A DNA stretch of 38,655 nucleotides from Smithellaceae bacterium (GTDB lineage: Bacteria > Desulfobacterota > Syntrophia > Syntrophales > Smithellaceae): positions 155,072-193,726 of the forward strand of contig JAUYFM010000064.1 in the NCBI GenBank assembly GCA_030690945.1. Reading direction: 5' to 3'. Shown one piece after another: positions 1-38,655 of the stretch; position 1 is the stretch's first letter, and each line of letters begins with the position of its first letter. Below the pieces are notes generated by a model. It did not search any database, was not told the origin of the DNA, and saw only the letters and a list, made by a program, of their open reading frames with translations. The translations under genes and the position numbers were made by a program.

Positions 1-1859
1 TATCCCTGAACGTAATAGACAGATTTTATTTCCGGAATTTCCTGCATCATGGCTTCCGTCTTGCCAAAATATTTTTCGATCTGATCCACGGAATAATCAA
101 TCGGCGCTTCCATTCGAATCATAAAAACGCCCTGATCTTCAGGTGGCGTAAATTCCTTACCGATAAATGCCGTAAGACCAAGGCTCAAAATAAATATAAT
201 CAAGGCGGCCACAAGCACCGTTTTGCGGTAGCCTAAGGTAAATTCCAGGACACGACGGTAAAACGATTCCAGTTTTCTATAATAATGCTCCATATAATCG
301 CCGAGTCTGGTCCAAATAGGTTTTTTGCCATTTCCGCTTCCACCGCCGCTCATGCTCTTGGCCAGCGGATTGGGGATGGATTTTTTATGAGATTTGAGGA
401 AAATGGATGCCATCATCGGCGTCAAGGTAAAGGAAACGAGCAGCGAAACCAGGATGGCGAAAATAATCGTCAAGGCAAACTGGAGGAAAAACCTGCCGAT
501 AATCCCTTTCATAAAGGCAACAGGCAGAAAGATAGCCACAATGGCAAACGTCGTGGCCATAACCGCCAGGCCGATTTCCGACGTGCCAAAAGTCGCCGCC
601 TCGCGCGGTTCCATGCCCTCTTCCACGTGACGGTAAATATTTTCAATAACAATGATCGCGTCGTCAATCAGCAAACCCACCGAAAGCGACAGAGCCAGCA
701 TCGTCATGTTGTTAAAGGTAAAGCCGAAAGCGTTGATCAGCGCAAACGTCGAGATGACGGACACAGGCAGAGCGACAGCGCTGATTAACGTCGTGCGTAC
801 ATTTTTAAGAAAAATAAAAACGGCCAGAATGGCAAAAATACTTCCGATGATTAAATGGAATTGCACTTCATCGATCGAACGGACAATAAAAAGTGACTGA
901 TCCACGGCGATATTGACTTTCATTCCGGGAGGCAGTGTTTTGTTGATCTTTTCCATCTCATTTTTGACACGGTTGGCCACTTCCACCGTATTGGTTCCCG
1001 ACTGTTTCTGAATGGCCATGCCGACGGCCGGAATTCTGTTGAAACGCGACAGGGATCGTTTTTCTTCCGTGCCATCTTCCGCCCTACCGATATCCCGGAC
1101 ACGAACCGGCGCGCCTTTGTAGTAACTGATGATCAAGTCATTGAAATCCGGGATTTTGGTAAACTCACCCTTAATTCGGACCGTGTATTCTTTTGTTTGC
1201 GTTTCAATGCGACCACCCGGCAACTCGATATTTTCACGTTTCAAGGCCAGAACCACGTCGCCCGGAGATACCTGATAGGCTTGCATTTTCGCGGCATCCA
1301 GCCAGATGCGCACCTGCCGCAGCCGCAGACCGTAGAAAATGACATCACCGACGCCATTAATGCGCTGCAATTGTTCTTTCAGAACTTCATCGGCGTAAGT
1401 GGAAAGATCACGCACCGACCGGTTCCCGGAAAGATTCAGAAACAAAATCGGCGATGCATCGGGGTCCACCTTGGCAATCCTGGGTTCTTCAATATCGGCG
1501 GGCAATTTGTTTCGTATCCCGGATACTTTTTCACGCACATCCTGAACGGCCTGGTCGATATTCCTCTCCAGAACAAATTCGATGGTCGTACGCGACATGC
1601 TTTCGTAGCTTGTGGACGTAATGCTCTTGACCCCATTAATGGTATTAACGGCGCCTTCAATGCGGTCCGTGACGTCCACATCCATAACATCGGGACTGGC
1701 GCCTTTAAGCGTCGTCGTGATAGTGACAATGGGAAAATCAATCTTGGGGAAAAGATCAACACCAATGGAAGGATAACTGACAATGCCCAGCACCACCAGT
1801 GCCATAATAACCATGGTGGCAAAAACAGGACGTTTAACGGAGGTATCAGCGAGCCACAT
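1..1859 (-). CDS. RND efflux pump permease, C-terminal part beyond the window
   Basis: Inner-membrane RND permease (AcrB/MexB-like) that would export drugs or other hydrophobic compounds using the proton gradient, with the adaptor and TolC proteins encoded upstream. The frame is open from the ATG at 1859 to the left edge, about 619 codons of a family that usually has 1,000 to 1,050. The N-terminus shows the first membrane helix ([20 protein letters not shown]) and the porter-domain start. Near residues 400-410 the helix 4 motif [14 protein letters not shown] carries the two adjacent Asp residues of the proton relay. The start codon lies 14 bp inside the end of the adaptor gene, so the two are probably translationally coupled. 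The substrate cannot be told from the sequence. The gene is truncated only by the window boundary, with no sign of decay. Confidence 0.93.
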
Positions 1860-2967
1860 TGACCTTCACTCCTTCCGACAAATTATTCTGGCCGACCACG
1901 ACGACCTGCTCTTTTTCTTTGAGGCCTTCCGGAATTTCCACATATTCGCCGTATTTGTTACCCGTTTTGATAATTCTTTCCTGCGCTTTATTGCCGTTAA
2001 CCACAAAAATACGGATCGTGGAACCGTCATACAGAAGCGATGTGATGGGGACAACCACCACATCACGCGCCGCCTGCGTGAATATCTGTATCCGGGCAAA
2101 GTATCCCGGTTTTAACATATGATCGGCATTGGGAACCATAGCCTCCGCCTGCAGGGTCCGCGTTCTTTCCTCCACATTCGGATAAAGCAAACTGACCTTG
2201 CCTTTGAATTGCTTACCGGGAAAAGCATCGACGGTAAAACTAACTTCCTGTCCAATTTTTAACCCGGCAACATCTTTTTCACTGACGGTAAAATTAAGCT
2301 TCAGCGGATTGATTTTAATCAACTGCAGAAGCGGCGTACCGTTGCGGATATAATCGCCCACGGACACTTTCTTTTCCTTCACCGCGCCGACAAGCGGCGA
2401 ATATATTTTGGTCCGGACGAGCTTCTCGCGTGAAATCGCCAGGGTTGCTTTTGCCCTTTCCAGTTCCGCTTCCGCCAGCGCCACTCGTGTGGATATGTCA
2501 TCGAATTGCTGCTTGGTAATAAGTTCTTCCTGGTACAGGGCATCTTTTCTCTTATATTCAGCCTTAGCATTAGCCAGAGAAGCCTGTGCCTGTTTGAGTG
2601 CGGCTTCCGATCTCTTCCAGTCCAACTGATAATCGGTCTCGTTGATTTCCGCCAGAAGCATTCCCGAGCCGACGGCTGTTCCTTCGTCCACCGTAATCTT
2701 TTTAATAAGGCCGTCCACTTCGGAACTGACCATGACCTCTTCATCGGCTTTCAGCGTTCCGGTCGTCTCCAGGTAGGGTTGAACTTTTTTTACTTCCGCG
2801 GGCCAGACACGCACATTCACCATTCTCTCCGGCTCCGTTTTCTTTTCCTTTTGACAAGCGGTTAAAGGAAAAATACCAAGCACGATCAAAACCGCTGCTA
2901 CCATGATCTTGGCGATCGATCGTCTGGACATCGCGTTGTCGGAATAAGTTGTTTTCTGAACCCCCAT
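1846..2967 (-). CDS. RND efflux periplasmic adaptor (membrane fusion lipoprotein)
   Basis: Membrane fusion protein linking the RND pump to a TolC channel. The ATG at 2967 is preceded by a strong GGAGG site, so I prefer it to an in-frame ATG at 3000; this gives 373 residues. A hydrophobic signal (KIMVAAVLIVLGIFPLTAC) ends in a lipobox, so the mature protein should be a lipoprotein anchored at the Cys. Next come a split lipoyl/barrel-sandwich region (VMVSSEVDGLIKKI, then IYSPLVGAVKEKKVSVGDYI), an alpha-helical hairpin rich in Ala, Lys and Glu, and a beta-barrel domain (FTVDAFPGKQFKGKV). This order and length fit the AcrA/MexA family. It overlaps the pump gene by 14 bp and follows two TolC genes in the same operon. 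Confidence 0.93.
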   Translation of the reverse strand: MGVQKTTYSDNAMSRRSIAKIMVAAVLIVLGIFPLTACQKEKKTEPERMVNVRVWPAEVKKVQPYLETTGTLKADEEVMVSSEVDGLIKKITVDEGTAVGSGMLLAEINETDYQLDWKRSEAALKQAQASLANAKAEYKRKDALYQEELITKQQFDDISTRVALAEAELERAKATLAISREKLVRTKIYSPLVGAVKEKKVSVGDYIRNGTPLLQLIKINPLKLNFTVSEKDVAGLKIGQEVSFTVDAFPGKQFKGKVSLLYPNVEERTRTLQAEAMVPNADHMLKPGYFARIQIFTQAARDVVVVPITSLLYDGSTIRIFVVNGNKAQERIIKTGNKYGEYVEIPEGLKEKEQVVVVGQNNLSEGVKVNVAR

Positions 2968-3009
2968 TGATCCTATCCTCCTCGTGACATGCTCGCGCAC
3001 ATTGATGCG

Positions 3010-4323
3010 TTAAATACCCTCATTAATAAATTGTAACAGTGTACCGCTTGATCTTCTGACCTTCAAATGCGCCAGTTGATAGCCGTATAAAGCTTCAGCC
3101 ACATTCTTTTCCGATGATAAAAGAAGGGAGTTGGCATCCATGACATCCAGACTCGTTACCAAGCCGTTTTCGTACTGCCTTAAGACGGCATTGTAATTAT
3201 CCTCGGCAAAAACGAGTTGATCCTTCAGAAATTTCAGCGCGCCTTTTTGTGTTTCCAAATCCAGATAAGCACCCTCCAGTTCGATAGTGATATTTTTTCT
3301 AAAATCTTCATAAGCCAGGCGCGCCTGCCGCTCTTTAGCCTTGGCTTCCTTGAGTTCCGCCACCCTCAATCCACCTTCAAAAAAAGGAAATGTCAGCGAC
3401 ACGCCGGCCAAAACATTTTCCCGGTTGAATGTTCCGGCCATGGGATATTGATCCGCACCGTTATAAATGGCAAACAATCCCACATTAGGCCAGAAGGCGC
3501 CTCGGGCATACTTCACCTGTTGCTCGGCCATTTGTGCCTGCATATCATAACTTTTGATATCAGCTCTTGAGTTTACGGCCGTCTCGCGTAATTTTTCAAA
3601 TGGATCAAGATTTGAGGAAGGAATTTCTTCATCTTTCACCCGGAAGGTATCTTCAATACCCGTGATGCGGATCAGCTGAGCGCGTGCCAGCTTGAGCGCA
3701 TTAGTCGCTCGAAGGTAATCGGCGCGGGCGCCCGATAATTCACCGTCGGCCCGCAAGAGCGCGGTTTTAGTCGCTTCGCCGACCTTCACTCTCTTTTCTG
3801 CGGAATGACGGTATTGCGTGAGCCTCTCTACGTTGGCCGCCGCGATTTCAAGCGCTTTTTTCGCCTTGAGAACATCATAATAGGAAGACGAAACAGCAAG
3901 GACAAAATCCGATTTGGCGGCATCCAGATCAAACTCGCTCTTCGTAATAGACTGTCCGGCAAATTTCAAAGCATCCAGCTCGCGCGCGGAGAGAGAAAAA
4001 GCCTGATCCGCGCGAACTCCCCACGTTCCGGACTCATTAGGCTGAATGAGGACAGTACTGTAAGCAGTAGGTGCGCCGTATTTGCTTTCCGTGAAATGGC
4101 TATACGTGACGAACGCCGTTACCCTGGGCATTAAAACCGCCCAAGCCTTATTCTTGCCCATCTGCGAGATATAGAGGTTTTCCTGGGCATACTTTATTTT
4201 TTCGGAATTTTTCAGCGCCTGCTGATACAGATCTCTCAACGCATATTCCTGCGCCAGCCCGGCAGACACGGACATAAGGACGACGGCAAACAGAATCATC
4301 AGGCACAACCACACTCTCTTCAT
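3010..4323 (-). CDS. TolC-family outer membrane efflux protein (downstream copy)
   Basis: Outer-membrane channel of a tripartite efflux system, about 437 residues. The ATG at 4323 is chosen because it begins a signal peptide (MKRVWLCLMILFAVVLMSVS, cleavage after AGLAQ) and has AAAGGA about nine bases upstream; an earlier in-frame start at 4347 adds eight residues without a better site. Two long Ala-, Glu- and Lys-rich helical repeats typical of TolC follow (for example FFEGGLRVAELKEAKAKERQ and YENGLVTSLDVMDANSLLL). It ends 42 bp before the adaptor start. It is the second of two TolC genes in tandem; the two are clearly diverged, so this is not a recent duplication. Confidence 0.9.
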   Translation of the reverse strand: MKRVWLCLMILFAVVLMSVSAGLAQEYALRDLYQQALKNSEKIKYAQENLYISQMGKNKAWAVLMPRVTAFVTYSHFTESKYGAPTAYSTVLIQPNESGTWGVRADQAFSLSARELDALKFAGQSITKSEFDLDAAKSDFVLAVSSSYYDVLKAKKALEIAAANVERLTQYRHSAEKRVKVGEATKTALLRADGELSGARADYLRATNALKLARAQLIRITGIEDTFRVKDEEIPSSNLDPFEKLRETAVNSRADIKSYDMQAQMAEQQVKYARGAFWPNVGLFAIYNGADQYPMAGTFNRENVLAGVSLTFPFFEGGLRVAELKEAKAKERQARLAYEDFRKNITIELEGAYLDLETQKGALKFLKDQLVFAEDNYNAVLRQYENGLVTSLDVMDANSLLLSSEKNVAEALYGYQLAHLKVRRSSGTLLQFINEGI

Positions 4324-4359
4324 TCTCAAAGATCCTTTCCCTGACACAAAAGCTATATG

Positions 4360-5676
4360 CTATCGGTTGATGACGCCCATCGCTCTTTGCAGGCGGGCGT
4401 AAGAAATATTGTAATCAGCCAAAGCATTCGCATACTCTGATTTAGCCCGGGTAAGAAGCGTTTGAGCATCAAGTACTTCCGTTGAACGCGCCACCCTTTC
4501 TTTATAACGGGCTTCGGAAATCCGGAAATTCTCCTCGGCCTGATCGATCACTTTTTGCGAAACGGCGATTTGGCTTTCGGCTTCCTGTAACAGGAGATAC
4601 GCATTCTTGATCTCCAACGCAATCTGGTCGTTTAACTCCTTGGTTTGATCAATGGCCTGATTTTCCATGGCTCTTCCGGCATCAACCCGAAATTTCGTCT
4701 TCCCCCATTCCCAGAAATTCCAACTGGCCAACGCCATCACCTGCCAGCTTTCCATGTTTTTATATTCGGTGCCGGAAACGGATGGGGTATCGCCGAAGCG
4801 TGCATACTGACCGACAAAGTTGACCGAGGGGAAAAATTCACTTTGCGCGGCACGGACCACATAGCCTGCCTGCTCGGCCTTGAGTGCGGAGATCTTGAGT
4901 TCCGGTCGATGCTGCCTGGCGATCTCCAGACAGTCCTGAAATGATTGATTGAGTGGTTTATAGTCGAGAACATCAACAACCTCCACGGGCAATAATAATT
5001 CCCGTTTCAAAACGGTATTCAAGCGTGCTTTCGCCAGTTCCACGGCATTTTGCGCTCTGACCAGCGCCTGCTTGCCATTGGCCAGTTCCACCTCGGCTTG
5101 CAGCAGGTCATTTTTGGGGATTAAACCGACCTGATAAAAATTCTGCGCGACATCACGATGCGCGGCCAGCATTCCTATCGCCTGGCGCGACGTGTCCCGG
5201 AGCCTTTGCATTCGTAAAATGTTGTAATAAGTGATTTTAACGTCCTGAACCACATCCTGAGATTTAGCCGTCTCTTCAATAAGTGCGGCATCCTCGGCTA
5301 TTTTACTGGCCTGATAGTTGGCCAGTATTCCCCCGCCTGCAAAAAGCGGCTGACGGGCTTCGATGACCCAGTTATAATTATTGATCGTTCCGGTCATCAT
5401 GTTACCACTTCCTGGAAAGTAGAAACTCGGTTCTTCATTGAGGCGCGTATAGCTGTATGACGTGCTTAATCTGGGCAGAAATCCGGTCATCGCCTCCCGC
5501 TTCCTGGCTTCGGCTCCCCTTGCTCCTTCTTTGGCGATATGAATCACCAGACTGCTTTTGAGCGCAATGGAAATACTCTCTTCAAGCGTTAAAGGCTGGA
5601 CCGCCCTGATGGATACAGGAAGAAAAAACAAGACGGCAAACGTCACTGCCAGTATACACCGGATTTTAATTGTCAT
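4360..5676 (-). CDS. TolC-family outer membrane efflux protein (upstream copy)
   Basis: First gene of the efflux operon, 438 residues. A signal peptide is visible (RCILAVTFAVLFFLPVSIRA), then TolC-type repeats starting LTLEESISIALKSS, with the second repeat near FRISEARYKERVARSTEVLD. GGAGTGAAG lies just before the ATG. The stop is 36 bp upstream of the second TolC gene. Two TolC proteins with one adaptor and one pump may mean alternative outer-membrane partners; that is inference. The family is clear but the specific cargo is not. Confidence 0.9.
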   Translation of the reverse strand: MTIKIRCILAVTFAVLFFLPVSIRAVQPLTLEESISIALKSSLVIHIAKEGARGAEARKREAMTGFLPRLSTSYSYTRLNEEPSFYFPGSGNMMTGTINNYNWVIEARQPLFAGGGILANYQASKIAEDAALIEETAKSQDVVQDVKITYYNILRMQRLRDTSRQAIGMLAAHRDVAQNFYQVGLIPKNDLLQAEVELANGKQALVRAQNAVELAKARLNTVLKRELLLPVEVVDVLDYKPLNQSFQDCLEIARQHRPELKISALKAEQAGYVVRAAQSEFFPSVNFVGQYARFGDTPSVSGTEYKNMESWQVMALASWNFWEWGKTKFRVDAGRAMENQAIDQTKELNDQIALEIKNAYLLLQEAESQIAVSQKVIDQAEENFRISEARYKERVARSTEVLDAQTLLTRAKSEYANALADYNISYARLQRAMGVINR

Positions 5677-5812
5677 GCTTCTTCACTCCATTCAAAAATA
5701 TGCCTAAGATCATTTCTTTTTTGGAAACAAGCTTATCATACAGATTTCTGGCTGATTTCACGTCCTGCTCAATGGATACATATATCATGGTCAATTTTTC
5801 AATGGCTATGGT

Positions 5813-5839
5813 TGTATAAAGATGTTCCTTATTTGTCAA
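5813..5839 (-). promoter_or_regulatory. Possible promoter of the efflux operon
   Basis: On the minus strand a perfect TTGACA (5834-5839) is followed after 15 bp by TATACA (5813-5818), about 137 bp upstream of the first TolC gene. The spacing is shorter than the usual 17 bp, so this is a modest call. No regulator gene lies next to the operon. Confidence 0.3.
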
Positions 5840-5924
5840 GAATTTCATAGAGACAGAATTTCATAGAGAAATTAAACTGGAGGTTCTGTGGAGTTTTTTG
5901 AGTTACAAAGATCTTTTCGAAAAC

Positions 5925-6884
5925 TTATCCGCCAATATTTTCAAACAGTACGGTTGAAAGATACCGCTCTCCGGCGTCCGGCAGGATTACAACTATTGTC
6001 TTGCCCGCAAACTCATCTCGCTTAGCCAATCTCACAGCAACTGCTGCGGCTGCACCGCAGGAAATACCAACCAGCATGCCTTCTTCCTTGGCTAACCTGC
6101 GGGCGAATTCGACTGCTTCGGCACTGTCCACTTGTTCCACACGATCGACAACCGATAAATCCAGTGTATCGGGAATGAACCCCGCGCCGATTCCCTGAAT
6201 TTTATGCGGCCCTGGTTTCAAATCCTCTCCGGCCAATTTTTGGCTGATCACCGGGCTTTCTTTGGGTTCCACAGCAACGGAAATAATTTTCCTGCCCATT
6301 TTATTTTTAATGTAACGGGAGATGCCGGAAATTGTTCCGCCAGTGCCAACTCCGGCAACCAGAACATCAATAGTACCTTCAGTATCATTCCAGATTTCCG
6401 GTCCGGTTGTTTTTTCGTGAATCGCCGGGTTAGCCGGATTTTTGAACTGCTGCGGCAGAAAATATTTCTTTGGATCGGATGCGGCAATGGCTTCCGCTTT
6501 ATTGATTGCGCCTTTCATGCCTTCCGCGCCGGGCGTAAGAATAAGATTGGCTCCAAAGGCCGCAAGGACTTTCCGGCGCTCAATACTCATCGTCTCCGGC
6601 ATGGTCAGCGTCAGTTTATAGCCGCGTGCTGCCGCGACATAGGCCAGAGCGATACCCGTGTTGCCACTGGTCGGTTCGATGATTTCCACACCGGGTTTGA
6701 GCAATCCTTTTTCCTCTGCATCCCAGATCATAGCCGCACCGATCCGGCATTTGACGGAATAAGCGGGATTCCGTCCTTCAATCTTTGCTAGAACGATGGC
6801 CTTGGCGCCTGCGGTGATATGGTTTAATTTTACCAGTGGTGTATTGCCGATAGACTGAGAATTGTCTGTATATATTTTTTTCAT
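5925..6884 (-). CDS. cysK: Cysteine synthase A (O-acetylserine sulfhydrylase)
   Basis: PLP enzyme making cysteine from O-acetylserine and sulfide in the cytoplasm. At 319 residues it has the usual length. The PLP lysine is K45 in [12 protein letters not shown], the substrate loop is TSGNTG at 72-77, and the phosphate-binding Gly-rich loop is GVGTGGT. Close similarity to the enterobacterial CysK type is visible along most of its length (for example [11 protein letters not shown] and [15 protein letters not shown]). AAAGGAG sits before the ATG. It is last in the rrf2-mnmA-metY-cysK gene group, 107 bp after metY, from which it is separated by a C/G-rich repeat. It may therefore be partly uncoupled from the genes before it. 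Confidence 0.95.
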
Positions 6885-6903
6885 GGAAATTCTCCTTTTT
6901 CTT

Positions 6904-6985
6904 CCCCCCTTTGCGGAAGGGGGGGCAGGGGGGATTTTGCGGATTACCTAAAATCCCCCTCAATCCCCCTTTAGAAAAGGGGGAA
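6904..6985. repeat. C/G-tract repeat between metY and cysK
   Basis: A stretch of alternating CCCCC and GGGGG runs with AATCCCCCT-type units (about 6903-6930 and 6953-6985). It can fold into G/C-rich hairpins through CCCCCTTT and AAAGGGGG. It looks like an intergenic repeat rather than coding sequence. Lying within a probable operon, it could act as an attenuator or mRNA-processing hairpin. Confidence 0.55.
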
Positions 6986-6991
6986 GGTCAA

Positions 6992-9423
<2,432 letters not shown>

Positions 9424-9864
9424 TCAAATATCATTCATCAAATTATTATCCGCCTTCTGGCGGCGTGTCTGCACCAGATCAGCCAGCGTGACTGATCTCA
9501 ACGTCTCACTGATCTTTTGTCCCAGCATACCCCAGATGTCCCGCGTCGGACAAGTGCTGATCCGCGAACACCTTTTCGTATCTTTCACACAATCCACCAG
9601 GCAAATCTCGCCTTCGAGAGCGGACAGGACATCCAGCATCGTTATTTCCGCAGGTTTTCGTGTGAGTCGATAACCGCCGTGCGCGCCCCGGATCGACTGG
9701 ATTAAACCGGCGCCGCGTAAAGGAATGACAATCAGGCTTAAATATTTTTCAGAGATATCCTCCCTTTTGGCAATATCTTTCAGGAAGACCGGATTGCTGC
9801 CGTTATGGTCGGCTAAATCCGTCATCATCCTCACACCGTATCTTGATCTTGTTGATAATTTCAT
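9424..9864 (-). CDS. Rrf2/IscR-family transcriptional regulator
   Basis: 146-residue winged-helix regulator beginning MKLSTRSRYGVRMM, typical of Rrf2 proteins, with the recognition region IAKREDISEKYLSLIV and the wing GAHGGYRL. C92, C99 and C105 sit where IscR binds its Fe-S cluster (segment CVKDTKRCSRISTC); C88 is an extra Cys. It heads the operon with mnmA, metY and cysK and may sense Fe-S or cysteine status, acting like IscR or CymR. It could be the operon's own repressor. Whether it is a true IscR orthologue cannot be settled here, since no iscS or iscU is adjacent. Confidence 0.9.
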   Translation of the reverse strand: MKLSTRSRYGVRMMTDLADHNGSNPVFLKDIAKREDISEKYLSLIVIPLRGAGLIQSIRGAHGGYRLTRKPAEITMLDVLSALEGEICLVDCVKDTKRCSRISTCPTRDIWGMLGQKISETLRSVTLADLVQTRRQKADNNLMNDI

Positions 9865-9907
9865 TGTTCTTTTTCAATCATTCCTAGCATATCTATCTTT
9901 TTAGTAG

Positions 9908-9940
9908 TAATTAAAATAACGCTGATCATTTGTCAAGTAT
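9908..9940 (-). promoter_or_regulatory. Promoter of the rrf2-mnmA-metY-cysK operon with IscR-like half site
   Basis: Minus strand: TTGACA (9931-9936), 17-bp spacer, TAATTA (9908-9913), about 45 bp before the rrf2 ATG. The -35 lies inside ATACTTGAC (9932-9940), which matches the left half of the IscR type 1 consensus. The right half at 9916-9924 is degenerate. An autoregulatory site is plausible but unproven. Confidence 0.55.
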
Positions 9941-9974
9941 TTTTTAATGCAGCCTGCTCAAAAACACTTTTCCC

Positions 9975-10003
9975 TTGACAGGCCCGGACATTAAAAATAT
10001 TAG
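9975..10003 (+). promoter_or_regulatory. Promoter facing the histidine-kinase-like gene
   Basis: TTGACA (9975-9980), 17-bp spacer, TATTAG (9998-10003) on the plus strand. It would give a leader of about 175 nt before the ATG at 10188, containing the hairpins described next. Confidence 0.4.
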
Positions 10004-10010
10004 ACATCAA

Positions 10011-10140
10011 ATTAAAGCTCTCCGCAGCAAGCCACGGAGAATCTTTAATTCTTAGGGAACAATATTATTCAGTATTCGCTCGCTTACTCGAAAGCCCGCT
10101 GCGGGGGATGCGCTCGCTGCCGGATTCATTTGAATAATAT
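10011..10140 (+). repeat. Two nested inverted repeats in the leader region
   Basis: The first hairpin pairs ATTAAAG (10011-10017) with CTTTAAT (10043-10049) and CTCCG (10020-10024) with CGGAG (10035-10039). It shares the string CTCCGCAGC with the ~102-bp repeat elsewhere in the window. The second is a perfect 10-bp inverted repeat, ATATTATTCA (10062-10071) and TGAATAATAT (10131-10140), enclosing a GC-rich 59-bp stretch like a tiny MITE. No ORF was recognised between 9950 and 10187. Confidence 0.5.
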
Positions 10141-10187
10141 AACCGTAGTGGGATTTCTCAGTCTGAATATTTGCAATACGGGAGACC

Positions 10188-11426
10188 ATGACGCAAGATC
10201 ACTTCCTTCTCTTTATTTTGTTTCTGGCGGCAACGGCCATTGTCAGTTTTGCTTATGCTATCTGGCGGGGCCATAATGACGAGCAAATTCTACGCAGCAT
10301 TATCCAGAGCTCTCCCATTCCAACTTTCGTTATCTCTACAGACCATAAAATTCTTTATTGGAACAAAGCACTGGAGGGTTTAAGCGGCATCAAGGCGGAC
10401 CAAGTAATCGGCACAGATCAACAATGGCGTGCATTTTACAGTTCGCCTCGTTCCTGCCTTTGCGATCTTATTTTGAACAACACCATTCATAACGCGTCCT
10501 CCCTGTACACGGGCAAAGTAACAAAGTCCAACCTGCTGAATGATGCTTATGAAATCACGGAATTTTTCCCGGACATGGGTGAAAAAGGAAAATGGTTCCG
10601 CATCACCGTCGCCAGCATCCGGGACTCGCGGAGCAATCTATTCGGCGCGACAGAAACGCTGGAAGATATCACCGAACAGAAAAATGCCGAAGAGGAGTTG
10701 CTCAAAAGGACCAAACTCGAATCGCTGGGCACATTTGCGGACGGTGTGGCCAAAGACTTTGACAGCCTGCTTTCAGCCATCCTGCGCAATGTTTTCCTGG
10801 CCAAAATTTCAGCCAATGAAGAGGATAAGATCCTGGAAAACGGCCTGGCGATAGCGGAACGAGCCGGCCTGCAGGCCAAGGAGCTGGCGCACCGTCTGAT
10901 CACCTTCGCCCAGGGCGGTTACCCGGTAAAAAAATTAGAGAAAGTTGATCCTTTAATTAAAGAGGCTCTCCAGAAAGTGCTGGCCGGCTCGAATGTGACG
11001 TGCCAACCGGTTATCTCCTCCAACCTCTGGCTGGCCGACATCGACGCGATGCAGATTCAACAGGTAATTGAAAACATGGTTACGAACGCGAAAGAAGCGA
11101 TGCCGGACGGCGGCGTTGTTGAAGTTATTGCGGAAAACACAACAACCGGAACCAACATCCGGACCCTGGGCGAAGGCAATTATGTCCGCATCATTATCAA
11201 GGACCGCGGTATCGGCATTCCCCGCGAAAATCTCTCAAAGATATTTGATCCTTATTTCACAACAAAAGAAAAGAAAGAACGCGGCGGCATCGGCCTGGGG
11301 CTTGCCATCTGCGATTCCATCATTAAATACCACAATGGTCTGATCAGCGTGGAATCGCTTGCCAACGTCGGCACAACCTTTTCCATTTATCTGGCTGCAA
11401 CCCCCGACGGCACTCCATCATACTAG
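10188..11426 (+). CDS. Membrane PAS-domain histidine-kinase-like protein with degenerate H-box
   Basis: 412 residues: one N-terminal membrane helix (about 7-25), a PAS domain (about 32-165, ending ATETLEDITEQ), a dimerisation helix, and a HATPase domain (about 235-405). The ATPase motifs are intact: N-box ENMVTNAKEAMPDGG, DRGIGIP, FDPYFTTKEK and GGIGLGLAI. The H-box, normally GxAHDFNNLL, reads GVAKDFDSLL here, so the phosphorylated His is Lys (K189, codon 10752-10754) and both following Asn are also changed. No other His lies in that helix. It probably binds ATP but cannot autophosphorylate in the usual way, so it may act as a pseudokinase partner or a ligand-controlled scaffold. No response regulator is adjacent. 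GGGAG precedes the ATG. Confidence 0.9.
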   Translation: MTQDHFLLFILFLAATAIVSFAYAIWRGHNDEQILRSIIQSSPIPTFVISTDHKILYWNKALEGLSGIKADQVIGTDQQWRAFYSSPRSCLCDLILNNTIHNASSLYTGKVTKSNLLNDAYEITEFFPDMGEKGKWFRITVASIRDSRSNLFGATETLEDITEQKNAEEELLKRTKLESLGTFADGVAKDFDSLLSAILRNVFLAKISANEEDKILENGLAIAERAGLQAKELAHRLITFAQGGYPVKKLEKVDPLIKEALQKVLAGSNVTCQPVISSNLWLADIDAMQIQQVIENMVTNAKEAMPDGGVVEVIAENTTTGTNIRTLGEGNYVRIIIKDRGIGIPRENLSKIFDPYFTTKEKKERGGIGLGLAICDSIIKYHNGLISVESLANVGTTFSIYLAATPDGTPSY

Positions 11427-11532
11427 TGTCTCGTCAATCAAGAAATGTCATTTCGACCGCAGGGAGAAATCTAAGATTTCTCAGTCGTTATGACTCCTTC
11501 GAAATGACAGCGTATCGTTGACAGGACACTAG
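11423..11532. mobile_element. MITE-like inverted-repeat element between convergent genes
   Basis: 110-bp palindromic element with CTAG at both ends. Outer arms are CTAGTGTC...GTCAA and TTGACAGGACACTAG. Inner arms are TGTCATTTCGA (about 11445-11455) and TCGAAATGACA, around an AAATCT-AGATTTCTC core. The terminal CTAG supplies the TAG stop of the kinase-like gene on the plus strand (11424-11426) and the TAG stop of the small minus-strand gene (11529-11531). No transposase is present, so it would be non-autonomous. Confidence 0.7.
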
Positions 11533-11723
11533 CCACATGATTCACGATCTTTTTTAACGCAATCAAGCAAATCCTCGATATTGCGTAGACGATCCTGGAA
11601 CGTGGCAATACCCAGAACCGACTCCCGAGGATGAAGATTTTCAATCTCGGCGAGCCGGTTGCGTAGTTGCAAAATAATTTCCTCCGCCAATCCCAGAAGC
11701 AGAGCACGTTCATATCGGGTCAT
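11529..11723 (-). CDS. Small helical protein of unknown function
   Basis: 64 residues, rich in Leu, Glu and Arg with heptad-like spacing (LLLGLAEEIILQLRNRLAEI), so probably a helical hairpin or short coiled coil. GAGGG lies about nine bases before the ATG, and the gene starts 30 bp after the cytidylate-kinase-like gene on the same strand. I take it as the last gene of the N-ATPase transcription unit. The family was not recognised. The stop codon is contributed by the MITE-like element. Confidence 0.6.
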   Translation of the reverse strand: MTRYERALLLGLAEEIILQLRNRLAEIENLHPRESVLGIATFQDRLRNIEDLLDCVKKDRESCG

Positions 11724-11753
11724 CGCGGATCGCCCTCATTGACTAACGTTAGG

Positions 11754-12560
11754 TCATCTCTGACTGTTTTCGCGTAAGGCTTTCCATGCCAGAAATGCTT
11801 TTTTAACTGATTCCGCCGCGGTTTCAATCCCTACGTTTTCCGTGTTCACCAGCATATCGTAATGATTTGGATCTTTGATATCTTCATTAAAATACTTCCG
11901 GATAAAAGCAATCTGATCTCCATCGTATTTCTTAACATGCTCCAGTGCTTCTTTTTGCGACATTTTGCGATCGCGCATCACCTTTTCCAGTCGTGTTTCC
12001 AGCGGCGCGATAATCCGCACGCGAAACGCTTTGTCCTTCAGGATAAAACTGCCGCCCCGACCGATAATGATGATATTACCGTGCTCGGCGTTGGTGTGCA
12101 TCACCAGCGACAAATGACGGATGTATTCGTTGGGCCAGATATGACGTGATTCAAAAAAGGAGCTGATCAAACTGTCAAAAAAAGAAATACTCTTCTGATC
12201 AAGCGACTTGATGACCTTGTCACTCATATGGGCGCTTTCGGCAACCTTGTGAATCAGCTCGCTGCCGACGATATTCATCTGCAGTTCGGTAGCCAGAATC
12301 CGGGCGACCCAGCCTCCGCCCGCTCCAGCTTCGCTGGAGAGCGTGATGACGCGCCCCGGCTTCTCGTTCTTTTCTTTCTGCCAGCGTATCACCTGATCTT
12401 CAACCAGCTTGTCGACATCCTTTTCCTTGAGTTTGATATCTCTGGTATAGTCGGGACAATTCACATCAAACAAGGCGTTGCTCTTTATCCGATAACGTTT
12501 CGTACAGTTCTCGCGCCACGCACAGATGACGCAAATTCTTTTATCCGAACCTGTTGACAT
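11754..12560 (-). CDS. Cytidylate kinase-like P-loop protein with N-terminal Cys cluster
   Basis: 268 residues. The second half belongs to the cytidylate-kinase-like P-loop family: nucleotide-binding segment ITLSSEAGAGGGWVAR at about 72-87 (family form S-x-E-x-G-A-G-G), then a central IIIIGRGGSFIL strand-loop and a lid with RLEKVMRDRKMSQKEA. A separate N-terminal part of about 40 residues carries C10, C13, C19 and C35, a likely metal site not found in true Cmk. The substrate is unknown. It begins 23 bp after atpG, so it is probably transcribed with the ATPase. Confidence 0.8.
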   Translation of the reverse strand: MSTGSDKRICVICAWRENCTKRYRIKSNALFDVNCPDYTRDIKLKEKDVDKLVEDQVIRWQKEKNEKPGRVITLSSEAGAGGGWVARILATELQMNIVGSELIHKVAESAHMSDKVIKSLDQKSISFFDSLISSFFESRHIWPNEYIRHLSLVMHTNAEHGNIIIIGRGGSFILKDKAFRVRIIAPLETRLEKVMRDRKMSQKEALEHVKKYDGDQIAFIRKYFNEDIKDPNHYDMLVNTENVGIETAAESVKKAFLAWKALRENSQR

Positions 12561-12583
12561 ACACCAGTCCTCCTTTTAAAACT

Positions 12584-13474
12584 TTATGTTGCTTCTTCCT
12601 GCATCGCCTCGAAACCGGCAACGATGTCGAGAAGTTCCTCGGTAATCGTCATCTGCCGCGTGCGGTGAAACTGCACGTGTAGATCCTGCAACTGCTCTTC
12701 AATATTTTTCTCGGCATTTTGCATGGAAGCCAGACGGCTGGCATTTTCGCTGGCCAGTGACTCGGCAAACGCGCGGTAAAGCGACACGAAAAGATACTCC
12801 CGGATCAGCGAGGAAAAAATCTGATCGCCGTCCATCCGGAAAATCGGCAGGGATTTGGACTCCCATTTTTTCTTGGCGATTTCCTTGAGCCAGTCCCGAT
12901 TGACGGGCAGCAGCTGAACCATGTGAGGATGATAGATTGCCCCGCTTACGTATTTATTATAAAACAACAAAAAATGATCAACGTTATGTTGGAAATGCCA
13001 CTCATCGATGATCATGATGATTTCCTGAACCAACGGTGTGATGCCCGACGTGGAAGCGGGCGTACCCATTAACTCGTGAACCGATTGTCCGGCATCCTCA
13101 ACATAGTCCGCTACGCGGGCGCCGACGGAAAGCACTTTCCGGTTTTCTTTTTTAACGCCGGTCTTTTTGATGTAATCCAGCGTAAAAACGGATATCTGTT
13201 CATTAAGCTGTCCGCACAGTCCCTGATCGGAACCGAAAACAATCACGCCCAGCCGTTTCATGGTGGACGTTTTCCTCTGGAGCATCGCCCCCATACGTTC
13301 CTTAAGCACAATCTGCAAGCCCATTTCAACCGTCCGGTTATAATCGGTGAGCGATTCGACCGCCTTCTGGTATTGCCGGATGCTCACAGCCGCCAGCGCC
13401 TTCATCGTTTTAACAACTGACAGAAGATCACCCGCGCTTTTCATCCTTCTTTTCAGGGACTCAGTTGTTTGCAT
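12584..13474 (-). CDS. atpG: N-ATPase gamma subunit
   Basis: Central stalk of the rotary ATPase, 296 residues. The ATG at 13474 is chosen because the family begins at [20 protein letters not shown]; upstream codons in the same frame lie entirely within atpA. It overlaps the end of atpA by 14 bp. The C-terminus ends in the usual rotor helix ([20 protein letters not shown]...[15 protein letters not shown]). Its place as last ATPase gene, after alpha, is as in known N-ATPase operons. Confidence 0.93.
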
Positions 13475-15029
13475 TAGCTTCCTCAACCTCTTCATAAGGT
13501 GTAATGGCCGGTTTGATTTTATCCATAATGCTGTCGCGATCCGCCATTTCCAGTTTTTTCCCGGCTTCAATCCGGCTGCACAATTCCGGCAGTTGTTCAT
13601 TGACGGTGGCGAGCAGGCGCCCCTCCACTTCACGAATCTTATCCGTCGGGACAAGATCCAGAGCGCCACCGGTTACCGAAAGCAGAGAGGCAATCTGTTC
13701 GGAGGCACGTAGCGGCTTGTACTGACCCTGTTTCAGGATTTCACGGACGCGCCAGCCGCGTTCCAGCGTCCGCCGCGTTGCTTCATCAAGCCTGGTACCG
13801 AAACGGGAGAAGGATTCCAGCTCTTCAAACTGCGAGTAGGACAACCTGAGATCACCCGCCACGGAACGATAAGCCGGCAACTGCGTTTTTCCGCCCACGC
13901 GGGAGACGGATTTACCGACATCGACCGCCGGCAGAATGCCCTTGCTGAAAAGAACCGGCGAGAGATAAATCTGCCCGTCCGTAATGGAAATCAGATTGGT
14001 CGGAATGTAAGACGACATGTCCTGCGCTTCCGTTTCGGTAATCGGCAATGACGTCAACGACCCGCCGCCCAGTTCCGGTTTCATATGCGTGGAGCGCTCC
14101 AGTAAACGGGAGTGGATATAAAAAATATCACCGGGAAAAGCTTCACGTCCGGGAGGCCGCCGCAAAAGCAGCGACACTTCACGGTAGGCCCGTGCGTGTG
14201 CTGTCAGATCATCATAGATAATCAAAACGTCCCGGCCCTGCTCTACAAAATACTCCCCCATGCTTGTGGCCGCGTACGGCGCGATAAACTGCAAGCCCGG
14301 CGTGTCTTCTCCGGTGGCCACCACCACGATACATGATCCCATCACGCCGTGATCCCGCAAATCGGCAATCACCTTGGCCACATCAGCGCTTTTTTTGCCG
14401 ACAGCACAGTAGATGGAGATAATGCCTGTTTCTTTTTGATTGATAATGGTATCGATCGCAATGGCCGTTTTGCCGGTCATTCTGTCGCCCAAGATTAATT
14501 CGCGCTGGCCGCGCCCGACGGGAATGAGCGCATCGATCACCTTGATACCCGTCTGCAGCGGAACGACAACCGGAGCGCGGTCCATAACCGCCGGCGCGGG
14601 TCTTTCCACCGGCAGACGCATCACGGTATTGACTTCCCCCAAACCGTCGAGCGGTCTTCCGAGGGGATCGACCACCCTTCCTAAAAGTCCGTCTCCCACC
14701 GGTACATCGAGCACGCGCTTGGTGCGCTGCACCTCTGTCCCTACTTGCAGATGTTCACTGGGGTCCAGAAGAACAACACCTATTTCCTTGGGATCGATAT
14801 TGAAAACAAGTCCCATATAATTCCCGGCAAACCGGACCAGTTCCTCCGCCTGGATATGCGGCAAACCGCTGACTCGGGCAATATCGCGTCCGACAAATTC
14901 CACTGTGCCTACTTCATATTGCCGCAGTTCAGGATTCTGCCCGTCCAGGACCTTATCCATGGTATCGAACGTGTCGTCCAGAAAAGTCTTTAATTCCTGA
15001 TTTTCTACTTTACCAACCTCTGAATTCAT
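13461..15029 (-). CDS. atpA: N-ATPase alpha subunit
   Basis: Non-catalytic nucleotide-binding subunit of F1, 522 residues. P-loop GDRMTGKT at residues 181-188 (common form GDRQTGKT), then [15 protein letters not shown] and the [20 protein letters not shown] segment diagnostic for alpha. GGAGG precedes the ATG. It lies after atpF with no delta gene between them, unlike standard F-ATPase operons (b-delta-alpha-gamma-beta-epsilon). The 86-bp gap to atpF has no gene. Confidence 0.96.
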
Positions 15030-15115
15030 TCTAAGCCTCCTGACATCTTTGCCGTCTTTTTTCCATCCGCCCAGCCCCTCTGCGCTTCACGAGATACGCT
15101 TCACGCTTCACGTTT

Positions 15116-15886
15116 TTACGCCGCATGCGCCTCTTTCTGGAGCGTTTCGGTCAGACTTTCCACAAGGGTCTCCAGATACTCGTTGAGACTCCAGGCAACT
15201 TTATGCCCGTTAACCCGCAATTCGATACCCGACACAATATCCGGCTGCTGCATATACCGTATGGTAAAGCCATTGGTGATCTGCTTCTTGAGGGCCTCCT
15301 CGATTTGTGCCTGCCTCGGTTCGGAAATGCCGAAGGCGCTCTGGATAACGATTTTATTGCCTCCGCCACTGATCGCCTTTCGAATCTGAATACTTTTTTC
15401 CTCATCAAGGGCTTTGACGCGACGGATAAATTCATCCACTATCCGCTCTTCGAGTTCCACATCCGCCAGATCAGCAAGTGCCTTGCGCGCCGTGGCATAT
15501 AGTTGTTTGGCCGCACGCTGGCGCAAATCATAGAAGAAAGCATCGTGTTCGCGAACCAGCATATCCTGCCAGCGCGCTTTTACCGCATCGACTTCTTCCC
15601 GCACTTTATCCATCAGCTCTTTGCGCTTGGCATCGGCGGCCATCGTTGCCTCGTTGAGCATGACCTCTTTCTTATCATTGAGCATCTGGTTACGTTTTTC
15701 GTAAAGCTCGGCTGCCTCGTTGGCCTTAACTTTCAGCTCTTCAGCCTCCGCAAAGCGCGCCACTATTTTTGCTTCACGGTCATCCATAGCCTTGAGTATC
15801 CGCCCGTAAAGAAAGCGTTTCAACAAGTACATGAGCAGGAGGAAATTAAAGATTTGCGCTAAAAAAACAAACCAGTCGATATGCAT
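15116..15886 (-). CDS. atpF: N-ATPase b subunit with delta-like C-terminus
   Basis: Peripheral stalk protein, 256 residues, much longer than the ~156-residue E. coli b. The N-terminal membrane helix (DWFVFLAQIFNFLLLMYLL) is followed by a long charged coiled coil to about residue 150. The C-terminal part (about 175-250) ends IVSGIELRVNGHKVAWSLNE, which resembles the last segment of the delta subunit. Since no delta gene exists in the operon, this domain probably does delta's job of holding alpha. That is inference from motif similarity and operon content. Confidence 0.92.
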   Translation of the reverse strand: MHIDWFVFLAQIFNFLLLMYLLKRFLYGRILKAMDDREAKIVARFAEAEELKVKANEAAELYEKRNQMLNDKKEVMLNEATMAADAKRKELMDKVREEVDAVKARWQDMLVREHDAFFYDLRQRAAKQLYATARKALADLADVELEERIVDEFIRRVKALDEEKSIQIRKAISGGGNKIVIQSAFGISEPRQAQIEEALKKQITNGFTIRYMQQPDIVSGIELRVNGHKVAWSLNEYLETLVESLTETLQKEAHAA

Positions 15887-15898
15887 GGATCATCCCCC

Positions 15899-16165
15899 TC
15901 ACTTTATAATGAAACCCCAGAAAGGATTAGCGAAAATCAGGATCATGGAAATAACGAAACAGTAAATGGCGATGGATTCGATCATAGCCAATCCCACAAA
16001 AAGTGTTCTTGTTAAAGAATTTCTCTCATCCGGCTGCTGGGCGATCGCGGCCAGCGCCTGAGAGATTGCCTGTCCCATACCCAGACCGGGACCAAGTGAA
16101 CCAATTGCCATTGCCAAAGCCGCACCGAAAATCGATGCCATCGCTACGATACTGATGCTGTCCAT
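15899..16165 (-). CDS. atpE: N-ATPase c subunit (rotor ring)
   Basis: 88 residues, two membrane helices. The ion-binding helix reads AMIESIAIY with E63, S64 and Y68, the positions of the Na+ ligands E65, S66 and Y70 of the Ilyobacter c subunit. In helix 1 the aligned stretch is GPGLGMGQA, putting M30 where Ilyobacter has the ligand Q32; a Gln follows two residues later. Ion choice is therefore uncertain. Strong GGAGG before the ATG. It lies between atpB and atpF as expected. Confidence 0.95.
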   Translation of the reverse strand: MDSISIVAMASIFGAALAMAIGSLGPGLGMGQAISQALAAIAQQPDERNSLTRTLFVGLAMIESIAIYCFVISMILIFANPFWGFIIK

Positions 16166-16192
16166 AAATACTCCTCCTTTATAAAATTGTTT

Positions 16193-16921
16193 TTAAGCGC
16201 TAACGCCTTCTTTCTTTGTCTCCGTATGATGAACTTCGTCTTCAGCGGAAAGCGCTGAAGCGATATAGACCATGGAAAGGATCGCAAAAATATAAGCCTG
16301 GATCACCCCGATGAGCAGTCCCAGAATCTGCATAACGACCGGGAACAAAAAAGGTGTAACCGCCAGCAGGATGCCCACGACCTTTTCGTGACTCATAATG
16401 TTGCCAAAAAGACGAACGGTGAGCGCCAGCGTTCTGGATAATTCCCCCATGACATGGAAAGGGAAAAAGATGAAATTAGGCTGAAAATATTCCCTCACAT
16501 AATGAAAAAGACCATTGCGCGATATGCCGTAGAAGGGAACGGCGATAAAGACACAAGTAGCCAGCGCCGCGGTGGTCGTCATGGACGACGTCGGCGCGAC
16601 AAACCCCGGAACAACCACCAGGACATTGGACACACAGATAAACAGAAAGAGGGTACCGACCAGGGGAATATATTTATCCGCCCCCTTTTTTGTCATCTCG
16701 CTGATTTCACCCCGGATGATGGAAATAATCACTTCCAGAAAATGCTGCCAGCGCGACACATTCGTTGCCGACGACAGGTTGCGCGTGATGAACCAGGAAC
16801 CGACGACCAGAATGGCCATCACCAGCCAGGTATAGAGGATGGTCGCATTGAGCACGATGAAGTTCCAGCTCCAGATGATCACCTGATCGGGACTAATTTG
16901 ATTGAGGGATACAATCTCCAT
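16193..16921 (-). CDS. atpB: N-ATPase a subunit
   Basis: Stator channel protein of Fo, 242 residues with five or six membrane helices. The essential Arg is R170 in LTVRLFGN, and E160 lies in the same helix. I chose the ATG at 16921 because AAGGAG lies five bases upstream; the earlier in-frame ATG at 16942 has no such site. The C-terminal tail is charged and His-containing (DEVHHTETKKEG). It is 22 bp downstream of atpR. Confidence 0.94.
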   Translation of the reverse strand: MEIVSLNQISPDQVIIWSWNFIVLNATILYTWLVMAILVVGSWFITRNLSSATNVSRWQHFLEVIISIIRGEISEMTKKGADKYIPLVGTLFLFICVSNVLVVVPGFVAPTSSMTTTAALATCVFIAVPFYGISRNGLFHYVREYFQPNFIFFPFHVMGELSRTLALTVRLFGNIMSHEKVVGILLAVTPFLFPVVMQILGLLIGVIQAYIFAILSMVYIASALSAEDEVHHTETKKEGVSA

Positions 16922-16963
16922 ATCGACTCCTTGATCGGCCATAAATGATCTGCCGAACTTCTT

Positions 16964-17260
16964 TTAATGAACCACTTCCATCGTCTTTTGAGGACCCAGG
17001 CGGTATGTCAATATTTTTCTGATCACAATAAAACCCAGCATGGCCACAGCCAGTCGCTCCCAATGGCCTCCCATGACAAAGTAAAATCCTGCCGTCAGCA
17101 CAGCCATGCGCAGGACAAGACTCCCCAGCATCAGACGCACGGGACTTTCCGTTGCAGGCAGGCGGCGCACGGTCTGCCACAGGGCGATGAAGTAAAATGC
17201 ACCGAGGACAGTCCCTGCGGCAAAAGCCGCCATTAGAATCATCATCATGGTCAGTGTCAT
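16964..17260 (-). CDS. atpR: N-ATPase subunit AtpR
   Basis: Small three-helix membrane protein specific to N-type ATPase operons, 98 residues. It carries the AtpR pattern with an Arg inside a membrane helix (LGSLVLRMAVLTAGFYFVM), proposed in the literature to contact c-ring carboxylates. The ATG at 17260 has GAGG upstream; a TTG at 17275 is the longer alternative but would overlap atpQ. Its presence is the main evidence that this is an N-ATPase. Confidence 0.88.
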   Translation of the reverse strand: MTLTMMMILMAAFAAGTVLGAFYFIALWQTVRRLPATESPVRLMLGSLVLRMAVLTAGFYFVMGGHWERLAVAMLGFIVIRKILTYRLGPQKTMEVVH

Positions 17261-17261
17261 C

Positions 17262-17594
17262 CTATTCTTCCTCAATAATTCTGCTGCGTACTTTTCTCAC
17301 CCAATAGGCCGCATTGATGCAGCCTATCACAACACCGATAATCAGGAACATCAGCGCCCAGGAATACTGGGTCGGCCATGTGCGGTCAATCCAGAGCCCC
17401 AGCGCAACGCCGATGAGCGTGGGAATGGCGACGGCCCAGCCGACAATGCCCATCATGCCCAGACCAAACCAGACGGTTTCGTCTTTATGACGCAATCCCT
17501 TCGAGCGCAGCGCTTCTTTTTTGGCAACCTGCTCAGTGAAATGATCGGCCATCTTCCGGCGGCGCGAGTTTGCTGTTCTTTTTATTTCAACCAT
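17262..17594 (-). CDS. atpQ: N-ATPase subunit AtpQ (AtpI-like)
   Basis: 110-residue protein with a basic N-terminus and two membrane helices (about 43-66 and 79-97), matching the AtpI-like small subunit called AtpQ in N-ATPase operons. GAGGATC precedes the ATG. The stop is two bases before the atpR start. Probably helps c-ring assembly, as suggested for AtpI; that is family knowledge, not visible in the sequence. Confidence 0.85.
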   Translation of the reverse strand: MVEIKRTANSRRRKMADHFTEQVAKKEALRSKGLRHKDETVWFGLGMMGIVGWAVAIPTLIGVALGLWIDRTWPTQYSWALMFLIIGVVIGCINAAYWVRKVRSRIIEEE

Positions 17595-17626
17595 ACTTGA
17601 TCCTCTACATTACTAGCTTTATGGTT

Positions 17627-17688
17627 AACGCGGCGCGTTCGGGGATAACCTAACCACCTGAAGGTGGCGCGAGGTCACTCGACGCGCC
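17627..17688. repeat. Hairpin cluster between atpC and atpQ
   Basis: Three palindromes in the only long gap of the first part of the operon: AACGCG-g-CGCGTT (17627-17639), CCACCT-ga-AGGTGG (17654-17667) and GGCGCG...CGCGCC (17666-17671 with 17683-17688). They could form mRNA hairpins that adjust the ratio of F1 to membrane subunits, or be a repeat insertion. Confidence 0.5.
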
Positions 17689-19447
<1,759 letters not shown>

Positions 19448-19544
19448 TCATTCACCTCGTTTTATTTTTTCATGGGAGGATTTCCCATTAATGAAACATA
19501 TTCTTCTTTCTTTATTACAACCATTCAAAGAAGCGGACAGCCTC

Positions 19545-19648
19545 TTTAATCCCGCCGTTGCGGGACGAGCGTCAAGTCTCCGCAGCGAGCTCGCGATATA
19601 ATGACATTCATTTCATACCTCGACAGCGAGCTCGCGAGGTGGTTGATT
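19545..19648 (+). repeat. Copy A of a ~102-bp structured repeat
   Basis: Begins TTTAATCCCGC and ends GAGGTGGTTGATT. It has a short hairpin (CCCGC/GCGGG, loop CGTT), then a longer imperfect hairpin around ATATAATGA/TCATTTCATA. Inverted partner of copy B, with the GGTTGATT ends facing inward. Confidence 0.85.
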
Positions 19649-19728
19649 GTTTTGTTATAGTAGCAACAGCCATGCCAATTGCTTTTTTTTGACACAAACC
19701 ACCGTTATCATTGGAATGACTTAATCGG

Positions 19729-19878
19729 ATGAAGAAATACAACAGACAACAAAACGACACTGATGTCATAGACGAAGATGGCCCGCATTGTGCGCAACTC
19801 GCCAAATGCATACAGCGGTGGGCAGAGAAGACGGCGACGCTTTTGTCACAAGGGCATGACCGAAATGTCACTTCTTAA
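19729..19878 (+). CDS. Possible 49-residue ORF inside the first repeat pair
   Basis: Only plus-strand reading frame of note between copies A and B. The product is hydrophilic (starts MKKYNRQQNDTDVIDEDGPH, with two Cys at about 21 and 27). There is no good ribosome site and I do not recognise it. It may be chance. Confidence 0.25.
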   Translation: MKKYNRQQNDTDVIDEDGPHCAQLAKCIQRWAEKTATLLSQGHDRNVTS

Positions 19879-19952
19879 GGAAGGGATAAAAGCACACTTT
19901 GACCTTATGACGTAGATGATATATAAATAGAAGAACATCTTCTTGTGAATTT

Positions 19953-20055
19953 AATCAACCACCTCGCGAGCTCGCTGTCGAAGTATGAAATGAACGTCAT
20001 TATATCGCGAGCTCGCTACGGAGAATGAACGCTCGTCCCGCTTAAGCGGGATTCA
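19953..20055 (-). repeat. Copy B of the ~102-bp structured repeat
   Basis: Inverse of copy A with about 90 percent identity by eye. The outer hairpin is CCCGCTTAAGCGGG, a perfect palindrome. It ends about 50 bp before prmC. Confidence 0.85.
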
Positions 20056-20104
20056 ACAAGTTTTCTAAGGAAAATGACTTAGCAACGAAAGAAAACGGAC
20101 CCCC

Positions 20105-20956
20105 ATGACGATTCGCGACATTATTTCCGAGACAATTATTAAACTGGAAGCCGTGGGGATTCCCTCGGCCAGACTGGACGCGGAAGTTCTGTTGGCTTTT
20201 TGTCTAAACTGCGAGCGGTTGGAATTTATCAAGAATCCCGACAGACCACTAAGCAACGCTCAAATGACGGCCTTCCAAAAACTTCTCGACAGACGATTGC
20301 GCTTCGAGCCGGTCGCCTACATCACCGGACGCAAGGCCTTCTGGTCTTTCACACTGGACGTCAATTATAACGTACTGATTCCCCGGCCCGATACGGAAGT
20401 GATCGTCGAAGAAGCACTCGCCGTCTGCCGGACTCAGGCTTTTAACCAGCCACGTATTTTGGATATCGGTACGGGCAGCGGTGCGATTGCACTGGCCTTG
20501 GCAAAAGAAATTCCCGAGGCACAAATCACGGCCACCGACATTTCAGCAGCGGCGCTGCATCTGGCCCAAAAAAATGCTCGCGCTCTGGAACTGCAAAATT
20601 CGATTACCTTCCTTCAGAGTGATTTATTCGAACAGGTCCATGGCGAATTTAATATGATCGTTTCCAATCCACCCTATATCGGCGCCGAGGAATATGAGAC
20701 GCTCGCCGCCGGCGTTAAAGATTATGAGCCACGCGAGGCGCTCCTGTCCGGACAAACAGGTCTGGAATTTTACGAAAAATTAATATATCAGGCACATAGC
20801 CACCTTACAGAAAATGGCTGGCTTTTGCTCGAGATCGGCGCTAAACAGGGCGAAAGTGTGCGCGCCATCATGGCAAATGCCGGTTTTTATGATCGTATTG
20901 ATATGCGCGCTGATTACGCGGGACTTTCGCGCGTAATCAAAGGAAGGAGAAAATAA
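20105..20956 (+). CDS. prmC: Release factor glutamine methyltransferase
   Basis: Methylates the GGQ glutamine of peptide chain release factors using SAM. 283 residues. SAM loop DIGTGSG at 120-126 and the substrate motif NPPY at 188-191, plus the N-terminal helical domain with LDAEVLL and the YITGRKAFW motif. It is followed directly by murA (TAA then GTG). In many related genomes prfA precedes prmC; here it does not, and the repeat cassette lies at that spot. Confidence 0.94.
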   Translation: MTIRDIISETIIKLEAVGIPSARLDAEVLLAFCLNCERLEFIKNPDRPLSNAQMTAFQKLLDRRLRFEPVAYITGRKAFWSFTLDVNYNVLIPRPDTEVIVEEALAVCRTQAFNQPRILDIGTGSGAIALALAKEIPEAQITATDISAAALHLAQKNARALELQNSITFLQSDLFEQVHGEFNMIVSNPPYIGAEEYETLAAGVKDYEPREALLSGQTGLEFYEKLIYQAHSHLTENGWLLLEIGAKQGESVRAIMANAGFYDRIDMRADYAGLSRVIKGRRK

Positions 20957-22207
20957 GTGGATAAAATAGTCGTTCACGGCGGTAAGCCGCTCCATGGAGA
21001 TGTTCAGATCAGCGGCGCGAAAAACGCCGCACTGCCGGTTCTGACGGCGGCGCTGCTGACGGAAGGAACGTGTACGTTTCATAATATTCCCGATCTGGTC
21101 GATATCAAAACCACCTATAAGCTTTTAAGAAATATGGGTGTGGAAATTGAAGGCGACAGCACCGTGCAAATCAGCGCTGATAAAATAATAAACAGCGTCG
21201 CCCCCTATGATCTCGTCAAAACGATGCGCGCCTCCATATTGGTTCTGGGTCCGCTTGTGGCGCGCATGGGCAAGGCCCGAGTGTCCCTGCCGGGCGGTTG
21301 CGCCATCGGCGCAAGGCCGGTCAACCTGCACATTAAAGCGCTCCAGGATATGGGCGCTTCCGTGGAATTGCGCGGCGGTTATATCGAAGCGACGGCGGAT
21401 AGACTCAAAGGCGCCAATATTTATTTTGATCTGCCGACGGTCACCGGCACGGAAAACATCATGATGGCGGCCACACTTGCGGAAGGCACTACGGTGCTCA
21501 ACAATGCCGCGCGGGAACCGGAAATCATCAACCTGGCGGATGTTCTTAAAGGTATGGGCGCCAAAATCAACGGCGCGGGAACGGATGTCATCACGATCAC
21601 CGGCGTAACATCGCTTACAGGGACTGAAGCGTCCATTATTCCTGATCGCATCGAAGCCGGCACGTTTATGATCGCCGCCGGAATGACGCAGGGTGACATC
21701 AATGTGTTAGGCTGCAATCCCCAGCATCTGGAAGCTCTGATCAACAAATTGCGCGACACCGGTATGAAAATCACACCCATTGACGGAGGACTGAAAGTCG
21801 CCGCCGGTCGTAAAATCCATAGTGTTGATGTGAAAACCCTTCCCCACCCAGGCTTTCCCACGGATTTGCAGGCACAGATCATGGCTTACATGTCCATTGG
21901 CAGCGGCCTTTCCGTGATTACGGAAACCGTTTTTGAAAACCGGTTTATGCATGTGAGCGAACTCATGCGCATGGGCGCGGACATCACAATTCAGGGCGGC
22001 AGCGCCATTGTCCGGGGCGTACCGGCGCTCTATGGCGCGCAAACCATGGCCACGGATTTGCGGGCTTCCGCCTCACTGATTCTGGCGGCGCTGGTGGCCG
22101 AGGGCACCACGGAAATTTCGAGGGTTTATCATATTGACCGCGGTTATGAGAATATTGAAAAGAAATTCTCCGCGCTGGGTGCGGACATACAAAGGATGAA
22201 ACAATAA
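20957..22207 (+). CDS. murA: UDP-N-acetylglucosamine 1-carboxyvinyltransferase
   Basis: First committed step of peptidoglycan synthesis: adds enolpyruvate to UDP-GlcNAc. 416 residues. K22-N23 (SGAKNAALP) and the catalytic Cys C115 in [14 protein letters not shown] are present, so it should be fosfomycin-sensitive by family rule. The start is GTG abutting the prmC stop with GGAGAAA upstream. hisD follows after one base. Confidence 0.96.
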
Positions 22208-22208
22208 G

Positions 22209-23510
22209 ATGAAAATTATTCGAGCCGACGCAACTGAATTTCGGGATTTTTTTCAAGGATTACGGCGGCGAGGCGGTGCGTTTACGCCGGAGCTGCTGGC
22301 AAACGTAGCCCAGATCATTCACGATGTTTCCGTGCGCGGCGATGAAGCGCTTTTTCATTATACCAAAAAGTTTGACGGCCACGACTTGACCGCGGCGACG
22401 CTCGAAGTAACAGACGCGGAAAGAAAAGAAGCGCTGGCCAAAGTAAAAACGCAGGACCGGGACGTGATCCGACTTGCCGCCCAGCGGATTGAAAAATATC
22501 ATCGTCACCAAATCGCTTCGGGATATTCGATTGTTGATGAAGACGGCGTGGAATTGGGTCAGCGGATACTGCCCTTGCAACGGGCAGGTATTTACGCGCC
22601 GGGCGGCAAGGCTTTTTATCCTTCCACGCTGCTGATGGCGGCCATTCCGGCGCGCATTGCAGGTGTCCAGGAAATCATCCTGGCAAGCCCCGTGAAAGAC
22701 GGTCAACTCAATCCGCTCATTGCCGCAGCAGCCGACGTCGCCCGAGTTGACCGCATCTTCAAGATCGGTGGCGCGCAGGCCATCGCCGCACTGGCCTATG
22801 GAACGCAAACTATTCCGCGCGTGGATAAAATTGTGGGACCGGGTAATGCCTATGTCGCCGCGGCCAAGAAACTCGTATTCGGACAGGTCGCCATTGATAT
22901 GATCGCCGGCCCCAGCGAAGTGGTGATCATTGCCGATCAAACCGCCAATCCCGCTTATGCGGCGGCGGATATGCTGGCGCAGGCCGAGCATGATGAAATG
23001 GCGGCGGCTGTTTTATTCACGCCCTATCCCGATCTGGCCTGCCGCGTGGCGGGAGAAATCGAAAAGCAGTTGCAGAAGCTCCCCAAGAAAGGGATCATTG
23101 AAAAATCTCTGGCTCAGTACGGCGCGATCATCATCACGTCCGACATCGGTCAGGCCGTGGAGCTGACCAATCTCTTCGCGCCGGAGCACCTGGAGCTGAT
23201 GGTGGAAAATCCGAAGGATATTTTAGAACAAATTCGCAACGCCGGTTCTGTATTCTTAGGGTCCTATACACCGGAAGCCCTGGGCGACTATATCGCCGGC
23301 GCCAATCACATTCTACCTACGGAAGGCACGGCACGGTTTTCATCCCCCCTGGGTGTTTATGATTTCTATAAGCGGATGAGCGTACTGTCTTTCTCCCAGA
23401 CGGCTTTCGAGAAGTTATCCGGACCAACACAGCATTTTGCCCAAATGGAAGGGCTGGAGGCACATGCCAATTCGGTGCGTGTGCGTAGCACACCCGATAA
23501 AGATGAGTGA
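22209..23510 (+). CDS. hisD: Histidinol dehydrogenase
   Basis: Last two oxidations of histidine synthesis, NAD- and Zn-dependent. 433 residues, normal length. Family segments seen: QRILPLQRAGIYAPGGKAFY, RIFKIGGAQAIAALAYGT, KIVGPGNAYVAAAKK, and DMIAGPSEV with the catalytic region AQAEHDEMAAAVLFT, then FAPEHLEL and ANHILPTEGTARFSS. Last gene of prmC-murA-hisD; no other his gene is nearby. Confidence 0.96.
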   Translation: MKIIRADATEFRDFFQGLRRRGGAFTPELLANVAQIIHDVSVRGDEALFHYTKKFDGHDLTAATLEVTDAERKEALAKVKTQDRDVIRLAAQRIEKYHRHQIASGYSIVDEDGVELGQRILPLQRAGIYAPGGKAFYPSTLLMAAIPARIAGVQEIILASPVKDGQLNPLIAAAADVARVDRIFKIGGAQAIAALAYGTQTIPRVDKIVGPGNAYVAAAKKLVFGQVAIDMIAGPSEVVIIADQTANPAYAAADMLAQAEHDEMAAAVLFTPYPDLACRVAGEIEKQLQKLPKKGIIEKSLAQYGAIIITSDIGQAVELTNLFAPEHLELMVENPKDILEQIRNAGSVFLGSYTPEALGDYIAGANHILPTEGTARFSSPLGVYDFYKRMSVLSFSQTAFEKLSGPTQHFAQMEGLEAHANSVRVRSTPDKDE

Positions 23511-23727
23511 ACGGATAGCGCTTAACCCTTTTCTCCTCTATTCACCGACCTATCACCTGATATTCTGGTAACCCAAAGTAATTAATGGTCGTGTTTGAGT
23601 ACTGCTTCCTGCTATACGTAACAAAACGTAAACCGTGATGAAAATGCATGATTTCAATTCGCAATAAACGCAATTCACACACTGCAAACATCGACACCAC
23701 ATCTCATATTTTGTGGTCTATATTTCA

Positions 23728-23756
23728 TTGACAAGCAAGGCCGACCGTCTTATAGT
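23728..23756 (+). promoter_or_regulatory. Strong sigma-70-type promoter of the accessory island
   Basis: TTGACA (23728-23733), 17-bp spacer, TATAGT (23751-23756), 25 bp before the ATG at 23781. The rest of the 270-bp gap after hisD (23511-23727) is AT-rich and shows no gene or terminator I can support. Confidence 0.7.
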
Positions 23757-23780
23757 TCAACGATATATAATCAAGGACTT

Positions 23781-25388
23781 ATGGATACTGAAATTTCAAT
23801 TAATATTGCAGCGCACAATAAGGGTATTCAGATTAAAGATGCTACAGGTTATGGTAGCCTGCATCCCATCCACATGGTGCCGTCCTCTCCAACTTTGAAA
23901 AATACATTCCTTACTAATTCTTTGAATTCGAGTCTTTTATCTCGCACGCTCCCGGAAATATTCCAAATAGTATCGCAACAGTATGATTATTTAAACGATG
24001 AAACCCAAGGTAGCATAAGCAGTCTTGAAATTCCTCAACACGATCTTAATCGACTCCGAGTGATTGCACTTTTCCCAGATGATCCGGCCGACGTTCTGCT
24101 CCATGTTGCTGTTGGTTATCTGCTGCAATCGGCTATAAGCGAGGAAGCATTTTCATGCATCCTTAATCACATAGCGTCAATATTGGGCTTTACTGACCGG
24201 TCTCAAATGACAATATCAGTTGGTGCTTTATCAGATGATCCTATTTTTACTGGTATACCACCCATAGTAATCACCGAGCTGCGGCTATCGCAAAACTCTA
24301 TGGGCACCGCTATAAATGGCGAAATCAAAACGATGATATGGGAGAATCTTACCTTATTGTCCGAGAGCAATATTGTCACTCGCTTAGGGTTTTCAATGCA
24401 AGGATTAAAAACCATACGGCAAGTTTTGTATCTCAAAGAGCAAGGGTTAGAATTAATGAAGACCCTATCAAAGGGCATACCAATAGAAACATATGGAAAT
24501 TTTGCAAAACTCATAGATGAGTTCCTGTGGAATCTGGTGAAGCGCGAGCGTGAAGGTCGGATTTTGAAGGGGCGCTTGGGATTACTCGATGGGCGGAAAT
24601 GGACGCTTGAAGAGTTGGGGGATCGTGAAAAAATTACCCGTGAACGTGTCCGGCAGATTGAAGAAAAACATATCTCAAAACTTCAGAAACCGAAAGCCCT
24701 TAGTCGTTTGGATAGGTTTTGGCATGCGGTCGATGATGTTCTTATTCCCAGGGGTGGTGTGTGCTGCGTACGTGAAATTGCTAACGCCTTGGGAAAACGC
24801 TGGGGATGGCGAAATCTTCCCTCTGACGCAGAACTTGCCTCTCTGATCGATTTGTCGCCACAATACGAGGTTGTTTGGAGTCTCCCGATTCGTGTAATCA
24901 TGCCTAAACATCAATGTGTGAGATGCCAAGCAATCCGACCAGCGATTGCAATATATGTTGAAAATCAGCCAGATGGGGTTTTGCCATTTGATGTCGCTAT
25001 TGTCAAGATTATGGAATTCTGTAGAAGCAAAGCTTGTTGCGACAAAGCTTCTTCAATTGTCCAGTTCTCAAAAGGTTATCTGCATTTTCTTGATGATGCT
25101 ATAGAAGAGATATTGGCAGATGAACTTGCGCTCTATACCCAATACGCATGGGCGCTTAAATATGGGAAGAAACGGACTCTACTTGTCGAAACAATCCTTT
25201 ACAAAGCTGGCAGACCAATGCATTTTACAGAAGTGCACGCGGCAGTTAATAAAGACCTACCTGAAGATGAGAAAATACCTGAGCGGAATATCTACGCTTA
25301 TATCGAGCGTTCACCAGACCTTCTTCTCTGGGATCGGGGAACATATATTCATCGCGGTCATATTTCAATCCCATATGGAGTACGATGA
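23781..25388 (+). CDS. Protein with alpha-CTD-like, sigma region 4-like and HARE-like HTH domains
   Basis: 535 residues, cytoplasmic. Residues ~164-230 resemble the RNA polymerase alpha C-terminal domain (helix-hairpin-helix pattern LSESNIVTRLGFSMQGLKTI). Residues ~262-305 are a clear sigma-70 region 4 helix-turn-helix (TLEELGDREKITRERVRQIE). A further winged-helix-like stretch (about 310-360) and a C-terminal domain at ~463-530 (RTLLVETILYKAGRPMHFTE) resemble HARE-type HTH. No sigma regions 2 or 3 are seen, so it is not a complete sigma factor. AAGGAC precedes the ATG. It lies 44 bp before an HNH nuclease gene and shares its AT-rich composition, so the two may work together. Role proposed: DNA recognition, perhaps of modified DNA. 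This is inference, as HARE domains are known partners of restriction enzymes. Confidence 0.85.
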   Translation: MDTEISINIAAHNKGIQIKDATGYGSLHPIHMVPSSPTLKNTFLTNSLNSSLLSRTLPEIFQIVSQQYDYLNDETQGSISSLEIPQHDLNRLRVIALFPDDPADVLLHVAVGYLLQSAISEEAFSCILNHIASILGFTDRSQMTISVGALSDDPIFTGIPPIVITELRLSQNSMGTAINGEIKTMIWENLTLLSESNIVTRLGFSMQGLKTIRQVLYLKEQGLELMKTLSKGIPIETYGNFAKLIDEFLWNLVKREREGRILKGRLGLLDGRKWTLEELGDREKITRERVRQIEEKHISKLQKPKALSRLDRFWHAVDDVLIPRGGVCCVREIANALGKRWGWRNLPSDAELASLIDLSPQYEVVWSLPIRVIMPKHQCVRCQAIRPAIAIYVENQPDGVLPFDVAIVKIMEFCRSKACCDKASSIVQFSKGYLHFLDDAIEEILADELALYTQYAWALKYGKKRTLLVETILYKAGRPMHFTEVHAAVNKDLPEDEKIPERNIYAYIERSPDLLLWDRGTYIHRGHISIPYGVR

Positions 25389-25432
25389 ATATATTATGAA
25401 ATTTATGGCCATGGAAGGAGAAGAAAATAGAG

Positions 25433-26305
25433 ATGCTGAATGATAAAGATGGCTTTCTTTATAAGAAGGAAGTTGACTGGTCGCTTCTCCATGAAGGATT
25501 CTCTATCCCTGTTGAGTTTCAGAAATCAGTCCAAGATCATGTCGGGATGGTCACGCGTGGTCAAAGTAAAAGGATACGATTTGCAATTAAGACAGCACTT
25601 TTTGATGCGCGAGTAATCAATCAACCATTTGACGAAAAGAAATATGTGGGACATCCCGATCTATTTCAAGTCAGATACGCCCCGACAAGCGGACTGGCAT
25701 TGAAGCTCCGTGAGATATTTGAGAAAAGCTATGCAGTCTTGAAACCGTTACGACATGACGCAAAAAAAGCTGAATGCAGGAAACAGGTGAGAGTTCCGGA
25801 AGGTGCGAGAGAATACCTTGTCCTTTATGCCGGAGCGGATGAGCATGAGATAGTTTGCGATTCTATCACATCCGATGATATGGCTGTCGTTCGGTCATTT
25901 GTGGAAAGCAAACATATTCGAGAAGAAGAATTCGAAGGAGCAGGCGAATACGACTTCACGGATTTAAGTGCAAGAATAGAAACACGCGAGCAGGTGGTTA
26001 GGATTCGACGACTTGACAGGTCGATTGGTGAGAGCCTAAAGAGACTTTATAAATATCGCTGTCAGATATGTTCAGAAAACTTTGGAAAAGAGAGAGGGGT
26101 TGATACGGCAGAATCGCATCATATCGAGGCTTTTGTGAAATCTCTTAACAATGATTCGGAAAACCTCTTGGTCGTTTGCCCAAACCATCATACGGTAATT
26201 CACAAAGCGCAACCCGTTTTCGACGGACGACGGCTGACCTTTGCGTATCCCAATGGTTTCGAGGAAAGACTTCAATTGAACACACACTTGAAAAGATTGC
26301 GATGA
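25433..26305 (+). CDS. HNH endonuclease
   Basis: 290 residues. The C-terminal HNH domain has Cys pair C210/C213, the core SHHIEAF with H229-H230, and ENLLVVCPNHHTVIH with N244, C249, H252-H253 and H257, so both the nuclease and the structural zinc site look intact. The N-terminal ~190 residues are unfamiliar and probably hold the DNA-binding or specificity domain. GGAGAAG lies before the ATG. Cotranscription with the preceding HTH protein is likely. No methyltransferase is encoded next to it, so a modification-dependent or phage-triggered nuclease is more likely than a classic restriction-modification enzyme (inference). Confidence 0.88.
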   Translation: MLNDKDGFLYKKEVDWSLLHEGFSIPVEFQKSVQDHVGMVTRGQSKRIRFAIKTALFDARVINQPFDEKKYVGHPDLFQVRYAPTSGLALKLREIFEKSYAVLKPLRHDAKKAECRKQVRVPEGAREYLVLYAGADEHEIVCDSITSDDMAVVRSFVESKHIREEEFEGAGEYDFTDLSARIETREQVVRIRRLDRSIGESLKRLYKYRCQICSENFGKERGVDTAESHHIEAFVKSLNNDSENLLVVCPNHHTVIHKAQPVFDGRRLTFAYPNGFEERLQLNTHLKRLR

Positions 26306-26373
26306 TAACCATTCTAATTTTTCGATGAAGTAATAGGGTTTAAATTAATTGATATCGTCCGTAATCACTGGCG

Positions 26374-27393
26374 TTGCTGTGGTCTGGTCTTGAAAAATCT
26401 GTTTTCAGTTACCGAAGAATAGAACCATGTTTTAATGCTTATCTACCACTCCGCCGACAGATACACCTCATCGAAGAGTTGTATGGTGAAAAACGTGATT
26501 TGATCTTATTGGACAACAATGTTCTAGCATCGGAAAGATTCAAAGATATTATAAAAGATATCAAGGCATTGGGATTTGGAAAAGGATCAACCTATACATA
26601 TCAGAATAAATCAGGACGAACAAGCACAGTGAAACGCTACATTGACTTCAACCAGGGGTTGGATGCGCGTTTGCTTACAGAAGAAAAAATTGCTTTATTG
26701 AGTGAGATCGCAATTCGTCCTATTCGAATTGCGTTTGACCATATTGGCCTCCGTAGCCTGTACGAAGAAAAGGTTAGGTTGGCGGCCAAATACGGTCTTG
26801 ACCACCTGTCAAATTATATTCTCTATAACTTTCATGATCACCCTAACGATTTTTACGACCGGTTGAAGATCAACCTTGATCTCAACGAGGAGCTTAAATT
26901 GCAGATCTTTTCCTTTCCCATGAGATATGTGGACTTGCAGAGCAAGAATCGTCTTTCAAAGACACCTGGCAACATAGGTGAACATTGGAATGCGAAGTAC
27001 CTTCGAACGATTCAATGTGTCTTGTTGAGGACGCGTGGAGTTGTTGGCACCAAACGGGATTATTTCTTAAAGGCTTTCGGTAAAGATCATGAGGAGTTTC
27101 ATAAAATTCTGCTCATGCCCGAATCTTATATTATTCATCGATATAAACATGAAGGTGATGGTTCTACCAACAGATGGTGGGAACAAGTATGTTCACTATC
27201 CGATTGGGAACAAGATATCTTCAAGCATATCATTCATAATCATCTTTTCCGCACTGTAAATCGTACGGAATTAACGCGTGCAGTAAAAGATGTCCTTGAT
27301 CATTATATGGAGCGAGATGACCGAAAAAGAATTTCTTTTAGTGGCGTCCCCAAAAAGGTTTGCGTGGAGTCGAATATTTTCCTCTCTCATTAG
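26374..27393 (+). pseudogene. Radical-SAM-like protein lacking its N-terminal Cys-cluster part
   Basis: 339 codons open from a TTG at 26374; the nearest upstream stop in frame is at 26362. The product matches the middle and end of a radical SAM family: LILLDNNVLASERFKDII, DFNQGLDARLLTEEKIALLS, RPIRIAFDHIGL, GLDHLSNYILYNFHDHPNDF, IFSFPMRYVDL. The family's N-terminal part with the CxxxCxxC cluster motif is missing. Where that motif should end, just before RRIEP, the sequence reads SVFS, as if both Cys had become Ser. It has no ribosome site. I read it as a gene cut at the island junction, though a catalytically dead protein is possible because the frame is still open. Confidence 0.65.
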
Positions 27394-27660
27394 CAATGTT
27401 TGATACCACAGTTCGAGTGACAATCCGCACCTAAATCCCAAGTTGAAAGTTGCTCATTTGTAGATGAAATAAATGGCCAGACCTTTTTTTCAGTACCCTG
27501 CCTTTGATTGATTTCAAATCCACTAACCCTCTAAAATCCTTCGACAAGGCACAAAAAGTGAGAAGTCAGGAATAGTTTTAATCTTGTAAGTTACAGCAAA
27601 AAAGGTATCCCAAAGACACGAGTTCCACCAGAAGCAGTAGAGGGAAGAAGGCTTCAAAAT

Positions 27661-27705
27661 AAATGACAGATCCATCACTTACAAACGGTGATGGATCTGT
27701 CATTT
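27661..27705. terminator. Perfect 18-bp inverted repeat between convergent genes
   Basis: AAATGACAGATCCATCAC (27661-27678) and its exact reverse complement (27688-27705), with a 9-nt loop. It lies between the plus-strand island and the minus-strand isomerase gene and could terminate in both directions, though the T-run is only three bases. The rest of the 370-bp gap (27394-27763) shows no gene I can support. Confidence 0.5.
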
Positions 27706-27763
27706 CATGAGACGTTAGGAGAATCCTTTCTGCTTTAGATTTCCTATTCAATATTAAGATTAA

Positions 27764-28474
27764 TCAAACATAGAAGCGCCCGGACTCTATAATCGGCGGA
27801 TCATCATGCTCTATCGCGTAAACAACATCCTTGTTCAATTCCTCTTTGATGGCGGCAACAATCACTCGTCTCTTGTTCTGGAGTTTGGCAAAATTCATGA
27901 CCTCTTCCATCAACTGATCGATGTGGCAGGCTTTGGTAATGATATGATGATCCTCGCATTCCTGCGCTGTGAGACGTTTTCCGGTGATAATCATTTCTTC
28001 GAGTTTGTAACGCGGGATAGCCTTTCTCATCGCCGTGAGCATGCCCGGCAGAAACGGAATGCCCAGGTCGACTTCCGGAAAGCACATAAAGCCGCGATCC
28101 GACCGCATGAAACGAAAATCAAAGTAGCAGGACAGAATCGCGCCGCCGGCGAAGGCATGCCCGGTAAGGGCTACAATCGTGGGCATCGGATACAGTAGAA
28201 TTCTTTTAAAAAGTCCCATCATCGTATCGATAAACTTTTTGGCCGTGGCCTGATCATTTTTCTGCATGATCGGCAGCAGCCACTCCAGATCGATTCCATT
28301 GCTGAAGATTTTTTCATGCGCGCCGCGCACGACCAGGACATTGGCATCCGTTTCTTTTTCCACATGATCCAGGGCGTCCATAAATTTCTCCAGGAAATCC
28401 AGATTCAAACGATTTTCCCCTTCATTCAACGTCACAACGGCCACTTGGCCTTCCATCTTGATTTCAATCGGCAT
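27764..28474 (-). CDS. Enoyl-CoA hydratase/isomerase family protein, probably an isomerase
   Basis: 236 residues of the crotonase fold. The oxyanion-hole segment GHAFAGGAILS is at 105-115. Of the two Glu of classic hydratases, the second is present (E134 in FPEVDLG), while the first position, after the GG, is Ile (I113). The pattern DFRFMRSDRGFMCFPEVDLG is like eukaryotic peroxisomal delta3-delta2-enoyl-CoA isomerases. It therefore more likely shifts a double bond than adds water. Same strand and 123 bp downstream of an SDR gene, so the two may serve one acyl-CoA pathway. Confidence 0.88.
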   Translation of the reverse strand: MPIEIKMEGQVAVVTLNEGENRLNLDFLEKFMDALDHVEKETDANVLVVRGAHEKIFSNGIDLEWLLPIMQKNDQATAKKFIDTMMGLFKRILLYPMPTIVALTGHAFAGGAILSCYFDFRFMRSDRGFMCFPEVDLGIPFLPGMLTAMRKAIPRYKLEEMIITGKRLTAQECEDHHIITKACHIDQLMEEVMNFAKLQNKRRVIVAAIKEELNKDVVYAIEHDDPPIIESGRFYV

Positions 28475-28597
28475 AATTTTTCTTCTTTCTCAATATTTTT
28501 AAACTGTTCAGGACAGTTTTTATGGCACCTTTACTATCCAACTGGACTAACTTTTATCCTTTTAATGAGCCATTTTCAATACTATTTTGATAGCTGA

Positions 28598-29359
28598 TTA
28601 AGTGGTCATCGTTCCGCCGTCCACATAAATCGTATCACCGGTGATATAGTCGGCGGCGCTGGACGCCAGAAAAAGCACCGCCCCGACAACATCTTCCGGC
28701 TCGGCGATTTTTCCCTTGGGAATGGTGTTACAAATCAGCTTTTCGATGTCGGGATTAGACCAGATGGGTTTGCTGAAATCCGTACGGGTAAATCCGGGCG
28801 CGACAGCATTCACGTTGATGCCCAGCTGCGCCCATTCGCGGGCCATGCAACGCGTGAGCATCTTGAGCGCCGCCTTGCTGCATCCGTAGGCGGCCATGCC
28901 CGCTTCAGCCTTATCCGCTCCGACTGTGGTAATATTGATAATCTTTCCGCTTTTTTGCTCAATCATCTGACGCGCAACCAGACGGCTCAAAAGCCATACA
29001 GCCTTGACGTTGGTGTTGAAACACTTGTCCCATCCGTCCTCGCGCAGATCGAGCAGACCGCGCAGAAAGCTGCGGGCAGCGTTGTTGACCAGAATGTCGA
29101 TCCGACCGAATTCTTTAATCGTTGAACTCACAAGATTGTCCAACTGTTCATTGTCCGTCAGATCGGTCACAACGGACAGAGTTTTGCCGCCTTTTTTGTG
29201 GATTTCATCCGCGACGCCGTCAATTTCGGCTTTGGTCCGACTGCACAAAACAACGTTGGCTCCTGCTTCCGCCAATCCCAGAGCAATCACCCGGCCAATG
29301 CCTCTGCCCGCACCGGTGACTATCGCTGTTTTACCTGAAAAATTGAAAATATTGCCCAT
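28598..29359 (-). CDS. Short-chain dehydrogenase/reductase
   Basis: 253 residues. NAD(P)-binding TGAGRGIG (about 16-23), NNAAR motif, and active-site YGCSK (Tyr and Lys present). Thirteen residues before the Tyr, where SDRs carry the catalytic Ser, there is a Thr (NITTVGADK). The C-terminus has APGFTRTDF and the usual YITGDTIYVDGG end. FabG-like overall; the substrate is not clear but probably an acyl-CoA or related alcohol, given the downstream isomerase gene. AGGAGG precedes the ATG. Confidence 0.93.
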   Translation of the reverse strand: MGNIFNFSGKTAIVTGAGRGIGRVIALGLAEAGANVVLCSRTKAEIDGVADEIHKKGGKTLSVVTDLTDNEQLDNLVSSTIKEFGRIDILVNNAARSFLRGLLDLREDGWDKCFNTNVKAVWLLSRLVARQMIEQKSGKIINITTVGADKAEAGMAAYGCSKAALKMLTRCMAREWAQLGINVNAVAPGFTRTDFSKPIWSNPDIEKLICNTIPKGKIAEPEDVVGAVLFLASSAADYITGDTIYVDGGTMTT

Positions 29360-29400
29360 GATTTTTGCCCTCCTAATTTTTTTTATATCAAAATAAGACT

Positions 29401-29547
29401 ATGGTTAAGGATTATGTCAAACAATCGGCGATGGGGATACGTCTGATTCGCTCCAAGGGCTTGGCCCGAACCATCGGTTCATCGGTCGGACGGGAAATCG
29501 TCCGAGGTTTCCGGGGTTCTCTGCTGGACGGCGCACGCCGCAAGTAA
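29401..29547 (+). CDS. Short basic ORF resembling the C-terminal end of a HerA-like (DUF853) protein
   Basis: 48 residues, basic: the stretch ARTIGSSVGREIVRGFRGSL looks like the conserved last segment of DUF853/HerA-like ATPases, as far as I remember it. No clear ribosome site, and no helicase body upstream. It may be a remnant or a short independent protein. A possible -35 for the SDR gene (TTGACA, 29415-29420, minus strand) overlaps its start, which argues for caution. Confidence 0.4.
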   Translation: MVKDYVKQSAMGIRLIRSKGLARTIGSSVGREIVRGFRGSLLDGARRK

Positions 29548-29553
29548 ACATCT

Positions 29554-29656
29554 TTTAATCCCGCTTAAGCGGGACGAGCGTTAATTCTCCGCAGCTTGCT
29601 GTGATATAATGACGCTCATTTCATATCTCGACAGCAAGCTCGCGAGGTGGTTGATT
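29554..29656 (+). repeat. Copy C of the ~102-bp structured repeat
   Basis: Same orientation as copy A. Here arm AGCTTGCTGT (29593-29602) pairs exactly with ACAGCAAGCT (29631-29640). Copies A and B have GCGAGCTCGC-type sequence at both places. The paired change supports a folded hairpin. Confidence 0.85.
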
Positions 29657-29850
29657 CAAAAAGGCAAGGGCACCTGCAGGAGAGACGCATAACAGCGGCG
29701 GCAGACGCTCTTCTGATATGACCGCGCTGAACAGGCATCCAGATCGATAAAATAACTGAACTTGTCACACCAGATATTATCCCTGCCGTTTTTTTGCGCC
29801 GGCGGAAGCCGGGCCGCATCCACATCGCTTTGACGAACAACTTTTTTCAT
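29656..29850 (-). CDS. Small Cys-containing protein, possibly zinc-binding
   Basis: 64 residues. C28, C40, C50 and C53 sit in CDKFSYFIDLDAC and SVCRRC, a plausible metal site. There is no obvious ribosome site. The last codon touches copy C of the repeat, whose end supplies part of the stop. Not recognised with certainty, but the composition looks protein-like. Confidence 0.45.
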   Translation of the reverse strand: MKKVVRQSDVDAARLPPAQKNGRDNIWCDKFSYFIDLDACSARSYQKSVCRRCYASLLQVPLPF

Positions 29851-29910
29851 AAAATATACGACTGAATTTAAATGCAGCTAAAAATCGGCGTCAGCAATCG
29901 GCAAATGAAA

Positions 29911-29940
29911 AGCCCCAAGCCCCTAAAATCCGGGGCCTGA
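29911..29940 (-). terminator. Possible terminator after the desulforedoxin-like gene
   Basis: On the minus strand, GCCCC (29932-29936) pairs with GGGGC (29919-29923), followed by TTGGGGCTTTT. It lies about 35 bp after the stop at 29975. Confidence 0.4.
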
Positions 29941-29974
29941 GACTGCCAACCATGGCCGCAATCATTTGTCCTGA

Positions 29975-30259
29975 CTATCTTTTGACCGGTTTCTTTTTTG
30001 CTGCCGGTTTTTTAGCAGCTGCTTTTTTCGCCACCGGTTTCTTCGCGGCAGATTTTTTCACAGCCGGTTTTGCCTTTTTCACAACCGCTTTTTTCTTCGG
30101 CGCGGCGACCGCTTTCTTTGGCGGTTTGGGACCTTTGTTCCCCATCGGCTCATCGCAGCAGATCAGTTCGGTGATCACACAGCCGCATTCCTCATCCACA
30201 ATAACAGCAAGTCCGCATACTTCACAACTCAGAACATCACCCGGCTTTACTTTTGACAT
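29975..30259 (-). CDS. Desulforedoxin-like domain fused to a histone H1-like Lys/Ala/Pro tail
   Basis: 94 residues. Residues 1-38 resemble desulforedoxin or the N-terminal domain of desulfoferrodoxin: C12-x2-C15 and the adjacent pair C34-C35, with an extra C25 and C27. The start GDVLSCEVCGLAV fits that family well. From about residue 44 to the end the protein is nearly all Lys, Ala and Pro in KKPAAKK-type repeats, like bacterial histone H1-like proteins, so it should bind nucleic acid. GAGGAGGG precedes the ATG and a good promoter lies upstream, so it is very likely expressed. Function unknown; perhaps a metal- or redox-carrying DNA-associated protein. Confidence 0.85.
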   Translation of the reverse strand: MSKVKPGDVLSCEVCGLAVIVDEECGCVITELICCDEPMGNKGPKPPKKAVAAPKKKAVVKKAKPAVKKSAAKKPVAKKAAAKKPAAKKKPVKR

Positions 30260-30324
30260 TTTCGCTCCCTCCTCGTTGTTGATGGGTCTTAACTTCCGCC
30301 CTCTTGTTTATCTATACTTATTTG

Positions 30325-30353
30325 ATTTTAGTTCAAAAATAATTTTCTTTCAA
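30325..30353 (-). promoter_or_regulatory. Promoter of the desulforedoxin-H1 gene
   Basis: Minus strand TTGAAA (30348-30353), 17-bp spacer, TAAAAT (30325-30330), about 65 bp before the ATG at 30259. Confidence 0.6.
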
Positions 30354-30402
30354 GTATTGATTGATCTTTTATTCATTTTTTTTACGCATCAAGTAAATTC
30401 CG

Positions 30403-30504
30403 ATCAACCACCTCGCGAGCTCGCTGTCGAGGTATGAAATGAACGTCATTATATCGCATCAAGCTGCGGAGAATTAACGCTCGTCCCGCAACAGCGGGAT
30501 TAAA
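30403..30504 (-). repeat. Copy D of the ~102-bp structured repeat
   Basis: Inverted partner of copy C, bounding a 951-bp block (29554-30504). Its outer hairpin keeps the CCCGC/GCGGG stem with a different loop. Confidence 0.85.
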
Positions 30505-30559
30505 TATCCCCGCAACCGGATCATCGGCAAAAGCTTTTATCGGTAAAACAAAGGACAGC

Positions 30560-30587
30560 TTGACTTTACCCGGCGCTTTGGTATGAT
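30560..30587 (+). promoter_or_regulatory. Promoter of the adenylate cyclase gene
   Basis: TTGACT (30560-30565), 16-bp spacer, TATGAT (30582-30587), 24 bp before the ATG at 30612. Confidence 0.65.
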
Positions 30588-30611
30588 TTTCCAACAGGGG
30601 AAGCATGCCGT

Positions 30612-32876
30612 ATGAATCAAAAATTAAAAACACTTTTACAGATCACGCCGCTCAAAATAACAATCTTTGTGATTCTGGTTGCGCTGGCGCTGTTTTTGTC
30701 TGATTTTCAGTTTTTGCGGCTCGTGGAACTTAAAACGCTGGATCTGCGCATGGCGTCACGAGGCAAAATTGCACCTGGCGATGAAATAGTCATTGCCGCC
30801 ATCGATGAACAAAGCGTTTCTGAACTGGGCCGCTGGCCCTGGCCGCGTACAACAATTGCCCGTCTGGTGGATCAATTAAAAAAAGGAGGCGCCAAAGCGG
30901 TCGGCTTTGATATTGTTTTTTCCGAACCGGACGACAACACCAATCTGAAAACCATCAACGCACTGGCCGCCGAAATGAAAAAAAACGGCATTTCCGATTC
31001 AAATGTCATCAGTCTGCTTGCCAAGAAAAGAACCGCAGCCGACACGGATGCGATTTTGGCCGCATCCATTCATAAAGCCAAAAACATCACGTTAGGCTAC
31101 TTTTTTCATTTTCCACGCAAGGGGCATGAAAAAGACCTGGCGCATATTACGGCGCAGCGAATCGCCGATAATACCGCACGCATAGAAAATTCCCGTTATG
31201 CGATGATCAACTCCACCACAGACAAGCCCGATGATTCCTATCTGCCGCGCGCTTACGCACCAGAGGCCAACATTTCAAGTCTTGCCGACGCCGCGCAAAA
31301 CGGCGGCTATTTCAATATGATGCCGGACAGCGACGGCTCCTACCGCTGGTCGCCTCTGGTCATCGCTTTTGGAAACAATTATTATTCCTCGCTGGCCGTT
31401 TCACTGGTTCATGCCTATCTTGATTTTCCGGCTCTGTCCCTGAACCTGGAGCCTTATGGCGCAAAGAACATCGGCATCGGTGATATTCTTATTCCCACGA
31501 ATGAATCGGGGCAATTGTTGATCAACTATCGGGGCCCTCCCCGGACATTTCCCCACTATTCCGTTGCTGATATTTTAAAAAGCAGCCTTCCCCCGGAAAC
31601 CTTCACAAACAAGATCGTTCTCGTCGGCGCAACCGCCGTCGGCATCTATGACCTGCGCGTGACGCCTTTTTCATCCACTTATCCCGGCGTGGAAATTCAC
31701 GCCACCGTCATTGATAACATTTTGCACCAGAACTTCCTAACCCATTCCTCGTTCACACACTTTATGGATATTTGCACGATTATCTTTTTTGGACTGGCCG
31801 TCGGTCTTTTGATTCCCCGCCTGCGGCCGATCTCCGGGATGATCACCGCCTTTCTGATGGTTGCCGCGTTTGTCGCCGTCAATTTTTTTATTTTTTTCAG
31901 GTTCAATATCTGGCTGAACCTGGTTTATCCGTTTGTGACCATGGCGATGATCTATCTGGGCATCACGATTTATCATTATTTTAAGGAAGAACGGGAGAAG
32001 AAGAAAATCCGCGGCGCGTTTCAATACTATCTGACCGCCTCGGTCATTAACGAAATGCTCAAAAACCCGGCCAAGCTCAAACTCGGCGGCGACAAGAAAG
32101 ACTTAACCGTCTTATTTTCGGATATCCGCGGCTTTACCACCATTTCCGAAAAGCTGACGCCGGAAGCGCTGGTTGCGCTGCTCAACGAATATCTCACGGC
32201 CATGACCAATGAGGTGTTCCAGCACGACGGCCTGCTCGACAAATACATGGGCGACGCCATCATGGCCGTATTCGGCGCGCCTATTTCCCAACCGGATCAC
32301 GCCCACCGGGCCTGCCTCACCGCACTGGCGATGATGAAGGCGTTACGTCAGCTGCAGAAAAAATGGAAAGACGAAGGACGTCCTGTCTTTGACATCGGCA
32401 TCGGCATTAACACCGGCGACATGGTTGTGGGCAACATGGGCTCAGAGATGCGTTTTGACTATACAGTCATGGGAGACATGGTCAACCTCGGCTCGCGGCT
32501 GGAAGGCACCAACAAGGAATACGGCACCAACATTATCATCAGTGAGTTTACTTACGAAAAAGTGAAAGGCAGCATCTGCTGCCGCGAACTGGACGGGGTG
32601 CGCGTCAAAGGCAAAATCAAACCGGTCAAAATTTATGAACTGCTGGGTGAAAAGAAAGATGAAGCGAATTTTAAAGATCTGATTGATGCCTTTGCCAAAG
32701 GTTTGGCGCGCTACCGGGAAGGGAAATGGGATGAGGCCATTGCAGCATTCCAGTGCGTTTTGGACATCCGGCCCGGCGATTTCGTATCGACGATGTACAT
32801 GGAAAGGTGCAAAAATTTGAAGGAACACCCGCCGGCCGAGCCGTGGGACGGGGTGTTTGTGATGACGAAGAAATAA
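30612..32876 (+). CDS. CHASE2-domain class III adenylate cyclase
   Basis: 754 residues. After one N-terminal membrane helix (about 14-32) comes an extracytoplasmic CHASE2 sensor (about 35-395, with IDEQSVSELGRWPWPR and the end PGVEIHATVIDNIL), three membrane helices (about 405-465), a linker, and a class III cyclase domain (about 500-680). Catalytic features: metal Asp in FSDIRGFT and in KYMGDAIMAVFG, purine-site residues in LLDKYMGD and FDYTVMGDMVNLGSRLEG. Makes cAMP (or less likely cGMP) in response to a periplasmic signal. A TPR-like C-terminal stretch follows (YREGKWDEAIAAFQCVLDIR). No cAMP receptor gene is adjacent. Confidence 0.93.
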   Translation: MNQKLKTLLQITPLKITIFVILVALALFLSDFQFLRLVELKTLDLRMASRGKIAPGDEIVIAAIDEQSVSELGRWPWPRTTIARLVDQLKKGGAKAVGFDIVFSEPDDNTNLKTINALAAEMKKNGISDSNVISLLAKKRTAADTDAILAASIHKAKNITLGYFFHFPRKGHEKDLAHITAQRIADNTARIENSRYAMINSTTDKPDDSYLPRAYAPEANISSLADAAQNGGYFNMMPDSDGSYRWSPLVIAFGNNYYSSLAVSLVHAYLDFPALSLNLEPYGAKNIGIGDILIPTNESGQLLINYRGPPRTFPHYSVADILKSSLPPETFTNKIVLVGATAVGIYDLRVTPFSSTYPGVEIHATVIDNILHQNFLTHSSFTHFMDICTIIFFGLAVGLLIPRLRPISGMITAFLMVAAFVAVNFFIFFRFNIWLNLVYPFVTMAMIYLGITIYHYFKEEREKKKIRGAFQYYLTASVINEMLKNPAKLKLGGDKKDLTVLFSDIRGFTTISEKLTPEALVALLNEYLTAMTNEVFQHDGLLDKYMGDAIMAVFGAPISQPDHAHRACLTALAMMKALRQLQKKWKDEGRPVFDIGIGINTGDMVVGNMGSEMRFDYTVMGDMVNLGSRLEGTNKEYGTNIIISEFTYEKVKGSICCRELDGVRVKGKIKPVKIYELLGEKKDEANFKDLIDAFAKGLARYREGKWDEAIAAFQCVLDIRPGDFVSTMYMERCKNLKEHPPAEPWDGVFVMTKK

Positions 32877-32882
32877 CAGATC

Positions 32883-32910
32883 GTAGGGAACGGTCGCAAC
32901 CGTTCCCTAC
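32883..32910. repeat. Perfect 12-bp hairpin between the cyclase and racemase genes
   Basis: GTAGGGAACGGT (32883-32894) and ACCGTTCCCTAC (32899-32910) with loop CGCA. It looks like a dispersed intergenic repeat and could serve as a weak terminator; no T-run follows. Confidence 0.6.
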
Positions 32911-32942
32911 ATGGTTTGTAATAAAAGGAATTGAAATAAAAT

Positions 32943-34895
32943 ATGCCCCTGAAAAACGAGCAGAAATACCGCAGCTGGGTGGAAGTGGACCTGGACAATT
33001 TTAGCGCCAATCTCCGGGAAATTAAACGCCTGCTCGGCGACGCGGTTGATTTCATGCAAACCGTCAAGGCCGATGCTTACGGTCATGGTGCGATTGAAAT
33101 ATCCCATGCCGCTTTGCGCGCGGGCGCACGGATGCTGGGCGTAGCCAATGCCGACGAAGGCATTCAGCTGCGCGTGAGCGGCGTTGAGGCGCCCATTGTC
33201 ATTTTGGGACCTTCCACCTTGTCGGAAATACCCGACATGATCAAATACCACCTCACGCCGTCTGTTTCCGATGCGGGGTTCGCCCGCGCTCTCGAAAAAC
33301 AGTTGGCCCACGCCTCCCGGACATTATCCGTTCACGTGGAAGTCGACACCGGCATGGGACGCGGCGGCACCATGCACAGCGAAGCTATTGATTTGATCCG
33401 CCGCATTAAAACACTGCCCCATATCATATTGGAGGGCCTGTTCAGCCACTTTGCCGCAAGTGAACTGATGACGCCTTACAACGATGAGCAGTGGCGGTTG
33501 TTTTCCGGACTGCTTGCCGACTTGCAACGGTTAGGCATCGACATTCCCATCAAGCATATGGATAACAGCGGCGCGATCCTGAATTCCCCGGCGTTGAAAC
33601 TGGAAATGGCGCGTCCCGGCATCATGACATACGGCATTTATCCCTCGGAAGAAACCAAGCGTAACGCCACGCTGCTGCCGGTGATGTCTTTTAAAACGAC
33701 GATCGTTCTCGTCAAGGAATTCCCCGCAGGCTACGGCATCGGCTACAACAGAACCTATATCACCAAAGATAAAACCCGCGTGGCAACCATTCCGGTGGGT
33801 TACGGCGACGGCTACCCCTTTATCCTGTCTAACCTGGGCGAAGCGCTCATTCGCGGCCGGCGCGCGCCGGTCATCGGGCGGGTGTCCATGGATATGTGCA
33901 CACTGGACGTCACGCATATTCCCGACTGCGCAGTCGGAGATGAAGTGGTTTTACTGGGCAGACAGCACGACGAATACATCAGCGCCAATGAAATTGCCGC
34001 CAGGGCCAAAACCATCAGCTACGAGGTGCTTTGTGCGCTGGGCAAACGCGCACCGCGCGTCTTTTTGCAAAAAGGGAAAACCGATGCGGTGGAACCGAGA
34101 CTGCGCAGAATTTTTGTGCCCGGCGAAGAAAAATCCATCGCGCGCATCGACAGCATCATCCGGCATTGTCTGCAAACCCGAACCCGCGACGAGGGACTCG
34201 GCGACGCTATTTACTATGAAATGTTTGAAACCCTGTTTGGCAAGGAAGACCGCCAGCTCGAACTGCGCTCCAGTTTCCGCTACGATATTACTATTTCACA
34301 ACTGCCGGAAACTGCCGACCAGAAAAGGCGCGCGGACGCCTATTTCCAATTGCGCACCCATGTCGAATACAAGAAAACAATCCGCAGCGATATTTTCATG
34401 ATCGGTTGCGCCTCGGATAGCGCACAGCTGGCGGCACTCATTGAAGACGAGCATTGCGAATACCGCTGGATACTCGGCGGCGACGATCTGGTGATCGAAC
34501 GCGATTTTACCGTGGAGAAAATGCGCATCGACGGCGAAGACATTCCGATCATTGAAACCAAAAAGACCAATCGCGGTTATGAAGTCTGGTGCGGCAGCGA
34601 TCAGCTTAAACAAAAGATCAACAAGGAAGTGAAGATCGAAATCGAAATCCTCACCAAGAAAGCCAAGGGCAATAGGACGTTCCCCGTGTATCTGCTGTAT
34701 CCGACGCGCGGCCTCGAAATCAATTTTCACTATGAGCATGCCGGGCTCAAAAACGTCCGGGCGGAAAGCTTCTTTGCGGGCCGCCACCCTCAGGCCGCCA
34801 TACAGGCCAGCAAAGGCAAATCCATCAGCATTAAAATTTCCAACGAGGAATGGGTTTTCCCGACAAGTGGTGTCATTTTCATTTGGGATGTTTAG
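32943..34895 (+). CDS. alr: Alanine racemase with a long extra C-terminal domain
   Basis: 650 residues against about 370 for the family. Residues ~10-373 are a full alanine racemase: PLP lysine K42 in VKADAYGHG, catalytic Tyr Y268 in YGIGYNRTY, and M316-M318 region GRVSMDMCTLDV. From ~375 on there is an extra part I do not recognise. A linker (PRLRRIFVPGEEKSIARIDS) is followed by a mostly beta region with KAKGNRTFPVYLLYPTRGL and FHYEHAGLKNV, ending at WVFPTSGVIFIWDV. No membrane segment is seen. The reading frame is uninterrupted and codon use appears similar across the join. The enzyme should make D-Ala for peptidoglycan; the tail may regulate or localise it, or give a second activity. Confidence 0.93.
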   Translation: MPLKNEQKYRSWVEVDLDNFSANLREIKRLLGDAVDFMQTVKADAYGHGAIEISHAALRAGARMLGVANADEGIQLRVSGVEAPIVILGPSTLSEIPDMIKYHLTPSVSDAGFARALEKQLAHASRTLSVHVEVDTGMGRGGTMHSEAIDLIRRIKTLPHIILEGLFSHFAASELMTPYNDEQWRLFSGLLADLQRLGIDIPIKHMDNSGAILNSPALKLEMARPGIMTYGIYPSEETKRNATLLPVMSFKTTIVLVKEFPAGYGIGYNRTYITKDKTRVATIPVGYGDGYPFILSNLGEALIRGRRAPVIGRVSMDMCTLDVTHIPDCAVGDEVVLLGRQHDEYISANEIAARAKTISYEVLCALGKRAPRVFLQKGKTDAVEPRLRRIFVPGEEKSIARIDSIIRHCLQTRTRDEGLGDAIYYEMFETLFGKEDRQLELRSSFRYDITISQLPETADQKRRADAYFQLRTHVEYKKTIRSDIFMIGCASDSAQLAALIEDEHCEYRWILGGDDLVIERDFTVEKMRIDGEDIPIIETKKTNRGYEVWCGSDQLKQKINKEVKIEIEILTKKAKGNRTFPVYLLYPTRGLEINFHYEHAGLKNVRAESFFAGRHPQAAIQASKGKSISIKISNEEWVFPTSGVIFIWDV

Positions 34896-34901
34896 GATAG
34901 C

Positions 34902-35177
34902 AGGCTGAAGACTGAAGACCGAAGGCTGAAGGGCAGGGTTAAAACAAATAGTTCCATTCCTAATCAATAGGGGCATAAAGACAGGGGAAGCAATCTAACT
35001 TACCAAGACCAATAGTCTATTCCTTAAAAAACTCATTTTATCCCATAGGGATAATAGGTTTATAGAAATACATACCCAAAAACAATCTACGACCCCATCG
35101 GGGTCGTACGTATGTTGACACAATTAGCTATAGACGTGAAACCCCTTCGGGGTTTATAAACCTTACCTAAAAGGTTT
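34902..35177. repeat. Intergenic region with tandem-like GAAG repeats and four hairpins
   Basis: No gene between 34896 and 35307. It starts with CTGAAGACTGAAGACCGAAG-type low-complexity repeats (34902-34933). Four palindromes follow: TATCCC-ata-GGGATA (35039-35053), TACGACCCC...GGGGTCGTA (35088-35108), AAACCCC-ttc-GGGGTTT (35139-35155), and AAACCTT...AAGGTTT (35158-35177). These look like small dispersed repeats. Confidence 0.6.
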
Positions 35178-35193
35178 AAGCAAAGTGTTGATT

Positions 35194-35285
35194 TATACAT
35201 AGCGACATAAACAATTGCGCATGTTGATACTTTCTGCACGACGTCTTGCGCCGACTATGCGCAATAAATTAAGACGCTGTGTATA
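35194..35285. repeat. Nested inverted repeats before the amidohydrolase gene
   Basis: Outer arms TATACATAGCG (35194-35204) and CGCTGTGTATA (35275-35285) with one mismatch. Inner perfect arms ATTGCGCAT (35214-35222) and ATGCGCAAT (35257-35265). Either a MITE-like insertion or an RNA structure in the leader of the gene at 35308. Confidence 0.6.
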
Positions 35286-35307
35286 GAACTGGAATAAGGA
35301 GAAAAGC

Positions 35308-36249
35308 ATGATCATCGATTCGCATTATCACTACATGACGGCCATGAGTGAAAAAGGGGCCGCGGAGATGGTTCAATTAATCTTCCATGAGGCGAAAAAG
35401 ATGGGGATGAACCCGGATCATGAAACGCTGTTAAAAACCGCCGCGCAGACCTGGGGAGATCCCCTGGCGGACCGGCTCATCGGCAAGATGGACGAAGCGG
35501 GCATTGATGTCACCATCGCCATGAACGTGGACAACTCAAATTTTCCGCTCGTTACTCCCGAGAAAATACAAATGCAAAACCGGATGCTGGGGGAGGCGGT
35601 CCTCAGGCATCCCGGCCGGATTATCGGCCTTGCGGGCATTGACCCGAGACGACCGGAAGCAGCGGAGATGGCCAGAGTGTGTTTTGAGGAATATGGTCTG
35701 CGGGGCATTAAATACCACCCGGATCACGGTTTTGATCCAGCAGGCCCGGAATCGTACAAAGTTCTGGAAATTCTGGCCAGACATAAAGGAGTTCTTCTTA
35801 CCCACACCGGGCCGCTGATGCCCAAAGGGCGCTGCAAATTTGCCGAACCCCTGATGCTGGCCGATATCGCCGTGGACTTTCCGGAAATAAAAGTGATTGC
35901 CGCTCACCTGGGTGGGTATATCAACTGGCGGCCCTGGGCATCTCTGGCGGCCTTTCAAGCCAACATGTACGGGGACCTGGCGGTATGGGACACCCTGGCC
36001 TATAAAAATTACGACCTGTTCTGCCTTCAAATGCGCGAAGTCATTGACCTGGTCGGTCCCACAAAAATTCTATTCGGTTCAGATGCTCCAGTCCAGACGC
36101 TTCTGTATCCGATTAAAACAATGGTCCAGTTTATCCGGGACCTGCCTCAAAAAGCGCCGGCAGGTATCCATTTTACGGTCGAGGAAGTCAACCTGATACT
36201 CGGCGACAACGCTAAAGCGATTTTCGGCCTGGCAGACACTTCTTCCTAA
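35308..36249 (+). CDS. Amidohydrolase-family metal-dependent hydrolase
   Basis: 313 residues of the amidohydrolase 2 type. N-terminal metal motif DSHYHY (residues 4-9), a central THTGP, AAHLGGYINWRPW with the metal His, and the late Asp in LFGSDAPVQ. These suit a Zn-dependent hydrolase or decarboxylase of the ACMSD/resorcylate group. AAGGAG lies before the ATG. A nearby OYE-like reductase follows on the same strand, separated by a MITE-like element. Joint catabolism of a cyclic or aromatic compound is possible but not shown. Confidence 0.88.
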   Translation: MIIDSHYHYMTAMSEKGAAEMVQLIFHEAKKMGMNPDHETLLKTAAQTWGDPLADRLIGKMDEAGIDVTIAMNVDNSNFPLVTPEKIQMQNRMLGEAVLRHPGRIIGLAGIDPRRPEAAEMARVCFEEYGLRGIKYHPDHGFDPAGPESYKVLEILARHKGVLLTHTGPLMPKGRCKFAEPLMLADIAVDFPEIKVIAAHLGGYINWRPWASLAAFQANMYGDLAVWDTLAYKNYDLFCLQMREVIDLVGPTKILFGSDAPVQTLLYPIKTMVQFIRDLPQKAPAGIHFTVEEVNLILGDNAKAIFGLADTSS

Positions 36250-36384
36250 CAGACTGTGTCGTAATTATCACAATTGTCATTCCGAACGTATGTGAGGAAT
36301 CTTAATACTTTGAATTTATTAAAAACAAGATTTCTCGCTTTTCTTCGAAATGACATGAAAATGAATTGTGACACAGTCTGTAAG
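36247..36384. mobile_element. MITE-like element with 11-bp terminal inverted repeats and TAA flanks
   Basis: CAGACTGTGTC (36250-36260) and its reverse complement GACACAGTCTG (36370-36380), each flanked by TAA, which looks like a target duplication. The left TAA is the stop codon of the amidohydrolase gene. The interior has TGTCATTCCGAA and TTCGAAATGACA arms like those of the element at 11423-11532, so they are probably related. Confidence 0.7.
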
Positions 36385-36457
36385 TCAGGGGCACGCGGAT
36401 CCCAAGAGTCGCCCACCCGAAAAACTTCCCCGCCCCTGGCGGACGGGGATAACCTGA

Positions 36458-38392
36458 ATGAGATTTATCATGTTCACAAATATTTTTTCACCGATCCGTA
36501 TCGGTCAACTGGAAATTCCCAACAGGCTGGTCGTGCCGGCCATGGTCATGAACTTCTGCAATACCGACGGCACGGCGACAGAAAGATACACGGCTTATCA
36601 TGAAGCGAAAGCCAGGGGCGGCTGGGGTCTGATCATTACAGAAGATTATGCGGTATCCCCTACCGGCAAAGGATTCCCAAACATTCCGGGCCTCTGGAGC
36701 GACGACCAAATTGAGAGCCACGCAAAATTTACCAAAAGGATTCATGAAAGCGGCGGCCGGATTTTCGCCCAGATCTATCATGCCGGACGACAGACCTCCC
36801 AGTTTCTGATCGGCAGCCAACCGGTTGCGCCCTCGCCTTTGGCCTGCCCGATGATTCAGGAAATTCCCCGCGAGCTCACGCAAGATGACATTGCTGAGAT
36901 TGTCGAACAATTTGGTGATTGCGCGCGAAGGGTAAAGAAAGCGGGGTTTGACGGCATTGAAATCCACGGCGGTCACGGTTACCTGATTGCCCAGTTTATG
37001 TCGCTTTATTCAAATAAGCGAACCGACGAGTATGGAGGAAACTTACTGAACAGGATGCGTTTTCCCCTGGAAATTCTGGCCAACATCCGCGCCAAAGCCG
37101 GGAAAGACTTCCCCGTCATTTTCAGGATATCGGGAGACGAACTGGTTCCCGGAGGACGGAATATTGAAGATACGAAGGCCATCAGCCGCATGTTGGAAGA
37201 GGCTTCAGTTGATGCTATTCACATTTCCGCCGGCACGTATGGCAGCTTTTACGGCATAGCACCGCCTGCCGCCATCAGCCACGGCTGGATTACCGATTAT
37301 GCCCGTGAGGTAAAAGGCGTTGTTCAAATTCCGGTCATCACGGTCGGAAGGATCAATGATCCCTATCTTGCCGAAGAAATTCTGGCCTCCGGCAAGGCCG
37401 ATTTGGTGGCCATGGGTAGGGCTTCGCTTGCTGATCCCGAATTTCCCAACAAAACCGCGAGAGGTCATATTGCTAATATCAATTCCTGCATCGGTTGCCT
37501 GCAGGGCTGCATCGGCAGAATATCGCTCTACCAGCCCGCCACCTGCATGGTCAATCCCACCCTGGGAAAAGAAGTGGAGCTTCAGATCCGGCCGGCAGAT
37601 CTTCGCAAGAAGGTTTTCATTGCGGGGGGAGGACCCGCCGGAATGGAAGCCGCCATGGTTGCAGCCATTCGAGGACATGAGGTTCATCTTTTTGAAAAGT
37701 CCGAAAAGCTTGGCGGGCAATTCTATACCGCCGCCATCCCGCCGCACAAAGGCGAAATAGCAGGATTTATCATCTGGCAGAAAAAGCAACTGGCGGATCA
37801 CCATGTTTCCATCCATCTTCAGACGGAGCTTACGGAGAGCATCATCAGCGAGCAGAAACCGGATGTTGTTGTGATCGCCACCGGAAGCAAGCCACTCACT
37901 ATGGCCCTATCCTGTCCCCCGAAGGTCAATATCGTGAATGCCCAGGATGTTCTGGAAGGAAAAGCCAATGCCAAAGGCCGTGTCGCCGTCATCGGCGGAG
38001 GGATGATCGGCACAGAAACCGCCAACCATCTGGCTCATCACGGTAAAAATGTGACGATTGTGGAGATGCTGCCCGAGATCGCAAAAGACGTAACGCTCTC
38101 GGCCCGAGAGTTTTTGTTCAAGGACCTGGCGGCGAAAAACGTTCGGATTTACTTAAGCGCCAGGGTCAAAGAGCTTCGACCCGACGGCCTGATCATTGAA
38201 AAAGACGGCCGCGAAGAAAACATCGGTTCTTATGATACGATTGTTCTGGCTATGGGGGTAGAGCCTTGCAACGAACTTTCCGGAATACTGGCGGGAAAAG
38301 TTCCAGAGCTCTTCAGCATCGGAGACGCCGTAAAAATCCGCAAAGCCCTGGATGCCATTGCAGAAGGGTATGCGACAGGTTTGAGAATATAA
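36458..38392 (+). CDS. NADH:flavin oxidoreductase / 2,4-dienoyl-CoA reductase-like Fe-S flavoprotein
   Basis: 644 residues. An N-terminal OYE-type FMN barrel (about 5-350; FSPIRIGQLEIPNRLVVPAM, IHGGHGYLIAQFMSLYSNKR) is followed by a 4Fe-4S cluster motif CIGCLQGC...C (about 347-365) and a C-terminal FAD/NAD(P) part with GGGPAGMEAA and a second Rossmann motif VAVIGGGMIGTETA. This matches trimethylamine dehydrogenase and bacterial 2,4-dienoyl-CoA reductase (FadH). It probably reduces an enoate, with electrons from NAD(P)H through FAD, Fe-S and FMN. A start at 36470 (MFTNIFSPIRIG) is equally possible and closer to the family's N-terminus. Confidence 0.92.
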   Translation: MRFIMFTNIFSPIRIGQLEIPNRLVVPAMVMNFCNTDGTATERYTAYHEAKARGGWGLIITEDYAVSPTGKGFPNIPGLWSDDQIESHAKFTKRIHESGGRIFAQIYHAGRQTSQFLIGSQPVAPSPLACPMIQEIPRELTQDDIAEIVEQFGDCARRVKKAGFDGIEIHGGHGYLIAQFMSLYSNKRTDEYGGNLLNRMRFPLEILANIRAKAGKDFPVIFRISGDELVPGGRNIEDTKAISRMLEEASVDAIHISAGTYGSFYGIAPPAAISHGWITDYAREVKGVVQIPVITVGRINDPYLAEEILASGKADLVAMGRASLADPEFPNKTARGHIANINSCIGCLQGCIGRISLYQPATCMVNPTLGKEVELQIRPADLRKKVFIAGGGPAGMEAAMVAAIRGHEVHLFEKSEKLGGQFYTAAIPPHKGEIAGFIIWQKKQLADHHVSIHLQTELTESIISEQKPDVVVIATGSKPLTMALSCPPKVNIVNAQDVLEGKANAKGRVAVIGGGMIGTETANHLAHHGKNVTIVEMLPEIAKDVTLSAREFLFKDLAAKNVRIYLSARVKELRPDGLIIEKDGREENIGSYDTIVLAMGVEPCNELSGILAGKVPELFSIGDAVKIRKALDAIAEGYATGLRI

Positions 38393-38655
38393 AAAAGGCT
38401 GATGGTGAAAACCTGAAGGACAAAGGAGCAGCGGCACAGAGGCGCAAAGAAGAGCGCGGGGCGTTATTCCATTTCTAATTCAATAATGATAATCACTACT
38501 GTCCGGATTAATCTGTGAATAAGTTCAACTGGTTACTGTTTTTATCCATGTCTCTTATGTAATCATAAAATGTAAGTAGCTGAAACATGGATGCTCTTTC
38601 AAATAGCGAGATACTCAAAACCTGTAAAATTGTGTAGAGACTTTCCTGGAGATTC
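38393..38655. other. Right-edge region without a recognised gene
   Basis: 263 bp after the flavoprotein gene, AT-rich from 38460 on. I see no complete gene, RNA gene or clear terminator. A GGAG at 38648-38651 may be the ribosome site of a gene starting beyond the window. Confidence 0.5.

What the first reader, a model, noticed from the sequence alone, without database searches (positions are those of the whole stretch)
23728..26305. Two-gene island: alpha-CTD/sigma4/HARE-like protein plus HNH nuclease
Seen: a strong promoter, then a 535-residue protein combining an alpha-CTD-like helix-hairpin-helix, an unmistakable sigma region 4 HTH without other sigma regions, and a HARE-like C-terminal HTH. 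An intact HNH nuclease follows 44 bp later. The pair sits between housekeeping genes in more AT-rich sequence. Known: HARE-type HTHs are linked to restriction enzymes and DNA-modification sensing. Inference: a defence system in which transcription-factor-like domains recognise DNA, or the host or phage RNA polymerase state, and recruit or control the nuclease.
Basis: partly seen in the sequence, partly recalled or inferred. Interest (0 to 1): 0.8.

Follow-up and report, generated by a model that had tools for sequence, protein, structure and literature searches.

The report
Broken relic of Pbe-type phage defence
The two genes are what is left of a larger bacterial virus-defence operon whose core was lost and replaced by an unrelated nuclease gene; intact relatives show that some of these systems carry an extra protein built from the promoter-reading parts of RNA polymerase.

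Summary
The ORFs exist as described. ORF1 has a genuine sigma-70 region 4 with the -35-reading helix intact; a HARE-like winged helix is supported by an AlphaFold model and sub-threshold matches. The HNH motif is intact; the promoter is the window's only site of at least 11/12.

The "two-gene defence system" does not hold. ORF1 is the middle of a longer protein, cut at both ends; the recognisable alpha-CTD lies in the missing part. Intact relatives (L005, L008) form a six-gene operon: alpha-CTD/sigma4/HARE-like protein, PbeA (HKD nuclease-helicase), small PbeB-like protein, CxC ATPase, DndE-like protein, radical SAM. In the window the core is gone and 1 kb with the HNH gene stands in its place. 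Relatives of this HNH protein were found at 0 of 11 other sigma4 loci.

The family is the interesting part: region-4 proteins, usually with alpha-CTD, lie at 9 of 22 PbeA loci inspected, often overlapping the PbeA start. I saw no description of this in the passages I could read. I infer a DNA-reading subunit of Pbe/CxC defence; the window copy is a relic.

The parts
23512..27758 (.). AT-rich island between hisD and an enoyl-CoA hydratase-like gene
   Evidence: In a congeneric genome (G435, L048) the two blocks of homology flanking the island are about 97 bp apart; GC and GC3 drop inside. Boundaries accurate to about 20 bp.
23728..23756 (+). sigma-70 promoter-like site TTGACA-N17-TATAGT
   Evidence: the window's only site of at least 11/12. 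No site above 9/12 upstream of 9 homologous genes.
23781..25388 (+). ORF1: middle fragment of an alpha-CTD/sigma4/HARE-like protein, truncated at both ends
   Evidence: DNA homology to L004 covers 23790-25374 at 86% and then stops; alignment A1.
24546..24689 (+). sigma region 4 (residues 256-303), with recognition-helix motif TRERVRQIE at residues 286-294
   Evidence: model residues about 5-87 match sigmaA region 4 structures.
24768..24905 (+). first winged-helix-like unit (residues 330-375), inferred from a predicted H-H-E-E pattern
   Evidence: Secondary structure of model m2557e4cc12df; not matched separately.
25152..25358 (+). HARE-like winged helix (residues 458-526)
   Evidence: PF05066 E 0.023, below cut-off; winged-helix matches at Z about 7.
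25433..26305 (+). ORF2: HNH endonuclease with intact motif; the first 150 or so residues match nothing found
   Evidence: ribosome-binding-site-like GGAAGGAG just upstream (sequence).
26374..27393 (+). radical SAM remnant: C-terminal part only (from residue 159 of 463), CxxxCxxC missing
   Evidence: 76% identity to L008 over 305 residues, starting at 26398; no CxxxCxxC in any frame of 26301-27760.
27661..27705 (.). perfect 18-bp inverted repeat, 9-nt loop, downstream of the remnant

Best explanation
The island is a broken copy of a CxC-ATPase/DndE (Pbe-type) anti-invader operon of a particular variant. In intact relatives the first gene encodes a large protein with an alpha-CTD-like domain, sigma-70 region 4 and HARE-like winged helices; it overlaps the start of PbeA and is followed by a small PbeB-like protein, the CxC ATPase, a DndE/PbeD-like protein and a radical SAM protein. 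In the window about 6.6 kb (end of the sigma4 gene, PbeA, B, C, D, start of the radical SAM gene) is missing, and a 1-kb segment with an HNH gene stands there. Inferred, not shown: in intact systems the alpha-CTD/sigma4 protein reads promoter-like DNA (UP element and -35) or engages RNA polymerase, and delivers the PbeA nuclease-helicase and the DndE-ATPase scanner to invading DNA. The window copy cannot do this; at most the HNH gene, read from the strong promoter, still acts on its own. That the break is recent is also inferred.
For: Intact loci L005 and L008, with a conserved small protein of 58 and 65 residues between PbeA and PbeC. PADLOC names for L005: PbeA E 1.6e-223, PbeC 3.7e-171, PbeD 1.9e-5. 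By pattern, HKD motif in 8 of 8 PbeA and CxC in 7 of 8 PbeC proteins checked. Window homology is limited to the middle of the first gene and the end of the last, with no PbeA, C or D remnant. Near-empty site in a congener. Sigma4 motif in open frames of 742-1310 codons at 9 of 22 PbeA loci; the gene overlaps the PbeA start in 6 of 8 loci measured. TRER[VI]RQ[IV][ED] in 12 of 12 members, though most members were found through region 4 itself. Model of window residues 230-535 (mean pLDDT 70.2) matches a sigmaA region 4-beta-flap chimera at Z 9.1 (96 residues, 3.0 A) and plain sigmaA region 4 at Z about 7. Changes at outgroup-conserved sites: 14 in the window copy, 7 in L004.
Against: All three window ORFs are still open. 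dN/dS for window-L004 is 0.106/0.331 (0.32), below 1, and 14 against 7 is a weak imbalance. L004 is itself truncated at its C-terminus, so it is a poor yardstick. Only two intact loci with the radical SAM gene were seen, one of them from a named MAG, both in one phylum. The sigma4 motif is absent from 13 of 22 PbeA loci, so the gene is optional. Two of the nine positives (L028, L029) were picked because a sigma4 search had hit them, and the genome PbeA search used the L008 PbeA as query. The Arthrobacter locus (L026) has PbeA and PbeC split over frames and may be decayed. By pattern, Walker A is missing from 2 of 8 PbeC, DExH from 1 of 8 PbeA and CxC from 1 of 8 PbeC. Similarity of the window family to the Ruegeria and Rhizobium proteins is confined to region 4 and, for Ruegeria, the HARE-like stretch. 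No experiment bears on function.
Confidence: 0.75

Rival explanations
1. The three short genes are a streamlined working system: the shortened sigma4/winged-helix protein binds DNA and directs the HNH nuclease.
For: Open frames, unique strong promoter, ribosome-binding-site-like sequence, 44-bp spacing, intact HNH motif, dN/dS below 1. HNH genes occur at two other Pbe loci, without sigma4 (L021, L062).
Against: Relatives of this HNH protein at 0 of 11 other sigma4 loci and in 0 of 389 other genomes of the phylum sample; radical SAM remnant has lost its cluster cysteines; ORF1 ends abruptly on both sides relative to its relatives.
Confidence: 0.1
2. The HNH gene is an independent newcomer (solitary restriction or selfish nuclease) that landed in, or caused, the deletion and is the only live gene of the island; ORF1 survives as its leader. 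Compatible with the best explanation.
For: Foreign composition, own ribosome-binding-site-like sequence, intact motif; its 1-kb segment stands where the operon core would be.
Against: No full-length relative found, so neither mobility nor a restriction function can be shown.
Confidence: 0.5
3. The sigma4 proteins are transcriptional regulators of their own operon, not part of the effector complex.
For: Region 4 and alpha-CTD are promoter-binding modules (established; structures on -35 and UP DNA among the matches). The window gene has a consensus -35 upstream.
Against: No site above 9/12 upstream of 9 homologous genes. Proteins of about 730-1,310 residues, mostly overlapping the PbeA start, look more like complex subunits. 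Sigma region 2 not found.
Confidence: 0.2

Closest known systems
PbeABCD / CxC ABC-ATPase-DndE systems (PMC6459918 passages; PMC10853773 abstract, passages, section 16)
   Same: PbeA, small PbeB-like, CxC ATPase PbeC and DndE-like PbeD in the same order in the intact relatives L005 and L008; dnd genes alongside in Ruegeria, Pontibrevibacter and two Rhizobium loci
   Different: Extra alpha-CTD/sigma4/HARE-like protein; radical SAM gene in L005 and L008; no DndC in the four genomes tested; window copy lacks the core
MzaA of the MZA anti-phage system
   Same: Best NCBIfam hit of ORF1 by E-value (54.4 bits), through region 4
   Different: Far below its 800-bit cut-off; about 80 residues match; MZA partner genes were not searched for
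PglW of type 2 BREX (PMC12839542, passages)
   Same: Alpha-CTD-like domain followed by winged helices in a defence protein; weak match to the sigma4 segment (E 0.016-0.02)
   Different: PglW is a kinase with a C-terminal sensor; no kinase matched here
DndH variant with an inserted sigma-factor-related HTH (PMC10853773, passage)
   Same: Sigma-type HTH in a Dnd-linked protein
   Different: DndH carries REase and HerA/FtsK domains
Phosphorothioate-binding HNH endonucleases (NF045808)
   Same: HNH domain similarity of ORF2 (18.2 bits, residues 190-256)
   Different: Cut-off 180 bits; only the HNH part matches

Membership tests
CxC/Pbe system (window locus) | PbeA, CxC ATPase and DndE/PbeD genes present | tested here: not met
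   No remnant in 23401-27900 (best E 0.1, chance level); no PbeA match in the genome at E 1e-60
CxC/Pbe system (relatives L005, L008) | PbeA with HKD motif and helicase | tested here: met
   (L005)
CxC/Pbe system (relatives L005, L008) | CxC hook ABC ATPase | tested here: met
   PDLC02730 E 3.7e-171 (L005); CICG in both
CxC/Pbe system (relatives L005, L008) | DndE/PbeD protein | tested here: met
   L005: TIGR04062 E 2.7e-5, below its cut-off; PbeD E 1.9e-5; L008 protein 68% identical
CxC/Pbe system (relatives L005, L008) | small protein (PbeB) between PbeA and PbeC | tested here: met
   58- and 65-residue ORFs, alike by eye, overlapping both neighbours; homology to other PbeB proteins not tested
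CxC/Pbe system (relatives L005, L008) | phosphorothioation enzyme DndC in the genome | tested here: not met
   0 of 4 genomes; not obligatory: PMC6459918 reports 320 of 553 PbeAC without dndCD nearby (passage)
sigma factor | region 2 besides region 4 | tested here: not met
   Of sigma domains only Sigma70_r4 found in Pfam
HARE-HTH | match above the Pfam gathering score | tested here: not met
   Best 18.0 bits against 25.9; winged-helix fold supported
MZA system (MzaA) | NF041931 equivalog cut-off | tested here: not met
   54.4 of 800 bits
radical SAM enzyme (window 26374-27393) | CxxxCxxC cluster motif | tested here: not met
   Absent from all frames of 26301-27760; present in L005 and L008
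HNH endonuclease (ORF2) | PF01844 above cut-off | tested here: met
   24.1 bits against 21.4
Anti-phage activity | protection against phage | not testable with these tools
   Needs a plaque assay

The most novel reading that the evidence does not exclude
A branch of Pbe/CxC defence systems carries a mimic of the RNA polymerase promoter-reading apparatus: alpha-CTD (UP element) and sigma region 4 (-35 element) fused to modified-DNA-type winged helices and co-translated with a nuclease-helicase. The complex would find invading DNA by its promoters, or by RNA polymerase firing on it. In the L005/L008 branch a radical SAM enzyme, related to one found beside DGQHR proteins on alphaproteobacterial plasmids, would supply a self-mark in place of phosphorothioation.
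Probability: 0.15. Interest if true: 0.8.

Novelty: new variant of a known kind. Interest (0 to 1): 0.5.

Why it matters
How Pbe/CxC systems choose their target is open: viral DNA is not visibly cut (PMC6459918), and later authors dispute the mechanism (PMC10853773). A recurrent protein made of promoter-reading domains gives a concrete, testable answer: they may look for promoters. It also joins a scattered theme of sigma4-like or alpha-CTD-like modules in MzaA, PglW and a DndH variant. The window locus itself matters little; it is a relic that pointed to the family.

Tried and rejected
HNH as part of the system: rejected. tblastn of ORF2 against 19 loci (11 with sigma4, 8 without) gave only a weak HNH-domain match in L021; against 8 further PbeA loci only one in L062 (E 0.048). 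No full-length relative in plasmids, phages, viral contigs or the phylum sample.

Autoregulation through a shared promoter: not supported.

First AlphaFold job (full L008 protein, four rows) was too poor to use (pLDDT 39). Profile search of the HARE-like segment against solved structures gave nothing credible. Foldseek gave no match at E 0.001 or better, although its 25 best rows were all sigma region 4. PF05066 was found in 0 of 21 near genomes. The family was not found in viral contigs or phages, the island DNA not in the E. coli set; on plasmids the window protein found nothing and the L005 protein only short matches to sigma region 4. The radical SAM protein has no sequence relative among solved structures at E 0.1. 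tRNA as insertion site: none in the window.

Not in print, as far as searched: with passages of PMC10853773 (also section 16), PMC6459918, PMC12839542, PMC12707154 and PMC3226654. Figures and supplements were not read, and two papers I recalled as central (2012 HARE-HTH, 2020 ABC-ATPase classification) are not held, so the sigma4 gene may already appear in print. NCBI annotation already names it 'sigma factor-like helix-turn-helix DNA-binding protein'.

Full report
What is there. ORF1 (23781-25388) and ORF2 (25433-26305) are open and 44 bp apart. ORF1 carries sigma-70 region 4; in Pfam nothing else passes its cut-off, and the better hits in the other libraries also rest on region 4. ORF2 has an HNH domain above the Pfam cut-off. 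A third ORF, 26374-27393, matches a phage-library radical SAM family (E 6e-21). GC3 of the three is 0.38-0.40 against 0.59-0.62 in the flanking genes (murA and hisD are named from recall of their sequences, the enoyl-CoA hydratase-like gene). The promoter at 23728 is the only site of at least 11/12 in the window, although weaker promoter-like sites are no more frequent than chance.

The island. In a congeneric genome (G435, L048) the blocks of homology on either side of the island are about 97 bp apart. Another congener (G438) has about 2.7 kb of other content at the place and G424 about 1.1 kb, so the site takes varied inserts. In three further congeners fetched, the right flank was not found within the stretch.

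Relatives. A search of 155 genomes of the order gave two besides the window: G511, apparently the genome of L004 (same coordinates), and G490 (L053). Aligned with them, ORF1 is the middle of a longer protein. It lacks the N-terminal part with the alpha-CTD (PF03118, E 9e-9 in L008, 4e-5 in L005) and everything after the HARE-like unit. DNA identity to L004 is 86% over 23790-25374 and then stops. L004 itself is cut near its C-terminus; in its genome no radical SAM relative (E 1e-10) and only weak TIGR04095 helicase matches (best E 3e-7) were found.

The intact operon. L005 and L008 hold, in order: the first gene (1,308 or 1,131 aa); a PLD/HKD plus SF2 helicase protein; a small protein (58 or 65 aa) overlapping both neighbours; a DndD-like ATPase; a 153-154-residue protein; a 463-480-residue radical SAM protein. 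PADLOC names the L005 helicase, ATPase and 154-residue protein PbeA (E 1.6e-223), PbeC (3.7e-171) and PbeD (1.9e-5); the L008 proteins are 68-77% identical to them. The HKD motif and the CICG hook are present. In the window no PbeA, C or D remains, and the radical SAM remnant begins at residue 159, just at the end of the CxxxCxxC motif. A stretch of 6,568 bp in L008 (5632-12199) corresponds to 1,023 bp in the window, which carry the HNH gene.

How general. I inspected 22 PbeA loci: 17 of the 29 plasmid records, and the 5 genomes found among 390. A region-4 recognition motif in a long open frame is present in 9 of 22: 5 of 17 plasmids (Ruegeria, Pontibrevibacter, two Rhizobium, Arthrobacter) and 4 of 5 genomes. 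The two Rhizobium loci had been picked because a sigma4 search hit them, so 5 of 17 is generous; without them it is 3 of 15. Ruegeria and Pontibrevibacter (72% identical) and the two Rhizobium (85%) are close pairs, L005 and L008 are 48% identical: six or seven lineages in all. An Aurantiacibacter locus has a gene annotated the same way but without the motif. Of seven of these nine proteins scanned, six match the alpha-CTD at E below 0.001 and four (L008, L060, L061, L026) pass the cut-off; L028 shows none. The gene overlaps the PbeA start in 6 of 8 loci measured and lies about 207 bp upstream in the two Rhizobium; in L061 it lies downstream of PbeA and PbeC. In L026 PbeA and PbeC are split over frames. 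Ruegeria, Pontibrevibacter and Rhizobium carry dnd genes alongside. Thirteen loci lack the motif; most of these look like ordinary Pbe clusters from their annotation, one plasmid record is unannotated and L059 was read from its ORFs.

Structure. A model of window residues 230-535 from five rows has mean pLDDT 70.2 (80-95 over region 4, 73-89 over the HARE-like unit). The region-4 part matches sigmaA region 4, including region 4 on -35 DNA and the alpha-CTD/region 4/DNA complex, though no Foldseek E-value reaches 0.001. Z is 9.1 for a sigmaA region 4-beta-flap chimera and about 7 for plain region 4. Residues 458-526 match various winged helices at Z about 7, a level the tool warns may be only a common arrangement. 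The recognition helix reads TRERVRQIE, and the pattern is kept in 12 of 12 members, most of which were found through region 4; that these residues read the -35 element is recalled from work on sigma-70.

Selection. dN 0.106 and dS 0.331 between the window and L004 give 0.32; at columns conserved in L005 and L008 the window has 14 private changes and L004 7. For the radical SAM part, private changes are 31 (window), 23 (L005) and 20 (L008). This fits a recent break with mild relaxation but does not prove it.

Mechanism. Shown: genetic association, motif integrity, domain order. Inferred: the alpha-CTD/region 4 protein is the DNA-reading or RNA-polymerase-engaging subunit that brings PbeA to target DNA. 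In the window this machine is gone; whether the HNH gene does anything is unknown. HNH genes are seen at two other Pbe loci, without sigma4 (L021, L062), but with only weak likeness to ORF2.

Radical SAM. The same family (39-42% identity) sits on Rhizobium, Novosphingobium and Roseomonas plasmids between a DGQHR protein and an ATP-binding protein, in the 3 loci read of 12 with at least 80% cover. The Rhizobium DGQHR protein resembles DpdB (E 1.5e-17). No DndC is found in the four genomes tested. A modification role is a guess.

Literature. PMC6459918 (passages) gives PbeB as a 66-residue protein. PMC10853773 (abstract, passages and section 16) describes the CxC-DndE systems and, in the passages found, mentions a sigma-type HTH only in a DndH variant. 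PMC12839542 (passages) describes alpha-CTD-like and winged-helix units in PglW. I saw no description of the sigma4 gene beside PbeA in these texts; figures and supplements were not seen.

Verdict. The locus is a relic; the family it reveals is a new variant of a known kind of defence system.

Noticed in passing
window 23512-27758; L047-L052: The interval between hisD and the enoyl-CoA hydratase-like gene differs among congeners (about 97 bp in G435, 2.7 kb in G438, 1.1 kb in G424), so it looks like an insertion hotspot.
   Followed up: partly
L009, L010, L011: Radical SAM protein of the same family between a DGQHR protein and an ATP-binding protein on Rhizobium, Novosphingobium and Roseomonas plasmids: a possible unnamed DNA-modification cassette.
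   Followed up: partly
L004:7752-10430: A second relic: the sigma4 gene of a Syntrophaceae MAG loses homology near its C-terminus shortly before the contig end.
   Followed up: partly
L061:2172-5318 (- strand): Sigma4 protein with two alpha-CTD stretches (PF03118, E 7e-21) downstream of PbeA and PbeC, the clearest alpha-CTD case of the family.
   Followed up: partly
L060:8088-10820: The sigma4 protein of this locus starts with Sel1 repeats; the PbeA match beside it has one TAA inside.
   Followed up: no
window 27661-27705: Perfect 18-bp inverted repeat with a 9-nt loop downstream of the radical SAM remnant, possibly a terminator.
   Followed up: no
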